Assembly: GCA_018268255.1 (NCBI GenBank)
Contig: JAFDWX010000005.1
Location: 310,001 to 374,000 of the forward strand
Source: Armatimonadota bacterium
Lineage (GTDB): Bacteria > Armatimonadota > Fimbriimonadia > Fimbriimonadales > Fimbriimonadaceae
Direction of reading: 5' to 3'
Length of the DNA stretch: 64,000 nucleotides
Shown: positions 1 to 64,000 of the stretch, piece by piece
Numbering within the stretch: the stretch's first letter is position 1
Layout: the number at the start of each line of letters is the position of its first letter
Translations under genes and position numbers: made by a program
Notes under the pieces: model-generated
Database searches by the model: none
The model's input: only the letters and a program-made list of their open reading frames with translations
Told to the model about the DNA's origin: nothing

Positions 1-129
1 GAGGTGACACAGGTCCCCATTGGTACCGTTCGCTCCAGAATTGCACGGGGTCGTGCGATTTTAAGACGTGAATTGGAACGATATGCCCTCGAACAGGGTT
101 ACATCAAACAGAGCATCTCCGATGAATGA
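1..129 (+). CDS. ECF sigma factor, C-terminal fragment (cut by window edge)
   Basis: The open frame from base 1 to the TGA at 127-129 reads VTQVPIGTVRSRIARGRAIL and continues to a short tail ending in SISDE. The 'IPxGTVRSRxxRxR' pattern is the recognition helix of sigma region 4 in ECF sigma factors, which binds the -35 element. Only about 42 residues are inside the window, so regions 2 and 3 cannot be judged. The stop lies inside the next gene (ATG at 122), an 8-base overlap typical of a sigma/anti-sigma pair translated together. The next protein is a one-pass membrane protein of anti-sigma type, which supports the call. The exact ECF group cannot be told from this fragment. Confidence 0.85.
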   Translation, partial: EVTQVPIGTVRSRIARGRAILRRELERYALEQGYIKQSISDE

Positions 130-838
130 TATTGAATTGATTTCCAGTTATCTGGATGGCACATTAGATGAAAAGGAACGCACCGAGGTGTTGGCTCGAC
201 TAGAGAACGAGCCCCAACTTCGTGCCCAGTACGGCTCGATGAAGAGCGTTAAGCAGCTCCTCAGCGATCGGTGCACTGCACCAGTCGACATTGAAAACGA
301 CTGGAAGCAATGCAAAAATCGGCTTGACGAAATCGACAAGTCGAGTCAAGCTGAGCGTTTTGTGTCCAAGTATGCGTGGGCGATGGCTGCATCGCTGTTC
401 ATTTTGGTGGTGGGTACTGGGGTCGCAAATCGCCTCAACCCTTCGAGAATTCTGCACGCCAGTGAAGTGAATCGCTACGCTGCTTCGCTGACCCCTGGTC
501 TGCCGTCAACCACTAATTCCAGCGCCATCGGCGACCGCTATGGGCTGAATTTTGGCAAGCCAGCGCTCACAGTTTCGGGTGTGGCATCCGGCCGGATCAA
601 CGGTCTTCCGATTTCCCGAATCGATCTGCAAGACGTCCGGGGAAGCATGCGGCTCGTCGCAGTCCAAGGGGCATCGAACATTGATGGCACCACTCCAAGC
701 GAGGACGGAACTTTTAACCGATGCCAGATTGCTCAGATTAATGCCGTCGGATGGCGTCACGGCAACACAGCCCTGCTTCTGATCGGTGATCGCAACTACA
801 GCGAACTGGAAGAAGTGGCTCACGAATTGATCCGATAA
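122..838 (+). CDS. Membrane anti-sigma factor (partner of the preceding ECF sigma)
   Basis: A 238-residue protein from the ATG at 122, which overlaps the sigma gene stop; an in-frame ATG at 68 would lie inside the sigma gene and is rejected. Residues 1-45 (MNDIELISSYLDGTLDE...) have the 'YLDGxLxxxExxxVxxxL' look of the N-terminal anti-sigma domain of the putative zinc-finger family, but the Cys/His zinc ligands are absent. A single membrane span lies near residues 95-115 (WAMAASLFILVVGTGV). The rest would be outside the membrane and contains no domain I recognise. The likely role is to hold the ECF sigma factor at the membrane and release it on an envelope signal. A strong terminator follows at 882-911, so this two-gene unit ends here. 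Confidence 0.7.
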   Translation: MNDIELISSYLDGTLDEKERTEVLARLENEPQLRAQYGSMKSVKQLLSDRCTAPVDIENDWKQCKNRLDEIDKSSQAERFVSKYAWAMAASLFILVVGTGVANRLNPSRILHASEVNRYAASLTPGLPSTTNSSAIGDRYGLNFGKPALTVSGVASGRINGLPISRIDLQDVRGSMRLVAVQGASNIDGTTPSEDGTFNRCQIAQINAVGWRHGNTALLLIGDRNYSELEEVAHELIR

Positions 839-881
839 TAGAGTTTTTCTCAGTCCCCTTTTCGATCACAGAACAAGCCTT

Positions 882-911
882 GGGCACTCTTCAGCGAGTG
901 CCCTTTTTTTT
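882..911 (+). terminator. Rho-independent terminator after sigma/anti-sigma unit
   Basis: GGGCACTC and GAGTGCCC form a perfect 8-bp stem with a 6-base loop, followed directly by a run of T (904-911). It ends the sigma/anti-sigma transcript. Confidence 0.93.
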
Positions 912-988
912 GGTATATTCGCCAGTTTCTTGAATTACATCGGAAACCCGATCTGCCCGTTCGTGCGTTTATCTCCAATAAGATAAGT

Positions 989-1558
989 ATGGGTAGGGGT
1001 CTTTTTGCATTCGTCCTTGCATGTCTGCTTGCCGTGAGCGCCACCGCAAGTGAACTGCGCACGGTAAAGCTGCCCAACTCGGCGGTAAGCATGCTCAACT
1101 TGGACGAGTTTGATGAGGCCGAGGTCGTCCCAGCAGACGATGAGTGGTACAAGACCCAAGAACTCTATGTCCTTTTTGGCGAGTCCGACGGATACATCGG
1201 GCAGATCATGGCCTTCGGAACAATCAACCGCATCGACGGGTACTTGGGCGAATACGTGGCCCACGAATTCTACGATGTCCGTGAACACGTCGGCTTTAAG
1301 TTCCTAGCCCAGGAGCGAGGCAAGATGGGTAAAGCTGAGGCCTACAAGATCAAGTGGGTCGAAGAGTGCGACGGCGTCCGGCAGATCTCGACCCGTATAT
1401 TCGTCGGATCAGCACGCCATCTCTACATGATCGAAATGACCTACGACGATGCCGATGAGGACGCCAAGAAAGAAGCTGAGCGCGTGGTTGCCTCAGTGCG
1501 ATACGGCAACCAACCCCTCACCGAACTAGAACCGGTCGAGCTCAAGTTTGTGAATTAA
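989..1558 (+). CDS. Secreted protein of unknown function
   Basis: A 189-residue protein from an ATG at 989. The N-terminus (MGRGLFAFVLACLLAVSATA) is a clear Sec signal peptide with cleavage likely after the ATA near residue 20. The mature part is rich in acidic residues and aromatic positions and has no motif I can name; the pattern of alternating strands and a final helix (DEDAKKEAERVVASVR) recalls small lipoprotein-like folds of the PsbP/DUF1795 type, but this is a guess. It stands alone on the plus strand, between the terminator at 882-911 and the convergent DUF1501 gene, whose stop codon is one base away. No shared terminator is visible between them. Confidence 0.7.
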   Translation: MGRGLFAFVLACLLAVSATASELRTVKLPNSAVSMLNLDEFDEAEVVPADDEWYKTQELYVLFGESDGYIGQIMAFGTINRIDGYLGEYVAHEFYDVREHVGFKFLAQERGKMGKAEAYKIKWVEECDGVRQISTRIFVGSARHLYMIEMTYDDADEDAKKEAERVVASVRYGNQPLTELEPVELKFVN

Positions 1559-1559
1559 C

Positions 1560-2804
1560 TTAGTAGAGCCCAACTGGCTTCGGCGCCCCCATCAACGGGA
1601 ACAGCTTGCTGCCGTCCTTCTCACCGAATTCAGCACCAAGGATTTCGCACAATACGTGGCGGTAATCAGTGGTTATGGCGAGGTCGGCTCGTGCATCTAG
1701 CTGATCGGTGGCCAAACCGGGCCATTTTCCGTGAATCTGGCCGCCTTTGACTTTGGGGGACATCACCATCATCACGTTTCCGTGGCCATGATCGGTACCT
1801 TGGCTTTGATTGGCCTTGAGTCGGCGCCCGAATTCGCTCATCACAATGACCGTCAGCCTCGGGCGGAAGTCGGCAAGGTCGGCATAGAATGCTCCGAGTG
1901 ACTTGCTGAGCTGCACCGTGTGTTCCATAAAGTGATACTCCTGGTCCTGGTGCGTGTCCCAACCGCCGTAATCGACGGTTGCCGCCTGCAAGCCCACTTC
2001 CATCTTGATAATCCGCGCCAAGTCTCGCAGGGCGTTCCCAAGTTCCCCGTCCGGGTATTGGGCTCCGCCAGAAGGCTGGTACTTGGGGATCGAACCATCT
2101 GGGTTTCGGCCCATCTTCTTTCGGATTTGGTCAAATGCCGTAAGCGCGTCCAGACCGTCGCGGTGAATCCACGATTCGCCCATGGAGTAGAGCAAACGCA
2201 AAGCGTTGATCTGGTCGTCACCTCCCCAGAGCTGGAATCCATCGAGGTTCGGGATCGCTGCCGCACCTTTGGCCCCAAGGAACATGTTCGCCAAATTTCC
2301 AGCGACGCTGACGGCAGGCATCGGACCTGTGGCGCCTCGTTCCTTCAGATGGCGAGCCATCCATCCAGATCCCAGACCCATATCTTCAGTCCGCGCCACA
2401 CCTCGCTCCATGAGGTCCATCGCCTCGAAGTGGCTCCGCGTTCCGTGAGTTAACCCACACGCGTGAACGAAGGCAAGGTGCTTGGAATCGTAGAGTTCCT
2501 TGATCTCATTGGCCTTGCCGAACAGCCGGAAGTCCAATCCCTTCGGACCACCCGCGATCTCAAGACCCTTACGATCACCCGACTCACCGATCCGCAAATT
2601 CGCGGGCCGAGCCGCAATATAGTCCGGATCATTGATGGGAGCAAGCAAATTGAGACCATCCATTCCCCCGCGCAGGAAGATCGTGACGAGGATCGGGTTC
2701 GAGCCGGGGTCATCGTAGAACGACAAATTGCCGAATTTGGCTCCCGACATGGCCGCGATCGCAGAACTGCAGCCGACTAAGAAAGATCTACGCGTGATGG
2801 ACAT
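1560..2804 (-). CDS. DUF1501 family protein, Tat-exported
   Basis: 414 residues, full length for the DUF1501 family. The N-terminus MSITRRSFLVGCSS carries a twin-arginine signal (RRSFL), so export in folded form is expected. Family-typical stretches are LRGGMDGLNLLAP near residue 45, SHFEAMDLMERG near 125, VDYGGWDTHQDQ near 280 and MSEFGRRLKANQS near 325, followed by DHGHGN, which resemble the metal-binding parts of the alkaline phosphatase/sulfatase fold. The enzyme activity of DUF1501 is not established. It starts 3 bases after the stop of the DUF1800 gene, with a GAGG Shine-Dalgarno 6 bases before the ATG. The DUF1800-DUF1501 pair is a recurrent two-gene unit in Planctomycetes, Acidobacteria and Armatimonadota, usually thought to act in the cell envelope. 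Confidence 0.9.
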   Translation of the reverse strand: MSITRRSFLVGCSSAIAAMSGAKFGNLSFYDDPGSNPILVTIFLRGGMDGLNLLAPINDPDYIAARPANLRIGESGDRKGLEIAGGPKGLDFRLFGKANEIKELYDSKHLAFVHACGLTHGTRSHFEAMDLMERGVARTEDMGLGSGWMARHLKERGATGPMPAVSVAGNLANMFLGAKGAAAIPNLDGFQLWGGDDQINALRLLYSMGESWIHRDGLDALTAFDQIRKKMGRNPDGSIPKYQPSGGAQYPDGELGNALRDLARIIKMEVGLQAATVDYGGWDTHQDQEYHFMEHTVQLSKSLGAFYADLADFRPRLTVIVMSEFGRRLKANQSQGTDHGHGNVMMVMSPKVKGGQIHGKWPGLATDQLDARADLAITTDYRHVLCEILGAEFGEKDGSKLFPLMGAPKPVGLY

Positions 2805-2807
2805 GGA

Positions 2808-4460
2808 TTACCTCGCATGGAATGCCGGAGTCATGGCAACCAGCATTTGCAGGATGCGGATGCGATTGTGGAGATCTTGGTCGTCCTTTCGGATCGGGTC
2901 TGTTGCGCGGTCCTTACTGAACGCGGCCAGACAAAGTTTGAATGTTGGATCGTCGAGGTCGTAACCCAACGTGCGGCGCACGTGATATCGACACAAAGAT
3001 TCCCAATCGGAAAGTGCTTCTGGAATCTCTGGCGCAGCCGGTTTGATGAGCTTGCTACCCTCCCACATGAGTCCGCCCGGTAAGTTCCAGCGCTGTACCC
3101 AGCTGAAGGTTCCAAGCCAATAGTCTTTCGTGTCCGGGTGGCCAGTCGGAAGCGGGTAGGCGAAGAGCCGTTGCCCCATGCTTGCGATCATCCAGTTAAG
3201 CCCGGGCGCAAGAGTGAAATCCTGTCCAGTCGCCCGGATGAATCCCAAAGCAGCTTCTAGTGGGCGTTTGATCTTTTGTCCCCACGTGGATTTGAACTCC
3301 TGCGACAAGACGATGGTCTCCATCACCTTTTTGATCTGGTCTGGAGCCTTCACGTTATCCATCCACACCTTTGCGGCCTTGGCCACCAGAGCCTCTGGCG
3401 GATCATCCGAAACAAACCGCCGAACGAGTTTCTTACACACGTACTTTGCGGTACCAGGGTGGTTCGCAACCAAATCCAGTACTCGCCGACCATCGGCCAT
3501 GGGTGGTTGGTTCGGTTCAAACTCCACTCCGAGGACCCGCTTTTGGTAGTTGTCATGCCACCGGTCCACATAGAGAAACTCGCCGGTGTTCGGGAGGTTG
3601 CCATCTTCCCCGCGACTCCAGGAGCCATCTGCTAGGGTCCACCCCGTAAATGCCCGCGCAGCTTCGTAGACATCCTGGTCGATATAGCCATCGGGCTTGC
3701 CTTCCACTGCACCGGGAACCTCCCTCCATCGATGGTAGAGGTCGTTATAGTAATGGTCCGCCCCTAGCGTATGCAGTTCAAACAGTTCTCGGGCGTAGTT
3801 CTCGTTGGCTGGGCTCGCCACACTACGATAGTTGTTCAGGTAGACGAGCATCGGTGCGCTGGTCGCTACCCCTTCCAGCATCTCGCGGAAATTCCCAAAG
3901 ACGTTCTTCCGAATCACGTCGCGATCGAATAGCGGAAAGAGCACCCGCGCAGCATCATCGTCGACCCACATGTTGACGTTGAAGTGGTTATGCCAAAAGT
4001 CGGCCATTACCTCGCGGAACTGCCACTGCGAATACACGCCCCTGACAAGTGTAGCGGCCAGCACTTCATCCGCGGGCCGAGCGCGTTCCTGATAAGGCAT
4101 TTCCTGTGCGCGAAGTTTCCACAGTTCTTGTCGCGTGGCGTTGATGTATTTGAGGGGCCGATCTTCATTAACCTTTTTCTTCTCTTTGGTTTTTGGATCG
4201 TCCCATTCGTATTCGATATGAAGCATCGCCGCGCCGACATGCTTGTCGGCCTCGGGATCAACGTTGGTGGGGTTCAGTTGTTCACGAACGTAATTTTCGA
4301 ACCCTTGTTTTTTAACCCGTTCTACATCCCCCGGACGAGGGCCAAAACCCAACCGGTGAAGCGCAATGCTCTCAATCGGAGGGGTTGGAAGTGAGGACCG
4401 CACTTGTCCGATCGCTTCGGTGAAAAGGGAGGACGACTGAGCAACTTCTGAAATCGGCAT
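2808..4460 (-). CDS. DUF1800 family protein
   Basis: 550 residues starting at an ATG (4458-4460). Family hallmarks are visible: IALHRLGFGPRPGDVERV near residue 30, the FWHNHFNVN core near residue 160, 'NENYARELFELHTLG' near 220, 'DVYEAARAFTGWT' near 265 and 'FVCKKL'-like YVCKKLVRRFVSDDPP near 340. No signal peptide is obvious at the N-terminus, unlike many relatives; the Tat signal of the DUF1501 partner may serve for the pair, which is only an inference. The biochemical function of DUF1800 is unknown. It is the first gene of a two-gene unit with DUF1501, separated by 3 bases. The 219 bases between it and the divergent tricorn-like gene must hold promoters for both; I see no clear -35/-10 pair there. 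Confidence 0.9.
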   Translation of the reverse strand: MPISEVAQSSSLFTEAIGQVRSSLPTPPIESIALHRLGFGPRPGDVERVKKQGFENYVREQLNPTNVDPEADKHVGAAMLHIEYEWDDPKTKEKKKVNEDRPLKYINATRQELWKLRAQEMPYQERARPADEVLAATLVRGVYSQWQFREVMADFWHNHFNVNMWVDDDAARVLFPLFDRDVIRKNVFGNFREMLEGVATSAPMLVYLNNYRSVASPANENYARELFELHTLGADHYYNDLYHRWREVPGAVEGKPDGYIDQDVYEAARAFTGWTLADGSWSRGEDGNLPNTGEFLYVDRWHDNYQKRVLGVEFEPNQPPMADGRRVLDLVANHPGTAKYVCKKLVRRFVSDDPPEALVAKAAKVWMDNVKAPDQIKKVMETIVLSQEFKSTWGQKIKRPLEAALGFIRATGQDFTLAPGLNWMIASMGQRLFAYPLPTGHPDTKDYWLGTFSWVQRWNLPGGLMWEGSKLIKPAAPEIPEALSDWESLCRYHVRRTLGYDLDDPTFKLCLAAFSKDRATDPIRKDDQDLHNRIRILQMLVAMTPAFHAR

Positions 4461-4679
4461 CTATATGCTCCCGAGAAAACCTAGAACCATTCTATAACTT
4501 TCCGGACGCAAGAGCGCACCCGTTCGTACTTAATCACTGGGATAGGTAAAAAGCCCCAGCCGCAAATATGCTTGGGAACCTCTTGATTCACTCTGTGCGT
4601 AGCGATTGCGGACATCCTGCTCCTTAAATTAATGAAGAGGGCGGGAATTTTAGATTAAGGGTAAAAATTAAATTCAATC

Positions 4680-7600
4680 ATGACCACAGCTCTTCTCGCC
4701 GCGGCAACTATGGTGTTTGCGGCTCCGGCATCCCCGGATGATGTTCGTCTTTTGCGATATCCAACCGTTCACGGAGATACAGTCGTTTTCTCATATGCAG
4801 GGGACCTCTGGAAATGCGCCCTGAACGGAGGTGACGCAACTCGCCTTACGACTTATGCAGCCGCCGAAGTCCTTCCTCGAATTTCGCCCGATGGAAAGAC
4901 CATCGCATTTATGGGAGCGTATGACGGAGCTTCAGAGGTTTACACCATGCCGATTGGTGGTGGAGAACCCGTTCGCGTAACCTACACTCCAGATACGGAC
5001 ACCTTGGTCGGATGGACCCCAGATGGAAAGCTGATGGTTGCCAATGGCGAGGATAATTCCAGCTTTACAGACCGGCTTTGGATATACGGCCCGACCGGCG
5101 GGATCCCCAAAGAGACCTCGATTACCGAAATTGCCACTGGCTCGATGTCACCCGATGGATCGACCGTCGCCTATAACCGAAATTCGTCCTACGGTTTCAA
5201 CTGGAGAAGGTATCGAGGCGGCACGCAAGGCGTTGTCAGCTTCTACAACCTGACCTCGAACGAATATTCTGAGATTCCGCACGCTCGCGAAAACAATTGG
5301 ATGCCCATCTATGTGGGAACCGATGTGTACTATTTGAGCGACAAGAACCTTGGCACGGTCAACCTCTACAAGTTCGACACGAAGTCGAAGAAGAGCACCC
5401 AGTTGACCTCGTTCAATGATGCTGACATGCGGTTCCCCAACACAGACGGGAAGACCATCGTATACGAGCGCGACGGTGTCCTGTATGCGTACGACATCGC
5501 CAGCAAAAAAACAAGCCGCGTGACCCCGCATATCGTCAACGATGGTTCGTCCTACCGACCCATGGTTCGAAAACTTGGCGCGTTCACTGAGAGCATTTCT
5601 CTCTCACCTAACGCCAAGCGAGTCGTTCTGGCCGCACGGGGTGAGGTGTTTACCGTTCCCGCAAAGGACGGCGACACCCGAAACCTCACCCAATCCACCG
5701 ACTCCCGCGAAAAGGAAGCTCGCTGGTCGCCCGATGGCCAGACCATCGCGTACCTAAGCGACGCGAGTGGGGAGTTTGAGATCTACAGCGAGCCCCAGAA
5801 AGGCGGCAAGGCTGAGCAACTTACCAAAGGTGGCCAATATCGAATCGACTCATTCGATTATTCGCCCGACGGTAAGAAGATTTCGTTCACAACAAGCGAT
5901 CGATCCCTGTACCTGCTTGATCTCGCGACCAAGAAGGTCACCAAAGTCTATCAAGCTCAGGAAGGTGGAGTGACCTATGACTGGGCTCCCGACAGCAGCT
6001 ACATCGCGTACGTTCGGCTCAACCCGAACCTTGCAGGAAGCGTCGTTCTTTACCGAGTTCGAGATGGCCAAACGCACGATGTCACACGTGGTCTGTTCAA
6101 CGACAGCAATGTCACGTTTGACATGGGTGGCAAATACCTGTACATCGTGAGCAGCCGCACGCTCACTCCGATGCCCACTGGGTTTGAGTTTGGTCTTGAG
6201 TTTGGCCCGACCCAGCGTGTGTATGCGATCCCGCTCACCAAGGACATCACCAATCCATTTGGTGCCAAGTCAGACGACGAGGCTGACGCGAAGGGCTCCC
6301 CTGCGGGACCCAGCACAAGCAATGACGATGAGGAGGAAGAATTCACCGCACGAACCAGTGTGAATCTCGCCGACGCTGAATTGACCGTTTCCCAACCGGG
6401 AGCAGCTCCAGCGGGTGCCGAAAAGAAGGACGAGCCAAAGCCTGCCGACAAGAAGGAAGAGAAGAAAGAAGAGCCCAAGGAACTCAAAATTGACTTCGAT
6501 GGCATGGAGGATCGGATGATCGCCCTGCCATGGGAAGCCAGTGGATTCCAAGGCATCATCGGTATCAACAACGGTGTCCTCGTGGTAGATGGTGGGATGC
6601 TGAAGAAGTTTGACTTCGGCTCCAAGCAGTCGTTCGACATCCTCGCGGGATTTTCCGCACTCACGTTCAACAAGGCACGTGACAAGTTTGCGTACATGGC
6701 AGGTCCGGGATTTGTCGGGATTCTGCCCGTCAGTGCAGGCATTCAACTTGGCCAAGGCCGAGTGAACTTGGACGGCGTGGAAGCGATGTGGGACGCCAAA
6801 AAGGAATGGCGCCAAATCTTCTACGAGTCCTGGCGATACATGCGCGACCATTTCTACGACCCGAACTTTGTTGGCATCGACTGGGAAGCCAAGAAGAAGC
6901 AGTACGAGGCTTATCTTCCCTATGTCCAGCATCGAAATGACCTGAATTACATCCTTGGTCTGATGATCGGCGAACTTGGAACCGGCCACGCCTATGTCGG
7001 TGGTGGCGAGGTGATGAGCACACGCCCGCCAGTTCCCGTTGGGATGCTCGGCGCGGATTACGCCATCACGAGTGGTGCCGTTCAGTTGAAGCGGATCTAT
7101 CGAGGCGAAGGTTACGAAGCGGGCAGCCGCGGCCCCCTTTGCGAGCCGGGAATGAACCTTAAGCAAGGCGACTACTTGCTGGAGATCGACGGCCACAAGT
7201 TGGATGGATCTCGCCACCCGAACGAGTTTCTCGTTGGCAAGGTCGGAAAGACCATTTCCGTTCGAGTCAACTCCAAACCTTCCATGGAGGGTTCGCGAGA
7301 GATTCTCGTTCGGCCGATCGCAAGCGATGCTGGCCTCCGATATGCCGATTGGGTAGAGACCAATCGAAAGAAAGTCGAGCAGCTCAGCAATGGTCGAATC
7401 GGCTATATGCACGTGCCGAACACGAGCGAAGAAGGCATGATCGGCTTTGCTAAAGGGTTCTACACCCAATTCGATAAGGAAGCCATGCTGGTCGACGAGC
7501 GCTTCAACGGTGGTGGAATGATCCCCACGTACTTCTATGACAAGATCATGCGCAAGTATGTGGCCTTCTTCCGACAGCGCAACGGAATGGACATCGGTTT

Positions 7601-8003
7601 CCCGGTCGAAACGATGGACGGCCCGTGGGCCATGCTCATCAACGAGTACGCCGGTTCTGGCGGTGACATGTTCCCGTGGCTGTTCCGAAAGCATAAAGTT
7701 GGTCCACTCATCGGCAAACGAACCTGGGGTGGCTTGGTGGGTCTGACGGGCTCCGCTCCGCTTATCGACGGTGGATTCCTCAGTGCACCTGAGTTCGGAA
7801 TCTACGACCAAGAGACGGGCGAGTGGATCGCCGAGAACAAGGGTATCGACCCGGATATCGAAGTCGACGCTCGACCTGACTTGATTGCCAAGGGACAGGA
7901 TCCTCAGCTTGAAGCCGGCGTGAAGTATCTTCTCGACCAGCTCGCCAAGCGCAAGCCGATCCGAAAGCGACCGAACTATCCGGTCCACAACCCGGGCAAG
8001 TAA
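4680..8003 (+). CDS. Tricorn-type protease homologue (S41 family)
   Basis: 1107 residues. After a probable signal peptide (residues 1-15, LLAAATMVFAA) come two WD40-like beta-propellers, with repeated 'SPDGKTIAF' TolB-type blades from about 25 to 300 and 310 to 570. A charged Lys/Glu/Pro linker follows (about 580-605). The C1 helical domain starts near 698, a PDZ domain lies near 775-870, and the C2 core contains EYAGSGGDMFPW with nucleophile Ser993. His770 in LGTGHAYVGG and Glu1052 in AENKGIDPDI match the catalytic His and Glu of archaeal tricorn. The Ser next to the catalytic His in the archaeal tetrad is Gly769 here. Tricorn trims peptides made by the proteasome or other proteases; the signal peptide suggests this one works in the periplasm. 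It is monocistronic with a terminator at 8022-8056. Confidence 0.92.
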   Translation: MTTALLAAATMVFAAPASPDDVRLLRYPTVHGDTVVFSYAGDLWKCALNGGDATRLTTYAAAEVLPRISPDGKTIAFMGAYDGASEVYTMPIGGGEPVRVTYTPDTDTLVGWTPDGKLMVANGEDNSSFTDRLWIYGPTGGIPKETSITEIATGSMSPDGSTVAYNRNSSYGFNWRRYRGGTQGVVSFYNLTSNEYSEIPHARENNWMPIYVGTDVYYLSDKNLGTVNLYKFDTKSKKSTQLTSFNDADMRFPNTDGKTIVYERDGVLYAYDIASKKTSRVTPHIVNDGSSYRPMVRKLGAFTESISLSPNAKRVVLAARGEVFTVPAKDGDTRNLTQSTDSREKEARWSPDGQTIAYLSDASGEFEIYSEPQKGGKAEQLTKGGQYRIDSFDYSPDGKKISFTTSDRSLYLLDLATKKVTKVYQAQEGGVTYDWAPDSSYIAYVRLNPNLAGSVVLYRVRDGQTHDVTRGLFNDSNVTFDMGGKYLYIVSSRTLTPMPTGFEFGLEFGPTQRVYAIPLTKDITNPFGAKSDDEADAKGSPAGPSTSNDDEEEEFTARTSVNLADAELTVSQPGAAPAGAEKKDEPKPADKKEEKKEEPKELKIDFDGMEDRMIALPWEASGFQGIIGINNGVLVVDGGMLKKFDFGSKQSFDILAGFSALTFNKARDKFAYMAGPGFVGILPVSAGIQLGQGRVNLDGVEAMWDAKKEWRQIFYESWRYMRDHFYDPNFVGIDWEAKKKQYEAYLPYVQHRNDLNYILGLMIGELGTGHAYVGGGEVMSTRPPVPVGMLGADYAITSGAVQLKRIYRGEGYEAGSRGPLCEPGMNLKQGDYLLEIDGHKLDGSRHPNEFLVGKVGKTISVRVNSKPSMEGSREILVRPIASDAGLRYADWVETNRKKVEQLSNGRIGYMHVPNTSEEGMIGFAKGFYTQFDKEAMLVDERFNGGGMIPTYFYDKIMRKYVAFFRQRNGMDIGFPVETMDGPWAMLINEYAGSGGDMFPWLFRKHKVGPLIGKRTWGGLVGLTGSAPLIDGGFLSAPEFGIYDQETGEWIAENKGIDPDIEVDARPDLIAKGQDPQLEAGVKYLLDQLAKRKPIRKRPNYPVHNPGK

Positions 8004-8021
8004 GGCATTTATTGCTCCTCA

Positions 8022-8056
8022 AGTCCCTTGGTCAGATGATCAGGGGACTTTTTCTT
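8022..8056 (+). terminator. Terminator after tricorn-type protease gene
   Basis: AGTCCC pairs with GGGACT across a loop of about 17 bases that may itself fold, followed by TTTTTCTTTT. It ends the tricorn transcript just before the sugar ATPase gene. Confidence 0.8.
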
Positions 8057-8082
8057 TTGATTAGGCTAAGCTAGTTCAAGAA

Positions 8083-9564
8083 ATGGTCGGCGTGAGAGGC
8101 ATTTGCAAACGGTTTGGAGGCGTCCAGGCGCTCCGGAACGTGAGTTTTGATGTTGCACCGGGAACCTGCCACGCTCTGATGGGTGAGAATGGTGCGGGCA
8201 AATCCACGCTCGGAAAGATCATCGCAGGGATCCATCACGCGGACGAAGGCGAAATTTTGGTGGACGGGCGCGCGGTTTCCATTAAATCGCCCATGCACGC
8301 AGCAGCACTGGGCATTGCCATGGTCCACCAAGAGCTCTTGTTCTGCGAAAACCTCAGTGTTGCCGAGAACATGTCCCTTGAACAGATTCCGAGAAAAGGC
8401 CTCTGGGTCGATCGACAGGCAATGAGAGATCGAGCTGCGGAATGGCTCGCGCCATTTGCTCAGATCAACCCCGACAGCTTGGTCGGATCACTCAGCATCG
8501 GACAGCAGCAATTGGTCCAAATCGCCGGAGCAGTCGGGCGCGGAGCAAAGACCATCATCTTCGATGAGCCCACGAGCAGTTTGACTCAGGCCGAAACAGA
8601 GAAGCTGTTCTTGGTGATCAGGGACCTCCTGTCTCAAGGGGTCACGTGCATTTATGTCTCCCACCGCATGAAAGAGGTGTTCAGCATCTGTTCACACGTC
8701 TCGGTTTTGAGAGATGGTGAGCACGTCCATACTGGCCCTCTTAACGAACTGGACGACGCTTCTCTTGTCCGACTCATGATCGGTCGTGATGTGGATCAAT
8801 CTGCTGAGCCGCCCGCCTTTGACTCGACCGCAAACCCCATGGTCGAAGTCCGCGACCTGCATTCTGACAACCTGTTCGAACCGATCAGCTTCTCCATTCG
8901 CGCGGGAGAGATCCTCGGATTCGCAGGATTGGTCGGAGCAGGACGGTCAGAAATCGCCCGCGCGCTCGCTGGGCTGGATACTCATGCTCGCGGCCAAGTG
9001 CGCATCGGCGACCGCTTGCTGAGACTGGGAAGCGCTCCCGGGTCCATTCGCGCAGGTGTTGGCCACGTTCCCGAGGATCGTAAATCGCAAGGACTCGCCT
9101 TCAACCTGAATGTGCGGGAGAACAGCACATTGGCCAGCCTAGGGGAGTTCGCATCGTTCGGATTCGTCAATAAGAAGTCCGAGCGTGAAGCAGCTGAATC
9201 CGCCCGTGCTTCCTTGCGAATCAAATGCCCGACAGTCGAAGTGCCTGTGGATAGTCTCTCGGGAGGCAATCAACAAAAGGTCGTCCTCTCCAAATGGCTG
9301 GTTTCCGATTCCAAACTCCTTATTCTCGACGAGCCAACCCGCGGGGTTGATGTAGGGTCAAAATCTGAGATCCATGCTCTGATACGGGAGCTCGCGTCGC
9401 AGGGAAAAGCGATCCTACTCATCTCGAGCGAACTTCCCGAACTCCTTGCGGTCAGCCACCGAATCCTAGTCTTGCGGAACGGGAAACTTGCAGGCGAAAT
9501 CGCTCGGGAGCATGCCACCGAGGAGTCTGTCGTGGCTATGATGACGGGCATCGCCAACGTCTAG
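8083..9564 (+). CDS. Sugar ABC importer ATPase, duplicated (RbsA/MglA type)
   Basis: 493 residues with two fused nucleotide-binding domains, the layout of RbsA, MglA and XylG. The first half has Walker A GENGAGKST near residue 34, signature LSIGQQQ near 137 and Walker B IIFDEPTSSL near 158. The second half has the degenerate Walker A GLVGAGRSE near 285 and the signature LSGGNQQKVVLSKWL near 390, followed by LLILDEPTRGVDVGS. It powers import of a monosaccharide by a CUT2-class transporter. The natural partners, a permease and a binding lipoprotein, are not adjacent but at 18221 and 19296. The next gene, a secreted-type alpha-galactosidase, begins 45 bases downstream on the same strand, suggesting co-transcription. 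The sugar cannot be deduced; galactose released by the neighbour is plausible. Confidence 0.95.
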   Translation: MVGVRGICKRFGGVQALRNVSFDVAPGTCHALMGENGAGKSTLGKIIAGIHHADEGEILVDGRAVSIKSPMHAAALGIAMVHQELLFCENLSVAENMSLEQIPRKGLWVDRQAMRDRAAEWLAPFAQINPDSLVGSLSIGQQQLVQIAGAVGRGAKTIIFDEPTSSLTQAETEKLFLVIRDLLSQGVTCIYVSHRMKEVFSICSHVSVLRDGEHVHTGPLNELDDASLVRLMIGRDVDQSAEPPAFDSTANPMVEVRDLHSDNLFEPISFSIRAGEILGFAGLVGAGRSEIARALAGLDTHARGQVRIGDRLLRLGSAPGSIRAGVGHVPEDRKSQGLAFNLNVRENSTLASLGEFASFGFVNKKSEREAAESARASLRIKCPTVEVPVDSLSGGNQQKVVLSKWLVSDSKLLILDEPTRGVDVGSKSEIHALIRELASQGKAILLISSELPELLAVSHRILVLRNGKLAGEIAREHATEESVVAMMTGIANV

Positions 9565-9609
9565 TCACACTGCCGTCCAGCCTAAGCCATCTCCAGGTAA
9601 AACCACGGT

Positions 9610-11508
9610 ATGGTTGGCTGGTTTCTTGCTCTCCCTCTCGCAGTTGGTATGCACGATATCGATCTTGCGAGTTTCGACGTTTCCCAAATCGCCCAGGGTT
9701 GGGGTTCGGCTCAGCGCAACAAGAGCGTTGATGGAAAGCCTATTTCGCTCGGTGGCAGGACCTTTGAAAAGGGCATCGGCACCCATGCTGAGTCCGTCTT
9801 TATGGTTCGGCTTGATGGCCAACCGTTTTCGTTCAAGTCCACAGTCGGGGTCGAGGATGAGGTCGGCAAGCAGGGTTCGGTGGTCTTCGTCATTCTAGGA
9901 GACAACAAGGTTCTATTCCGCTCCGCGGTGATTCGTGGCGGAGACCAACCTATAGATGTCTCGCTTTCCAATCGTGGGATCAAGATTCTGACGCTTAAAG
10001 TTGAGGATGGCGGCGACGATATTAACTACGACCACGCAACCTGGGCCAATCCTGTTATTAGTGTCGCTGAAGGCGGCAAGTGGAAGGCCCCCACGATGTA
10101 TTCGCTCGCCCCGGAGCCAACCTTGCCGGTGGCCATGAAGATTCCGGAATATCCGGAAATTAACGGAGCAGCAATCGCCGGAACCACGGCGGGCAAGCCA
10201 TTCGTCTTCCGGGTACCGGTGACAGGAGCAAGGCCGATGGTGATTACCGCAACGGGGCTTCCCAAAGGTATTACTCTCAATAGTAATGGCGTAATTTCCG
10301 GTGCTGTGGCGCAAAAGGGACGATATAAAGTCCAGGTAACAGCCAAAAACAAGTATGGAACTGCACGGCAGACATTAACCATCGACTCTACTGGCAAGTT
10401 GGCTCTCACCCCGCCGATGGGCTGGAACAGTTGGAATGTTTGGGGGCTGGATGTCGACCAAAAGAAGATGGCCGACGCAGCCAGAGTCTTGGTCGAATCG
10501 GGATTGGCCGATTCCGGATACCAGTACGTCAACATCGACGATGCCTGGGAATCCACCCGAACGCCCGATGGGTTCCTGTACGCCAACGCGAAATTCCCTG
10601 ACATGCATGCGCTGGGCAACACTATCCACGGCTACGGCTTGCGATTTGGAATCTACTCAAGCCCGGGCCCCCGAACGTGCGGTGGCTACACAGGCTCCTA
10701 CGGATTTGAGCTGAACGATGCGAAAACCTGGGCTGACTGGGGCATCGATTACCTGAAGTACGACTGGTGTTCTTACACTGAAATCACCACGGGATGGACG
10801 TTGGCGGACTACAAGCGGCCCTATCAAGTGATGCAGAACGCCCTGAGTCAAGTTAATCGGGACATTGTCTATTCCATGTGCCAATACGGCATGGGCGACG
10901 TGTACAAATGGGGAACCACCGTGGGAGGGCAACTCTGGCGGACTACTGGAGACATCAGTGACTCCTGGGCGAGCATGAGCCAGATCGGCTTTAGCCACGA
11001 TATCCGAAGCCCATACGTCCAACCCGGCGGATGGAACGATCCCGATATGTTGGTCTTGGGCAAAGTGGGATGGAGCAGGAATCTGCGCTCGACCAGGCTC
11101 AAACCCAACGAGCAAATCACTCACATGACTCTTTGGTCGATGCTCGCAGCACCGTTGCTGATCGGGTGCGATCTGACCCAGCTCGACCCGTTCACCAAGG
11201 CGCTCCTGTGCAACCGGGAAGTCATCGCGATCGACCAAGACCCGCTCGGCAAAGCCGCGGTTCCGGTGTACAAGCAAGGAACGATGGAGATTTGGACGCG
11301 ACCTCTTGCGGATGGATCCACAGCGATGGCTGTGTTCAATCGAGGGATGTCTAGCGACACGATTTCCGGTTCCGCAAGCAAACTTCACCTAAAGTCTGGA
11401 ACGCCCCTGCGGAACTGCTGGACGCGCAAGGAGGCCGGACGCCTTCCTGCTAAGTTCAAATTCACAGTTCCTGGACACGGCGCGCTTCTCTATCGAGTTG
11501 GGCCATAG
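9610..11508 (+). CDS. GH27 alpha-galactosidase with NPCBM and Ig-like domains
   Basis: 632 residues. The start (MVGWFLALPLAVG) looks like a short signal sequence. Residues about 15-150 form an NPCBM carbohydrate-binding domain (SLGGRTFEKGIGTHAES, then YDHATWANPVI). About 180-255 is a 'putative Ig' (He_PIG-like) domain with ATGLPKGITLNSNGVISG. The GH27 barrel starts at LTPPMGWNSWN near 268. The nucleophile is Asp385 in YLKYDWCSY and the acid/base is Asp448 in RTTGDISDSW, matching Asp170 and Asp231 of human alpha-galactosidase A. A beta-sandwich ends the protein. It removes terminal alpha-galactose from oligosaccharides. It follows the sugar ATPase by 45 bases and is closed by a strong terminator at 11525-11569. 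Confidence 0.95.
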   Translation: MVGWFLALPLAVGMHDIDLASFDVSQIAQGWGSAQRNKSVDGKPISLGGRTFEKGIGTHAESVFMVRLDGQPFSFKSTVGVEDEVGKQGSVVFVILGDNKVLFRSAVIRGGDQPIDVSLSNRGIKILTLKVEDGGDDINYDHATWANPVISVAEGGKWKAPTMYSLAPEPTLPVAMKIPEYPEINGAAIAGTTAGKPFVFRVPVTGARPMVITATGLPKGITLNSNGVISGAVAQKGRYKVQVTAKNKYGTARQTLTIDSTGKLALTPPMGWNSWNVWGLDVDQKKMADAARVLVESGLADSGYQYVNIDDAWESTRTPDGFLYANAKFPDMHALGNTIHGYGLRFGIYSSPGPRTCGGYTGSYGFELNDAKTWADWGIDYLKYDWCSYTEITTGWTLADYKRPYQVMQNALSQVNRDIVYSMCQYGMGDVYKWGTTVGGQLWRTTGDISDSWASMSQIGFSHDIRSPYVQPGGWNDPDMLVLGKVGWSRNLRSTRLKPNEQITHMTLWSMLAAPLLIGCDLTQLDPFTKALLCNREVIAIDQDPLGKAAVPVYKQGTMEIWTRPLADGSTAMAVFNRGMSSDTISGSASKLHLKSGTPLRNCWTRKEAGRLPAKFKFTVPGHGALLYRVGP

Positions 11509-11524
11509 GTTGGTCTTGTCGAAC

Positions 11525-11569
11525 AAACGGTCGAGCTGCGAGTAACGCGGCTCGACCGTTTGGTTTTTC
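11525..11569 (+). terminator. Terminator after alpha-galactosidase gene
   Basis: AAACGGTCGAGC and GCTCGACCGTTT form a perfect 12-bp stem around a 13-base loop, followed by GGTTTTT. It ends the ATPase/alpha-galactosidase unit. Confidence 0.95.
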
Positions 11570-11570
11570 T

Positions 11571-11641
11571 GGATCGCCGCCGTAGGGCGGAGTTCCGAAC
11601 GAAGTGAGGGACGAGGGCGTGGCCGCGGGCAAGGCGGCGAT
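11571..11641 (-). repeat. GC-rich dispersed repeat, copy C
   Basis: About 70 bases between the terminator and the stop codon of the minus-strand TIM-barrel gene. The ends pair (ATCGCCGCC at 11572-11580 with GGCGGCGAT at 11633-11641). Read downstream from the minus-strand stop, it begins with the same block as the copies at 44327 and 48692: a CGCC-rich stretch, CCCG, two variable bases, then GCCACGCCC. After that the sequence diverges from the other two copies. It touches the stop codon of the adjacent gene. No transposase is near. Confidence 0.65.
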
Positions 11642-12414
11642 TATTTTCGCCCGCGCAGAAACTCGATACTGCTCTTGAGGCAGTCGAATGGATCTCTTGC
11701 GCACGTATCTTGCTCCACGAGCGCCCACTGCGTGCCAGAGCTTTCAAAAGCAGGCAATATTCGATCCCATTCGATGTTTCCTTCCCCGATTGGTGCAAAC
11801 GTCTGGGTCCAACCGAATACACCCAAGTCCTTGAGATGGACGAAGGGTAGGCGGCCTTTCAACCTGTGGATCATAGCTTCCAACCCTACACCGGCCACCT
11901 GGAACCAATAGGTGTCTAGCTCAATGGCCAACCAGGGAGACTCGTCAAGAATCAGGTCAGCACCGCGACGGTTCTCTGGTGCGAACCGCTCAAACTCAAT
12001 CGCGTGCATATGGTATCCAAACGTGATGCCACTTTCGGCCAGCTTTTCAACCACAGGCTTGGCTTCATCCAACCACGCTTGGTAGCCCTTGATCCCAGCA
12101 TCGTGAGTGCCGCTCGGAGCCATGCCGATCGCGACGTACTTGCAGCCGGCTTCGTGATGCCACGCGACCTCCTCATCGGTGCGCTTTCGGAGCGAATCCC
12201 AGCTTCGGTGGGTGGATCCAACTTCCATCCCTCGGTCGACTACCATCTTGGCGGCCGCAGGCAGACTCAGACCGTTTTCACCATCCATACACCCTACAGC
12301 CGAAAGCTGCACGCCGTCGTAGCCCATTTCCGCGACTCGATCCAGTGTCCGAGCGAATTCGTCGAGGGTTTTTGTATAGTCTCGAAGAGTGTAGAGTTGG
12401 CATCCGTACTTCAT
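11641..12414 (-). CDS. Sugar phosphate isomerase/epimerase-like TIM barrel
   Basis: 257 residues from the ATG at 12414 (MKYGCQLYTLRDY). The open frame extends further upstream, but only into the preceding gene, so the internal ATG 9 bases after that gene's TGA is preferred. Family marks of the xylose isomerase-like AP endonuclease-2 fold are 'GYDGVQLSAVG' near residue 32, 'EVGSTHRSW' near 60, FGYHMHAIEFE near 120, 'AIELDTYWFQVAG' near 155, 'FVHLKDLG' near 185 and 'IGEGNIEWDRIL' near 200, which supply the Glu, Asp and His metal ligands. Members are isomerases or epimerases, or inosose dehydratases, in sugar and inositol breakdown. It pairs with the similar gene upstream, suggesting two steps of one sugar pathway. 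The substrate is unknown. Confidence 0.85.
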   Translation of the reverse strand: MKYGCQLYTLRDYTKTLDEFARTLDRVAEMGYDGVQLSAVGCMDGENGLSLPAAAKMVVDRGMEVGSTHRSWDSLRKRTDEEVAWHHEAGCKYVAIGMAPSGTHDAGIKGYQAWLDEAKPVVEKLAESGITFGYHMHAIEFERFAPENRRGADLILDESPWLAIELDTYWFQVAGVGLEAMIHRLKGRLPFVHLKDLGVFGWTQTFAPIGEGNIEWDRILPAFESSGTQWALVEQDTCARDPFDCLKSSIEFLRGRK

Positions 12415-12422
12415 GGGTTCGC

Positions 12423-13232
12423 TCACAGGGTATCCAAAATTGCCCGAAGCTTGTTGACGGCAAGTTCGCTCAAATCCACGCCGCTGAAACCCGAAAATGG
12501 GCCAGCAACCTGCAAATGAGGTTCGATCGTGAGCGTCCCGCTCCATCCCTGGTCACGCAGGAAAGCCAACGTTTGGCGAACTTGCCCGTCGCCCTCGCCC
12601 GCCGGTACCACCCGGTGCTCTGCTTCGACCGCGTCTTTGATGTGGATGGTATCAGTGTGAGGAAGAATCCACGGAAACCAATCAGGAAACGGTCGATATC
12701 CAATCATTACTGTGTTAGCAAAGTCAAACGCTGCCTTTACGTTATCGCAACCGAAATGGTCAAAGAACCGCGCTGCTTGGACTGGATGAGCTCCATAAAA
12801 GTGAGAGTCGTTCTCTATTAAGAGGATGAGGCTTCTCTCCTTCGCTAGATCGACCATAGGCTGCATCCATTCCATGACGATAGCCCAGGCTTCCTCGCGG
12901 TCCATCTCAGGGGGAACTTCGGGAGTAAATATTCTGATTCTTGAACAGTCGACAGCGCATGCCAGGTCGATGGACCGAACCAGTTTGTCAATTTCTGAAG
13001 CATGGCCCCGATCAACAACATTGACCTTGTTGACAGGACTCCCGATACACTGGATGTGCACTCCACTTCGGCGAATTTCATCGATATCTTCTGCCGTCAC
13101 ATCGACGACGTTTCGGCCGTTAACTGTCCGAAGATCAATTCCATCCAGGTGGTTCTTCCTAACAAAATCGACCTGCTCTGCGTACACCGCCGAACACTCG
13201 TCCGCAAAGATGGTAATGGGCCAACTGGGCAT
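12423..13232 (-). CDS. Sugar phosphate isomerase/epimerase-like TIM barrel
   Basis: 269 residues starting at an ATG (13230-13232). The sequence shows the xylose isomerase-like barrel: ITIFADECSA at the start, NHLDGIDLRTVNG near residue 28, IQCIGSPVNKV near 60, LILLIENDSHFYG near 137, AAFDFANTVMIG near 167, 'TDTIHIKDAVE' near 195 and 'VPAGEGDGQVRQTL' near 212. The Glu, Asp and His at the ends of these strands are the expected metal ligands. It is the first gene of a two-gene unit with another barrel of the same superfamily (9 bases apart), so they are likely paralogues acting on one sugar or polyol. The plus-strand Gfo/Idh/MocA oxidoreductase at 17051 is a common functional partner of such enzymes. 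The substrate is not known. Confidence 0.85.
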   Translation of the reverse strand: MPSWPITIFADECSAVYAEQVDFVRKNHLDGIDLRTVNGRNVVDVTAEDIDEIRRSGVHIQCIGSPVNKVNVVDRGHASEIDKLVRSIDLACAVDCSRIRIFTPEVPPEMDREEAWAIVMEWMQPMVDLAKERSLILLIENDSHFYGAHPVQAARFFDHFGCDNVKAAFDFANTVMIGYRPFPDWFPWILPHTDTIHIKDAVEAEHRVVPAGEGDGQVRQTLAFLRDQGWSGTLTIEPHLQVAGPFSGFSGVDLSELAVNKLRAILDTL

Positions 13233-13254
13233 ATGCTCAGTCTACTCAGGCAGG

Positions 13255-13290
13255 AAAAAGCCCGGCCCAGCGCACGCTGGGTCGGGCCAA
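13255..13290 (-). terminator. Terminator after superoxide dismutase gene
   Basis: On the minus strand, GCCCGACCCAGC pairs with GCTGGGCCGGGC (one mismatch) around a 3-4 base loop and is followed by TTTTT. It ends the dismutase transcript before the next minus-strand unit. Confidence 0.92.
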
Positions 13291-13297
13291 TTTAGAT

Positions 13298-14044
13298 TCA
13301 GTTGACGATGACCTTCTCGCCAAGCGCGTTCACTGCGTCCCAGTCGATGCAGTTCACATAGGCGTCGATGTACTTTGCTCGAGCTGTCCCAAAATCGAGG
13401 AAGTAAGCGTGCTCGTACACGTCCATTGCGAGGACCACGGTGTGGTTCCAGATTGGGAAGCTGTTTTGCGCATCTCCGATGTAGTTGAAGACTCGCTTCT
13501 CAGCATGATCGTAAGCAAGATAAACCCATCCACGTCCAGCGATTCCGGTTGATTTAAAGTCAGCCAACCAGTTCTCAAACGACCCATAGGCTTCATTAAT
13601 AAGCTCAGCAATTTTCCCTGTCGCCGGACCGCCATTTCCGCCAAGAGTATTGAAATACACCTGGTGGTTAATGTAGCCCTCATAGGCAAATGTGTAGTCC
13701 ACTTTGAGTGCCCTCATCTGACTATAAATCTGGTTTGCCTTGGCGGGATCAGGGGTGCCCATTTCAGCAAGGGCCTTCCTAATTTCATTGGTCTTATTCG
13801 CGTAGCCTTGCCACAATTTCAAATGCTCATCATGCGTCTTTCTCGAGATCCCATGCTTTTCAGAGGTATATACTTTTTCAGGAATTGCTTGCGGCACTTC
13901 CACTAGCTTAACGTCCATTTTCTTTATCTCCATCTCCTTGTTGGCTTTGGGAAACGCCACCGTTGGAACAGCGATTCCAAGTCCGATCGAACTGGCCCCC
14001 GCCAAAAACGTCCGGCGACTCAAGTGACTCTTCTCCCAACTCAT
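13298..14044 (-). CDS. Fe/Mn superoxide dismutase family protein, Tat-exported
   Basis: 248 residues with a twin-arginine signal (LSRRTFLAGASS, residues 8-19) followed by a hydrophobic stretch, so it is probably exported already folded with its metal. The dismutase domain covers about 45-248. The four metal ligands are in place: His74 (EHLKLWQGY), His127 (INHQVYF), Asp208 and His212 (AMDVYEHAYFLDF). The usual 'HHxxY' after the first ligand is replaced by 'LWQGY', so the substrate-gateway tyrosine is kept but the neighbouring histidines are lost. It converts superoxide to peroxide and oxygen. It is transcribed alone, with its own terminator at 13255-13290. It is divergent from the DinB gene, whose start lies 54 bases away. 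Confidence 0.9.
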   Translation of the reverse strand: MSWEKSHLSRRTFLAGASSIGLGIAVPTVAFPKANKEMEIKKMDVKLVEVPQAIPEKVYTSEKHGISRKTHDEHLKLWQGYANKTNEIRKALAEMGTPDPAKANQIYSQMRALKVDYTFAYEGYINHQVYFNTLGGNGGPATGKIAELINEAYGSFENWLADFKSTGIAGRGWVYLAYDHAEKRVFNYIGDAQNSFPIWNHTVVLAMDVYEHAYFLDFGTARAKYIDAYVNCIDWDAVNALGEKVIVN

Positions 14045-14098
14045 CAGGCTATTCTACGCTCCTTGAAAACGTTGTGGTTCGTCGTAAACTGCATAAGC

Positions 14099-14572
14099 AT
14101 GTTTACGTACTTTTACTCGGCCCCTGCCCTCACGCTGGATTCCATCGAGCACCTTATCGGCCTGATCCCGACAGGGCGCCACGACGAGCGTTTGAATGCG
14201 GATCGATTCACTGTGCGTGAGATTATCGCGCATCTGGCGGATTTTGAGCCCATATTCCGGAGCAGGATCCAGCATGCAATCGACCAGCCGGGATACGTGA
14301 TCACGCCGGTCGACGAGGACTTGCGGGCAAGAGAAATGAACTACGCCGGGCTCCCCGTGGCGGGGTCCCTGGCCAAATTCAAACATGAGAGACTAGAAAC
14401 AATCGCACTCATCGAGAAGATGCCGGAGGAGGTGCTTCGAAATCCAGTCCGCCATCCACAATATGGCGAAGTGACTGTGGCTGATCTCGTTTGGCTGCTG
14501 GCGGCCCATGATTCGTACCACGTTCAGCAATTGGTGCTTTACATCGCGCCAAAAACGGCCGCAACTTGGTAA
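14099..14572 (+). CDS. DinB family protein
   Basis: 157 residues from the ATG at 14099 (MFTYFYSAPALTLDS); an in-frame GTG/ATG further upstream would run into the start of the dismutase gene. It is a four-helix DinB/YfiT-like protein. The typical metal histidines are visible in 'REIIAHLADFE' near residue 42 and in 'LLAAHDSYHVQQL' near 140. DinB proteins bind a divalent metal and many act as thiol-dependent S-transferases or glutathione/bacillithiol/mycothiol transferases; the reaction of this one cannot be inferred. It is monocistronic and convergent with enolase, sharing the bidirectional terminator at 14575-14611. Confidence 0.85.
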   Translation: MFTYFYSAPALTLDSIEHLIGLIPTGRHDERLNADRFTVREIIAHLADFEPIFRSRIQHAIDQPGYVITPVDEDLRAREMNYAGLPVAGSLAKFKHERLETIALIEKMPEEVLRNPVRHPQYGEVTVADLVWLLAAHDSYHVQQLVLYIAPKTAATW

Positions 14573-14574
14573 AC

Positions 14575-14611
14575 AAAACGGCCTCCCCAAACTTGAATGA
14601 GGAGGCCTTTT
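14575..14611. terminator. Bidirectional terminator between dinB-like gene and eno
   Basis: AAAACGGCCTCC and GGAGGCCTTTT form a 7-bp GC-rich stem around a 14-base loop, with A and T runs on either side, so it can stop transcription from both directions. Confidence 0.92.
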
Positions 14612-14632
14612 GTATGGTGCCTTCGTCCGAAA

Positions 14633-15943
<1,311 letters not shown>

Positions 15944-16010
15944 CTACCAGCGCCCGAATTTGACCGGCCCATCGCGGGGAACCTGCGGTATGCTCCCCGT
16001 GAACAAAGCT

Positions 16011-16736
16011 ATGGCAGGCCGAGAAAGTTACTTTTGGCACAAGCTGCACTCGCTCTCGGGCATCGTCCCGGTCGGCTTCTATATGGTGCAGCACCTCACG
16101 TTGAACAGCTTTGCCCTTGCAGGGCCCAAAGCCTACAACGGAGTCATCAACTTTTTCGAAGGAATGCCGAAGCACTTCCTCATCGTGCTGAAGTACGGCG
16201 TGGTTTGGCTTCCACTGCTTTTCCATGCGATCTACGGGCTGTTTATCGCATCACGGATGGAGGCGTACGTCTCACCTGCCGCCAAGAAATATCGTGAGAA
16301 CGGCTACTACCTTTGGCAGCGATGGTCAGGAATCTTCGCATTCGTCTTCCTGTGCTACCACATGGCGAGCACATCGATTGCCAATGCACGGTTTGGGCCC
16401 GACACCACGGTGTACTACGAAAACTGGGCATCCTACCTATCAGGCACAGGCTACGTTTTCCTGATCGTCTACGTGCTGGGAATCCTTGCTTGCGCCTACC
16501 ACCTGGCGTATGGAATTTGGATGTTCTGCATTCGATGGGGCATTACCATCAGTGAAGAAAGTCAGCAACGCATGGCCCGCTTCTCTAAGGCCGCGTTTTT
16601 CTTCCTCACACTTCTAGGTTGGTTGGCTTTGGTCGGGTTCTTCTATTCGCCTCTCGCTCCGAAAGACACGGTCGCCTCTACATCGCCTCCCGTAGAGACT
16701 CCCCAGTCATCCGTACCCGGCACGACGGAGCTTTAG
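16011..16736 (+). CDS. sdhC: Succinate dehydrogenase cytochrome b558-type subunit (SdhC-like)
   Basis: 241 residues from the ATG at 16011 (MAGRESYFWHKLHSLSG); an ATG at 15990 would add 7 residues. The start 'HKLHSLSGIVPVGFYMVQHL' is the signature of the b558-type single-subunit anchor used by Bacillus-like succinate:menaquinone reductases. Five membrane spans are visible, at about residues 15-32, 60-80, 103-125, 150-172 and 197-220. Histidines in the first, third and fourth spans (LHSLSG, LCYHMAS, CAYHLAYG) are candidates for ligands of the two hemes. It should anchor SdhA and SdhB and pass electrons to menaquinone, in keeping with the menaquinone genes at 31868. No sdhA or sdhB follows, which is unusual. 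The last 4 bases overlap the convergent DUF1232 gene. Confidence 0.88.
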   Translation: MAGRESYFWHKLHSLSGIVPVGFYMVQHLTLNSFALAGPKAYNGVINFFEGMPKHFLIVLKYGVVWLPLLFHAIYGLFIASRMEAYVSPAAKKYRENGYYLWQRWSGIFAFVFLCYHMASTSIANARFGPDTTVYYENWASYLSGTGYVFLIVYVLGILACAYHLAYGIWMFCIRWGITISEESQQRMARFSKAAFFFLTLLGWLALVGFFYSPLAPKDTVASTSPPVETPQSSVPGTTEL

Positions 16737-16951
16737 TAACCCGAACGAGAGTGTCGCATCTGGCGCAAGATGATCTTGTAGGCACCCAGTCCGCACAAGA
16801 TTAGAACGACGGTGTCGTCAGCCAATCCCAATGCTGGAATGAGATCGGGAATCGCATCGATCGGTGAGACTCCGTAAAGCATGCCCACAACCATGAGTAC
16901 GAGGGCTCGGGTGACACTTTGTTTGGCGGAGACAACAGGGAGGGTCTTCAT
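16733..16951 (-). CDS. Small DUF1232 (YkvA-like) membrane protein
   Basis: 72 residues. The core 'YGVSPIDAIPDLIPALGLADD' region matches the DUF1232/YkvA motif (YxxxPxDxIPDxIPxxGxxDD), flanked by two membrane spans at about residues 15-32 and 46-62. The function of DUF1232 proteins is unknown. It converges with the sdhC-like gene, sharing 4 bases at the two stop codons, and is divergent from the oxidoreductase gene at 17051. Short, but the clear family motif and a normal ATG make it a confident gene. Confidence 0.85.
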   Translation of the reverse strand: MKTLPVVSAKQSVTRALVLMVVGMLYGVSPIDAIPDLIPALGLADDTVVLILCGLGAYKIILRQMRHSRSGY

Positions 16952-17022
16952 TTGTTCCGCGTATATGACCGCGCTATCGCATGGATTTGTTCGGACAATG
17001 CGACCTTTGTCCTAAATTCAGT

Positions 17023-17038
17023 CTGAAAACGTTTTCTG
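17023..17038. promoter_or_regulatory. LacI-family operator candidate before oxidoreductase gene
   Basis: CTGAAAACGTTTTCTG contains the perfect 12-base palindrome GAAAACGTTTTC with the central CG typical of LacI/GalR-family (and CcpA cre-like) sites. It ends 12 bases before the ATG at 17051, where a bound repressor would block transcription or promoter clearance. A near match stands at 53350-53365. Confidence 0.7.
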
Positions 17039-17050
17039 CGAACGGATAAG

Positions 17051-18199
17051 ATGGATGTGAGTATGGCAAATCCCACCCATCCCGACTTCCTTCCAACCGG
17101 ACACCCCACCGCCGTGTCTCGCTACCGGTTTGGATTCCGAAAGCCCGAAGAGAGGTTGGGGCTCGGGGTGATCGGCCTGCACGAGGGCCACACCGCTCTC
17201 GTTGCCATGCGCACCAGCGGACTTTGCCGAGCGGTGGCTGGGTGCGATCTTTCTCAAGAGAAACGCGATGCTGCTGTTTCCGCCGCTCCGGGAATCTTCG
17301 TGACGGATGACTACGATGCCATGCTCGCGCGCAACGACGTCCATATCATAGGGATTTACACCCCGGACACGTTTCATGCGGAGCACATCATCCGTGCCTT
17401 TGAGGCAGGCAAACACGTGGTCTGCACCAAGCCCGTCCTCAACGATCCCAGCCAAGCGGCCGCAGTCCGAGACGCTGGTCGCAAAGCTAACCGCAGGCTT
17501 CAGGTCGGGCAATCAACGAGGTTCTATGAGCCCTTCCAACGCCAGCGAGAGCTCTTCGAGGCCGGTGCGTTCGGAGACGTTGAAGTTTTTGATGCCCACT
17601 ACAACCATCGAATGGACTGGTATTACGAAAAAAGTCCTTGGGTAGTGGATGGCACGCACTGGGCTTATCTCGGTCTTTCCCACCCTGTTGACCTCATCCG
17701 GTGGTATCTGGGACCCATTCGAGAAGTCCATGCCTATGGCATGACCACCTCTTTGGGCCAGAGATTCGGCCTGAAAACTCCCGATGCGATCACGGTGAAT
17801 CTCATCGCCGAAAACGCCAAAGTCGGTCGCGTTTTGGGAAACTACGGCTTCCACGAGTTACCGAAGGCTCGGGCTCTCATCGAGGGCTTTCTGATGGGTT
17901 CCGAGGGGACGAGTTTGGCGCGCTACCCCGACCTGCGGGTCACCTACCACGACAAGCAGGGCACAGAAATCGAAGAGGATTTTCACCACGCGCTATCGGG
18001 CTATTACTTCCGCCACGAACTCAAAGGGATGCACTACGGGGAGTTCTGCAACTACTACGATTATTTCGCCAACTGCATCTTGAACAACAAACCGAACAGC
18101 CCCGATCTGGATGAAGGCTTGGATACTCTCCTGACCATGGGTGCCATCGTGCAGTCGCTCGAAACCGGACAACCGGTCAAAGTTCCGCGCGATAGCTGA
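17051..18199 (+). CDS. Gfo/Idh/MocA family oxidoreductase
   Basis: 382 residues. The Rossmann start is LGLGVIGLHEGH near residue 36, followed by 'VAGCDLSQEKRDA' near 62, 'VHIIGIYTPDTFHAEHI' near 98 and 'AGKHVVCTKPVLND' near 120; the Lys-Pro pair is the family's catalytic and cofactor hallmark. The C-terminal half is an alpha/beta GFO domain with 'DGTHWAYLGLSHPVDL' near 200, whose His is a probable catalytic residue. Members oxidise or reduce hydroxyl groups of sugars and inositols with NAD(P). ATG at 17051 or 17063 could be the start. It heads a run with a sugar permease and binding lipoprotein (22- and 55-base gaps) and probably forms an operon with them, under the palindromic operator at 17023. 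Confidence 0.9.
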   Translation: MDVSMANPTHPDFLPTGHPTAVSRYRFGFRKPEERLGLGVIGLHEGHTALVAMRTSGLCRAVAGCDLSQEKRDAAVSAAPGIFVTDDYDAMLARNDVHIIGIYTPDTFHAEHIIRAFEAGKHVVCTKPVLNDPSQAAAVRDAGRKANRRLQVGQSTRFYEPFQRQRELFEAGAFGDVEVFDAHYNHRMDWYYEKSPWVVDGTHWAYLGLSHPVDLIRWYLGPIREVHAYGMTTSLGQRFGLKTPDAITVNLIAENAKVGRVLGNYGFHELPKARALIEGFLMGSEGTSLARYPDLRVTYHDKQGTEIEEDFHHALSGYYFRHELKGMHYGEFCNYYDYFANCILNNKPNSPDLDEGLDTLLTMGAIVQSLETGQPVKVPRDS

Positions 18200-18220
18200 A
18201 GTTCGGTCTAAACTGGCATC

Positions 18221-19240
18221 ATGCGACGCGCAATGGGGGCGATTTTTCGCTCGCAACAGCTTGGTTTGGTGCTTGTTGTCTTGGTCATTGGGGTCATCCT
18301 GACGATTTTTGCCGGGAATCACGAGCGAAACGGCGTTTCTGTCAACAACTTCCTTAACGCCGACACCCTGATCACCGTTCTTAAAGACACGAGCGTCATC
18401 GCCATGCTTGCGGTAGGCATGACCACAGTCATCATCACTGCTGGAATCGATCTGTCTGTTGGCTCCGTTTACGCTCTGGCCGGAGTGCTGCTTGCCATCA
18501 CCTTTCGTGGCCAGCACGAGGTGACCGGCTCGGCCGTCCTGATCGGGCTACTTCTCTGCCTTGCTGTGGGGGCGATTTCTGGGACCGTCAACGGAGTCCT
18601 GATAACGGGCTTGGGAGTCCATCCATTCATCGTCACATTGGGAACGATGCTGATCTTCCGGGGCCTAGCGTTTGTCAGCACCAAGGGCAACAGCATTCTC
18701 GTGCCCGACATGTTCTCGACATTCGCCAAGGCAAGTCTCGGGCTGGAGAAGGGGCTTCACCCCGTCCCGGCGATCCTGATGCTGATTCTGGCCATCACCG
18801 TGAGCATCATTTTGACCAGAACAGTATTTGGCCGCCACATCTTCGCGATCGGCGGAAACGTCGTCGCAAGCAAGTACTCCGGACTGCCGATTCGATCCAT
18901 CCTGATCCGGACCTACCTGCTTTGTGGCCTTTGCGCTGGACTCGCCGCATTTCTGGGCGTCAGCTACTACGGTTCGGCCTCCAGCGGCGACGGAGATGGG
19001 TACGAACTCTATGCGGTGGCAGCGGCCGTTGTGGGTGGAGCCAGTCTCTCTGGGGGAAGAGGCAATGCCATCAGCGCAATGCTTGGAGCTCTGGTCATCG
19101 CCTTGATGCGGCAGGCCGTCAACACCCTGAAATTTGATCAGAACTACGAGAGAATCATCATCGGCAGCGCCATTATCGCCGCAGTCGTCCTAGACCGTCT
19201 CAGCGCCCAGGCGGCTGCGAAACGGTCGGTTACAGCCTGA
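18221..19240 (+). CDS. Sugar ABC importer permease (RbsC-like)
   Basis: 339 residues, the usual length of CUT2-class permeases. About eight to ten hydrophobic helices are visible, starting at 'LGLVLVVLVIGVILTIFAG' (residue about 13). Family blocks are 'VGMTTVIITAGIDLSVGSV' near residue 66, 'GLGVHPFIVTLGTMLIFRG' near 130, and 'GGASLSGGRGNAISAMLGAL' near 270, which contains the loop contacting the ATPase. It forms the membrane channel for a monosaccharide. It lies between the oxidoreductase and the binding lipoprotein on the same strand. No ATPase gene is adjacent; the only candidate in the window is the RbsA-type protein at 8083. Confidence 0.94.
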   Translation: MRRAMGAIFRSQQLGLVLVVLVIGVILTIFAGNHERNGVSVNNFLNADTLITVLKDTSVIAMLAVGMTTVIITAGIDLSVGSVYALAGVLLAITFRGQHEVTGSAVLIGLLLCLAVGAISGTVNGVLITGLGVHPFIVTLGTMLIFRGLAFVSTKGNSILVPDMFSTFAKASLGLEKGLHPVPAILMLILAITVSIILTRTVFGRHIFAIGGNVVASKYSGLPIRSILIRTYLLCGLCAGLAAFLGVSYYGSASSGDGDGYELYAVAAAVVGGASLSGGRGNAISAMLGALVIALMRQAVNTLKFDQNYERIIIGSAIIAAVVLDRLSAQAAAKRSVTA

Positions 19241-19295
19241 CCCATTCCTGGGTTCACGTGCTAACCTAGAAATTGTTAGAGGTGCATAGACGCAA

Positions 19296-20351
19296 ATGAA
19301 ACTCGATTGGAAATCATGGGCCATCGGCCTCGCAGTGGCAGGCGTGATGGCCGGCTGCGGCAGCGGTGGCGGAAGTACTGAGCCGACGGATGGCACAGCC
19401 AAGCCAGCGGAAGGATCGACAGCCCAGGGCGAAGCCCCCAAAGCGCTCAAAATCACTCTGATCGCCAAGAGCAACGACAATCCCGTGTTCCAGGCCGCTC
19501 GAATGGGTGCAGAAGCCGCAGCCAAAGAGCAAGGCGAGAAACACAAGATGACCATCACGATCGACTGGCGCACGCCAGACAAAGAGGATGGCGAGGTCCA
19601 AGCACAGCGCATCGGACAAGCAGTGGCCGAGGGTACGAACGCCATCATCCTGTCCAGTTCGGACGCAGCCAAGGTCACCGGCGCAATCAACGACGCGGTT
19701 GACAAAGGGGTCCCTGTTTTCTGCTTTGACAGCGACGTGCCCGATTCAAAGCGATTTGGATTCTATGGCGCGGATGACATCAAGGCGGGCAAAGAAGTGA
19801 TCGATCAGCTCGCGAAAGTGACCGGTTCCACGGGCAACGTTGCTATCTTGGCCGGCAACCAGAATGCTCCCAACCTTCAGAAGCGCGTTCAGGGCGTTAA
19901 GGATGGATTGGCTTCATATCCCAACATGAAGCTGGTTGATGTGTTCTATCACAACGAGAGTCCCCAGGATGCTGCGGCCGAGGTCCAGTCAGCCATGAAG
20001 GCCAACCCCGATATCAACGCGTGGGCAATGGTCGGCGGATGGCCGCTGTTTACCAAGACTCTTTTGAACGACATCGACCCTGCGAAGGTCAAAATTGTCG
20101 CAGTGGACTGTCTTCCCGCCCAAATGGCTTACATTGACAAGGGAATCTGCCCTGTGCTGCTGGCGCAACCTGTTTTCGACTGGGGAAAGATCAGCGTTGA
20201 GAAGGTTGTCGAGAAGATTGTCGACAAGAAGGATGTGCCGGTCGTTACCGAGATGAGCCTGATTCCTGTCGACAAAGCTGGCCTCAAGGATTGGGCAAAC
20301 AAGCTCAAGGGTTGGGGCTTCACGGACGTCGATCCAAAGTATCTTCAGTAG
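19296..20351 (+). CDS. Sugar-binding lipoprotein of ABC importer (RbsB-like)
   Basis: 351 residues. Signal peptide with lipobox VMAGC places a lipidated Cys near residue 21, followed by a flexible Gly/Ser/Thr/Glu linker to about residue 45. The binding domain (peripla_BP_4) begins LKITLIAKSNDNPVFQAA. Typical marks are 'EGTNAIILSSSDAAKV' near 110, 'VPVFCFDSDVPDSKRFGF' near 138, 'NVAILAGNQNAPNLQKRVQG' near 185, and 'MVGGWPLFT' near 245. It captures a monosaccharide outside the membrane and hands it to the permease upstream. A GAGGTG Shine-Dalgarno lies about 11 bases before the ATG. A stem-loop (20375-20404) follows the stop. Confidence 0.93.
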   Translation: MKLDWKSWAIGLAVAGVMAGCGSGGGSTEPTDGTAKPAEGSTAQGEAPKALKITLIAKSNDNPVFQAARMGAEAAAKEQGEKHKMTITIDWRTPDKEDGEVQAQRIGQAVAEGTNAIILSSSDAAKVTGAINDAVDKGVPVFCFDSDVPDSKRFGFYGADDIKAGKEVIDQLAKVTGSTGNVAILAGNQNAPNLQKRVQGVKDGLASYPNMKLVDVFYHNESPQDAAAEVQSAMKANPDINAWAMVGGWPLFTKTLLNDIDPAKVKIVAVDCLPAQMAYIDKGICPVLLAQPVFDWGKISVEKVVEKIVDKKDVPVVTEMSLIPVDKAGLKDWANKLKGWGFTDVDPKYLQ

Positions 20352-20374
20352 ATCCTTTCAGATCCTCAATCAGG

Positions 20375-20404
20375 AGCGCCCTTCTGCATCAGCCGAAGGG
20401 CGCT
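20375..20404 (+). terminator. Stem-loop after sugar-binding lipoprotein gene
   Basis: AGCGCCCTTC pairs perfectly with GAAGGGCGCT around a 10-base loop, but only two T follow. It may be a weak terminator or an mRNA 3' end-protecting hairpin at the end of the transporter unit. Confidence 0.6.
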
Positions 20405-20471
20405 TCGCGTTGCGGGAAACAAGGGCAGAATTTCTCCGAAAACCGTAAGTTTTTTGCGACATACTATCACC

Positions 20472-21371
20472 ATGGTTTGGAGAAAGGTGGGCTTCACGGC
20501 TCTGGTGGCGGCTGCGGCTGTGGTCTGTACGGCAAAGGGTGTTCCGAGTTCGATCATGGTGTTCGGCGACAGCCTTTCGGACATGGGCAACATTTCCTCA
20601 GGCACGTTCGGATTGGTACCCGGCAGCGACTACTGGCAAGGGCGATTTAGCAATGGCGAGGTTTGGATTGGCGATATTGCCACTGCCCTCAGTATTCCGC
20701 TCAAGCGGAGCACGCAATCGGGTGGCACGAATTTCGCCTACGGTGGTGCCAGCTCTGCGTCGGGCACATACAGCTTCCCTTTCAACTTCCCCAATGTCTC
20801 GACGCAGGTAAGCCGGTACCTGGCATCCAATACCGTTCCCGCAACTGCGCTCGTCGTGCTTTGGTGCGGAGCCAACGATTACTTCGACGGGCAAACGAAT
20901 GCACAGGTCCCGGTGAATAACATTGGCGCCAACATTACGGCACTCTACAACAAGGGCGCGCGATGGTTCTTGGTTCCGAACCTGCCTCTACTCGGGTCGG
21001 TTCCCAGATACCTGAATGGCAGCACTCCCGATCCGACGATGAACGCTCTGAGCACCAGCCACAATCTGGCACTCAAGATCAAACTGACCCAACTCAAGCT
21101 GTCTCTGCCGGGCGTCACGATCACCACATTGGACATCGCGACGAAGATGGAGGACATTCGCACCCACCCATCCCAGTACGGATTTGTCAACGTGACTGGT
21201 CAGGCCATCGATGCTCCTTCCGGAACCGATGTCGACACGTGGCTATTCTGGGACGACGTCCATCCGACGCGGAAGGGCCACCAATTGGTAGCCAACGCTG
21301 CCCTGGGAGTCCTGAAAATACCGGTCAAAGCCGGCGAAGGTGGAATCGTTCACCCGATCAGACGGCTTTAG
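20472..21371 (+). CDS. Secreted GDSL/SGNH-type esterase or lipase
   Basis: 299 residues from the ATG at 20472 (MVWRKVGFTALVAAAAVV...), with a Sec signal peptide of about 25 residues. Block I is IMVFGDSLSDMGN near residue 33, with the nucleophile Ser in GDSL. Block III is 'VLWCGANDYFDG' near 130 (the GxND motif). Block V is 'DDVHPTRKGHQLVA' near 260, with the catalytic Asp and His. The layout is that of fungal- and plant-like GDSL lipases and of thermolabile hemolysin/choline esterase relatives (GDSLSDxGN). It hydrolyses ester bonds of lipids or of acetylated sugars outside the cell. Its 3' end overlaps the convergent kinase gene by 14 bases. Its place after the sugar importer may be functional or chance. 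Confidence 0.88.
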   Translation: MVWRKVGFTALVAAAAVVCTAKGVPSSIMVFGDSLSDMGNISSGTFGLVPGSDYWQGRFSNGEVWIGDIATALSIPLKRSTQSGGTNFAYGGASSASGTYSFPFNFPNVSTQVSRYLASNTVPATALVVLWCGANDYFDGQTNAQVPVNNIGANITALYNKGARWFLVPNLPLLGSVPRYLNGSTPDPTMNALSTSHNLALKIKLTQLKLSLPGVTITTLDIATKMEDIRTHPSQYGFVNVTGQAIDAPSGTDVDTWLFWDDVHPTRKGHQLVANAALGVLKIPVKAGEGGIVHPIRRL

Positions 21372-21906
21372 TGTCTCCAACGGTGTTCCAGATCCGGTCC
21401 AGCACAGTCTCGGCCGAATCGACGCTGCGATCGACCAGCCAACCGTCAAGATCCTTGTCCTCATATAAAGCATAGACCCCTCGGATCGTCTCTTCGAGCT
21501 CCAAGGGGTCAAAGTCCTTGTTGGTTCGATTTCGATTTCGATCCAAGACGACATCCAGAGGCGGGAGAAGCGCAACGGTGCGCACCGGGTAACCCCCAAA
21601 ATCCCGCTCGACCCATTTGTTAAGATTGGCTGCATTTCGGCAGTGGTCCAGGACGACACCAAACCCTGCGCGAGCGTATCGCACGGCCCAATTGGCAACC
21701 GTCTCCTCTGCGAGAAGGAACTGCCTTTCTGTTTCCGCGGTCCACTCCGGAATCGGGTGAGCGACCCCGGACACAACAAATTCACGAATTTTGTCGGCTT
21801 CAATGAAAAGTCCACGTTCAAATCGTTTTGCTAACGAATATCCCAGGGTTGTTTTGCCTGCACCAGGGGGACCGGAGACAATTACTATCGTTCCATGTGT
21901 TATCAT
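21358..21906 (-). CDS. P-loop kinase-like protein (AAA_33/zeta-like)
   Basis: 182 residues from the ATG at 21906 (MITHGTIVIVSGPPGAGKTT). Walker A is SGPPGAGKTTLGYSLA near residue 11. 'GLFIEADKIREFV' near 34 and 'GFGVVLDHCRNAANL' near 80 fit the substrate and Walker B-like regions of small phosphotransferases related to AAA_33, chloramphenicol phosphotransferase and zeta toxin. 'LDRNRNRTNKDFD' near 118 looks like the Arg-rich lid. The substrate is unknown. It is transcribed alone, divergent from greA with about 170 bases between. It has no small antitoxin-like gene next to it, so a toxin role is not supported. Confidence 0.75.
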   Translation of the reverse strand: MITHGTIVIVSGPPGAGKTTLGYSLAKRFERGLFIEADKIREFVVSGVAHPIPEWTAETERQFLLAEETVANWAVRYARAGFGVVLDHCRNAANLNKWVERDFGGYPVRTVALLPPLDVVLDRNRNRTNKDFDPLELEETIRGVYALYEDKDLDGWLVDRSVDSAETVLDRIWNTVGDTKAV

Positions 21907-22076
21907 GCGGTGAATTATCAACTAACGCCTAATGATAACGGTCTGCTAAGCCGATACGCAAGGCAAATGTGAAAGCAGGAAATTGTTCGAACCTTTCGAG
22001 TTGACGACGCGTATGTATAGCGACCGACTAGGATACAATCTCCCGCTTGGGTATAGTGCCCACGGATTCTGACACG

Positions 22077-22577
22077 ATGGAAGACCTTGAACAATCCAAT
22101 ATTCTAGCCCCGACACTCCTAACTCCCGAGGGATTTAAGGCGTTGCAAGTCGAGCTGGAGCATCTCACCATGGTGAAACGCCCCGAGATCGCTACGCGTC
22201 TTCGTGAGAGCATGGACCATGGCGAATTCAGCGAAGACAACAGCGAGTTGGATGAAGTCAAGTTTGAGCAGGCCATGATCGAGAACCGAATCACGGACCT
22301 GAAAGGCATTCTTTCGACCGCCCAACAGCTCGAGCCGGACATGATCCCGACGGACAAGGTTGGGGTGGGGTCTTGGGTCAAAGTGAGCGACGCCGATCAC
22401 AATGCGGAATTTGAGGTGCGAATCGTGAGCGCCTATGAGGCCAACCCAGACGACGACATGATCAGTGACGAGTCTCCCATGGGACTGGCACTGATCGGCA
22501 AGAAAGCGGACGAAGTTGCGGTTTTCGAAGCTCCGGCAGGAGTTCTTCGTTACAAAGTTCTCTCCATCCGACGCTAG
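22077..22577 (+). CDS. greA: Transcription elongation factor GreA/GreB family
   Basis: 166 residues from the ATG at 22077 (MEDLEQSNILAPTLLTPEGF). The N-terminal coiled coil carries 'EVELEHLTMVKRPEIATRLR'-type heptads, with the acidic tip in 'HGEFSEDNSELDEVKFEQ' near residue 48, where GreA has GDLSENAEYDAAKEEQ. The C-terminal FKBP-like domain includes 'VGVGSWVKVSD' near 90, 'SDESPMGLALIGKKADEV' near 130 and 'YKVLSIR' at the end. Gre factors enter the RNA polymerase secondary channel and trigger cleavage of backtracked RNA. The gene ends 4 bases from the convergent holA stop. The extended N-terminal segment before the coiled coil is slightly longer than in E. coli GreA. Confidence 0.92.
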   Translation: MEDLEQSNILAPTLLTPEGFKALQVELEHLTMVKRPEIATRLRESMDHGEFSEDNSELDEVKFEQAMIENRITDLKGILSTAQQLEPDMIPTDKVGVGSWVKVSDADHNAEFEVRIVSAYEANPDDDMISDESPMGLALIGKKADEVAVFEAPAGVLRYKVLSIRR

Positions 22578-22581
22578 TTGC

Positions 22582-23658
22582 CTATCGAACGCTCGCTTTG
22601 GGCGATCGAACGTGAGCACTGCATCGAATCAGAAGCAATTCAACTGCTTCCATCGCATTGGCCGATGGAAGCAGTCCGTTTAAGCAAGCATTGGCATCGC
22701 TGAGTTCTTCCAAGCATTTGAGGCAGGCCTCGGTCGAGATCTTTCCGGCGGCGGTGCCGATTTTATCCTGCAGCCATCCTTGTTCCTTGGCGAGCGAAGG
22801 AGAATCAGGCCACAGGGCCACTAAGTCCGCTGGTGCTCTGCTGGGCGCAAAGCCCCGGTCGATTGCAGTTCTGGCTTGGTAGAGCAACCGAAATTGCCGC
22901 GCCAGCCGGGAGACGATGTTTCGATAGGCAGACTGTTCGGCCTTGGAAGTGGGTGTGACCAGGCTCTTGAGCTGCTGGAGGGCCCGTGCGGTGTTCCCCG
23001 CCGCAACCGAATCCACCAGCCGAAAGATATTCCACTCTGGACTTGGAGTGGCTACAAGCTGAATATCGGCTTCCACTATGTCCGACTTCCCATTGCAATA
23101 AGCCTCCAACTTCTCCATTTCATCCATGGCGCGGGATAGATTGCCCCCACAAATTTCGGCGAGGAGTTTTGCTGCTGAGTTGGACAGGCCAAAACCGGCT
23201 TCCGTGGCACGTGCACGGAGCGCTTTCACCACGTCGTCTTGTCCCGGCGAAGCCGCATCCAATACCAATCCACCGGCTTTAGAAACCCAGCCGCTCCATT
23301 TCTTGTTGAGCTGCGAGGCTTTGGTGTCCTCGAGATTCGCCTCGTCGTCAGCCACAAGGATCAACATAGCCGAGGAAGGGAGAGAGCCGAGTTCTCTTGC
23401 TTCCGAATCCTTCAGTTCCTCCTTGCGCAGCAAATGGCGTACCAAGACGACCCGCTTTTCGGACATGAACGGGACCGTGGCTGCCGCAGAGACCCATTCA
23501 TCGACCGACCGCTCATTGGCCAGGAAAGACTCTGTGTCGAACTCATCAGCCTCCACAGAGTGCTGCACCTCCGAGAGGTATCGCCTCCGGACAAACGACT
23601 CTGCACCGCAAATCAGGACGATGTTCGTCTCCGAGAGCTTTTTGAGATTGACCTTCAT
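22582..23658 (-). CDS. holA: DNA polymerase III subunit delta
   Basis: 358 residues, normal for HolA. The AAA-like N-terminus has the degenerate phosphate loop 'IVLICGAESFVRRRYLSEV' near residue 13, 'FMSEKRVVLVRHLLRKEEL' near 65 and 'SSAMLILVADDEANLED' near 95. The C-terminal helical collar follows ('EWNIFRLVDSVAAGNTARAL' near 210 and 'LARQFRLLYQARTAIDRG' near 250). Delta opens the beta sliding clamp in the clamp loader complex. It overlaps the stop of the upstream transglutaminase gene by 4 bases (ATGA), so it is the last gene of the MoxR-DUF58-transglutaminase-holA unit. Confidence 0.9.
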   Translation of the reverse strand: MKVNLKKLSETNIVLICGAESFVRRRYLSEVQHSVEADEFDTESFLANERSVDEWVSAAATVPFMSEKRVVLVRHLLRKEELKDSEARELGSLPSSAMLILVADDEANLEDTKASQLNKKWSGWVSKAGGLVLDAASPGQDDVVKALRARATEAGFGLSNSAAKLLAEICGGNLSRAMDEMEKLEAYCNGKSDIVEADIQLVATPSPEWNIFRLVDSVAAGNTARALQQLKSLVTPTSKAEQSAYRNIVSRLARQFRLLYQARTAIDRGFAPSRAPADLVALWPDSPSLAKEQGWLQDKIGTAAGKISTEACLKCLEELSDANACLNGLLPSANAMEAVELLLIRCSAHVRSPKASVR

Positions 23659-25667
23659 TTTGAGTTAACGAGACTGCGGATTTGATTTACCCGAGACTTA
23701 AACTCAGCGACTTGAACCTTCGCGATTTCTTCGGGAGAATACATCGCCAGCTCAAAATCAGAGAACAGCTTCCGAATCTCATGCCCACCAGCCAGTCCGG
23801 GTGGGAGCACTCGATCAAGGTACTCGATTCCCGTCTCATGGAAACGCCGTGGCTTGCGATATCGAGACTCCAAGAATGACTGGAATCCCAAAAAGACCTT
23901 GTCGAGTTCGCTCCTTGGTGTTCGAGGAGCAAGCGCAACTCGCAGCCACGCCAATATCTTTTTGATGGAAACGAGAGCCAGTACCAAGGCGGAAAGGCCA
24001 ATCGCGCCAGCCAGCATAAATATCCGCCGAATCTCATTGGGGTCGTCTGGATCTCCTTTCGGCGTGACGTCCTTTGAATACCGAGTGGGATCAAAGGCGA
24101 CCCAACCTACGTCCGCGAAGTACACCTCAGCCCACATGTGATAGTCCTTTTCCTTGATCTGATACCAGCCGTCTTTCTTCCTCTCTGAATCAATCGCGTA
24201 TCCGATACTCACGCGAGAAGGTAACTGCAAAGCGCGAGCAGTCATCGCCATAGCCGTGGCGAATAAGTCGCAATATCCCTCGCGATTTTCGAACAGGAAA
24301 GTGTCGACAGCATTCTTGCTGGTAGGGATAGCCTTGGCTCGAAGGTTGTAATTGCACGATTGACCGATGAGCCGTTCTAGGGTTAGGAGTTTGTTGTAAT
24401 CACCCACCACGTTTCGAGTGTTGGAGAGCGCCCAGGTTCGCACTTCTTCGGAAAGTCTCGCCTGGCTGACATAGATTCCCGGCGTTGGGGAGTAAGGCAC
24501 GGTTGCGACTTCAACCGGGGTTATCGATGGATCGGCAACGCGCGCCACAAATTCCAGGTGCAATCCGGGATAGCTCTGCCTCATCAACGTGACCGCCCCA
24601 TCTGCAGCCATGGTGGTCTCCACGATATCCGTTGTTGCGCCCCACCTCTCAAACTCGCCGGGCGAGTACACAACCGAGTGCCAGCCGCTTCGATATCGCA
24701 GAGCGACCGGCTTTTCCACACCCATCGGAATGACCCGCTCGGGGTCTCGTCCCACAGTCAATCTGCGCGGAAATTCGTTGATCCATCCGCTACCGGTAAA
24801 AAGGCCGAATGATCTGGACCTGAGATATTCCAGATTGTCGCCCTTGGCTTCTAACACAAGCGTGTCTCGGGTAAATGACGGCCCCGTACCCACACGAATA
24901 TCGTTCTGAGTAGCGTTTCCGGACTGATTGGACGCTGCAGGATTCGGCAGATTGACTCGAACAGCATTGGTGACGCCTTGCACCGACTGCTGAATTGCCG
25001 GGGCGCCGAAAATGCTGGCTACGATGATGATGAGAGCTGAAGCGAGTGCCCACTCTGGTCCCGCCATCCATCGCCATGCACCAGAAGCGACGACACGCTC
25101 GACCATTGCTTCATCGGTCAGGTCACCTTCAGAACTGGTTTCCAAAGATTGCGACGTCTGGCGAAGCATCGCCCGAGCATGGGTTCGAAAGAAGAGACTC
25201 GCAACAGTAATGATCAGCCCAAAGAAAAGGAATGGCGCCGGCTGATAGGTGTCGTATGCACCCACGAGGCCAAAGATCGCAATACAGGGAACGGCTTGAA
25301 AGCACAGGACGGAATCTCGCCAGGCCAGAAATCCGCCGAGCGTCACCATCCAAGAGAACGCTCCCGCCATCAGCAGTTGGACAGGAAATCCTCGGTCGGG
25401 CAGCAAGTCATTAAGATCTCGGACAAAGAAGATGCAGGCCACGCAAGCGACCGTATAGATGATCGCATTCCAGTTCCGGCTGAAATTGTCGGGCAGGATT
25501 TGGGACAGTACGAAGCCTACAGCCATTCCCACGGTGTACAGAATCAAAAAGATGTTCGCGTAATCGACGCGTCCAATCGCGTTACCACTGGACCAGAGCG
25601 CGAGCGCCCCACCCAGGTAGGCGAGAAAGAAATCGAACCAGCCGACCTTGCTGGAATAGGCTCTCAA
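23655..25667 (-). CDS. Membrane transglutaminase-like protein (TgpA/DUF3488 type)
   Basis: 670 residues from a TTG at 25667. That TTG overlaps the TGA of the DUF58 gene (TTGA) and has GGAGGG exactly 6 bases before it; an ATG at 25706 lies 40 bases inside the DUF58 gene with no clear Shine-Dalgarno. Five or six membrane spans fill residues about 5-170, with another at 200-220. An external transglutaminase-core domain carries the Cys-His-Asp triad: 'REGYCDLFATAMAMTARAL' near 460, 'KDYHMWAEVYF' near 500 and 'GWVAFDPTRYS' near 515. A last span near 545-565 precedes a cytoplasmic tail (DUF4129-like). With MoxR and DUF58 it forms a conserved module of unknown envelope function. Confidence 0.9.
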   Translation of the reverse strand: MRAYSSKVGWFDFFLAYLGGALALWSSGNAIGRVDYANIFLILYTVGMAVGFVLSQILPDNFSRNWNAIIYTVACVACIFFVRDLNDLLPDRGFPVQLLMAGAFSWMVTLGGFLAWRDSVLCFQAVPCIAIFGLVGAYDTYQPAPFLFFGLIITVASLFFRTHARAMLRQTSQSLETSSEGDLTDEAMVERVVASGAWRWMAGPEWALASALIIIVASIFGAPAIQQSVQGVTNAVRVNLPNPAASNQSGNATQNDIRVGTGPSFTRDTLVLEAKGDNLEYLRSRSFGLFTGSGWINEFPRRLTVGRDPERVIPMGVEKPVALRYRSGWHSVVYSPGEFERWGATTDIVETTMAADGAVTLMRQSYPGLHLEFVARVADPSITPVEVATVPYSPTPGIYVSQARLSEEVRTWALSNTRNVVGDYNKLLTLERLIGQSCNYNLRAKAIPTSKNAVDTFLFENREGYCDLFATAMAMTARALQLPSRVSIGYAIDSERKKDGWYQIKEKDYHMWAEVYFADVGWVAFDPTRYSKDVTPKGDPDDPNEIRRIFMLAGAIGLSALVLALVSIKKILAWLRVALAPRTPRSELDKVFLGFQSFLESRYRKPRRFHETGIEYLDRVLPPGLAGGHEIRKLFSDFELAMYSPEEIAKVQVAEFKSRVNQIRSLVNSK

Positions 25668-26905
25668 TACGCTCCCTCCACCTTGGGCATTACGATAATC
25701 TCGCATCCGGCCCGCCGAAGCTCTTCGAGATATTCCGGTTTTGCCGCTGAGACATCCAAGCGGGTTCGCGCTGAGTACTCCTGCGGATTGTAAACGAGGC
25801 AGACTTTTTGGACCCCAGGGATTCGCGACAAAACGCCGGGCAGCGATGGGTCGGCCTGGGCCAGCATCAGGTACATCGTTCCGCCATGAACGGAGGCACC
25901 GAGAGAAAGGATCTCCGTGCTCAGCGCGTCAGGACGGTCCGCTTCCACCATCGCCATCAGATGAGCGATCTGCTGGGCCCGTTCTTCGTAGGTGTGATAA
26001 CTTTCGGAGTGGTTTTCCAGCGTGGGAAAACTAATGGATGCACCCATCTTGAGGAATTTCTCACAGAGATAGACCGCATGCCCGCACATCGCTTCGAGGG
26101 TCGAGAAGCCGGCACCATAGTCGGAACCCTTGTTTCGCTGGATCCAGAACTGGGCAGCAAGCTGAGATCCAATTTCAAACTCCTTCACCATCAGCTGCGA
26201 TCGCCTGGCGCTGGACGCCCAGTGCACGTAACGAAGCGGGTCGCCTTCAACATATTCCCTGACGCTGCGAGGCTCCAACCCGCTCCCTCGGAACTTTCCT
26301 GTCTCCGATTCAGACACTCCTCCTGCTCCTCCGGACGGCCTGAGGGCTACGCTGACGGGGATTTTCGCGGGATATACGATGAGCTCGGTTTGTGTTGTTC
26401 GGTACTGCCTTGTGGTCGTAACCAAGCCTAAGGCATCCGTGCCGATGACGTGGACCACACTCCACCGGTAGATTCCTCGCCGCAGCGGTCGAAAACTATA
26501 TCGGGTTTGGATCGGCTGATCAAAGCTCGGGGCAATAGGAAGGCTTGGGGTCAGATTGGCGACTCTCAACCGCTCCGGAATCGCATCCTGAACCGTGATC
26601 AAGGGACGTTTGATCCGCTTTTCGGACCAAACGGTTAAGTGGACCGTGACTTGTTCGCCAACGTGGACCGCAGGAGGGGAGACTCGCTCGATCCGCAGGC
26701 CCCGAACGGCCAGAAACGACTGGACTCGACAGGCTAAGATGGTCGCCACCATCGCAGTCGCCATGTAAAACAGTGCAGGCGAGTTAATGAGTATCGCCAT
26801 CACGATCAGAAACACCGATGCCCATGGCGGCACAATGGCAGCCACCCTGCGGAACAGCGGAGCCGAAGACCTAGCGAGCGATTGGGAGAGGTACGGGAAC
26901 TGCAT
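25664..26905 (-). CDS. DUF58 domain membrane protein
   Basis: 413 residues from the ATG at 26905, with AGGTG 4-5 bases before it; an ATG at 26932 would add 9 residues. Two membrane spans lie at about residues 25-45 and 48-63. An immunoglobulin-like region follows, and then the DUF58 core: 'SGLEPRSVREYVEGDPLRYVHWASSARRSQLMVKEFE' type sequence near residues 205-240, with the invariant DPLRxVHW. DUF58 proteins resemble von Willebrand A folds and occur with MoxR ATPases and TgpA-like transglutaminases. It overlaps the end of the MoxR gene by about 35 bases and the next gene by 4 bases, showing tight translational coupling in this operon. Confidence 0.9.
   Translation of the reverse strand: MQFPYLSQSLARSSAPLFRRVAAIVPPWASVFLIVMAILINSPALFYMATAMVATILACRVQSFLAVRGLRIERVSPPAVHVGEQVTVHLTVWSEKRIKRPLITVQDAIPERLRVANLTPSLPIAPSFDQPIQTRYSFRPLRRGIYRWSVVHVIGTDALGLVTTTRQYRTTQTELIVYPAKIPVSVALRPSGGAGGVSESETGKFRGSGLEPRSVREYVEGDPLRYVHWASSARRSQLMVKEFEIGSQLAAQFWIQRNKGSDYGAGFSTLEAMCGHAVYLCEKFLKMGASISFPTLENHSESYHTYEERAQQIAHLMAMVEADRPDALSTEILSLGASVHGGTMYLMLAQADPSLPGVLSRIPGVQKVCLVYNPQEYSARTRLDVSAAKPEYLEELRRAGCEIIVMPKVEGAY
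25674..25679 (-). promoter_or_regulatory. Shine-Dalgarno GGAGGG deciding a TTG start
   Basis: On the minus strand GGAGGG lies 6 bases before the TTG at 25667, which overlaps the upstream stop as TTGA. It lies within the end of the DUF58 gene and favours re-initiation by ribosomes ending that gene. Confidence 0.75.
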
Positions 26906-27830
26906 TGAGCACCTGATCCACGATTTCCTCATTGGACATTCCGCGCGCCTTCACTTCGCCTCGCGGAATGATGCGATGAGCCAATACGAACTTGGAGACT
27001 GCCTTCACGTGGTCGGGCGTGACAAAATCCGCACCCTGAATTGCCGCAAACCCCTGGGCAGCATGCGCCAGATGGAGCGAGCCACGAGGTGAAGCACCCA
27101 TGGTCAGCAAGCTGTGGTCTCGAGTCTGCCGAACCACATCGACGATATAATGCCGAACGGAGTCGTGGATGAAAATGTCGCGGACGCCAGCCTGAGCATT
27201 TAGAAACTCCTCGATTTCCACGCGTTGGCTGACCAGTTCAAGCGGATGAATAATTTGCTGGCCGGCTAGGATTTCAGCTTCGGCGTCTCTGTCCGGGTAT
27301 CCCAAACTCAGCCTCCCGAAAAATCGATCGAGCTGTGCTTCCGGCAAGGGGTATGTCCCCGTCATCTCGACGTTGTTCTGTGTCGCGATGACAAAGAAAG
27401 GCTTTGGAAGCATGTGGGTGACGCCGTCGCTGGTGACCTGACGCTCCTCCATCGCCTCCAACAGGGCGCTTTGGGTCTTGGGGGTGGCTCGATTGATTTC
27501 GTCCACCAATACGACGTTTCCAAAAACTGGTCCGGGACGAAATTCGAACGACCCGTCGCGCGGAGAGTAGACGATGGAGCCAGTGACGTCGGCTGGCAGC
27601 AGGTCGGGAGTGAACTGCATACGCCGGAATTCGCCTCCGAGCGCCCTAGAAAGTGCCTTAGCGAGCGTGGTCTTTCCTACTCCAGGAATATCTTCCAAAA
27701 GCAGGTGACCGTTGCAGAGCATAGCCAAAACGGCGAGGTCGATCTGTTCTCGCTTGCCGACGATGGCTTTCCCGATTTCTGAGGACAGATTCTGCGCTAA
27801 GACCTGAATATCTACAGCTTTCAAGCTCAT
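26871..27830 (-). CDS. MoxR family AAA+ ATPase
   Basis: 319 residues from the ATG at 27830 (MSLKAVDIQ); the longer frame starts with TTG and is not preferred. Walker A is 'EDIPGVGKTTLAKAL' near residue 47, Walker B is 'NVVLVDEINRATPKTQSALL' near 108, followed by 'EAMEERQVTSDG' and sensor 1 'PFFVIATQNNVEMTGTYPLPEAQLDRF' type sequence near 140-165. The C-terminal lid has 'HYIVDVVRQTRDH' and 'GASPRGSLHLAHAAQGFAA'. MoxR ATPases act as chaperones that help assemble or activate envelope or metal-cofactor proteins. It is the first gene of an operon with DUF58, the TgpA-like transglutaminase and holA. Confidence 0.93.
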   Translation of the reverse strand: MSLKAVDIQVLAQNLSSEIGKAIVGKREQIDLAVLAMLCNGHLLLEDIPGVGKTTLAKALSRALGGEFRRMQFTPDLLPADVTGSIVYSPRDGSFEFRPGPVFGNVVLVDEINRATPKTQSALLEAMEERQVTSDGVTHMLPKPFFVIATQNNVEMTGTYPLPEAQLDRFFGRLSLGYPDRDAEAEILAGQQIIHPLELVSQRVEIEEFLNAQAGVRDIFIHDSVRHYIVDVVRQTRDHSLLTMGASPRGSLHLAHAAQGFAAIQGADFVTPDHVKAVSKFVLAHRIIPRGEVKARGMSNEEIVDQVLNAVPVPLPIAR

Positions 27831-27983
27831 GACTCCACGCGGTGCTGGCCATGTTGCCCTCAGCCGCAAAACTCTTGTAGTCTACGTGATGGAATGGACG
27901 CCCGGTTCACATGCGATCGTTCTTATCGATGTTCGACGCCGCGAATTGGTGGGACTTTTGTCACGTGACGCAGTTCGATAAAT

Positions 27984-28016
27984 GAAAAAGCCGCTTGAAC
28001 ACCCATCCAAGCGGCT
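27984..28016 (-). terminator. Terminator after rplI
   Basis: On the minus strand AGCCGCTTG and CAAGCGGCT form a perfect 9-bp stem with a 10-base loop, followed by TTTTTC. It ends the L9 transcript; the MoxR operon starts about 150 bases beyond. Confidence 0.93.
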
Positions 28017-28037
28017 ACTTTTGGGTTCCGGACTCGC

Positions 28038-28556
28038 TTAAGCCTCGACCGGCTCAGCAGGAGCTTCCTCAGTTGGCTCAGCCTGGGCTGGAGCCTCCAC
28101 GGGAGCATTCGGATCAACCACGTCGAGGGTGATGAACGCATCTACTTCGCGATGAAGGTCGACTTGGATCCGGTAGCTGCCAAGTCGCTTGATGGGTTCG
28201 AGAAGAGGGACCTGCTTTCGCTCCAAATCCTGCTTCAGCTGGGATTTGATGGCTTCGACGATATCCTGATTGGTAACGGCACCGAAGAGTTTGCCCGCTT
28301 CCTTTCCTACCTTTGCCTCGATGCGGATGTGCGAGCCATCCAGCTTTTCCTTCAAAGCTTCGGCAGCGGATTTGGTTTCCGCCAACTTTGTCGCGATTCG
28401 CTGGTGGCGAACCTCAAGAGCTTTCAGCTGATGTTTGTCAGCAAGGGTCGCGAGTCCACGGGGAAAAAGAAAATTGCGGGCGTATCCGTCGCGCACGGTA
28501 ACGACTTGCCCTTCCTTGCCCAACTTAGGCACAGTCTGGTTCAAAATAACTTTCAT
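28038..28556 (-). CDS. rplI: 50S ribosomal protein L9
   Basis: 172 residues. The N-terminal RNA-binding domain has the invariant 'GYARNFLFPRGLA' near residue 24, followed by the long connecting helix and the C-terminal domain ('EAGKLFGAVTNQDIVEAI' near 82). About 25 extra residues at the end are Pro/Ala/Glu-rich (APVEAPAQAEPTEEAPAEP), a low-complexity tail absent in E. coli L9. L9 binds 23S rRNA near the L1 stalk base and helps reading-frame maintenance. The ATG has a clear GGAGG 7 bases upstream. It is not beside rpsF, ssb or rpsR as it often is. A small hairpin (GGGACA/TGTCCC, 28600-28615) lies in its leader and may affect expression. Confidence 0.96.
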   Translation of the reverse strand: MKVILNQTVPKLGKEGQVVTVRDGYARNFLFPRGLATLADKHQLKALEVRHQRIATKLAETKSAAEALKEKLDGSHIRIEAKVGKEAGKLFGAVTNQDIVEAIKSQLKQDLERKQVPLLEPIKRLGSYRIQVDLHREVDAFITLDVVDPNAPVEAPAQAEPTEEAPAEPVEA

Positions 28557-28599
28557 TCAGTTTTCCTCCACTAATCGAGATGGATGCGGTCAGCACTAT

Positions 28600-28615
28600 G
28601 GGACAAAAGTGTCCC
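28600..28615 (-). other. Small hairpin in rplI leader
   Basis: GGGACA and TGTCCC pair perfectly around a 4-base loop, between the MCE gene stop and the L9 Shine-Dalgarno. No T run follows on either strand, so it is not a normal terminator; a role in leader control is possible but unproven. Confidence 0.4.
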
Positions 28616-28649
28616 CGATTAAGTGGCCAAGCGAAAAGGATACCTCGCA

Positions 28650-30086
28650 CTAAGGTCTGAATCCAATCCCGATGCTGGGAGCATTGCGATCGAAGATGCG
28701 CTCGATACCCAACCACCCATACAGATTCTTGTTCATTTGGAGCTTGGTGTGGAAGTCGAAACGGGGATTGTTCACCCCGAAAATATCCCCTCGCACTGAC
28801 CAGTTCTTACTGAGTTCGTAATCGGCACCAACGCCTGGCTTGCTCGCATAGACTCCGTAACGCAGCTGGCTTCGACCCACTGTATGTCCAAGTTGAGCGT
28901 TGAGCTTGTTGCTTTCGAAAGCGTCCCACAACCCGAAGTGGATCTTTTTATCTTTGCCAGCTGGGATCGTAAGATTAACTTCCGTCCGCCATCGGTTCGG
29001 GTCAGTTTCACGAAAGAGATCGGCCGAAAGCTGAGTTTCCTTGAGTCCACCCATCACGCCGCCCGTAGATGCACCGACACCCAAAAGTTTCTTTTTGACT
29101 TCGTCGAACAGTTCTCCCGCTTGGTCGGCCAAATTGTTAGCCTTAATCATGAGTTGGTTCACGTTCTCACCGACTTCAAGACCCTTTTCGATGAGCTTAT
29201 TGGTGTTTACAGCGATCTCGGTTCCCGTTTCAGTCATGGTCCGGGTATTCGCCAAAATCCCTTTGAGGTCGCCCTGCATCTGGGGATTGTTGACGAGTGC
29301 TCGAAGGTCGGATACCAAGCCCGTTCCCTGGTCCAGCGCGCCGGATAGATCCGAGACGAGCGTGTCCATTTGCCCCTCGAGCTTGCCAGATTTGACGTAT
29401 TTGGCGAAGGTGGAGCTCATCTCCGTGAGGTCGCGCGTCACGCTCTGCGTATTTTTTACGATGCCGTGCAGCGCAGCTTGGTTCTGGGCCAGTGTTTGAT
29501 CGAAGCGCTGGGCAAGTTGGCCAAAGTTCTGGGCGGTCTGATTGCTAGATTGAAGCAACGTCTGGAGGTCTCTCTTGAGCGATTCGTCGCTGACCACCTT
29601 CTCCATGCTTTGAAGAAGTTTTGTGCTCGCGTTGAGCGTGTTATTCAGAGCGTCCACGGTCTTGCCAGAGTCGGGCGCAAATGCCTGGAGCGGACTCCGC
29701 TGCTCGCCTTTGAGGATCGATTCGGGCGCGATAAAGCCTGCTTGTGCCTTGGTAGGAGGGGTCAACTCAACCTGCCGATCTCCAATGCCGATAAGGGCGG
29801 TCGGAAGAACCGCGACGCTGCCTTGCGGAATCTGAACTCCATCTTGCACCTGCAAGGTCATGCGGGCTGTAGTGCCGGAAACCAGTTTGACCTCCGCGAC
29901 CTGCCCGACTTGAACGCCTGCCAGCAAAACTTTGGAGCCCACCGTGACTCCACCTGCGTCCGCAAAGTCGGCAAAGTACCGCACGGTCTTTGGGCTAAAG
30001 ACGCTGCGCTGCAGTACTGCGTAAGCTCCCAGCAACAGTGCTGCGAACAAAACGACCAGGATTCCGACTCTTGAGGCGTTCTGCAT
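28650..30086 (-). CDS. MCE/MlaD family lipid-transport protein
   Basis: 478 residues. One N-terminal membrane span (VGILVVLFAALLLGAYAVL, residues 8-26) is followed by the MCE domain at about 35-110 ('GVTVGSKVLLAGVQVGQVAEV' and 'PTALIGIGDRQVELTPP'). A long helical region from about 140 to 330 has heptad-like repeats and many Gln/Leu, likely forming a tube or stalk as in PqiB/YebT or long MlaD proteins. The C-terminal 120 residues have alternating strands ('ELSKNWSVRGDIFG', 'FDFHTKLQMNKNLYGWLGI') like an outer-membrane or periplasmic beta domain. MCE proteins carry phospholipids between inner and outer membranes. The usual MlaE permease and MlaF ATPase are not next to it in this window. It is divergent from an ABC permease. 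Confidence 0.88.
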   Translation of the reverse strand: MQNASRVGILVVLFAALLLGAYAVLQRSVFSPKTVRYFADFADAGGVTVGSKVLLAGVQVGQVAEVKLVSGTTARMTLQVQDGVQIPQGSVAVLPTALIGIGDRQVELTPPTKAQAGFIAPESILKGEQRSPLQAFAPDSGKTVDALNNTLNASTKLLQSMEKVVSDESLKRDLQTLLQSSNQTAQNFGQLAQRFDQTLAQNQAALHGIVKNTQSVTRDLTEMSSTFAKYVKSGKLEGQMDTLVSDLSGALDQGTGLVSDLRALVNNPQMQGDLKGILANTRTMTETGTEIAVNTNKLIEKGLEVGENVNQLMIKANNLADQAGELFDEVKKKLLGVGASTGGVMGGLKETQLSADLFRETDPNRWRTEVNLTIPAGKDKKIHFGLWDAFESNKLNAQLGHTVGRSQLRYGVYASKPGVGADYELSKNWSVRGDIFGVNNPRFDFHTKLQMNKNLYGWLGIERIFDRNAPSIGIGFRP

Positions 30087-30160
30087 GGGCTGATTGTATC
30101 TCTAAACAGAGACGCTCCAAACGAGACATCCGCGTTCCAAGTATCGTTGTACTGTCGAAA

Positions 30161-31363
30161 GTGACTCCACTTCAGAATTTCCTCCACGCTCTTTCAAACA
30201 TCCGAGATCAGCGCCAACGGGCAGTGCTGAGCGCCCTAGGCATCGCCGTCGCGTCCATCGCGATTGTCACTCTGGTCTCTATTGCCCTCGGGGTCCGGGC
30301 GGATATCACGTCTCAGGTGGAGGAACTGGGAGTGAACACGCTCATCGTGCTGCCAGGACGGATCGAGGAGGGCACGTTCAACCCAAACCTCGGAGGCCAG
30401 AGCTACCTCAAAGAGGAGTACGGGAGCAGCCTCAAAGAGGTACCCGGAGTGATTCGAGTCGCCCCTCTGACTTTTGCCGGTGGCGGCATCCGTTACAAGG
30501 ACAAGGAAGCCTATCCGACCATGGTTGCCACAACGAGCGACTGGTTTAAGATGCAAGCCATCGAGATGAAGCACGGCAGACCATGGAATGATCCGCGGAC
30601 AAAGGAGAAAATCGCATTGATCGGCAGTGTTGCAGCCGACCGGCTTTTTGGAGCTTCGGTGGATCCTGTGGGCCTTAACATCGAATTTAACGGTGATCAG
30701 TATCGAATTGTTGGAGTCACCCGAGACAAAGAGGGGGGTTCTGGCCTTTTCAGCATGTTTAGTCTGCAAAACGTGGTCTATATCCCCTACCATGCCGCCA
30801 AAGCCAAGCAGACCGATATGCAAACGGACCGTCTGATGGTCCAGTCAGCCCCAGAAGCTGAACCCAAACAGCTTGTCAAGAAACTGGAAGAGAGTCTGGC
30901 CAAGCACCTTGACCGCCAGCAATATTCGGTGCTCACTAACGAGGACCTACTCAAGCTGGTCTACAAGCTGATGGGAATCCTCACTTGGCTGCTGGTCGGG
31001 CTTACCTCCATCGCCTTGTTCGTCGGCGGAGTCGGGATTATGACCGTGATGTTGATGTCGGTCAACGAACGGAGCCGCGAAATCGGAATTCGAAAAACGG
31101 TCGGCGCTCGGCAGAAAGATGTGTTCTGGCAGTTTCTGGCTGAAGCGATCACCCTCGCCTTGATCGGTGGGACAGTCGGCTTTTGCTTCAGCTACGTCGT
31201 GTGCGTGATCTTGTACCGATACACCGACGTCAAGCCGTCAGTGACTCCAGGTGTTGCCCTGATGTGCTTCGGAGTTTGCCTTCTAATAGGATCGATCTTC
31301 GGTCTGATACCGGCGATGCGAGCAGCTCGCCAAGATCCCGTCGTGGCGTTGCGACACGAGTGA
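30161..31363 (+). CDS. MacB-like ABC transporter permease (FtsX-type)
   Basis: About 400 residues from a GTG at 30161 (VTPLQNFLHALSNI); upstream in-frame codons fall in or too close to the MCE gene, though no good Shine-Dalgarno is visible. The first span is near residues 20-42 ('VLSALGIAVASIAIVTLVSI'), followed by a large MacB_PCD periplasmic domain. Three C-terminal spans form the FtsX domain at about 270-400, with 'NERSREIGIRKTVGARQKDV' between the first two. Such permeases use mechanotransmission to drive export or lipoprotein release. The cognate MacB-type ATPase is not adjacent. Its start is about 75 bases from the divergent MCE gene, and its stop is 4 bases from the convergent pilin gene. 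Confidence 0.85.
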   Translation: MTPLQNFLHALSNIRDQRQRAVLSALGIAVASIAIVTLVSIALGVRADITSQVEELGVNTLIVLPGRIEEGTFNPNLGGQSYLKEEYGSSLKEVPGVIRVAPLTFAGGGIRYKDKEAYPTMVATTSDWFKMQAIEMKHGRPWNDPRTKEKIALIGSVAADRLFGASVDPVGLNIEFNGDQYRIVGVTRDKEGGSGLFSMFSLQNVVYIPYHAAKAKQTDMQTDRLMVQSAPEAEPKQLVKKLEESLAKHLDRQQYSVLTNEDLLKLVYKLMGILTWLLVGLTSIALFVGGVGIMTVMLMSVNERSREIGIRKTVGARQKDVFWQFLAEAITLALIGGTVGFCFSYVVCVILYRYTDVKPSVTPGVALMCFGVCLLIGSIFGLIPAMRAARQDPVVALRHE

Positions 31364-31367
31364 GGGT

Positions 31368-31715
31368 CTATTCCTGGTCGGTACCGTCTGCGATTCCGTG
31401 GATGCTGCATTCGGCAGGGGTACCGATGACATTCAACGTATAGGTTCCTCCTGCTGGGCAGGTTGGCAGCGCAGTGTCCTTTATGAACTCGTTGAAGATG
31501 TCCTCCTCGGTTACTGGGTCGCCGTTGGACCTGCGACTCGTCACCGCGTAAATGTCCTTCGCGTTGTCGAACTTCCGCAAGTTCTGCAAACACGTGATCT
31601 TCCAAGCACGAGTCCGCGCCCCGATCCACTGTGGTACAGCGATCGCTAGGATGATGCCGATGATCAAGACTACAATCATGATCTCGACAAGCGTAAAGGC
31701 GCGTTTTTTGTTCAA
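31368..31715 (-). CDS. Type IV prepilin-like / pseudopilin protein
   Basis: 115 residues from a TTG at 31715. The start is supported by AGAGGA exactly 6 bases upstream. The N-terminus KKRAFTLVEIMIVVLIIGII is a canonical class III signal: cleavage expected before Phe, Glu at position +5 and a hydrophobic helix. The mature domain has two cysteines ('KITCLQNL' near 40 and 'LPTCPAGGTYTL' near 85) and a third near the end ('AECSIHGI'), like GspG/PilE-type minor pilins with a disulfide. It is presumably processed by a PilD-type peptidase and built into a pilus or type II secretion pseudopilus. No other pilus genes are adjacent. Confidence 0.88.
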   Translation of the reverse strand: MNKKRAFTLVEIMIVVLIIGIILAIAVPQWIGARTRAWKITCLQNLRKFDNAKDIYAVTSRRSNGDPVTEEDIFNEFIKDTALPTCPAGGTYTLNVIGTPAECSIHGIADGTDQE

Positions 31716-31867
31716 ACAGAATCCTCTTTCTTCTGGTCGGTCTTATTCCCGATATATTTAGGCTTGCAGTTGTTGCTAAGACAAAGAACGGCGATTGTAC
31801 GGTGAATTTTCAGAAAATTCTGAAAGTTCATAACATAGTGGAAGCTCGCGTGGGTATAAAAGAGTGG

Positions 31868-32593
31868 ATGGTGCCGAGCGCGAGCACAGATCGGCCGTGG
31901 CTGGCCGAGGGCGAGGAGAAGCGGCTACTGGTTCGACAGATGTTCGCCGAGATAGCGCCAACCTATGACGTCTGCAACAGCATCATGTCTCTCCGCCTCC
32001 ATGCGAGATGGCGTAGAGCCGCTGTTCGGGCCTTAAATCTCAAAAAGGGCGCCCGCGTTCTGGACGCCTGTTGCGGTACCGGCGATTTCTTCCCTCCCCT
32101 GCGTGAGGCGATCGGGCCGACGGGAAAGCTCTTTGGGTTCGATTTCTGCTTGCCCATGCTTACCCGTTCTGCCTTGAAAGACCAAAGTTCTTTCCGGGGT
32201 TTGGGAGACGCGTGTCGTTCTCCGTACCAAGACGGGTCATTTGATGCCGTCACGGTGGGCTGGGGAATTCGAAACGTACCGGATATCGATGCTGCCCATC
32301 GGGAGGCTTTTCGCACTCTCAAATCAGGAGGTCGATTTGTGTCCATTGACATGGCTCGACCCAAAAACCCTGTGATTCGGGCCTCAAGTCATTTCATTTT
32401 TGGCAATCTGGTCCCTCTCCTCGGCAAGCTTTTCAGAGTGGAACGAGCGTATAAGTACCTTCCAGAAAGCACCGAGAGATTCATGACTCGGGAACAGCTT
32501 TCGGAATCCATGGGTAAAGCGGGTTTCGTCGAAATCTCAACTAAAGACTTCTTTATGGGCACCATCTGCATGCATCTTGGAGTGAAACCTTGA
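31868..32593 (+). CDS. menG: Demethylmenaquinone methyltransferase (UbiE/MenG)
   Basis: 241 residues from the ATG at 31868 (MVPSASTDRPWLAEGEEK). Motif 'FAEIAPTYDVCNSIMSLRLH' near residue 28 and the SAM loop 'ARVLDACCGTGDFFPPLREA' region near 60 match UbiE/COQ5. 'DAVTVGWGIRNVPDIDAAHRE' near 125 corresponds to the conserved GxRNxxD block, and 'FVSIDMARPKNP' near 157 to motif III. It methylates demethylmenaquinone in the last step of menaquinone synthesis. It overlaps the next gene by 4 bases (TTGA), and that gene encodes a polyprenyl diphosphate synthase, which makes the side chain. The pair is a typical menaquinone unit. Confidence 0.92.
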   Translation: MVPSASTDRPWLAEGEEKRLLVRQMFAEIAPTYDVCNSIMSLRLHARWRRAAVRALNLKKGARVLDACCGTGDFFPPLREAIGPTGKLFGFDFCLPMLTRSALKDQSSFRGLGDACRSPYQDGSFDAVTVGWGIRNVPDIDAAHREAFRTLKSGGRFVSIDMARPKNPVIRASSHFIFGNLVPLLGKLFRVERAYKYLPESTERFMTREQLSESMGKAGFVEISTKDFFMGTICMHLGVKP

Positions 32594-33576
32594 AAGCTCA
32601 CACCTGGACCGACTCACTCAAACAGATTCAATCCGAAATTGAGTTGGTGGAGCGTGAGCTGGAGACCCTGACCCAATCCCGCGTGCGCCTGGTTCAGAAT
32701 GTTTGCCATCACACACTGCTCGCAGGCGGAAAGCGCATCCGACCTGCCCTTGTGCTCTTGGCTGCCCGGGCTTCGATGGGAGTCGTGAATACCGCTCGTG
32801 CAATTCGCCTAGGAGCCTGCCTCGAAATGGTCCACATGGCGACGCTGATCCACGACGATGTCATCGATCACGCCCAACTTCGTCGAGGTCTGCCGACGGC
32901 AGCTGCGATCTTTGGAAACACGGGAGCGATCCTTTCTGGAGATGCTTTGCTGGCCAAAGCGATGGCAGTTCTCGCAGATGACGGCGACCTATCGATCATC
33001 CGGGCCGTCAGCGAATCAGTTGTGGAGATGGCGGAAGGGGAAGCTCGGGAAGTTGAGACCCGAGGCGACTTCGATCTCAAACAGCAGGACCACTTCGAAA
33101 TTCTTAGGATGAAGACTTCCACCTTCGTCGAATGTGCGTGCCGAATCGGCGCGCAATCGGCGGGTGCGGACTCCACCGTGGTCGAGACTCTCGCCCAATT
33201 TGGCCATGAACTCGGAATGGCCTTTCAACTCGTGGATGACATCCTTGATTTCAAGGGTGATGAAGAGCAGACAGGCAAAACTCCCGGCACAGACCTTTTG
33301 GAAGGCTGTGCAACGCTCCCCATCATTTTGTTGCGAGACCACCTAACGGAGCAAGAAAGTGATTTTCTTCAGGCCAGGTTCGGCGCTACGCTCACGGACG
33401 ACGAGATTCGGATGGTTGTGGGCTGGATGGAATCTCGCGGAGTCCTTTTGGAAGCACGCGGGTTTGCTGAATCCCATGCCACCAAGGCACTGGAGGCTCT
33501 GGCAAACCTGCCCCAATCGGAAGCCCGCAATCTCCTCGAATCTTTGGTTGAGTTCGTGATGAACCGGCAATACTGA
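32590..33576 (+). CDS. Polyprenyl diphosphate synthase
   Basis: 328 residues from a TTG overlapping the menG stop as TTGA, with GGAG 7 bases upstream. The first Asp-rich motif is 'ATLIHDDVIDHAQLRRG' near residue 92 and the second is 'FQLVDDILDFKGDEEQTGK' near 213; these bind Mg and the diphosphates. 'GGKRIRPALVLLAAR' near 46 is the substrate-binding region. Medium-to-long chain enzymes of this kind (IspB/HepT) make the menaquinone tail, which fits the coupled menG. The chain length set by residues before the first DDxxD (LGACLEMVHM) cannot be determined. A HAD phosphatase follows 5 bases later and may be co-transcribed. Confidence 0.93.
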   Translation: MKAHTWTDSLKQIQSEIELVERELETLTQSRVRLVQNVCHHTLLAGGKRIRPALVLLAARASMGVVNTARAIRLGACLEMVHMATLIHDDVIDHAQLRRGLPTAAAIFGNTGAILSGDALLAKAMAVLADDGDLSIIRAVSESVVEMAEGEAREVETRGDFDLKQQDHFEILRMKTSTFVECACRIGAQSAGADSTVVETLAQFGHELGMAFQLVDDILDFKGDEEQTGKTPGTDLLEGCATLPIILLRDHLTEQESDFLQARFGATLTDDEIRMVVGWMESRGVLLEARGFAESHATKALEALANLPQSEARNLLESLVEFVMNRQY

Positions 33577-33581
33577 ATTTC

Positions 33582-34337
33582 ATGCGCCGGTACGCTCTGT
33601 ACATCTTCGATCTCGACGGGACTCTCTATCGTGGCTCCCAGGCGTTGGACGGCGCTGTGCATACCGTTAACCAACTTCAAGACGAGGGCTCCCGAGTGGC
33701 CTTCTTGACAAACAACTCTGCGCCCACCCGGCAAGCGATCCAATCAAGACTGAACGGGATGGGATTTCGGGCGGAGCTGGACCAGTGCTTCGGTACGGCG
33801 AGCGGAACCGCGCAGGTGATGCGATCCCAGGGTCTAGAGAAAGCATTTGTTGTGGGCGAAGAGGGGCTGCACCAGGAGCTGCGGAATGCCGGGATAGCCA
33901 CAACCACCGAATCGGAGGTCCCCTGCGACGCTCTTGTTTGCGGAATATGCCGAAGTTTCACGTTTGATTTGTTGGACAAGGGTCTCCAAGTGCTGTTGAC
34001 CGGTGTCCCGTTCATCGCCACCAACACGGACGCGACATACCCGCTTGAGGGCAATCGGTTGATGCCTGGCGCAGGCTCATTGGTCTCTTCGTTCCGCACA
34101 GTTGCCGGACGCGAACCCCAGGTCATTGGGAAGCCTCAGCCAGAAATGGTATTGCAGATTGCCAAGCAGTTTGAGGCACCAATCCAAGAAGTTCTCGCGG
34201 TGGGAGATCGATACGAGACGGATATCGAGGCTGGACGGAACGCGGGATGCGACACTTGGATGGTGCTCACTGGCGTCACGTCAGAAGCCCCACCAGGTCA
34301 GCCCCATGGCCGGACGCTATCGGAGCTACTCGCGTAA
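33582..34337 (+). CDS. HAD-IIA family phosphatase (NagD-like)
   Basis: 251 residues. Motif I 'YIFDLDGTLYRGSQALDGA' near residue 7 has the nucleophile Asp and acid Asp. Motif II is 'RVAFLTNNSAPTRQAIQSRL' near 38, and motifs III and IV are 'IGKPQPEMVLQIA' near 184 and 'VLAVGDRYETDIEAGRNAGC' near 205. The large type IIA cap lies between. Relatives dephosphorylate phosphoglycolate, 4-nitrophenyl phosphate or sugar phosphates. It starts 5 bases after the prenyl synthase gene on the same strand, so it may belong to the menaquinone unit, though no pathway link is known. Its end overlaps the convergent gene by 12 bases. Confidence 0.9.
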   Translation: MRRYALYIFDLDGTLYRGSQALDGAVHTVNQLQDEGSRVAFLTNNSAPTRQAIQSRLNGMGFRAELDQCFGTASGTAQVMRSQGLEKAFVVGEEGLHQELRNAGIATTTESEVPCDALVCGICRSFTFDLLDKGLQVLLTGVPFIATNTDATYPLEGNRLMPGAGSLVSSFRTVAGREPQVIGKPQPEMVLQIAKQFEAPIQEVLAVGDRYETDIEAGRNAGCDTWMVLTGVTSEAPPGQPHGRTLSELLA

Positions 34338-35198
34338 TTCTTGATCCAGCTCACGCTCAGCGATTTGCTGCGAAGAGAGCGAGTTCAAGATCGAATCGAT
34401 TTTGACAGAGCCTTGCGATTGGGACATTTCTTGCATCCGCCGCATCTGCTGGGCCGAGTGTTGCTCCACTTGCTCGGCGAGAAGTTTCAGCTTTTCAGCT
34501 AGTTCTCGGCATGGCGTATAGACGGACTGAATATTGGGGGAATGGTAGCCGTATCTTGGGTCTTCACCCGAGACAATGCTAGGCAAACGATCCAGGACGG
34601 AGTTGACATCCAGACTGATGAGATCGTTCATCAAGTCCTTGAAATCTTGCTTTTGGGAACCCGAGGGTTGGCCGATGCAGGACACGCAGTACAGCACGAC
34701 CTCGTCCATCGCCGCGTTGGCTGCCGATTGCATCTCTTCCCGCAGCGCATTCTGGCCTTCAGTCATGGAATCCTCGTTCCAGGCCGGTCCCTGCAACACG
34801 GCGCTGACGCGATCCCAATAGTAGGCGGCGGCTTCCAGCAAGCTGAGAGCGACTGGGTCCACAGACCGCTTCATCTGCCCTTTATCTCGCAGTTCGGCAA
34901 AGCTCTTCACCGCTGCGTCGGCACGTTCGTGAAACTCTTCTTCTGGAGTTTTCGATCTGGAGAAGTACTTGCCAATCAGGTTTGTGACAACGCCCAGGAC
35001 TGGAATTGCCACCAGCCCCGCAACCAGAGCGGCTCCCATTGGGCCAAGGGCCTCGAGTTCCAAGAACAAGCCTAATCCAACGAGAGCTCGGACGATCCAT
35101 GCGCCAGCTTTAAAGCCCAGACCAACAGGTAGCCGATAGCGCCGCTCCCTGTTTTGAAGGTAGCGATAGAAAAACTCGGGTCGGCTCGGTTTGGGCAC
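34326..35198 (-). CDS. Membrane protein of unknown function
   Basis: 290 residues from a GTG at 35198 placed directly after the stop codon of the GT9 gene, implying translational coupling. Two hydrophobic stretches at about residues 30-50 and 55-75 ('AGAWIVRALVGLGLFLELEA', then 'AALVAGLVAIPVLGVVTNLI') probably form a hairpin. The remaining 200 residues are soluble and mostly helical, with a Gln-rich end (SAQQMRRMQEMSQSQGS). I do not recognise a family. A conserved-looking 'YYWDRVSAVLQGPAWNED' lies in the middle. It is the second gene of a two-gene unit after the heptosyltransferase-like protein and may act in the envelope, by context only. Confidence 0.7.
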   Translation of the reverse strand: MPKPSRPEFFYRYLQNRERRYRLPVGLGFKAGAWIVRALVGLGLFLELEALGPMGAALVAGLVAIPVLGVVTNLIGKYFSRSKTPEEEFHERADAAVKSFAELRDKGQMKRSVDPVALSLLEAAAYYWDRVSAVLQGPAWNEDSMTEGQNALREEMQSAANAAMDEVVLYCVSCIGQPSGSQKQDFKDLMNDLISLDVNSVLDRLPSIVSGEDPRYGYHSPNIQSVYTPCRELAEKLKLLAEQVEQHSAQQMRRMQEMSQSQGSVKIDSILNSLSSQQIAERELDQELRE

Positions 35199-36212
35199 CT
35201 ACTTAGAATACGCAACTCGCGGTTCAGCTAGCATGCCCTTTGCCTTATCGATGACTTCGTCGACTGTTATCGAGTGCATACCCCGTTCATCGCGTTCGCT
35301 CGGATAGTAAATCACCTGGTCGCGCTGTCCCCGTGGCCCCAAGCGGACCGGATTTGTTGGCCCGAACAGCGCAAGCACCGGTGTCTCGACGGCAGTAGAA
35401 ATGTGCATCGGACCCGTGTCTCCCCCGATAAAGAGGTTTCCTTGTTCGAACAGCGCCGCTAACTGGAGAAGCGTCGTCCGTCCGACCATCGACACGATAC
35501 CTTTGGGAGTATGAAGGGCACCCATGAGCAGAGACTCCAGATGCCGATCTCCGGGAGACCCAGTGACGATACAGAGAGCTCCGGTTTCGGCGACCAATGC
35601 CTCACCGACCCGTGCGAATCGTTCCGGCGGCCATTGCTTGAAAGTCTTCCCTGCGCTTGGATTCAGAAAGACCACTGGCTGATCCGGATGGTGCCCTGCC
35701 TCGCTCAGGAGCATGGCCGCATACTCCCGTTCGCGATTCGAGAATGGAATATGCATCGGAGGAGGAGTGTCCCATCTAGCCCCAACGGATTCAGCACGCC
35801 GCAGATAGATATCGATGATATGCGGATCGACGGGAGGCGGTATCCGATTGGTGTAAAACAGCGTCGCCTTTTCACGCGCGTCGGTTGGGCCATACCTGCG
35901 CTTGGCACCCGAAAGACGAGTGACCAGGCCCGACTTGAACAACCCTTGTAAGTCGAGGGCGATATCGTAGTGCTCGCGGCGAAGGAGTCGGGCAAACTGA
36001 ATTAGAGCGGTCCAAGATCGTCTTCGATCCCAGCGGTGGATCTTGTTAAGGTGTGGATTGCCGGTGATCACAGGCGCGCAGTGTAAGTGGACAGCCCATC
36101 CGAGGAAGCTGTTCGGATGTCCTTCCCGAAGCGCTTGGGCGACGGGTGTGGCATGCAGACAGTCACCGATTGCACTGAGTTTGACGACCAAAATACGGGG
36201 TGACTCGTCCAT
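35199..36212 (-). CDS. GT9 family glycosyltransferase (heptosyltransferase-like)
   Basis: 337 residues, the normal length of WaaC/WaaF. The N-terminal GT-B half begins 'RILVVKLSAIGDCLHATPVAQ', the canonical glycine/aspartate loop of heptosyltransferases. The C-terminal half has 'VVFLNPSAGKTFKQWPPERF' near 178 and 'NLFIGGDTGPMHISTAVETP' near 265, where the nucleotide-sugar is bound. Members transfer heptose from ADP-heptose to lipopolysaccharide core; other GT9 enzymes use other sugars. Together with the PagL-like protein at 57785 it suggests a lipopolysaccharide outer membrane. It is divergent from a PIG-L deacetylase with only 33 bases between. Confidence 0.93.
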   Translation of the reverse strand: MDESPRILVVKLSAIGDCLHATPVAQALREGHPNSFLGWAVHLHCAPVITGNPHLNKIHRWDRRRSWTALIQFARLLRREHYDIALDLQGLFKSGLVTRLSGAKRRYGPTDAREKATLFYTNRIPPPVDPHIIDIYLRRAESVGARWDTPPPMHIPFSNREREYAAMLLSEAGHHPDQPVVFLNPSAGKTFKQWPPERFARVGEALVAETGALCIVTGSPGDRHLESLLMGALHTPKGIVSMVGRTTLLQLAALFEQGNLFIGGDTGPMHISTAVETPVLALFGPTNPVRLGPRGQRDQVIYYPSERDERGMHSITVDEVIDKAKGMLAEPRVAYSK

Positions 36213-36245
36213 GTTAAGGTTATATCACTACTCCCGTAGAATTTT

Positions 36246-37019
36246 ATGAATTCCTCTGAATTGTGCTTTGATCCTGACCCAAGTCACAGATGGCTTTTCT
36301 GCATGGCCCATCCAGATGACGAGATGGCGATCAGCGGCTGGATCCATCGGCTGACCTCGCGGCGAATCGAAGTCTGGCTGAGTTGGACGCACTCCACGCC
36401 GGAGCGAGAAGAGGAGGCCCTCCATGCTGCACGGGTGTTAGGTGTTCCACCGGATCGGCTTGTATTTCACCGCGCGGGAGACGGAACCCAGTGCGATGAA
36501 TTGCAGACACTGTTTCCGAACTTTCTCGCGATGGAAAGTCGAATCCAGCCAACCCGAGTGGCGACGGTCGCGTTTGAACAGGGGCATCCCGACCACGACG
36601 CCACCCACCTTTTGGTCCGCAAGGCATTTCCAAAAACCCCAGTGCTAGAGTGGCCGATGTACCACGCGTACATCCGAGGAGTACGCAGTTTGCAGGACAT
36701 CGGCAGGTTCGCCGACCCAGGTCGGGAGGAAGCTCTACGGCTAGACCCGGATGAAAGAAAAATTGTCCGGGCAGTCGTGGCATGCCACAAGAGCCAGCCG
36801 ATCATGCGGAACGTCTGGGCCTACCAGCTTTATCGCCTTCTGACATTGCGGCCCGTCTCCATGGGTCGCAAGGAATTCCTCAGGTGGGTGACTCATGGAG
36901 ACTATCTTCAACCAAGTTTGCCTCCTTCCATAGCAAGAGCGGTCGAGGAAACTCCGTTGTGGAACCACTACAAGCAGTGTGCCCAAAGTCTTCTGGCCAG
37001 CCTCGCGGGCACTCAATAG
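36246..37019 (+). CDS. PIG-L/LmbE family deacetylase
   Basis: 257 residues. The zinc motif AHPDDEMAISG is near residue 20, as in MshB, PIG-L and BshB, with a third ligand likely in 'VAFEQGHPDHDATHLLVRKA' near 115. 'WLSWTHSTPEREEEAL' near 45 is typical of the loop after the first helix. It removes an N-acetyl group from GlcNAc-containing molecules, for example in thiol-cofactor, phosphatidylinositol or glycoconjugate synthesis; the target is unknown. It is monocistronic with a strong bidirectional terminator at 37019-37053. The adjacent divergent glycosyltransferase hints at an envelope glycan role. Confidence 0.9.
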   Translation: MNSSELCFDPDPSHRWLFCMAHPDDEMAISGWIHRLTSRRIEVWLSWTHSTPEREEEALHAARVLGVPPDRLVFHRAGDGTQCDELQTLFPNFLAMESRIQPTRVATVAFEQGHPDHDATHLLVRKAFPKTPVLEWPMYHAYIRGVRSLQDIGRFADPGREEALRLDPDERKIVRAVVACHKSQPIMRNVWAYQLYRLLTLRPVSMGRKEFLRWVTHGDYLQPSLPPSIARAVEETPLWNHYKQCAQSLLASLAGTQ

Positions 37020-37053
37020 AAAAGGCCCCTTCGGCTATACCGAAGGGGCCTTC
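37019..37053. terminator. Bidirectional terminator between PIG-L and metzincin genes
   Basis: AAGGCCCCTTCGG and CCGAAGGGGCCTT form a perfect 13-bp stem with a 5-base loop; A and T residues flank it on both sides. Confidence 0.92.
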
Positions 37054-37065
37054 AGGGTTGTGTGA

Positions 37066-40000
37066 CTAGTCGTCGCCAGCCATGTCGAAGTTCTGGGACA
37101 AGATCACATAGTCGAAGATCGTCACCGCTCCGTCGCCGTCCAAGTCGGCTTCAGGATTGAAGTTGGGATCTCCGATTGATGAGTCGAAGGCCTCCGATAG
37201 CGCGGAGTAGTCGAAGATCGTGACGAAGTTATCGCCATCCACATCGGCATTAACCGTGCTGAACGATGCAGTCGTGCTACCCGTGCTCAGGACGTTGACA
37301 TTTGCATTCACCTTTCGCAACCAGTGCGAAGGCTTCACCGCCAAGTCATACGTTCCGAAGAGCACCGGAGCCGTGAACACGTAGTTCCCGTTCGTGTCGA
37401 GATCGGCACCCGTCAGAGTCTTGGTGAACACTGCCGTGGTCGTTCCGGTATTCCGGACTTCGAACGCAACGGAGATGTCGTGCTTGTCGCCCAGGAAGTC
37501 TCTTAGATCGACACTCAAGACAAAGGTCTTGTCGGAGACCGACGTGTTGATCTGGAAGGTCTTCTGGTCGGTGCCGCCTGCTCCATCCGAAACCTTGTAG
37601 GTAACGGTGTAGTTGGTGCCGATTTGGGCGTTTGTCGGGGTCCAGTTAATTGCACCGGTTCCCGAGTCGATGGTCATTCCCGTTGGTGGCGAAACCAGCG
37701 AGTAGCTCAAGGTCTGTGCCGGCAGATCCGGATCTGTTGCGTGGGCTGTGACAGCCAAGCTGTCTCCGTCGTGCAACGTCTGATTGGCGATCGCATCCAG
37801 AACTGGGTTCTGATTGACTTCGTTCACCGTCACAGTAATGTTCTGATCTGCGGTCAGATTCCCAGGGCCGTTGTCCGTCACGCGAACGATGAACGGATAG
37901 CTGTTCGGACCTTGGTCTTCGGCTGGGGTCCAGTTGAAGACACCGGTTGTCGGGTTGATCGAAGCACCAGTCGGCGCGCCAACCAAGGAGTACGTGAGCG
38001 TTTGAGCAGGAAGGTCTGTATCCGATCCGACCGCCGTGAATGTCAGGTTCGTGCCTTCGTTGACCGTCTTGTTGCCGATGGTTGCCAGCGTTGGAGCAAC
38101 GTTGACCTCGTTCACCGTGAACCGAATCACCTTGTCCCCAGAAAGCGCGGGGGATCCGTTATCGGTTGCGCGGACTGTTACGTCGTAGACACCAGGACCT
38201 TGGGCTTCCGTTGGAGTCCAAGCCAGAACTCCGCTCGATGGCTGGATCGACATTCCCGAAGGAGCGTTGACCAAGCTGAATGTAACGGTCTGGGCCGGAA
38301 GATCGGAATCGGTCGCGTCGTAGTTGAAGCTGTACAGGGTTCCTTCGTTGATGGTGACATCGCTGCCGTTGGAGACCACCGGCGCAACGTTAACTTCGTT
38401 GACGGTGACCGTGATGGTCTCACTATCCGAGAGGTTCGGTGAACCGTTATCGGTAACGACAACATCAAAGGAATAGCTTCCGGGTCCTTGGGCCTCTGTT
38501 GGAGTCCAAGTGAACACGCCGCCTGCTGTAATCGAAGCTCCGCTTGGAGCTCCGCTCAGCGAGAAAGTCAGACCGTTGTTTTCGGGATCTGTCGCTGTCG
38601 CGGTGAATGAAAGGGGTGAGAGTTCGTTGACCGTTTTGCTGCCGATCGCGCCGAGGACCGGTGGCTGGTTGCCGCCCGCACCCGGTGTCATCGCGACGAT
38701 GAGCTTGTAGAGTTGAACCCTTGAAGAAGTGAACGTTCCGCTGGAGTTCACTTTGACAAAGTACGTGCCTGCGGCCGGGAACGATCCGGTTGCCACAGCA
38801 TTGGTACCGAGCGATGCGGCGGTGCCAGTGCCCAGCAGAGACGAGCCATCCGTGGAATACCCGGAAACCTGGAGCTTGACTTCATTCTTCGAGTTCAGCG
38901 TGTTGCCGGAGTTGCACGCACCCGTAGTAGAGTTTTGCGTACTGTCGTCGTAGCTCGAACCGATCGGAGTTGCCGTCAGAGTGAACGTTGCAGGTCCGTC
39001 TGTGGTGAACTTGAACCAGTCTGTGTCCGGTCCCGTCGGGTGGATACTCAGAATGGCCGAGTTTGCAGGAATCGGCATCGTCGGATAAGCGCTGTTCGCC
39101 GGACAATCTCCGAACGTCGTCGAGCTATTGCTCGAGAGCGCTCCCAAATTGGTGGCCGTGCCGCTTGTCGCGTTGCTCTCGTAAGGATCGCCATACAGAG
39201 CTTCGGCTGCGCGAATATCGTCTTGCTGAGGTCCGTCAAAACTCGTGTTGAGGAACGGCTCCATCAGCTTCGTTCCGTTTGCGGGGCAGACGTGCTGGAT
39301 TCCGATTCCGTGACCGTGCTCGTGGCCCAGCGTATTGCGCAGGAACCGGTTGAAATTCGACGAATTCGCCCAGTTGGCAGCATCGGCGGAGTCGATCACC
39401 ATATTTCCACCAGTTCCACTGGATGGGAAGTAGTTATAGGCGAGAATATTGGAGGCACCGTCGATATAGTGCGAGCCGATGCGGATATCGCCTCGGAGTC
39501 CGGCGGCCCCGCTGTTCGACCAAGCTGTTCCGTCGTCCCAGTCGTTTCCACCAACCGTGATTCTCGTGTAGGTCAGCCCGGTCAACTGGTGCCAGCGAGC
39601 AAAAATGTCGATAAATCGCTGAACCCAAGTTGTGCGGCCACCTTGACTGGAAAATGCCGAGTCCAATGTGGAGAAAAGGATGCTGTTCGCGGTAGGTTCA
39701 CCGGCACCACCTGAGATCGAGAGGCCATCTGGCACAAACGACCAAGTCACCGATGAAGGTGTCCCATTGGTTCCACCGGAGCCGCCGCTGCCGTTCCACC
39801 GGTTGCTGACATAGTAGTCGCGGATGAAATCTGGATTAGTCCACGCACCCTGGTCCGCACCCATCATAGCCTGCAAAAATGCTGCTTGGATGGCTTCTGG
39901 CGTCCCTTCGTCAAAACAGGCCATCACCTTCGCGGTCGGCACGGCCACTCGCTTCGAAAATGGGTCGTTCGGGTTAAGCGGCACGAACATCGTTGGCTTC

Positions 40001-40209
40001 GCCGCACGCTTGAACATCGAGTAGTACTTGTCGAAGACAACCTTGTCCTCGCCGGTGTAGTTGGGCAGCTGCGGCTTGAGCACGCACGGAGCTTCTTCGG
40101 TCCGCGCCTTTGTAGCCGCTTGTATATGATTTAGGAGATTTGGAATAGTTCCCGTTGCCACGGCTCCTAGCGCCAGGCCTAGCAACGCATTTTTAGTACT
40201 AAAGTTCAT
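37066..40209 (-). CDS. Secreted metzincin-like metalloprotease with Ig-like repeats and dockerin-like end
   Basis: About 1047 residues from the ATG at 40209, with a signal sequence (LLGLALGAVATGTIP). The catalytic domain carries HEHGHGIGIQH at residues 296-306, which fits the metzincin/matrixin consensus HExxHxxGxxH, and a later Met in 'TKLMEPFL' that could be the Met-turn. A PPC-type beta domain lies at about 370-500. Four Ig/cadherin-like repeats of roughly 90 residues follow, each with 'WTPTEAQGPGxYxF' and ending 'VNEVNVAP'. The last 150 residues are a beta module (VDLRDFLGDKHD...) plus two calcium-loop repeats (DVDGDNFVTIFDY, DLDGDGAVTIFDY). It is probably an exported protease acting on proteins outside the cell. 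It is monocistronic. Confidence 0.9.
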   Translation of the reverse strand: MNFSTKNALLGLALGAVATGTIPNLLNHIQAATKARTEEAPCVLKPQLPNYTGEDKVVFDKYYSMFKRAAKPTMFVPLNPNDPFSKRVAVPTAKVMACFDEGTPEAIQAAFLQAMMGADQGAWTNPDFIRDYYVSNRWNGSGGSGGTNGTPSSVTWSFVPDGLSISGGAGEPTANSILFSTLDSAFSSQGGRTTWVQRFIDIFARWHQLTGLTYTRITVGGNDWDDGTAWSNSGAAGLRGDIRIGSHYIDGASNILAYNYFPSSGTGGNMVIDSADAANWANSSNFNRFLRNTLGHEHGHGIGIQHVCPANGTKLMEPFLNTSFDGPQQDDIRAAEALYGDPYESNATSGTATNLGALSSNSSTTFGDCPANSAYPTMPIPANSAILSIHPTGPDTDWFKFTTDGPATFTLTATPIGSSYDDSTQNSTTGACNSGNTLNSKNEVKLQVSGYSTDGSSLLGTGTAASLGTNAVATGSFPAAGTYFVKVNSSGTFTSSRVQLYKLIVAMTPGAGGNQPPVLGAIGSKTVNELSPLSFTATATDPENNGLTFSLSGAPSGASITAGGVFTWTPTEAQGPGSYSFDVVVTDNGSPNLSDSETITVTVNEVNVAPVVSNGSDVTINEGTLYSFNYDATDSDLPAQTVTFSLVNAPSGMSIQPSSGVLAWTPTEAQGPGVYDVTVRATDNGSPALSGDKVIRFTVNEVNVAPTLATIGNKTVNEGTNLTFTAVGSDTDLPAQTLTYSLVGAPTGASINPTTGVFNWTPAEDQGPNSYPFIVRVTDNGPGNLTADQNITVTVNEVNQNPVLDAIANQTLHDGDSLAVTAHATDPDLPAQTLSYSLVSPPTGMTIDSGTGAINWTPTNAQIGTNYTVTYKVSDGAGGTDQKTFQINTSVSDKTFVLSVDLRDFLGDKHDISVAFEVRNTGTTTAVFTKTLTGADLDTNGNYVFTAPVLFGTYDLAVKPSHWLRKVNANVNVLSTGSTTASFSTVNADVDGDNFVTIFDYSALSEAFDSSIGDPNFNPEADLDGDGAVTIFDYVILSQNFDMAGDD
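37545..38665 (-). repeat. Four tandem Ig-like coding repeats
   Basis: The metalloprotease gene contains four successive units of about 270 bases, each encoding NEG/NEL..., 'SLVxAPxGxxI', 'WTPTEAQGPG' and 'TVNEVNVAP' or close variants. The middle units are nearest to each other, as expected for duplication within the gene. Confidence 0.85.
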
Positions 40210-40346
40210 GAATATCTCAACCCCATCGGTTGCACCCACGGGGAAGTACCTCCAAAAAAATTGCCGAGTCAAAAGTCACTCAGCCATAGCTTCACTTTAC
40301 AACAGAATCCGCTCAAATCCAAGCTAACCCATGCTGCCATATGCGC

Positions 40347-40391
40347 AAAATTTAGAGCCTCCGGCACTATTACCAAGTGCGAGAGGCTCTT
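40347..40391 (-). terminator. Terminator after histidine kinase gene
   Basis: On the minus strand GAGCCTC pairs with GAGGCTC and, inside, GCAC with GTGC, around a 9-base loop, followed by TAAATTTT. An acceptable terminator for the kinase transcript. Confidence 0.75.
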
Positions 40392-40418
40392 CGATTCTGA
40401 TTGGATTCTGTTGTGAGG

Positions 40419-42161
40419 CTAGTTGTTGATCGCCTTGGCTTCCTCGACATCCAGAGCAACGGGAATTCGAACCCAGAACGTTGATCCGACACCTACAGTC
40501 GATTCGCACCACACTTTGCCCATGTGGACTTGCTCGACGAGGTGTTTGACCAGGAACAAGCCCAAGCCCGTTCCGTAGATCTTGCGGTTGTCTTCGTTGT
40601 TGACTCGGTGGAACCGCTCGAAAACTTTGTTGACGTGATCGGCCGGAATGCCCAGTCCCTGGTCTTCCACGCCCATCAGGACAAACTCTGGAGTGTCCAT
40701 CCGCGCGTGGATGGTGATGTCGCCGCCACCCGGGGAGTACTTGATCGCGTTGTTGAGAAGATTCGTTAGGATCTGGTCAAGCTTGTCCTGGTCGGCAGTG
40801 ATCAGGTTTGGCAACTCGCCCTGAACGTCCAGTTTGAGAACGTGCTTGTTGGTTGCCTGTTGCTGCACCATCTGAACCTTTTTGAGAAGGTCCGGCAGGG
40901 AAACTTCGGTGTAATTCGGCTTAAGCGATTCACCGGCTTCGATGCGGCTCGTGTTGAGCAAATCGTCGATCAGGCGGCGGAGGCGATCGCATTCGTGGAC
41001 GACGATTCCCAAGAATTCTTTCTGCTCGTCGGGACCATAGATTTCATCGTCGATGCCTTCCAGCAAGGTGCTGGAGAAGCCCTTGATCGCCGTGAGCGGG
41101 GTTCTGAGTTCGTGGGAGGCCATCGCGACGAAAGAGCTCTTCATGCGCTCGATGTTCTTGATCTCGGTGACATCGCCGAAGATTGCGACGACGCCGACTT
41201 CCTTCCCATCTTCTCCCTGGACCTTGGCTGCCTGGACTTGATAGACGCGATCGTTCTTCTGAACTTCGATATCCAGTTCGATCGTCGGCATGTCCTGGCC
41301 AGCCTGAACTGCCGTGACTAAGTTCTGGAGTTTGTCATACGGCAGAACTTCGCGGTACTGCTTGCCGATAACATCGTTCCCTAGCGCAAATATCGCGCGA
41401 GCGGACCCGTTCATCTGGCTGATGCGCCCCTCGGGAGAAACCAAGATGAGACCAGCGGTCAAAGATTCAAAAGTCTGGAGAAGTTCTTCGCGCTCTTCGA
41501 CGACCTCTCGATAGAGCTGAAGGTTGGCGATGATCGATCCGACGTTCTTGGCCATGCGCTCCAGCAGGTGCACGTCCTCGTCGATAAAGTCTTCGCCGTG
41601 GCGCTTGTTGAATGCGTGCAGAACGCCGATGACGTTGCGCTCGACGACACGCTGCTCCTCATCGCGCTTTTCGATGACTAGAGGCACCGTGACGCCGTTG
41701 TGTACGCCGAGCATCACCACGTGGTCTTTTTCCGTGCGCTCATCTTGAACCGCATCGTGGAAGATGACGGGCTCACCGGTGCGGAAAACTTCGCCCGAGA
41801 TCCCTTGCGTCGCTCGGACCCTAAAACGGGATACGGTGGATTCTTCGACACCATAGGCTGGTGGAATGCCGATGAGCTCGCCGAGTTCTCGATCGTGGAA
41901 CATGATCACGATCTTTTCTGCCTGGAGAATCATGGCGATGCGCTGAACAAGCCGGCGAAGGGTGGCATCGGCCTCGTTGAGCGGAGTCGCATCGATTCCA
42001 GCGTCACCACCGCCTCTGGGCGGTTGGTTCTTCGCTCCCTTGAATTCGTTCAGTTCGACGTTGAGACGTTCGTTTTGCTCCCGGAGACCACTGTTCTCAG
42101 TCTCCATCTCCTGTATCCGGGCGCGCAGCTTTTCAACTTCCTGATTTACATCCAATTGCAA
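40419..42161 (-). CDS. Sensor histidine kinase with GAF and PAS domains
   Basis: 580 residues from a TTG at 42161, chosen because GAGGAG stands exactly 6 bases before it. The ATG at 42287 would leave only 4 bases to the divergent LON-domain gene and adds a segment without coding character. Residues 5-40 form a coiled coil. A GAF domain fills about 60-215 ('VIFHDAVQDERTEKDHVVMLGVH' region). A PAS domain lies at about 225-335 ('TFESLTAGLILVSPEGRI'). The H-box SFVAMASHELRTPLTAIKGF has phospho-acceptor His350, and the ATPase has NNAIKYS, DQGLGIP and GTGLGLFLVKHL. There is no transmembrane span, so it is a cytoplasmic sensor. No response regulator is adjacent. Confidence 0.92.
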   Translation of the reverse strand: MQLDVNQEVEKLRARIQEMETENSGLREQNERLNVELNEFKGAKNQPPRGGGDAGIDATPLNEADATLRRLVQRIAMILQAEKIVIMFHDRELGELIGIPPAYGVEESTVSRFRVRATQGISGEVFRTGEPVIFHDAVQDERTEKDHVVMLGVHNGVTVPLVIEKRDEEQRVVERNVIGVLHAFNKRHGEDFIDEDVHLLERMAKNVGSIIANLQLYREVVEEREELLQTFESLTAGLILVSPEGRISQMNGSARAIFALGNDVIGKQYREVLPYDKLQNLVTAVQAGQDMPTIELDIEVQKNDRVYQVQAAKVQGEDGKEVGVVAIFGDVTEIKNIERMKSSFVAMASHELRTPLTAIKGFSSTLLEGIDDEIYGPDEQKEFLGIVVHECDRLRRLIDDLLNTSRIEAGESLKPNYTEVSLPDLLKKVQMVQQQATNKHVLKLDVQGELPNLITADQDKLDQILTNLLNNAIKYSPGGGDITIHARMDTPEFVLMGVEDQGLGIPADHVNKVFERFHRVNNEDNRKIYGTGLGLFLVKHLVEQVHMGKVWCESTVGVGSTFWVRIPVALDVEEAKAINN

Positions 42162-42167
42162 GGGGGT

Positions 42168-42173
42168 CTCCTC
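42168..42173 (-). promoter_or_regulatory. Shine-Dalgarno GAGGAG deciding the kinase TTG start
   Basis: GAGGAG on the minus strand lies 6 bases before the TTG at 42161. Accepting it leaves a 130-base gap to the divergent gene at 42292, enough for promoters. Confidence 0.7.
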
Positions 42174-42291
42174 TCGAGAGTGTTCACGATGAGAACGAAC
42201 GAAAATGATACCCGTTTGATCTCCGGCAGACTGAACCTGGGAGAAAAACTGGGCGGGAGAGAAAGAAGGTTCGGTATCCTCGCCCATACGA

Positions 42292-42954
42292 ATGGCTCAC
42301 CTGGAGGAGATGCCTCTTTTTCCGCTCCACACTGTTCTATTCCCATACGCTCAAATGCGACTTCATGTGTTTGAAGAGCGTTATCGGGAAATGGTTCGCT
42401 TTTGCACGGAATTCGATAGGCCATTTGGGGTGGTGCTGATTCGGCACGGCGAGGAAGTCGGCGAGACTGCCGAGCCTTACATGGTCGGAACCGCAGCTCG
42501 AATCCAGCAAGTCCAGACCTTTGATGATGGTCGAATGGACATCCAAATTTATGGCGAGCGCCGCTTTAGGGTCCGCAAATTCGATGAATCCAAGCCTTAT
42601 TTAGTGGGGATGGTCGAGCCCGTGGTGGAGGTCGAGCCCGAGGAACCTGAGCGATTGGATGCTCTCACGATCAAGTCGGAGGAGTGCTTTCGGCTGTGGA
42701 TCGAAGGCCAGCTATCCCGCGAGGACTTGGCCGTGCAGGTTGTTTTTCCCCAGGATCCGCTGCAAGTATCGTTCCTAATTGCGGATTACATGCCACTGGA
42801 AAATTCCCAGAAGCAAATTATGCTGGAGACTACGGACACCGCGGAGCGGTTGGCCTCGCTCATTCCCATTTTGGAGCAGCAGATGCGGGACCAAACCGAC
42901 ATGGCGTTCCGCGTGACGACGGACACTCTCAAGGAGTGGATGAACCCCAACTAG
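42292..42954 (+). CDS. LON substrate-binding domain protein
   Basis: 220 residues starting MAHLEEMPLFPLHTVLFPYA, the start of the Lon N-terminal domain ('LPLFPLxxVLFPG'). 'RLHVFEERYREMV' near residue 22 and 'GVVLIRHGEEVGE' near 45 are typical. There is no AAA or protease domain. Stand-alone LON-domain proteins are common in bacteria and probably bind unfolded or specific protein targets, but their role is not known. The frame is divergent from the histidine kinase. Its end is 18 bases from the convergent PEP-CTERM gene, with no terminator visible between. Confidence 0.9.
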   Translation: MAHLEEMPLFPLHTVLFPYAQMRLHVFEERYREMVRFCTEFDRPFGVVLIRHGEEVGETAEPYMVGTAARIQQVQTFDDGRMDIQIYGERRFRVRKFDESKPYLVGMVEPVVEVEPEEPERLDALTIKSEECFRLWIEGQLSREDLAVQVVFPQDPLQVSFLIADYMPLENSQKQIMLETTDTAERLASLIPILEQQMRDQTDMAFRVTTDTLKEWMNPN

Positions 42955-42972
42955 ATTTTGTTGGTGAATTGC

Positions 42973-44049
42973 CTATTTTCGTCTGCGCTTGAGGAGGGCC
43001 GCAAGTCCGGCACCCAGGACGCCAAGACTGGCTGGCTCAGGGACAATTTCGAAAACGAACGCAGTGTCGCGACCATTGTAATAAGTTCCGCAGGCAAATT
43101 TGCCGTTGCTGGACATTTTTGCTGAGCCGTAAACAACATAACCGTGATTGCCTTCGACCATGTCGGTCATGTTGTAGGCTTTCCCTTGGTCCCACAAAAC
43201 AGTAGCCAGTACTAAGCCTTTGTAGTTTTGGCAATCTGCCAAAACTTGGCCCGAATCGGTAACCCCTTTGAGAGAGAACTCTGCACCTGGCTCATCCGGC
43301 CATTCCAACATGGTAAACACTCCGTTTCGATAGGTCCAAGGACGCCAGCCCGGGTTAGCTTGGTTGGTCATGAATGACTGGCCAACAATGGTGCCGTTTT
43401 GAGACATGTAGCGCGCCATGGATGAGATTCCGGGTGCATTCAGATCAGTGGCGTCAAGTTCCCCGGCACGCCAGTAAATTGCATGTCGATTACCCTCGGC
43501 ATCGGTTCTAATTCCACACAGGTTGCCTGCGCTATCGATACCATTGACATCTGCATTTCCATTCAAGTAGTGATATTGTCCACCGTAATACAGGAAAGGT
43601 TGGTATCCCCATCCACGAATATCTACACCACCAATGAGTCCTGAATCGTTGATGCAGAGCATGTATTGCCCTTTCTCGCCGACAATTGTGCTGACGCCGT
43701 TGTCAAAAATGAATGGGATTCCGGACAGATCTGTCGCGTAACCTGTAAGCCCAACGGCCTTTCCGTTGTAATTCATATCATAGTAGCCGAGCCCTTCATA
43801 CTGATCTGACGGAGCGGGATAATAGCTGACCTTACCATTCGAGTCCCAAAACTTCGTTTCATACGTATTGTAGTTATAGCCCTTCTGACCGTCTCCTATA
43901 GCTTGACCGTTGTTATTAATTACTTGTGGATGCGGTGGCAGGTTATGATTCCTTTCCAATTCACGCCATTTAAGCTTGGGCGGTGCAGCTAGGGTTGCCT
44001 GGCCCATAAGGGCCAGGCAACCTGCGAGCATTGCAGGTTTGTTCGTCAT
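42973..44049 (-). CDS. Secreted PEP-CTERM protein with HAF-like beta repeats
   Basis: 358 residues. A signal peptide (MLAGCLALMGQATLA) comes first. The body repeats a short unit of the type 'INNNGQAIG', 'MNYNGKAVG', 'INDSGLIGG', 'IDSAGNLCG', 'MSQNGTIVG', 'VTDSGQVLA', 'MSSNGKFACG', spaced by about 40 residues; this resembles HAF extracellular repeats and probably forms a beta-propeller. The end is a PEP-CTERM sorting tag: VPEPASLG, a hydrophobic helix and KRRRK, recognised by an exosortase that anchors or releases the protein. No exosortase gene is in the window. The ATG lies 3 bases after the stop of a decayed dockerin-like fragment, so its own promoter is probably the one of the lost gene or lies further upstream. 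Confidence 0.88.
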   Translation of the reverse strand: MTNKPAMLAGCLALMGQATLAAPPKLKWRELERNHNLPPHPQVINNNGQAIGDGQKGYNYNTYETKFWDSNGKVSYYPAPSDQYEGLGYYDMNYNGKAVGLTGYATDLSGIPFIFDNGVSTIVGEKGQYMLCINDSGLIGGVDIRGWGYQPFLYYGGQYHYLNGNADVNGIDSAGNLCGIRTDAEGNRHAIYWRAGELDATDLNAPGISSMARYMSQNGTIVGQSFMTNQANPGWRPWTYRNGVFTMLEWPDEPGAEFSLKGVTDSGQVLADCQNYKGLVLATVLWDQGKAYNMTDMVEGNHGYVVYGSAKMSSNGKFACGTYYNGRDTAFVFEIVPEPASLGVLGAGLAALLKRRRK

Positions 44050-44052
44050 CGC

Positions 44053-44279
44053 CTATTCATCTCCAACTTTTCCGAAGTTACTATTCCAAATGGAATAGTC
44101 ATAGATCGTAATTGCACCATCCAAGTCCGCGTATTCATCACCCACGGCTTCATACTTTGCTCACCCATAGCCGATCACCAGGAACCATACGCCATTTCCA
44201 TCCTCGTTACATACAGATTAACACCACTTGGAGGCGAAGCACCCCGCAAGTTATAGGGAACCAGGGACTCCAGCAAAAA
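44053..44279 (-). pseudogene. Remnant of a dockerin-ended secreted protein gene
   Basis: Reading the minus strand toward the PEP-CTERM gene, the last 36 codons before a TAG at 44053-44055 encode EAVGDEYADLDGAITIYDYS and then IWNSNFGKVGDE, clearly the second half of a dockerin-like pair (compare DLDGDGAVTIFDYVILSQNF at 37066). Going upstream, the same frame has a TGA at 44161-44163 after NEDGNGVWFLVIGYG, and before that the sense passes to another frame (VPYNLRGASPPSGVNLYV). So at least one frameshift and one stop separate the pieces, and nothing remains upstream of about 44280. The usual DG of the calcium loop is also missing (DLDGAIT). I see it as a gene that has lost its 5' part. The intact PEP-CTERM gene starts 3 bases after its stop. 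Confidence 0.7.
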
Positions 44280-44326
44280 CGCTGGCTCGGACACCGCAGA
44301 GCGGCAGGCGTTTGCACTCTCGCTAT

Positions 44327-44420
44327 GCCACGCCCCGGGGCGGGATCCTGGGCGGACGCGGAGCGTCGGGGTCCCAGGATCGGGCGTGGCCTCGGGCCGG
44401 GGCGCTCCCAGCCGCTAGCT
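44327..44420 (-). repeat. GC-rich palindromic repeat, copy A
   Basis: Lies directly downstream of the TAG of the minus-strand DUF899 gene. The unit can fold into a long hairpin: GCCACGCCC (44327) with GGGCGTGGC (44382), GATCCTGGG (44344) with CCCAGGATC (44373), and GACGC with GCGTC around a GGA loop. About 50 bases of this core are identical to copy B at 48692, in inverted orientation. Both copies begin with AGCT right after a TAG stop. There is no T run, so it is not a usual terminator, though it could act as an mRNA 3' stabiliser or transcription roadblock. Confidence 0.9.
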
Positions 44421-44972
44421 CTAGTTGTGAGGCTCCCAGTCGTTGACGCCGTCTTTCAGAAGGTCCATCATTGGCCAAACAGCGCAGTAGTCGTCGTTCG
44501 GGCCGAAGAAGTCTGCTCCCACGCGCGTAATCGTCCCGTCTTCTGCGCGATAAAAGGTCGAATACCCTGGCCAGTAGCCGTTGTCTTCGGTGTAGTAGCC
44601 CATCGCAGTCGTAAACTCCCGCGACGTGTCGGAGGCCATCTCAAAATTCCAGCCTCTTTGAGCCTTCAACGCTTTCTGCTGTTCCAGCGGATCGGGAGAC
44701 ACGAGCACGAACGCGGTCCGTTCCGCAAATCGAGGCACAAAAGCGTTCAGGCCATCCGCCCACAGCGTGCAGTAAGGGCAAGATTCGCCCATGTTGTGGA
44801 TCACGATCAGGTCGTTCTTGTCTCCGAAGAGATCGCTGATCGACTTAGGCCCTTCTGGAGTTTCCAAGGTGAATTCGCCCACAACATCGGGTGTCCGCTG
44901 CTTCCGGAGTTCCAGCAGTTCTTTCTTGAGGGCGGAAATCGCCTTCATCTTGTCGATAATGACTTGGTCCAT
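44421..44972 (-). CDS. DUF899 thioredoxin-like redoxin
   Basis: 183 residues. A thioredoxin fold with 'LIVIHNMGESCPYCTLWADG' near residue 60; the CPYC pair is the expected redox-active dithiol. 'SDLFGDKNDLIV' before it and 'NGYWPGYSTFYRAEDGTITR' later are typical of the DUF899 family. These proteins are thought to be peroxidase- or reductase-like, but no substrate is known. The protein is cytoplasmic by lack of a signal. It is monocistronic, divergent from the sialate esterase gene by about 100 bases, and followed directly by GC-rich repeat copy A. Confidence 0.87.
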   Translation of the reverse strand: MDQVIIDKMKAISALKKELLELRKQRTPDVVGEFTLETPEGPKSISDLFGDKNDLIVIHNMGESCPYCTLWADGLNAFVPRFAERTAFVLVSPDPLEQQKALKAQRGWNFEMASDTSREFTTAMGYYTEDNGYWPGYSTFYRAEDGTITRVGADFFGPNDDYCAVWPMMDLLKDGVNDWEPHN

Positions 44973-45074
44973 GCGCCCAGTCTAGACCAGTCTCTCCGGG
45001 AATTCCAAGACACACCAAAACATGTATTCTCTACTTGTCAGGAGCTACGCATTGGCGCGTATCGGATTATTGCG

Positions 45075-46982
45075 ATGTTGATCACACTGCTAGCACTCAA
45101 TATGCTTGAAAACCCGTCCCTTCCCTTCCTTTCGCCGGTTTTTGCAGACCATATGGTCTTGCAGAGAGACATTCCCAACACCTTCTGGGGGTGGACCAAA
45201 CCCGGCACCGAAGTCGTGGTGAGCGTCGCCGGAAAGTCATTTAGGGGCAAGACTGATCCCACCGGCAAGTGGAGTGTCAAAGTGACTCCTCCCGCGGTCG
45301 GCGGCCCGTACGAAGTTACGGTTAAGGGGGACCAAACCGTAGAGCTCAAGGATGTCCTAGTGGGCGATGTGTGGATCTGTTCCGGTCAATCCAACATGGA
45401 GATGGGCATTACGATGGTGCAGAACCACGAAGAAGAGGTCAAAGCCGCCAATCGACCGACGATCCGACTCATGATGGTCGAGAAGGCGATCTCGTTGGCA
45501 CCCGAGCCGATCACGCGGATCGTTCCGTGGCGAACCTGCACGCCGGAAACCATCGTTCAGAACGGCTGGGGCGGCTTCTCCGCAGCTGGCTACTTCTTCG
45601 GGCGGATGCTGAACGACGAACTCAAGGTGCCTATTGGGTTGGTAGAGAGTTCATGGGGAGGCAGCGTGGCCGAAGCGTGGGTGAGTTCGCCAGGGCTCGT
45701 CTCTGTGAAGGACTTTTCGGCTCAACTCGAAGCCTTGAGCAAGGTCGATCCGAAAGCGCACTCCGGCTATGGAGCTATGGACAACTGGGTGAGCAAGTTT
45801 GACACGCTCTCCAAGCCCAACTCATCTGCGTATCGCGGCGAAACCGATGCAACTTGGAAGGAAGTCAAAATGCCGCAGAATTTCCACCAGCTGGGCATCC
45901 ATGACCACCAAAACGTGGTCTGGTTCGCGCGCCAATTCGAGGTTCCAGGCGGTGGGGAAACAGGAATGCCTTTCCTCGATCTGGGAGGTTCGGATGGTGT
46001 TTCCACGGTCTACATCAACGGCAAGTTTGTCGCCGGTCTCGCGAGCCCGCTTTATAACTTCCAGCGCAAACTGCCGGATGGAATTCTTAAGTCAGGGACC
46101 AACTCCATTGCCATTCGGATGATCGGACACAAGTGGGATGGAGGTTTGACTTGGGGCGATTACCCCATCAATATCCAAACTGCGGACGGCAAACGAGTGG
46201 AGCTTGCCGGCACCTGGAAGATGAAGGTTTCGGCATCGCTGGATGGCCACACCGGGATGCCATTCATGATGGAAGACAACCCCGACTATCCCAGCACCAT
46301 CCACAATTCAATGATCGCGCCGTTGGAGCCGATGGCGATCAAAGGCGCATTGTGGTACCAGGGCGAAAGCAACGTTGGACGTGGCGAGCAGTATCAACGC
46401 CTGCTACCCGCTCTCATTGCGGATTGGCGAAAGGGCTTTGGCGTAGGCGATTTTCCGTTCTACATCGTTCAGCTTGCGAACTACGGCCAGCGACATCCGG
46501 AACCCACGGATAACGGTTGGGCGGAACTTCAAGAAGCACAGAACCTCACCGCACTCAAGGTCAAGAACGCAGGTTTGGCCGTCGCGAACGATATCGGGAT
46601 GCCCAACGACATTCACCCGGTGAACAAGCAGGAAGTGGGTCGTAGGCTGGCTCTCGTCGCTCTCGCTAAGACCTACGGGCAAAAAATTGAGTATTCCGGG
46701 CCAGTGTTCAAAAAAGCTGAGGAGCAAGGGGGCGAGCTCGTGGTCTCGTTCGACCATTCGCTCGGGCTGGAACTGCGTGGCGATACGAAAAACTGTTTCG
46801 CCATAGCTGGCAAAGATGGGAAATTCTATTGGGCAGACGCGCGTATCGAAGACGATACTGTCGTGCTCTTCTCAAGCCAAGTCAAGGTTCCGGTCTACGT
46901 CCGCTACGCCTGGGATGAGAACCCGGCCGTCTGCCTGTACAATGGCGCCGGGTTGCCAGCGAGCCCATTTAGGAACAAATAA
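45075..46982 (+). CDS. Sialate O-acetylesterase (SGNH fold)
   Basis: 635 residues from the ATG at 45075 (MLITLLALNMLENPSLPFLS); the open frame reaches far upstream, but that part lies across the divergent gene and is not coding. After the start, an Ig-like domain with 'FADHMVLQRDIPNTFWGW' near residue 25 leads to the catalytic block 'DVWICSGQSNMEMG' with nucleophile Ser106. A jelly-roll insert is at about 240-400. 'IKGALWYQGESNVGRGEQYQ' near 420 and 'DIHPVNKQEVGRRLA' near 512 supply the remaining conserved residues, the latter with Asp and His. It removes O-acetyl groups from sialic acids or from plant polysaccharides (xylan, pectin). A peptidase gene follows 2 bases after its stop. No strong signal peptide is seen. 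Confidence 0.93.
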   Translation: MLITLLALNMLENPSLPFLSPVFADHMVLQRDIPNTFWGWTKPGTEVVVSVAGKSFRGKTDPTGKWSVKVTPPAVGGPYEVTVKGDQTVELKDVLVGDVWICSGQSNMEMGITMVQNHEEEVKAANRPTIRLMMVEKAISLAPEPITRIVPWRTCTPETIVQNGWGGFSAAGYFFGRMLNDELKVPIGLVESSWGGSVAEAWVSSPGLVSVKDFSAQLEALSKVDPKAHSGYGAMDNWVSKFDTLSKPNSSAYRGETDATWKEVKMPQNFHQLGIHDHQNVVWFARQFEVPGGGETGMPFLDLGGSDGVSTVYINGKFVAGLASPLYNFQRKLPDGILKSGTNSIAIRMIGHKWDGGLTWGDYPINIQTADGKRVELAGTWKMKVSASLDGHTGMPFMMEDNPDYPSTIHNSMIAPLEPMAIKGALWYQGESNVGRGEQYQRLLPALIADWRKGFGVGDFPFYIVQLANYGQRHPEPTDNGWAELQEAQNLTALKVKNAGLAVANDIGMPNDIHPVNKQEVGRRLALVALAKTYGQKIEYSGPVFKKAEEQGGELVVSFDHSLGLELRGDTKNCFAIAGKDGKFYWADARIEDDTVVLFSSQVKVPVYVRYAWDENPAVCLYNGAGLPASPFRNK

Positions 46983-46984
46983 CC

Positions 46985-48691
46985 ATGCCTCATATCGAAT
47001 TCCACCGATATTATCGCTACGTCGAGCTGACCGAGCTTCTTCGGGCATTTGCGGCTGAGTTTCCCAACTTGGTCCAACTGGAGAGCATCGGCCAATCTCA
47101 CGAGGGGAAGGAAATCTGGCTTGTCACGGTGACCAACTCAGGAACGGGAAAAGCAGCCCACAAGCCTGCTTTTTGGTGTGATGGCAACATTCACGCAAGC
47201 GAAACCAGCGCCTCGACCGCCGTGCTGTACCTTTTGAACAAGCTCTGCACGCAATATGGGAAGGATGAGACGATCACCCGAGCCCTGGATACCCGAGCCT
47301 TTTATCTTGTTCCGCGGTTGAATCCGGATGGTGCGGAATGGGCTCTGGAGGACATCCCTCGCATTGTTCGGTCCGGCACGCGGGCTTATCCATTCGAAGA
47401 GGAAGATCCGTACGGGTTGGAGCGCCAGGACGTGGACGGTGATGGCCGCATTCTGAATATGCGCATCCCGGATCCGCATGGGGCGTGGAAGATCAGCGAG
47501 GAAGAACCAAGGCTGCTGAAGCGACGCGAGGCGGGAGAGGTCGGAGGCACCTACTATCGGCTGATGCCCGAGGGTCTGTTCCACAACTTCGATGGCCTGA
47601 CGATGCGCGGTCGAAAGATCCCGCAGGGACTGGATTTCAATCGAAACTTCCCTTCGGCGTGGCGTCAGGAACATGAGCAGTACGGAGCGGGCGACTTTCC
47701 GACCAGCGAACCAGAGATTCGAGCCGCGGTCGCAGCGATTGTGGCCCGTCCAAATATTTGCGGTGCGGTGACGTTCCATACGTTCAGCGGTGTGCACCTG
47801 CGCCCACCCAGCCGCATGGCGGATGATGACATCCCAGCAGAGGACCTTTGGGCTTATCAAACCATTGGAGCCAAGGGTCAAGAGATGACCGGCTATCCCG
47901 CGATCAGCAATTACCATGAGTTTCGATACCACCCGAAGGAAGTGATCACGGGAGTCTTCGATGACTGGATGTACGAGCACCGTGGGGTGTTTGCGTGGAC
48001 CACTGAACTGTGGTCGCCGCAGCGCGAGGCCGGCATTACGGACTACAAATACATCGAGTGGTTTAGGGAGCATCCGTTTGAGCACGATATCCAGATGCTC
48101 AAGTGGAGCGACGAGAAACTGGACGGAGTCGCCCACGTCGACTGGTACGAATTCGACCATCCTCAGTTGGGCAAAATCGAGCTCGGAGGATGGAACAGCT
48201 TGGAAGCGTTCCGAAATCCTCCGCCGAAATTCCTCGAAAGCGAAGTCGCGAAACACAGCGACTGGGTAGTTTGGCAGGCTCTTGTTTCACCCAAACTTGA
48301 GCACAGAGAGACCATCGTGGAGCCGTGCGGGGACGGAGCATGGCGCATTCGCGTGGCGGTTTACAACAGCGGCTATCTACCCACGAATGTTTCTGAGATC
48401 GCCAAGAAGCGCAGCCTGGCAAGAGGCGTCATGGCAGAAATTCGCAGAGATGGCGAGGAGTGGCCTGGGATTGGTACAACCGCACCAAGATGGCTCGTGG
48501 CGGGGCGCCTGCGGGAGACAGGTCCGCATTTGGTGGGCTGGTCGCACGTGTCGGCCGGCGGATTTGGCTGGCAGATGAACGGTACGGACGATATGGCCGT
48601 TTTCGAGTGGGTCGTTTCGCAGCCAGGCTTGTACCAAGTTGTCGCATGGGCAGACCGCGCGGGACGAATCGAGACCCAAATTCGAGTCTAG
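46985..48691 (+). CDS. M14 family zinc carboxypeptidase
   Basis: 568 residues, starting 2 bases after the esterase stop. The zinc ligands are His70 and Glu73 in 'CDGNIHASETSAS' and His265 in 'VTFHTFSGVHLRPPS'. The catalytic Glu is probably Glu341 in 'AWTTELWSP'. 'FYLVPRLNPDGAEWAL' near 107 is the substrate-binding strand, and 'GLDFNRNFPSAWRQE' near 220 holds the Asn-Arg pair that binds the C-terminal carboxylate. The last 180 residues form a beta-rich domain (VAVYNSGYLPTNVSE...). It cleaves C-terminal residues of peptides; there is no signal peptide, so its place is uncertain. Repeat copy B begins right after its stop. Confidence 0.93.
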   Translation: MPHIEFHRYYRYVELTELLRAFAAEFPNLVQLESIGQSHEGKEIWLVTVTNSGTGKAAHKPAFWCDGNIHASETSASTAVLYLLNKLCTQYGKDETITRALDTRAFYLVPRLNPDGAEWALEDIPRIVRSGTRAYPFEEEDPYGLERQDVDGDGRILNMRIPDPHGAWKISEEEPRLLKRREAGEVGGTYYRLMPEGLFHNFDGLTMRGRKIPQGLDFNRNFPSAWRQEHEQYGAGDFPTSEPEIRAAVAAIVARPNICGAVTFHTFSGVHLRPPSRMADDDIPAEDLWAYQTIGAKGQEMTGYPAISNYHEFRYHPKEVITGVFDDWMYEHRGVFAWTTELWSPQREAGITDYKYIEWFREHPFEHDIQMLKWSDEKLDGVAHVDWYEFDHPQLGKIELGGWNSLEAFRNPPPKFLESEVAKHSDWVVWQALVSPKLEHRETIVEPCGDGAWRIRVAVYNSGYLPTNVSEIAKKRSLARGVMAEIRRDGEEWPGIGTTAPRWLVAGRLRETGPHLVGWSHVSAGGFGWQMNGTDDMAVFEWVVSQPGLYQVVAWADRAGRIETQIRV

Positions 48692-48782
48692 AGCTCTGCG
48701 GCGTCGCCGCCCGCCCGAAGCCACGCCCGATCCTGGGACCCCGACGCTCCGCGTCCGCCCAGGATCCCGCCCGGGCGGCTGG
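48692..48782 (+). repeat. GC-rich palindromic repeat, copy B
   Basis: Starts directly after the TAG of the M14 gene with AGCT, then a CGCC-rich stretch, GCCACGCCC (48720), GATCCTGGG (48729) and CCCAGGATC (48758). From GCCACGCCC through CCCAGGATCCCGCCC it is the reverse complement of copy A, and the right end differs (CCGCCCGGGCGG palindrome instead of the outer stem). Both copies stand immediately behind a stop and in the same orientation relative to their gene. Confidence 0.9.
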
Positions 48783-48816
48783 AAATCTCAGTTTTGCTTG
48801 AGGTTGGTGAAGTTTC

Positions 48817-49326
48817 TTATGGCTGAGGCTGTTTCTGTTTTTCCCAAGTAGAGATCAAGTTGTCCCACTGAGCCTTGGCTTCTCCAGTCGCCTTTGTTTG
48901 GGCTATTTTGGCTTGCTGCATCAGCCAATCCCGATGCTTGGGATACTTGTTCCAAGCCTGTTCGAGTACTGGAAAAACCTTGGTCTGAGCGGCGGCTCCA
49001 GCATCCGCGATGGTGCTGGAAATCCACTCCTTGACCTGAGGTGAGAAGCCGACGTCTTGCTCGACCTTCTTCATCATGAGCTGAGCGCGGTCTAGGGTCT
49101 CGGCCCCCTGCTGCCTCATTTTTCCATCGGGGTCCACCTGGTCTGCGACGGCATCCTTGGCTTGATCAACGACCGTGCGCTCTTTGGCTTTCTCGGGAGG
49201 AGCATGCTCTTTCGCGCCCACTACTGTCGGAGGCGTGATGGCCTGTGTGCTTTCCTTTCCCGCGAAGAGAAAGTAACCGATTCCAACTCCGGCGACAACC
49301 AGAAGGGCCGCGATGATAGATTTCAC
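48817..49326 (-). CDS. Membrane-anchored helical protein of unknown function
   Basis: 169 residues from a GTG at 49326 (VKSIIAALLVVAGVGIGY); no other start fits. The first 20 residues form a single membrane span or an uncleaved signal, followed by a linker and a long Gln/Ala/Lys-rich helical region, likely coiled coil, outside the membrane. I do not recognise the family. It could be an envelope spacer protein, by composition only. It converges with the M14 gene across repeat copy B and is upstream-adjacent to the polysaccharide deacetylase on the same strand, with about 70 bases between. Confidence 0.6.
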   Translation of the reverse strand: MKSIIAALLVVAGVGIGYFLFAGKESTQAITPPTVVGAKEHAPPEKAKERTVVDQAKDAVADQVDPDGKMRQQGAETLDRAQLMMKKVEQDVGFSPQVKEWISSTIADAGAAAQTKVFPVLEQAWNKYPKHRDWLMQQAKIAQTKATGEAKAQWDNLISTWEKQKQPQP

Positions 49327-49393
49327 AACCTTCGGTACGATTGCGGGGCCACAAAGGTTTCAGCGAGCCTATGTACTGCGAGTCAACGTGGAG

Positions 49394-50215
49394 TTAGGGT
49401 TTCTTCGTTCCTACTTTCTTTGCCGAAACCGGTTGCTTAATGGTTCCTGCAACGCCTTTTTTGGAGGCCTTGGCTGCTTTTGCCTTTTGTGCGGCTTCGG
49501 CATTGGCTTGGATCTGCTTGTCCCAAACCTCGAGCATTTCTGGCACAGTGATGAACTTGTAGCCCTTCTTTGCCAAAGCCGGGAGAAAGCGCGCAGTGGC
49601 GTCTATGGTTGCCTTTTTCCCAGGACCATCGTGGAGGAGCACAATATCCCCTGGAGCAGCACTGCGAAGCACATTGTAAGTAATGGAATTGGCGTTGCAG
49701 CCTCGAGCAGTATCGGCACCGCTCTTATTCCATAGGATCACGGCATACTTCTGCTGCAGCGCCAGCTTGGTTGTCCAGTTCTTTTGGATACCGTACGGCG
49801 GCCGGAAGAGCACGGGCTTGCCGCCGATTTCCGGCTCCAAGTGTTCGGCAGTCCAGTTCAGTTCTTGAGGCGCACGCTCCTTAGTCGGCTTGGCAGGGTG
49901 TGTCCAGGTGTGGCTCCCCACCGCATGTCCAGCCTCCACACATTTGGTCACCACATCCGGATGTCGCTTGACATAGGAACCTATGGTAAAGAATGTGGTC
50001 TTGCCCTTGTACTTTTTGTATAGCTCCAAGACACGTGGTGTGTTTTTGGGGTCCGGACCATCATCGTACGTGATCGCGATCACTTTATCTTTGATGCCGT
50101 GAGGCTTGTTGAGCACGATTTTGCCCAAGAACCGTTTGGGAACCTGAAGTGAAATTCCAGGCCCCGTAGGATTGGGTGTAGTCCACAAAAAAGCGGCAAT
50201 TGTCAGCGCAACCAT
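49394..50215 (-). CDS. Polysaccharide deacetylase (NodB-type, CE4)
   Basis: 273 residues with a signal-like N-terminus. The NodB motifs are visible: motif 1 'VIAITYDDGPDP' near residue 45, with the catalytic base Asp and the metal Asp; motif 2 'AVGSHTWTHPAK' near 97, with both zinc His; motif 3 'LFRPPYGIQKNW' near 133; and motif 5 'GDIVLLHDGPG' near 187. The C-terminus is Lys/Ala-rich (about 40 residues). It removes acetyl groups from N-acetylglucosamine in chitin, peptidoglycan or a capsule. It is transcribed with the small membrane protein downstream and is preceded by a small secreted protein on the same strand. Confidence 0.93.
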   Translation of the reverse strand: MVALTIAAFLWTTPNPTGPGISLQVPKRFLGKIVLNKPHGIKDKVIAITYDDGPDPKNTPRVLELYKKYKGKTTFFTIGSYVKRHPDVVTKCVEAGHAVGSHTWTHPAKPTKERAPQELNWTAEHLEPEIGGKPVLFRPPYGIQKNWTTKLALQQKYAVILWNKSGADTARGCNANSITYNVLRSAAPGDIVLLHDGPGKKATIDATARFLPALAKKGYKFITVPEMLEVWDKQIQANAEAAQKAKAAKASKKGVAGTIKQPVSAKKVGTKKP

Positions 50216-50248
50216 TTTTGAAATTACTTTGCAGTTAGGGCACTTAGT

Positions 50249-50629
50249 TTAACCCAATTTAATCGGCAGTTCTTTGCCTTTCTCTGCGGAAACTTCAATT
50301 TCATTCTTGAATGTGCGGTTCCCAACGGTCTTCTCTTTTCGGTAGATTCCCGTAACAGTCAATGTCTTGCCGTCCTTAATATCTAACTTCGAATGGCTCT
50401 GCCAATACACATTCACCGAGGTTTTTTTGCCCTTTAGGACGAGAGTGGTGTAGGCGTTGCCTTTCTTGCTTGTATTCTTTTTGTATTCAGAGACGCTGCC
50501 TTTGATCGTGACCGTCTTCTTGTCGTAGGTAGCTGCCTTACTCTCGAAAGTGTCCACATCCAGAACCACGTCTTTGGCAACGGCGATCGAAACCAACGAG
50601 AAAACTAGGAGTGACAAGGGGCGTTTCAT
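50249..50629 (-). CDS. Small secreted OB-fold-like protein
   Basis: 126 residues with a Sec signal peptide (MKRPLSLLVFSLVSIAVA). The mature part has a five-strand pattern, 'YDKKTVTIKGSVSEYKK', 'YTTLVLKGKKTSVNVYWQ', 'DGKTLTVTGIYRKEK', 'FKNEIEVSA', and fits a periplasmic OB-fold like the tRNA_anti-like or YgiW/BOF type, which bind nucleic acids or oligosaccharides. It is very Lys-rich. The function is unknown. It is upstream of the deacetylase with a 33-base gap, and may be its partner. A terminator for the next unit upstream lies at 50645-50681. Confidence 0.75.
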   Translation of the reverse strand: MKRPLSLLVFSLVSIAVAKDVVLDVDTFESKAATYDKKTVTIKGSVSEYKKNTSKKGNAYTTLVLKGKKTSVNVYWQSHSKLDIKDGKTLTVTGIYRKEKTVGNRTFKNEIEVSAEKGKELPIKLG

Positions 50630-50644
50630 CCTCTCATTATGTCA

Positions 50645-50681
50645 GAAAAAAGGAGCCCCATCCCGAGGAGGAATGGGGCCC
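50645..50681 (-). terminator. Terminator after dockerin-like protein gene
   Basis: On the minus strand GCCCCAT pairs with ATGGGGC around an 11-base loop, extended by flanking pairs, and is followed by CCTTTTTT. It ends the prepilin-dockerin unit. Confidence 0.88.
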
Positions 50682-50706
50682 ACAGGCTCACTGTACAGGT
50701 CGAGAA

Positions 50707-52431
50707 CTAGTCTCCGAACATGTCGAAGTTCGTTGAGAGGATCAGATAGTCGAAGATGGTGACGGTGCCGTCTCCATCAAGATCTGCATTAGCAACGAAA
50801 GCAGGATCGCCTGTCGAGGAGTCGAAAGCGTCGGAAAGGATCACGTAGTCAAAAATGGTGACTGCGTTATCGCCATCCACGTCGCCGTTGACCAGGTTGA
50901 AGACCACGTCGGTTGTCACGGGCAGGGTCACGGTCACTGCTTTGCGCAGGTGGTGAGCTGTCTTGACAGCGATCGTAATCGGGCCATTGGGCTGCTGCAT
51001 ATTGAACGCGAACTTGCCGTTGTTGTCCATGTAAGCCAGCTTGTGCTCGAGCACCGTGCCCGAACCGTTGCGGACTTCCACATCTGCAGGAGTGCCGTCG
51101 ATGGTTCCCTGGTAGTCGCCAAGGTTCACTTGTGCCACTACGTTGTTGCCGCTCTTGATGCCTTCGACCTTGAAGTTGTCGATGCGGACCACGTCGCTGC
51201 CAGTATCGCTGGCCGAGTCGTGTGCTGCTTCGAACTCCCACTTGGTCAGACCCGTGATTCCACGGATCGGAGCAGTGCGGAGCGGATTAGCAGCGCGGCC
51301 CTGGAAGGTCGCAGTGCTGCTCAGGGTGTACAGATCCCACTCTTGGTAGTAATGGCTGAATTTGTCGAAGCCATCGTAGGTGGAGTCCTTGATCGCCTTT
51401 CCGCCGAGTCCGTCGGAGAATCCGAATGGTCGGATATCCTGCCCGTTGTCCCAGCTAAGGCCATATGTTGGGAATCCACTGTCGTACCAGTACCACCAGA
51501 AATTCTGAAGGTTGCCAGTCTCGGGATGTGGATTGCGATAGATGTCGTACGAAACGCGAATCGTGCGATAGCCAGCCTTGATCAAGTCACTGACGTTGTT
51601 CCAAGTCGCGTAGGCTTGGTCGCCCTGCGTCTCGCCAACATCAAATCGGATCGACTTGTTGCCCGATGCATCTTCCAATGACACGCTACCTGCCCCGGCA
51701 GTAGACGTCGTCCAAGGGCCTTGGCCGTTAAGGCTGCCAGCGCTGAACCCATCAAAACCGTTGGTATCGTAGATTGTCTGCCACGTGTTCGTGGAGATTC
51801 GCAGGTTGCGGAAGTCGTTGTAATCTTCGTATGGAGGATCGGCTGGATTGGACCAGTCGGTTCCATAGAATCGGATCATGTCGATGTCGGTGGGGTCGAA
51901 GCCGTCGCCGGACAGATTTGTATCCACATAATAACCCTTCAGCAGGTCATTGAGATACATATTGTTGTGGAACCAGGCGTTCTGGTACTTCAACGCATTC
52001 GAGAAGTCCGGTCCCACGTTGAGGCTGTAGTCCCGGTAGCCTTTGATTACGTTGATTGCGTCGCGAGAGTAAACGCGAATAAATACGTTCGCATCTTTCC
52101 AGCGGTTGGTGTTGGTGGGGTCTTGCCAAACTCTCATGTCCCAATCGATCACGGTCGTCGGGTCGGTGATGTTCAGCGCCGGGATTCCGGCCATGTTCAG
52201 GTCGATGCGCGGGGCGTACCACCAGTTGGCACCCAATTGGCGCGATCGCGCGAAACCGCCAAAACCGTCTTCGTCCGGCATGAAGGTTAACGTCGCGTTG
52301 AGTTGAGCGTGAATGGCTTCGCCATTTCCGATGTTGATTCCCGCGTTAAGGGGCAGATACAGCAGGGTTGCGCTAAAGGCATTGCCCGCGAGCGCCATTG
52401 CTAGCGAACTCCAGATGAGCTTCTTTTTCAT
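50707..52431 (-). CDS. Large secreted protein with dockerin-like C-terminal module
   Basis: 574 residues from the ATG at 52431 (MKKKLIWSSLAMALAG), with a clear Sec signal peptide. Residues about 25-410 have no family I recognise; they are rich in Trp, Tyr and Asn ('FWWYWYDSGFPTYGLSWDN') like extracellular beta-sandwich or carbohydrate-binding domains. The last 150 residues repeat the arrangement of the metalloprotease at 37066: a beta module beginning AQVNLGDYQGTID and 'AVKTAHHLRKAVTVTL', then two calcium loops GDVDGDNAVTIFDY and ADLDGDGTVTIFDY, ending NFDMFGD. No cohesin is seen in the window. It follows the DUF1559 prepilin gene by about 90 bases on the same strand and is probably co-transcribed under the LacI-type site at 53350. 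Confidence 0.9.
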   Translation of the reverse strand: MKKKLIWSSLAMALAGNAFSATLLYLPLNAGINIGNGEAIHAQLNATLTFMPDEDGFGGFARSRQLGANWWYAPRIDLNMAGIPALNITDPTTVIDWDMRVWQDPTNTNRWKDANVFIRVYSRDAINVIKGYRDYSLNVGPDFSNALKYQNAWFHNNMYLNDLLKGYYVDTNLSGDGFDPTDIDMIRFYGTDWSNPADPPYEDYNDFRNLRISTNTWQTIYDTNGFDGFSAGSLNGQGPWTTSTAGAGSVSLEDASGNKSIRFDVGETQGDQAYATWNNVSDLIKAGYRTIRVSYDIYRNPHPETGNLQNFWWYWYDSGFPTYGLSWDNGQDIRPFGFSDGLGGKAIKDSTYDGFDKFSHYYQEWDLYTLSSTATFQGRAANPLRTAPIRGITGLTKWEFEAAHDSASDTGSDVVRIDNFKVEGIKSGNNVVAQVNLGDYQGTIDGTPADVEVRNGSGTVLEHKLAYMDNNGKFAFNMQQPNGPITIAVKTAHHLRKAVTVTLPVTTDVVFNLVNGDVDGDNAVTIFDYVILSDAFDSSTGDPAFVANADLDGDGTVTIFDYLILSTNFDMFGD

Positions 52432-52519
52432 TGAGCAGACTCCAATATCCAGTTTATTTGGTGAGAACTTTTGTCGTCCCTGACTCAGCACCACCGGTCA
52501 AACACCATCTCCTGCGGTG

Positions 52520-53320
52520 TTAGAATGGGTTCAAATCTTCTTGCGTCGGAGAGCAGACCATCCCACCCCAGTTCGGCTCCATGATCACGCCGTCCTTTCT
52601 GCGCTGAGCGAAGTTGTTCGACATGAGAACCGACTTAGCGTGGCCATCAACCGCGACGACCGTAACATGAGTTCGAATTGCCGGAAGTTGGGTGAGCCAT
52701 CCCGAGTTGTTGGGAGGATCGATATTGCGCTTTCGGCTCAGGGTCTCCACCGAGTGCATGCGCCATTTGTGCATGATCATGTCTGCACAGGTCCAGCCGT
52801 TCCAGCCTTCGTTTCCAGAGAACCAGGTGAAACCGGATGCCGTCTCGGCGATAGCGAAAACGTTCGCGGGATAGGCTACTCGGGAAAGAACACCTGCGAT
52901 ACCATCTTCATAGTCGCCCACAAGATCGTAGGCAATCGCGTTGGTGGTCATTTTCTTGCGCGCGGCGACTCCAAATGCGTCGGGGATGGGCATTTGGCCG
53001 CTATAGGCCGGGCAGTTGTTGATCTTATCGTTTTTGGTGTAAGGCAGTAGCCAGTCGTACCAGGATCGCCATGCAGTGTCGTGCTCGGGGTCCCAAGGGT
53101 AATTGTTGTCCGGACGCGGCATGAGCCTGTCGTCGTTGTCGCTCGCGTACATCATGAGGGCGATGCCGTTCTGCTTTTGTTGAGATAGACAAGCTGTAAC
53201 CTTAGCCGCTTCTTTGGCTTTGGCAAACACGGGGAATAGGATCGCCGCCAGGATCGCGATGATCGCGATCACCACCAGCAACTCGATGAGGGTGAATCCA
53301 CGTCGAAACACTTGTTTCAT
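52520..53320 (-). CDS. DUF1559 prepilin-type protein
   Basis: 266 residues from the ATG at 53320 ([18 protein letters not shown]). The class III signal is complete: [19 protein letters not shown] with Glu at +5 and a hydrophobic helix. The downstream '[30 protein letters not shown]' region and the DNDDR segment near 75 are typical of DUF1559 (SBP_bac_10-like) proteins, which are greatly expanded in Planctomycetes and Armatimonadota. They are thought to form pilus-like or surface filaments, sometimes linked to glycan binding. Its promoter region contains a LacI-family operator-like palindrome 30 bases upstream, which suggests control by a sugar-responsive repressor. Confidence 0.93.
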
Positions 53321-53349
53321 ATGATGCCTCTCGCTCTCAATGACGATCA

Positions 53350-53365
53350 TTGAAAGCGTTTTCAA
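53350..53365. promoter_or_regulatory. LacI-family operator candidate before DUF1559 gene
   Basis: TTGAAAGCGTTTTCAA is a nearly perfect 16-base palindrome with central CG (one mismatched pair). It is 30 bases before the ATG at 53320 and shares GAAARCGTTTTC with the site at 17023-17038, so one LacI-type repressor may read both. Confidence 0.7.
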
Positions 53366-53439
53366 TTACTTTATATCACGCCCGAGCAAGATAATTCCCA
53401 AAATTTTGCTCTCCGGCGCAAAATGCTGGGTGAACCAAG

Positions 53440-53474
53440 CAAAAATCCCCGCCAGGAGGGACTCTGGCGGGGAA
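53440..53474 (-). terminator. Terminator after ECF sigma factor gene
   Basis: On the minus strand CCCCGCCAG and CTGGCGGGG form a perfect 9-bp stem around an 8-base loop, followed by ATTTTTG. It ends the sigma transcript before the prepilin unit. Confidence 0.93.
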
Positions 53475-53505
53475 TGGTGAGGGAGAGGGATGGGGGGAAA
53501 ATCTA

Positions 53506-54123
53506 TTATCCGCAAGCCATGCAAAGGCACTGAGATCCTTTGCAGCGTTTTCTTTCGTTTTGCTTGGCTTCCAACAGCGCCCTGAGCTTCTTATGGACAC
53601 GGTGAAGACGTGAACGCACCGTTCCCACGGGAATTCCGGCGAGGTTCGCAATCTCCTGATACGGCAACTGCTCCACGTCGGCAAGGATCACCAGGGCACG
53701 CTGCTCCGCCTTGAGCGACCGCAGCGCGTCGGCAAGATCTTCGCCCACAGCTCCGTTGAGGATGGCTTCCTCGGGGTTCGGCCGGTCGTCTGCTGTTTGG
53801 ACATGCATCTCGTCCTCGGCCGAATCCGGTCGGATCGGGGCGTCCAGACTCACCGTCGAGACGCGGCGCCTTCGGCTCCGAGCCAAGTCCAAGAAAAGTC
53901 GCGTGACGATTCGCAGAATCCAGTTTTCAAAAGGTCGATCACCTTCAAAAGTGTCGAATCGACGATATGCACGGAAATAGGCCTCTTGGGTCAAATCTTC
54001 AGCGTCAGCCCGGTTACCCGAAAGCCGATACGCCAGGTTATAAACCTTTTTGTAGGATCCCTTCATAAGGTCCGCAAATTGGTCTTGGCTCACTGCTTTG
54101 GTTGTTTCAAATGCTGCACTCAT
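53506..54123 (-). CDS. ECF sigma factor with cysteine-rich tail
   Basis: 205 residues. Region 2 (about residues 20-90) has 'AYRLSGNRADAEDLTQEAYFRAYR' and 'RPFENWILRIVTRLFLDLAR', which bind the -10 element. Region 4 (about 130-185) has 'ADVEQLPYQEIANLAGIPVGTVRSRLHR'. The linker is long and acidic. The protein ends RCKGSQCLCMACG, with four Cys in 13 residues, more than needed for structure and able to bind a metal or sense redox state. No anti-sigma gene follows; the transcript ends at a strong terminator at 53440-53474. The tail may take the place of an anti-sigma factor. The regulon is unknown. Confidence 0.92.
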   Translation of the reverse strand: MSAAFETTKAVSQDQFADLMKGSYKKVYNLAYRLSGNRADAEDLTQEAYFRAYRRFDTFEGDRPFENWILRIVTRLFLDLARSRRRRVSTVSLDAPIRPDSAEDEMHVQTADDRPNPEEAILNGAVGEDLADALRSLKAEQRALVILADVEQLPYQEIANLAGIPVGTVRSRLHRVHKKLRALLEAKQNERKRCKGSQCLCMACG

Positions 54124-54288
54124 TGTTATCTCTACTTTTTTGTAACTATTGCAGGCGTGTTTTTGTTCCTGGAGTTACGATTTTTTCAACAGCCCTTGAC
54201 CGGGTGTTCTACTGGCAGCGTATTTTCTGCCTTTCTAAAGACCCGACTACCCTACTGGAAAAAATACGGAAACGCGCAAAAAGGTTCC
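54124..54288. other. Intergenic region upstream of the ECF sigma gene
   Basis: 165 bases between the mazG stop and the sigma start, AT-rich next to the sigma gene. On the minus strand, GGAAC with a TTAC about 19 bases downstream could be an ECF-type promoter, which would allow autoregulation, but the spacing is loose. No terminator for mazG and no other gene are seen. Confidence 0.3.
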
Positions 54289-55326
54289 CTAGTACGGCAA
54301 GTTTGTGGCGGGGGACTCGGATTTTTTGCTGATTTCCCACAACTCATCCCATTCGCTCGGAGAGAGTTCTCTAAGTGGCTTCGGCGCAGTTCGCTCCATC
54401 GCCATAAAGCGGGCTGAGAATCGATTCAGCATCTGGCGGAGTGCCTCTTCGGGTTCCACTTTGAGCCAGCGGGCTATGTTGACAACAGTGAAGAGCAAAT
54501 CCCCGACCTCGGCTTGAATATGGCTCTGATCCCCACTCTCGATGGCTTCCTTGACCTCAGCGAGTTCTTCATCGAGCTTGACGAAAACCTCGTCCAAGTT
54601 CGGCCACTCAAATCCGGCACGAGCAGCTCGCTTGCTGATCTCGAACGCTCGCAACAGCGAAGCCATTCCGCTGGGAACTCCCGCAAGAATCGAGTCCTGT
54701 TTGCCTTTTTCTTGTTTCTTGAGCTGGTCCCAATTGCGCAAAACCTCGTCTGAATCCGCAACATCTATGTCGCCAAAGACGTGCGGATGCCGCCGCACAA
54801 GCTTGTCCGCTTCCGCCTGAGCGACTGACTCGATGTCCCAATTGCCTGCCAGTTTCTCCATTTGGGCATGCATGATGGGCTGCAGAAGCAAGTCTCCGAG
54901 TTCCTCATGGAGTGCTTCCAACGCACCACTATCGATCGCATCCAGAACCTCGTACGCCTCTTCCAGCAGATGTCGCTTGAGCGATTCGTGGGTCTGCTCC
55001 TGATCCCAAGGACATCCGCCAGGACCCAGCAATCTATCCACGATTTCAGCCAGCCCGTGCAACCCGCCCGCGTGGAGTGAATCCACGCCTCTGATGAGCC
55101 CAAGTTCATCAGGTCCTGGTACTTCACCCCACCGGATTCGTCCATCGAAGGCACCGATGCGGTTGGCATCAAGCTGCGACCACCACCCAACTGGATGCGG
55201 TGGAGTGATCACCCGGAGGAGTCGTTGGTCCACGACGCGCGAAGTCCCCGCCGGACCGATATCAAAAGGCGGGGAAAATCCGGCTTCCTGGAGAGCCACA
55301 AAAAGCGCGTCCCAGGAGAGTTGCAT
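54289..55326 (-). CDS. mazG: MazG nucleotide pyrophosphohydrolase with N-terminal extension
   Basis: 345 residues. Two MazG modules are present: the first near 95-190 with 'GGCPWDQEQTHESLKRHLLEEAYEVLDAI' region and 'LHEELGDLLLQPIMHAQM', the second near 240-320 with 'LDEELAEVKEAIESGD' and 'EVGDLLFTVVNIARWL'; the Glu and Asp clusters bind Mg. MazG hydrolyses noncanonical or excess nucleoside triphosphates to monophosphates. Residues 1-85 (MQLSWDALFVALQEAGF...) precede the first module and are not part of typical E. coli MazG; they may be the leftover of a tetrapyrrole-methylase-like fusion as in YabN, but are too short and show no motif. The ATG overlaps the surA-like stop (TGATG). Confidence 0.9.
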   Translation of the reverse strand: MQLSWDALFVALQEAGFSPPFDIGPAGTSRVVDQRLLRVITPPHPVGWWSQLDANRIGAFDGRIRWGEVPGPDELGLIRGVDSLHAGGLHGLAEIVDRLLGPGGCPWDQEQTHESLKRHLLEEAYEVLDAIDSGALEALHEELGDLLLQPIMHAQMEKLAGNWDIESVAQAEADKLVRRHPHVFGDIDVADSDEVLRNWDQLKKQEKGKQDSILAGVPSGMASLLRAFEISKRAARAGFEWPNLDEVFVKLDEELAEVKEAIESGDQSHIQAEVGDLLFTVVNIARWLKVEPEEALRQMLNRFSARFMAMERTAPKPLRELSPSEWDELWEISKKSESPATNLPY

Positions 55327-56291
55327 CAGTCTTGCGATGGATTGGCGCCAAATCCAGCTTGATCAAGGAATTTTTGGAAGTCCGTTTTGAAGACCGGCAG
55401 CAGCATTTCGATCTTGGACCGTTTTCGCAATTCCTTGAGCATCTGCTCAAGATTGTTCTTTGCCAGACCTCGGTCGAGCATCAAGTTGCGACGAATTTTG
55501 TACTTCGTGTGGTCATCCAAAGGTTGAACCTTAGCTGGAATGACGTTCTCCTTAAGAAACTTGACCACGATTTCTTTTCCAGGAATCCATTCGGTGGTTT
55601 GGCCAATTTTCACCGCTTCCAATTGCTTCTTCACCGGCTCCGCGAACATCTCTACATCGACTTCACCGATCGCTCCACCGGCGGACTTGGAAGTATCGAC
55701 GCTCATCTCTCGCGCCACATCAGCAAACGATTTGCCCGATTTCAAGGCAGCGTCAGCCTTGTCCTTATCCGCCGTTTTGACGGCGATCATGCTGAGTTTG
55801 AGCTTCTTTGGGCTCGTGAATTCGCGCGTGTTCCCCTTGTAGTAAGTTTCGACTTCCTGGTTCGTGATCGTAATGCCCATCGTCATTAGGTTGAATTGGG
55901 CAACCTCGACCGATGCTTGATACTCCAAGTCGGCCATGGGAAGTCCCAGCTTCAGCCAGTCGTCCACAAACGCCGGATCGCGCTCTTTCTTGAGTTCGAT
56001 GAGGTCTTTGACCTGCTGAGCCGTTGGCGCGACGTTTTTCTCTTTCGCAAGCTGGAGCAAAAGGCGCTCTTCGATCAAACGCTGCAACGTCAACAGTCCG
56101 GGAGCCATCGGCTGGATCGTATTATTGACCACACGCCCGACGTCCGCCAGAGTCTCCATTCGCGAGTAGTACTCCTGAGCTTTGACTTCCTCGCCATTAA
56201 TCACGAGAACGGTTTTCGCGGGGTCGATATCGGCACCATGGCTCGCCAGAGCCAGGCCCAACCAAACGGCCATCATCAAAATCTTCTTCAT
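55326..56291 (-). CDS. SurA/PrsA-like peptidyl-prolyl isomerase
   Basis: 321 residues, with a Sec signal peptide (MKKILMMAVWLGLALA). The N-terminal helical part has 'LVINGEEVKAQEYYSRMETL' near residue 28 and 'LTLQRLIEERLLLQLAKE' near 67, matching the SurA_N/SurA-like chaperone domain. A parvulin (rotamase) domain follows at about 150-260 ('KKLKLSMIAVKTADKDKAD', 'SAGGAIGEVDVEMFAEPV'). It helps fold exported or outer-membrane proteins. Its stop overlaps the mazG start, so the two are translated together. An AGGA Shine-Dalgarno lies 6 bases before the ATG. Confidence 0.9.
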   Translation of the reverse strand: MKKILMMAVWLGLALASHGADIDPAKTVLVINGEEVKAQEYYSRMETLADVGRVVNNTIQPMAPGLLTLQRLIEERLLLQLAKEKNVAPTAQQVKDLIELKKERDPAFVDDWLKLGLPMADLEYQASVEVAQFNLMTMGITITNQEVETYYKGNTREFTSPKKLKLSMIAVKTADKDKADAALKSGKSFADVAREMSVDTSKSAGGAIGEVDVEMFAEPVKKQLEAVKIGQTTEWIPGKEIVVKFLKENVIPAKVQPLDDHTKYKIRRNLMLDRGLAKNNLEQMLKELRKRSKIEMLLPVFKTDFQKFLDQAGFGANPSQD

Positions 56292-56374
56292 AGTGTCCTT
56301 AGGTTTTTACGAGGGCTTGCAAAACGCAATTCCCGAGGCTAAATCTCAGACGTTCCAGTGATCCAAGAAACACC

Positions 56375-57724
56375 TCAACGATCTTCTGACTTACGGGCAC
56401 GCGGTTCCATTCGAATCGGCGTTCCGACGAGGGGAAAGTCCTGCCGCAACCGATTTTCCAAGTAGCGCAAGTAGGAAAAGTGGACCAAGTCGGGGTCGTT
56501 GCAGAACAGGACAAAGGTCGGAGGTCGGGTGGCCACCTGTGCGCAGTAGTAGATCTTAAGCAGCTTGCCCTTGGAGGAATAGGGCCTTTCGTAAGTTGCA
56601 TCCTGGATCAGTCGATTGAGCGGCCCCGTGGGTATCCGGAAATTCCATGAATGAGTCGCTTGGATTACGTTATCCATGACCCGTTCCAAACCGTTGGCTT
56701 CCTGTGCACTGGTAAAGCTGATGGGCGCGTACCGCACTTCAGGAATCTCGTTTCGTATCGTTCGCAGCAGCTCTTTTTTGGCGTCGGTCATTTGACGGCA
56801 ATTTCCATCGGGTGGCTCCACCATGTCCCACTTATTGACCGCGATCACCAGTGCTCGTCCCTCGTCGTGGCTTAGCTTCATGGTTCGCTTGTCGCCGTCC
56901 GTCAGACCTTCCGATCCGTCCACCAGAACCAATGCGCACTGGGCTCGCTCCAACGCCTGGGCGGATCTCAGCGCCATGTAGTACTCGACCGTCCCTTGAA
57001 TTTTCCCTCGGCGTCGAAGGCCAGCCGTATCGATCAATCGCATGGTCTGGTCTCGATACTGGACTACCGTATCGATCGCATCACGCGTCGTTCCGGGGAT
57101 GGAGCTGACGATAGAGCGCTGTTCGCCCGTAAAAGCGTTGAGAATCGACGACTTCCCTACGTTTGGCCGACCGACAATGGCTAATTTCAGTTCTTCCGGC
57201 ACTTCCTCCAGCTTGTCCGCATCCGGAATATGCTCTTCGATCGCCTCGATCACATCTCCCACTCCGTTTCCGTTAAGTGCGGAAATCGGGATGACTTCGC
57301 CAACTCCAAGTTCATAGAATTCCGTGGCTAGGTCGCGTCGAGCAGGGTTGTCGGCTTTGTTCACCACCACGTAAACGGGCTTCTTGACTCCACGGAGTCG
57401 GTTGGCAAGCTCGATATCGCCTGGGCTGACTCCATCCACGGAATCGGTCATAAAAAGGATCACATCCGCCTCTGCCAATGCAATCTCGGCTTGAATCCGA
57501 ATCTGCTCCACCAGCGGATCTTCGTCGCCGAAGAGGATTCCGCCTGTATCCACGAGGTGAAAATGCTTCTTGAAGACCTTGACTTCGGCGTAAAGACGGT
57601 CCCTGGTTATTCCCGGCGTGTCCTCCACCACGGCGATCCGGCGCCCCACCATTCGGTTGAATAATGTGCTTTTGCCAACATTTGGCCGGCCAACAATCAC
57701 CACTACGGGAAGTTTTAGACTCAT
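56375..57724 (-). CDS. der: Ribosome-associated GTPase Der (EngA)
   Basis: 449 residues from the ATG at 57724 (MSLKLPVVVIVGRPN); the longer frame starts with TTG 27 bases upstream and is not needed. Two tandem GTPase domains are present, each with G1 'GRPNVGKST' or 'GRPNVGKSS', G3 'DTGG' or 'DTAG' and G4 'NKAD' or 'NKWD'. The C-terminal KH-like domain ends 'FVLFCNDPDLVHFSYLRYLENRLRQDF'. Der is needed for 50S subunit assembly. It is monocistronic, divergent from the PagL-like gene with a 60-base gap. The final residues are basic (RMEPRARKSEDR). Confidence 0.97.
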   Translation of the reverse strand: MSLKLPVVVIVGRPNVGKSTLFNRMVGRRIAVVEDTPGITRDRLYAEVKVFKKHFHLVDTGGILFGDEDPLVEQIRIQAEIALAEADVILFMTDSVDGVSPGDIELANRLRGVKKPVYVVVNKADNPARRDLATEFYELGVGEVIPISALNGNGVGDVIEAIEEHIPDADKLEEVPEELKLAIVGRPNVGKSSILNAFTGEQRSIVSSIPGTTRDAIDTVVQYRDQTMRLIDTAGLRRRGKIQGTVEYYMALRSAQALERAQCALVLVDGSEGLTDGDKRTMKLSHDEGRALVIAVNKWDMVEPPDGNCRQMTDAKKELLRTIRNEIPEVRYAPISFTSAQEANGLERVMDNVIQATHSWNFRIPTGPLNRLIQDATYERPYSSKGKLLKIYYCAQVATRPPTFVLFCNDPDLVHFSYLRYLENRLRQDFPLVGTPIRMEPRARKSEDR

Positions 57725-57784
57725 ACGGGAAGGTCCAGAGGGTACCAGCAACGGGTCTCTCTAAGCGGTACAACTATTGGAATC

Positions 57785-58330
57785 GTGTCCAAGCTCGCCA
57801 TATTTGCCCCCTGGGGTCTGTTGCTCCTTCCCTCTCTCGCCTATTCGCAGACCGAACGCGTGGTGAACCTGTTTGCGGTCAAGTCACTTCTGACCCTCGG
57901 TTCGATGGACAAACGCTATGGGGCGGGAATCGGCTACCAGCACATCCAGCCAAACCGCCGCTGGTCGTTCAAGGGGAACCCCGCAAAGCTCAACATCGAA
58001 GGCTATGCAAGCTGGACCAAGTCCGATTGGTTCTGGGCTCCACCGGGAAACCGATACCAGGTTGGAATCCTTTTCAGCGCCCGTTATCAGCACCGGATGA
58101 ATGCAAGTACCGATTGGTTTTGGGAAGCGGGATGGGGAGCCCAACTGGCGAACCGCAAAACTCACGACCTGGACAGCATTCTCAACTCGACCCCAACGAT
58201 CGGGATCGGTGCGGTATTCCACCAGAGCTTTTATGTGACCTTCCGGCTCATGCACATCTCAAACGCGGGCTTAAGCGGCCGAAACAAGGGACAGAACCAA
58301 CTGATGCTCATGCTCGGATCAAAGCTGTGA
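57785..58330 (+). CDS. PagL-like lipid A deacylase / acyloxyacyl hydrolase
   Basis: 181 residues from a GTG at 57785, with a Sec signal peptide (LAIFAPWGLLLLPSLAYS). The mature part alternates short amphipathic strands, as in an 8-stranded outer-membrane barrel. Near the end, 'FRLMHISNAGLSGRNKGQN' matches the PagL signature RHxSNAGxxxPNxGxN, with catalytic His157 and Ser159; the expected Glu about 14 residues after the His is replaced by Asn or Gln. PagL removes the 3-O acyl chain of lipid A. If functional, it shows that this cell has lipid A-type lipopolysaccharide. Its TGA overlaps the tgt GTG start (GTGA). Confidence 0.75.
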   Translation: MSKLAIFAPWGLLLLPSLAYSQTERVVNLFAVKSLLTLGSMDKRYGAGIGYQHIQPNRRWSFKGNPAKLNIEGYASWTKSDWFWAPPGNRYQVGILFSARYQHRMNASTDWFWEAGWGAQLANRKTHDLDSILNSTPTIGIGAVFHQSFYVTFRLMHISNAGLSGRNKGQNQLMLMLGSKL

Positions 58331-59427
58331 GTTCCGTCCGGTACGAGCTTCTGGCAACATGCCCGCACACTGGAGCCAGGCGAGGTCGGCTTCACACACC
58401 GCACGGCACGATAGAAACCCCGTGCTTCATGCCAGTCGGCACCCAGGCAACGGTCAAAACCGTTTCGTCGGAGGATTTGGAGCAAATCGGGTTCCAGTTG
58501 GTGCTGTCCAATACCTACCATCTCGCCCTCAGGCCCACTGCGGACATCATCGAGTCCTTTGGAGGGCTCCACAAGTTCATGGGATGGAACGGTGCGATTC
58601 TCACCGATTCCGGTGGGTTCCAGGCGATGTCCCTGAGTCAGCGGCGGGAACTGGACCAAGATGGAATAACTTTCCGAAGCCACTTGGATGGAAGCGCATT
58701 CCGACTGACGCCAGAACGTGCGATCCAACTTCAAGGGCAGTTTGGGGTGGATATTAGCATGGCGCTGGACATCTGCCCACCGTACCCGTGCTCTCGGGAC
58801 GAGGCGGCGCGAGCCATGGAAACCACCCATCGTTGGGCACCCCGCAACCTCTCTGCTCGCAAGCAGGGTCAGGCAGTTTTTGGGATTGTTCAGGGAGGAG
58901 TCCACGAAGATTTAAGACGGATCTCAGCGGAAACCCTGACGTCGATGGATTTTGATGGCTTTGCCGTGGGCGGCGTCAGCGTCGGGGAGCCGACCGAGCT
59001 TCAGTATCCCGTCGTCAAATTCACAGCGCCATGGCTCCCCGCAGAGAAACCCCGTTATCTCATGGGAGTGGGCCATCCGCAGGACATTATTCACGGCGTG
59101 GAAAGTGGCATTGACATGTTTGATTGCGTACTCCCAACGCGAATGGCACGACACCATAGTTTGTATACACTTAATGGGCGTGTAAACGTTTGCAATATGA
59201 AATGGCGGGATCAAAGCAAGCCCTACGATGAGTTGTCGGTTTTCCCGCCTTTGGAGCGATACTCACCCGCTTACATCCGACACTTGTTCCAAGCGAAAGA
59301 GCCACTCGGGGCTCGGCTGGCTTCGCTCCATAACCTATGGTTCTATGCTCGCATGATGGAAGAAATCCGTCGCGCGATCGAGCGTGGTACGTGGCCGGAA
59401 CTGCGGGCTCGTTATAGCCGGACGTAA
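58327..59427 (+). CDS. tgt: tRNA-guanine transglycosylase
   Basis: 366 residues from a GTG overlapping the PagL-like stop (GTGA). The catalytic residues are present: 'ILTDSGGFQAMSL' near residue 90 and nucleophile Asp266 in 'MFDCVLPTRMARHH'. 'FGIVQGGVHEDLRR' and 'GGVSVGEP' form the preQ1/guanine pocket. Where bacterial Tgt has the zinc motif CxCxxC, this protein has Ser304, Phe306 and Leu309 (YDELSVFPPLERYS), so all three zinc cysteines are lost; the nearby His ('YIRHLF') remains. Tgt puts preQ1 at position 34 of tRNAs with GUN anticodons. The frame and flanking motifs are intact, so a frameshift does not explain the loss. Confidence 0.93.
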   Translation: MSSVRYELLATCPHTGARRGRLHTPHGTIETPCFMPVGTQATVKTVSSEDLEQIGFQLVLSNTYHLALRPTADIIESFGGLHKFMGWNGAILTDSGGFQAMSLSQRRELDQDGITFRSHLDGSAFRLTPERAIQLQGQFGVDISMALDICPPYPCSRDEAARAMETTHRWAPRNLSARKQGQAVFGIVQGGVHEDLRRISAETLTSMDFDGFAVGGVSVGEPTELQYPVVKFTAPWLPAEKPRYLMGVGHPQDIIHGVESGIDMFDCVLPTRMARHHSLYTLNGRVNVCNMKWRDQSKPYDELSVFPPLERYSPAYIRHLFQAKEPLGARLASLHNLWFYARMMEEIRRAIERGTWPELRARYSRT

Positions 59428-60017
59428 GCCTGACTGGCTCCGCCAGATTTCCCCAGGTCCGTTGTTGATTGAACCGCCCAGATGCCAATGTAAAGTTCGC
59501 GAGAACGCGTGTGGTACGGCGTCGCTATACCCTGCCATCCGGAAGGCAAAACGAAAGATTGACTCTTGCTTTCTTCAATGGCCGAACCCAACATTCGGAT
59601 CAGCGTTCCCCTGAGTTCTTGGGGGAGGTTGAGCTCGCTGACTTGGCGGTTTAACGCACCTTCCAACTCGCCACCGAATAATCGTCTAGCTTGGCGATTG
59701 ACAAAAACGAGCCTGAGCGCAGAGTCGAAAATGACTACCGCGGCGGGCGCGGCGATGAGGAATCCATAGGGATCAAAAGCTTCTCGGGCGTGGTCCTCTA
59801 CATTCGATAAGACCATTCGCCGAACGTGACGGCCCACAATCTCCGCACGAGTCTTACCATGACTTTTGGAGCGAATGCGGGTCCAATAGGTGTGGATCGT
59901 GCCAAGAGAAACATTGATCTGCTCCGCAATCTCTTTATCGGTCAAACCCTGCGAGCTAAGTTGAAGTACTTCCAATTCGCGTGATGAAAGCTGACGCTTA
60001 TTGTCCTGATCGGTCAA
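59412..60017 (-). CDS. LuxR-type regulator with PAS domain (HTH first)
   Basis: 201 residues from a TTG at 60017, with AGGAGG exactly 6 bases upstream; the TTG overlaps the stop of the small upstream frame (TTGA). The N-terminal HTH is complete: 'QLSSRELEVLQLSSQGLTDKEIAEQINVSLGTIHTYWTRI' region at residues 8-50. A PAS domain follows at about 85-185 ('APAAVVIFDSALRLVFVNRQARRLFGG'). The usual order puts the HTH last, so this is a swapped layout. PAS domains sense redox, light or small ligands. There is no receiver domain or cognate kinase beside it. Its 3' end overlaps the convergent tgt by 16 bases. Confidence 0.85.
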   Translation of the reverse strand: MTDQDNKRQLSSRELEVLQLSSQGLTDKEIAEQINVSLGTIHTYWTRIRSKSHGKTRAEIVGRHVRRMVLSNVEDHAREAFDPYGFLIAAPAAVVIFDSALRLVFVNRQARRLFGGELEGALNRQVSELNLPQELRGTLIRMLGSAIEESKSQSFVLPSGWQGIATPYHTRSRELYIGIWAVQSTTDLGKSGGASQAYVRL

Positions 60018-60313
60018 CTCTTGCCTCCTGCACGGCGACTATCTGCCACATTTCCCACACCGTATTTCAATATCTTATTATGGATTGGGATATTGGGACC
60101 CATGTTGCTCGCATTACCCTTCCAAGACAGACGCTGTACTATTTCCATGACCAAACTATCACCGTCGCGTGTTGGATTTAGCTTCACTTGGATTTGTTCG
60201 CCCTTCAGCAAATTCTCTTGGCTCGCTAGATTCGAAAACACGTATTTGAACCGGGGTGCGCCTAAAGGATTTCTAAACAATTTCGTTGATTCGAGCAGCA
60301 AGCTCGAAATCAT
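60014..60313 (-). CDS. Possible small protein coupled to LuxR-PAS gene
   Basis: A 99-residue frame with an ATG at 60313, inside the end of the pterin dehydratase gene (41-base overlap), and a TGA overlapping the LuxR-PAS start. I recognise no domain; the middle (NLLKGEQIQVKLNPTRDGDS) could be a small beta fold of PilZ-like type, but this is weak. The end-to-start coupling on both sides is the main support, and the region is visibly richer in A and T than its neighbours. A later start is possible. It may also be untranslated leader. Confidence 0.4.
   Translation of the reverse strand: MISSLLLESTKLFRNPLGAPRFKYVFSNLASQENLLKGEQIQVKLNPTRDGDSLVMEIVQRLSWKGNASNMGPNIPIHNKILKYGVGNVADSRRAGGKS
60024..60029 (-). 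promoter_or_regulatory. Shine-Dalgarno AGGAGG deciding the LuxR-PAS TTG start
   Basis: AGGAGG on the minus strand lies 6 bases before the TTG at 60017. It sits at the end of the preceding small frame, favouring coupled translation. Confidence 0.75.
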
Positions 60314-60581
60314 AGGATGTCAATCCACCGACGTCGTGCGTTGTCATTGCAACGACGACCTCGTCATATCGAACCTCCAAGTCAGGATGATGGTTTAACT
60401 TTTCCGCCAGAAACGCTATAGAGTTGACAAACAAAATTCCGTGACAATAATCTAAATTCCTAAAGGATTTCTTGAGCATACCATCGCAATATTCCCATCC
60501 GGGAACTCTTGAAAGAAGCTCAGATATCGCGTCTTCTTCGAGAAGTTTGTATTCCAATTGAATGCCGAGCACTGATTTCAT
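60273..60581 (-). CDS. Pterin-4a-carbinolamine dehydratase
   Basis: 102 residues. The fold signature is 'FVNSIAFLAEKLNHHPDLEVRYDEV' region near residues 50-75, where the His-His-Pro motif and the following Asp are the active site; 'SRVPGWEY' near 24 and 'TSYDFELAARIN' at the end are also typical of DCoH/PhhB. The enzyme dehydrates 4a-hydroxytetrahydropterin and recycles the cofactor of aromatic amino acid hydroxylases; in many bacteria lacking those, the role is unclear or linked to molybdopterin or queuosine metabolism. No phhA is in the window. Codon choice is more AT-rich than in the flanking genes, a possible sign of different origin. Confidence 0.9.
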   Translation of the reverse strand: MKSVLGIQLEYKLLEEDAISELLSRVPGWEYCDGMLKKSFRNLDYCHGILFVNSIAFLAEKLNHHPDLEVRYDEVVVAMTTHDVGGLTSYDFELAARINEIV

Positions 60582-60634
60582 TTGATCAACCTATTAGTTC
60601 GTACGCCGGTTCCCGGCTGGTACCCTAGAGTCTT

Positions 60635-63600
60635 ATGCGCATCGCCCGTTGGGCCGAACTCCTCCGGAATCAGGCCGGGTTTTCAGCCGCGCTCCAACAG
60701 TCTCACCGTCGATCGGTTTGGCGCAGCGTCGCGATGGAGGCGCGACCCGTCCTCATCGCGGGCCTTTACCTGTCTGAACCAAAGCCGGTTCTGATTGCTA
60801 CGGCATCCTATGACCGAGCATTGCAGTGGCAAGCCAAACTCGTTTTATGCGGAGTTCCTGAATCTGAGATTTACCAGCTTCCCAGCGGTACAAGCGGATT
60901 ATTTGATGACGCGTCTCCGGAAACCGTGGCTCTGAGTGACCGACTGGGTTCGCTCAGAGCTTTGGCAGACGGAAAGCCCGCCATCATCATCGGTTCCCCG
61001 CAGGCGATTCTGGAACGAACTCTGCCTCTCGACTGCCTCCAATCCTCATTCCAAGAGATCCGCCAGGGTGACACGCTCGACATCGCCGAACTCGTACGGA
61101 CTTTGAGCGCCATGGGCTACGAACCCTCTGAGCCTGTCATGGCTCCAGGACAGTATTCGCGCCGAGGTGGATTGCTCGATGTCTTTCCGATGGGAACCCA
61201 ACTTCCGGTCCGAATCGAGTTCTTCGGCGACATGGTCGACACCCTTCGTCAATTTGACACCAATTCCCAGAGATCGATCAGTCCGACTTCGATGCTGCGG
61301 CTCTCACCCAGCCGTGAGACGATGTACTTCTTCCCCGATGCTGAGTCTCCTCAGGAGATAGCCATTGCGCGGACGAACCTCAAAGAACTTCTCGCCGGCA
61401 CATTGGAGAGCGAAGCAGCGGCTTTGACTCCTGAAGCCGCTGCAAAGTTGGAGGAAATGGTCAATGGTGATATCAACGCTATTGAGCAAGGTGTCTTTTT
61501 TGACCGTTTGGACCTGTACCGCCCCATTCTTCACCCCGACTCAGGCTGCGCGCTGGACCTGTTGGCTAAAAGCGGAATGCTGGTGCTGGATGAACCTGCC
61601 GAACTCGCCATGGTGGCCAACAAGGCTTCGGAGGAACTCGCAGATTCTCTCGCTTCCCGTCAGATTCGCGGCGAGATTCTGAAAGCCACGATTGGAGACT
61701 ATGCGCTCCCACCCGAACATTTCGGAAACGCGGAATCTGCACTGGCTTTAGTGGGAATTGGTGAGGCACCCGATTGGTTCGACCCTCTCAACTCCGTCGA
61801 TTGGAACGTCGCCTCACTGGAGCCCTATCGTGGCCGCCCCGACTCCTTGGCCCAAACACTCAAGAATTGGATCAGCTCCGGCTTCAGCGTGACGATCGGC
61901 ACGGACCAGCCCACCCGCGCAAAAAGCGTGCTTAGCCAGGTCGAGCTCTTTCCAACTGAAGATGATGCCAGCGCCGCCCAGCCCGGGCTGCATCTTGTCC
62001 ACGGAAACTTGGCAGGTGGTTTTGTGTGGCCAGATTCCAAGCTGGTTCTGGTTACCGACCAAGAGTTGTTTGGAGTCGGCAGACTCAAACTGCCGCAGAG
62101 AAAATTCAACGAGGGTGCTCCGATCGCCACCGTGCTCGATCTGAAGCCGGGTGACTATGTGGTTCACATCAACTTCGGAATTGGGATCTTCCAGGGGTTG
62201 GTCAAACGAACTGTCGGGGGGCAAGAGAAGGAATGCCTCTACATCCAATACGGCGGCCCTGACAAGCTCTTTGTCCCGGCCGACCAACTCGATCGAGTCC
62301 AGAAGTATCTCAATCCTGGTGATACGGAGCCCAAAATCAACCGCTTGCACTCGGGGGAGTGGCAGCGGGCGGTGGGAAAAGCCCGGGAGGAAGCGCGCGC
62401 CTTCGCCCGAGAACTGATCCGACTGTACGCCCAACGGAAACAAGTTCAGCGCGTATCGTTTGGCCCGGACAGCCCGTGGCAAGGGGAGATGGAAGCGACC
62501 TTCCCGTGGATGGAGACACCCAGTCAGATCTCGGCGATTCGAGAAGTGAAGACGGACCTCCAGACGGACTACCCGATGGACCGCCTGATCTGCGGTGATG
62601 TAGGTTTCGGAAAAACCGAAGTCGCCATTCGCGCCGCGTTCAAGGTTGCGCAGTCCGGAAAGCAGGTTGCCGTTCTATGCCCAACCACAATTCTCAGCGA
62701 GCAGCACTACCGCAACTTCTCCGAGCGGCTTGGGGCCTTTCCCACTCGGCTAGAGTTCCTCAATCGATTTCGATCGACCGCTGAACGGAAGGACATCGGA
62801 CACAGGCTTGCCAAGGGCGAGATTGACATCATCATCGGCACGCACGCCCTACTGAACCAAGAGCTCAAGTTTCAGGACCTCGGTTTGGTCGTCATCGACG
62901 AGGAACACAAGTTCGGAGTTAAGCAAAAGGAAGCGTTGAAATCGCTCAGGGTAAGTGTGGATGTGCTTAGCATGTCGGCCACGCCGATTCCACGAACCCT
63001 GAGCATGGCCATGATGGACATCCGTCAAATGTCCCTCATCAATGACCCGCCGCCAGGTCGATTGCCTATCCGCACCTATGTCCGCACCTTCTCCAATGAA
63101 GTGGTTCGTGAAGCCATCCTGCGTGAACTTGCTCGCGGTGGGCAGGTCTACTATGTCTACAACCGTGTTCAGGGAATCTGGCACGTAGCGGAAAAGCTCA
63201 AGAAACTCGTACCCATGGCGCGCATCGGGGTCGGCCACGGACAGATGAACGAGAAGGAGTTGGAACCGGTCATGCTCGCTTTTATCCACGGCGAACTCGA
63301 CATCCTGCTCTCGACCACCATTATCGAAAATGGTCTCGACATTCCCAATGCCAATACGATGATCGTTGAAAACGCGGACCGTTTCGGCCTTTCGCAGCTG
63401 TACCAGTTGCGCGGTCGCGTTGGAAGATCGGACCGGCAGGCATACGCCTATCTGCTCTATCAAAACGAGACCGGATTGACTGAGAACGCGCTCGCCCGTC
63501 TCCAATCGCTGCAGGAGTTTTCTTCGCTGGGTGCTGGCTACTCGTTGGCTGTCCGCGATCTCCAAATTCGAGGTGCGGGAGACTTGCTCGGGTCCAAACA

Positions 63601-64000
63601 ATCCGGAACTATGGCAACCGTGGGCTATGAGCTGTTCGTGCAGATCATCAACGAAGAGATCCAGTTCCTGAAGGCACACGCCGACGGTGACGGCAAGCGG
63701 GAGTACAACGATCCCCTGGAGGGACTGGAAGCCTTGCCAACGGTTGATCTGCCCGTGATCGCCTTGATTCCTGAATCCTATATCGAGGACCAAGCCCAAC
63801 GGCTCTACTACTACAAGATCATGATGTCGTCGCGCAACTTGGACGAACTCAACGCGGTGCGCGAGGAAATCACAGACCGCTATGGCATCATTCCGACTGA
63901 GGTTTCGACTGCGCTGGGCGTGATGTCATGCCGGATTCGAGCGCGAGAACTCCATGTCGACAAGATCGAAGGCCACGGGGGACGGCTCGTGGTTACGTTC
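60635..64000 (+). CDS. mfd: Transcription-repair coupling factor Mfd (3' end beyond window)
   Basis: 1122 residues are inside the window from the ATG at 60635, and the frame is still open at the end; this is nearly full length for Mfd. The N-terminal UvrB-like module contains 'YSRRGGLLDVFPMGTQLPVRIEFFG' region near 170-195. The RNA polymerase-interacting domain has 'LKPGDYVVHINFGIGIFQGL' near 505. The RecG-like translocase has Walker A 'CGDVGFGKTEVAIRAAF' near 653, the DEEH box 'VVIDEEHKFG' near 750, 'SMSATPIPRTLSMA' near 782 and 'QLRGRVGRSDRQAYAYLL' near 925. Mfd removes stalled RNA polymerase and recruits UvrA. The last domain is partly cut. It is divergent from the pterin dehydratase gene, with 53 bases between. 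Confidence 0.97.
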   Translation, partial: MRIARWAELLRNQAGFSAALQQSHRRSVWRSVAMEARPVLIAGLYLSEPKPVLIATASYDRALQWQAKLVLCGVPESEIYQLPSGTSGLFDDASPETVALSDRLGSLRALADGKPAIIIGSPQAILERTLPLDCLQSSFQEIRQGDTLDIAELVRTLSAMGYEPSEPVMAPGQYSRRGGLLDVFPMGTQLPVRIEFFGDMVDTLRQFDTNSQRSISPTSMLRLSPSRETMYFFPDAESPQEIAIARTNLKELLAGTLESEAAALTPEAAAKLEEMVNGDINAIEQGVFFDRLDLYRPILHPDSGCALDLLAKSGMLVLDEPAELAMVANKASEELADSLASRQIRGEILKATIGDYALPPEHFGNAESALALVGIGEAPDWFDPLNSVDWNVASLEPYRGRPDSLAQTLKNWISSGFSVTIGTDQPTRAKSVLSQVELFPTEDDASAAQPGLHLVHGNLAGGFVWPDSKLVLVTDQELFGVGRLKLPQRKFNEGAPIATVLDLKPGDYVVHINFGIGIFQGLVKRTVGGQEKECLYIQYGGPDKLFVPADQLDRVQKYLNPGDTEPKINRLHSGEWQRAVGKAREEARAFARELIRLYAQRKQVQRVSFGPDSPWQGEMEATFPWMETPSQISAIREVKTDLQTDYPMDRLICGDVGFGKTEVAIRAAFKVAQSGKQVAVLCPTTILSEQHYRNFSERLGAFPTRLEFLNRFRSTAERKDIGHRLAKGEIDIIIGTHALLNQELKFQDLGLVVIDEEHKFGVKQKEALKSLRVSVDVLSMSATPIPRTLSMAMMDIRQMSLINDPPPGRLPIRTYVRTFSNEVVREAILRELARGGQVYYVYNRVQGIWHVAEKLKKLVPMARIGVGHGQMNEKELEPVMLAFIHGELDILLSTTIIENGLDIPNANTMIVENADRFGLSQLYQLRGRVGRSDRQAYAYLLYQNETGLTENALARLQSLQEFSSLGAGYSLAVRDLQIRGAGDLLGSKQSGTMATVGYELFVQIINEEIQFLKAHADGDGKREYNDPLEGLEALPTVDLPVIALIPESYIEDQAQRLYYYKIMMSSRNLDELNAVREEITDRYGIIPTEVSTALGVMSCRIRARELHVDKIEGHGGRLVVTF

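Follow-up and report, generated by a model that had tools for sequence, protein, structure and literature searches.

A genome-wide C-terminal X-module–dockerin tag in Armatimonadota and a candidate PEP-CTERM receptor family with a predicted cohesin-like fold

Why should two otherwise unrelated secreted proteins end in the same 150 residues? The question is raised by the window (the whole 64,000-nucleotide stretch that was analysed, on contig 5 of an Armatimonadota genome of 3.19 Mb that is 98% complete), in which both genes lie on the minus strand. P0001 (37066..40209, 1047 aa) is a secreted metalloprotease of the M10 (matrixin) type with a Peptidase_M10 (Matrixin) domain at residues 194–340 (39190..39630, minus strand; PF00413, E=1.7e-10), four Ig/cadherin-like repeats and the shared C-terminal module, while P0002 (50707..52431, 574 aa) is secreted and carries no Pfam domain besides its own copy of the module. 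The final 149–150 residues of the two proteins are 51% identical, and the motifs listed in an earlier note on this DNA, which had described the two-part module from the letters alone, are all present: VDLRDF in P0001 and VNLGDY in P0002 at the module start, followed by NGNYVF/NGKFAF and AVKPSHWLRK/AVKTAHHLRK, then two loops of the type DVDGDN.VTIFDY and DLDGDG.VTIFDY and a final NFDMAGD/NFDMFGD. Pfam Dockerin_1 scores above its cut-off in both proteins (27.9 and 33.9 bits vs 22.9).

A profile of the module built from 70 sequences finds the cellulosomal type II XDocs 4wi0 and 4u3s in the PDB (E=3e-13) with both domains covered, and the calcium-ligand columns of the dockerin are invariant or nearly so in these 70 modules. 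The AlphaFold model of the module (m21049d459fb2, with the P0002 module as query) has a pLDDT of 95.6; Foldseek matches it to XDocs at E 5e-10 to 2e-8, and in VIA the top eight rows are all type II XDocs (Z 14.8–15.9 over 139–143 residues), the next row being an unrelated protein at Z 8.2. On the strength of this confident model and of the sequence match, the shared end is an X-module followed by a dockerin (XDoc). In P0001 the X-module, a beta-sandwich of the transthyretin/carboxypeptidase-regulatory-like kind, occupies 37255..37518 and the dockerin, with its two F-hand calcium loops, 37069..37254 as the last residues of the protein; in P0002 the X-module lies at 50893..51156 and the dockerin, which ends at the stop codon, at 50710..50892 (all on the minus strand). 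In both dockerins the specificity dyads are IF/IF. The earlier note had taken the strict pairing with a second domain as a sign of a role other than that of a dockerin. This part of it does not hold, since the two domains together form the XDoc dyad already known from cellulosomal scaffoldins (PMC5141474), and as only XDocs match the fold well, the second domain is the X-module of type II dockerins and does not point to another function. The module has the same two-domain fold over its full length as the cellulosomal type II XDocs of C. thermocellum CipA/CipB and Acetivibrio cellulolyticus ScaA, and shares with them the two F-hand calcium loops, the C-terminal position and the specificity positions 10/11 (PMC5141474, PMC8063739), but identity is only about 20–25%, and whereas the cellulosomal XDoc is found mainly on the scaffoldin, which it anchors, here the XDoc sits directly on about 80 unrelated proteins.

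In the same genome there are 73 matches to PF00404 and 81 to the profile of the two-part module, numbers that put the shared end far beyond chance. All 72 proteins that were examined have the module end 0–6 residues from the stop codon, and 71 of these have a signal peptide by a simple hydrophobicity rule. The passengers are diverse (subtilases, the M10 protease, propellers, lectin-like and Ig-like proteins), and there is no glycoside hydrolase among them in the 25 of 92 Pfam families that were listed. The best explanation is that the XDoc serves as a genome-wide C-terminal tag, with a predicted docking role, on about 80 Sec-exported proteins, which bears out the earlier suggestion of a genome-wide C-terminal tag on secreted proteins. 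It had also been supposed that this tag is specific to the lineage, and the note had asked whether it is always C-terminal. The module is present in 59 of the 113 genomes of the order, in 1 to about 94 copies each, and is missing from the rest, at times within one genus, so that it is not confined to one lineage of the order; in named public genomes it was found at two loci only, on contigs labelled Chthonomonas sp. UBA2391. As for its position, 90 of 96 modules in eight further genomes end 0–3 residues from the stop codon, but in three genomes of distant families of the phylum (G220, G240 and G241) the XDoc is internal, and the C-terminal rule therefore applies to the order and not to the phylum.

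When the columns of the module were ranked by being fixed within genomes and different between them, the top ten were positions 10, 11, 14, 17 and 21 of both dockerin repeats; in the same ranking the X domain stayed close to background. At these five positions the two repeats agree in 78% of comparisons within a protein, 74% between different proteins of one genome and 23% between genomes, the corresponding values for ten other dockerin positions being 17, 14 and 12%. Positions 10 and 11, where the recognition residues of the present modules also lie, are cohesin specificity determinants (PMC8063739; PMC5141474 names positions 11 and 12). The 10/11 dyads are [IV]F in the genome of the window, IG in G016, IA in G007, L[TS] in G071, [FL]F in G002 and N[AF] in G004. 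The code follows the genome and not the orthologous passenger: P0001 has IF/IF and its orthologue in G091 SD/SD at a passenger identity of 49%, locus L027 has IF/VF vs LS/LT in its G071 orthologue (62% passenger identity), and L009 has IF/IF vs NA/NA in G004. There are genomes without such uniformity, namely G026, which has 59 copies and no uniform code, and G023, which is also less uniform. That positions of the contact type are uniform in a genome and differ between genomes implies one shared partner per genome.

Pfam Cohesin (PF00963) gave no match in the genome of the window even at E=1 and none over cut-off in the 113 genomes of the order (sub-threshold fragments occurred in four), and a search of a plasmid collection found nothing. 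A partner was sought among neighbouring genes, starting from genomes that encode no more than two XDoc proteins each. In these the XDoc gene repeatedly adjoins a gene for a secreted PEP-CTERM protein of 220–260 aa, which consists of a signal peptide, one domain of 170–240 aa and the PEP-CTERM; the tails have a canonical PEP motif, a hydrophobic stretch and a basic end, and these proteins, unlike the XDoc proteins, thus show the full set of PEP-CTERM features. We refer to these proteins below as the candidate receptors. The first receptor profile (A3) missed the genome of the window, but with the L026 and G071 members added four copies were found there, three of which are not part of the profile. 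One copy (C1:386762-387535) is flanked on both sides by XDoc genes of the same strand and the other three are in tandem (C8:209.7-212.7 kb), tandem arrays being present also in G001, G007, G071 and G023. A G051 PEP-CTERM protein (L179) was excluded from the receptor alignment, its link to the family being apparently through the PEP-CTERM tail only. A single exosortase gene is present in the genome of the window (G000:C8:275541-276308, E=5e-49). The window itself encodes a PEP-CTERM protein (42973..44049, minus strand) that is a sign of the exosortase route and stands outside the receptor family. The earlier note had placed the tag beside this route, and in support of this the two appear to work together.

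By profile searches the receptor family was found in 24 genomes of the order, all 24 of them XDoc-positive; the covariation that the earlier note had asked about was tested family by family. The XDoc-free genomes of the order have no receptor, apart from one fragment that is interrupted by a stop codon and was put down to chance. Weak matches in G082 and G190, which contain in-frame stops, were dropped as chance. Fisher's exact test for the co-occurrence of receptor and XDoc gives about 2e-11 in family f1, 4e-4 within genus g20 and 6e-7 for genomes outside the receptor profile, in each case with phylogeny ignored and on about 84 genomes of f1 read from genome lists. The co-occurrence is partly circular, since the earliest receptor seeds were taken at XDoc loci, and the cleaner test is that of the later-found genomes together with those of family f19, which was never used in finding the receptor: in two f19 genomes outside the order (G179 and G184) an XDoc gene lies within about 10 kb of a receptor gene. 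In g20 the XDoc gene is directly or almost directly downstream of the receptor gene in all eight receptor-bearing genomes (in G063 with one gene between them, and in G050 and G051 truncated where the contig stops, for G050 apparently within the X domain). The two can also share a chain, G004 having one 437-aa protein with a receptor domain and a C-terminal XDoc, and G220, G240 and G241 having the XDoc followed directly by the receptor domain. The receptor was not detected in the XDoc genomes G045, G057, G060 and G073–G075 nor in the whole of families f2–f5, so that in these the partner is either a different protein or a receptor that has diverged further, if there is one at all.

The receptor sequence has no meaningful match in Pfam or NCBIfam (none to PF00963 in 34 receptor domains) and only chance matches to urease in the PDB. 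The AlphaFold model of one of the copies from the genome of the window, made with an alignment of 34 sequences, has a pLDDT of 86 and a pTM of 0.86. In VIA its nine best rows are all cohesins (Z 11.0–8.9), from 2vo8 (Z 11.0, rmsd 2.6 over 131 residues) down to 4dh2 at Z 8.9, with 2jh2, 2w1n and 2xdh among the other cohesin matches; cohesins make up the majority of the 50 rows, and pilin and integrin domains appear in the list at Z 8–8.9. Foldseek results are weak, the best being CBM3 modules (E about 0.009–0.01) followed by cohesins (E 0.04–0.1). CBM3 and cohesin have related jelly rolls. With Foldseek weak and pilin and integrin domains close in Z, assignment to the cohesins depends on the ranking and the context, and on the model the receptor likely has a cohesin fold. 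As PF00963 does not match, we describe it as cohesin-like and do not file it under that family. The statement that no cohesin is present thus stands by sequence, but probably not by fold. The likeness to the known cohesins (PF00963) of cellulosomes, Clostridium perfringens and Archaeoglobus lies in the predicted fold; unlike these, the receptor is recognised by neither Pfam nor any NCBIfam model, it is carried singly by a PEP-CTERM protein and not by a scaffoldin, and where several occur they are separate tandem genes and not tandem domains.

The XDoc might instead be a secretion signal for an outer-membrane export machine, like the C-terminal domain of type IX secretion, with its PEP-CTERM neighbours as unrelated cargo. 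The resemblance is real in that both are genome-wide C-terminal beta-domain tags on many secreted proteins, and such a signal would suit the strict placing 0–6 residues from the end, the dozens of unrelated passengers, the signal peptides on nearly all of them and a beta-sandwich of about the size of a type IX tail. Unlike the type IX domain the present tag includes a dockerin, and the module does not match the type IX tail TIGR04183 (Por_Secre_tail), to which there is a weak match in P0001 outside the module. Such a signal is an unlikely explanation in view of the XDoc fold throughout, the internal XDocs of G220, G240 and G241, the genome-specific and two-fold symmetric positions lying at dockerin–cohesin contacts, and the co-occurrence of XDoc with a PEP-CTERM family of predicted cohesin fold. 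A plain calcium-stabilised end cap without any partner, its loops made uniform by recent expansion or gene conversion, is less probable still. The dockerin half is the more conserved and could for that reason keep more lineage signal than the X half, but within a genome it is the contact face alone that is fixed, with free variation in X domains and at the remaining dockerin positions, and where passengers have orthologues in another genus each bears the code of its own genome.

If the XDoc does dock, the PEP-CTERM family could still be made up of carbohydrate-binding or other surface proteins with CBM- or cohesin-like folds that merely share XDoc loci, the true receptor being some other protein. 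CBM3 modules do come before cohesins in Foldseek, the fold class is common to many binders and there are XDoc genomes without the family; against this, cohesins head the VIA ranking, adjacency is kept in 8/8 receptor-bearing g20 genomes, fusions occur and the family is absent from XDoc-free genomes, and we regard this reading as improbable. The most likely partner of the XDoc is the PEP-CTERM family, whose domain, of predicted cohesin fold, would have diverged beyond the reach of the Pfam Cohesin model.

We accordingly favour, with good confidence, an exosortase-anchored cohesin–dockerin display in which XDoc tags are paired with PEP-CTERM receptors of cohesin fold through a genome-specific code. 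If known PEP-CTERM proteins are a guide, the exosortase would bring a small number of cohesin-like receptors to the cell surface or matrix, and the candidate receptors would hold the XDoc proteins non-covalently via calcium-stabilised dockerin faces; binding, surface location and calcium dependence are what we infer from the comparisons above. Each genome would have its own code at positions 10/11/14/17/21 of both repeats, so that the tagged proteins of one species would fit the receptors of that species, and as the repeats are symmetric docking is probably possible in either of two orientations. The canonical receptor tails and the exosortase recall ordinary PEP-CTERM sorting, but known PEP-CTERM proteins carry their own cargo whereas a receptor sorted here would be a socket for others. 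In cellulosomes a scaffoldin with several cohesins takes up cellulolytic passengers; here there is one domain per receptor, in tandem genes, and the passengers in the Pfam families listed include proteases and propellers as well as lectin-like and Ig proteins. That this is a non-cellulosomal, genome-wide display in the phylum Armatimonadota, with about 80 exported proteins, few exosortase-sorted receptors and a species-private code, seems to us probable, if held a shade less firmly. In the literature we found neither a link between dockerins and PEP-CTERM nor a description of dockerin tags for Armatimonadota.

It has long been puzzling that non-cellulolytic genomes can encode dockerins but no cohesins, and a possible answer is that cohesins are present on PEP-CTERM proteins but have diverged too far for Pfam to recognise them. 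If true, this would join two sorting systems, exosortase and cohesin–dockerin, give a phylum that has been little studied a logic of surface assembly, and offer protein engineering many natural and mutually different dockerin codes; the approach of combining adjacency, fusion and code can be reused for other orphan dockerins.

The end of P0001 itself varies among its orthologues. The orthologue in family f2 has a dockerin end without the X-module and a terminal cysteine, and the system may therefore be different in f2. In G098 the orthologue has a PEP-CTERM end in place of the XDoc, an exchange of one tag for the other that is consistent with the display of tagged proteins proposed here.

The XDoc (X-module plus dockerin) protein retained across several of the genomes that encode few such proteins falls into a single group of orthologues (L057:980-3472, L181:7727-10246, L172, L179, L180, L183, L184, L087 and L076) whose relationship is to L057, a subtilase (PF00082). 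This suggests that a subtilase-type protease is an old client of the candidate receptor, the PEP-CTERM family with a predicted cohesin-like fold. The biggest array of these putative receptors observed consists of four paralogues in tandem in genome G071 (L201, C55:42988-46351).

Orthologues of the secreted M10 metalloprotease P0001 (37066..40209, minus strand) in family f2, of the same order (L292-L295, L297 and L299-L304), carry a terminal dockerin without the X-module and with conserved cysteines; in most of them loop 1 contains GNGC and the C-terminus is marked by FGSGC. This dockerin is perhaps a variant closed by a disulfide. The G098 orthologue (L310) has a PEP-CTERM at its end in place of the XDoc of P0001; one sorting tag appears to have been exchanged for the other. 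In the window's own genome, G000, two divergent dockerins (L048:959-1546 and L049:971-3655) fit the XDoc alignment poorly and lack the IF/VF code of this genome at positions 10/11 of both repeats. Two very large proteins from distant families of the phylum, L320 (G241, 2193 aa) and L319 (G240, at least 1551 aa), carry their XDoc internally, with a cohesin-like domain after it, and are possibly scaffoldin-like.
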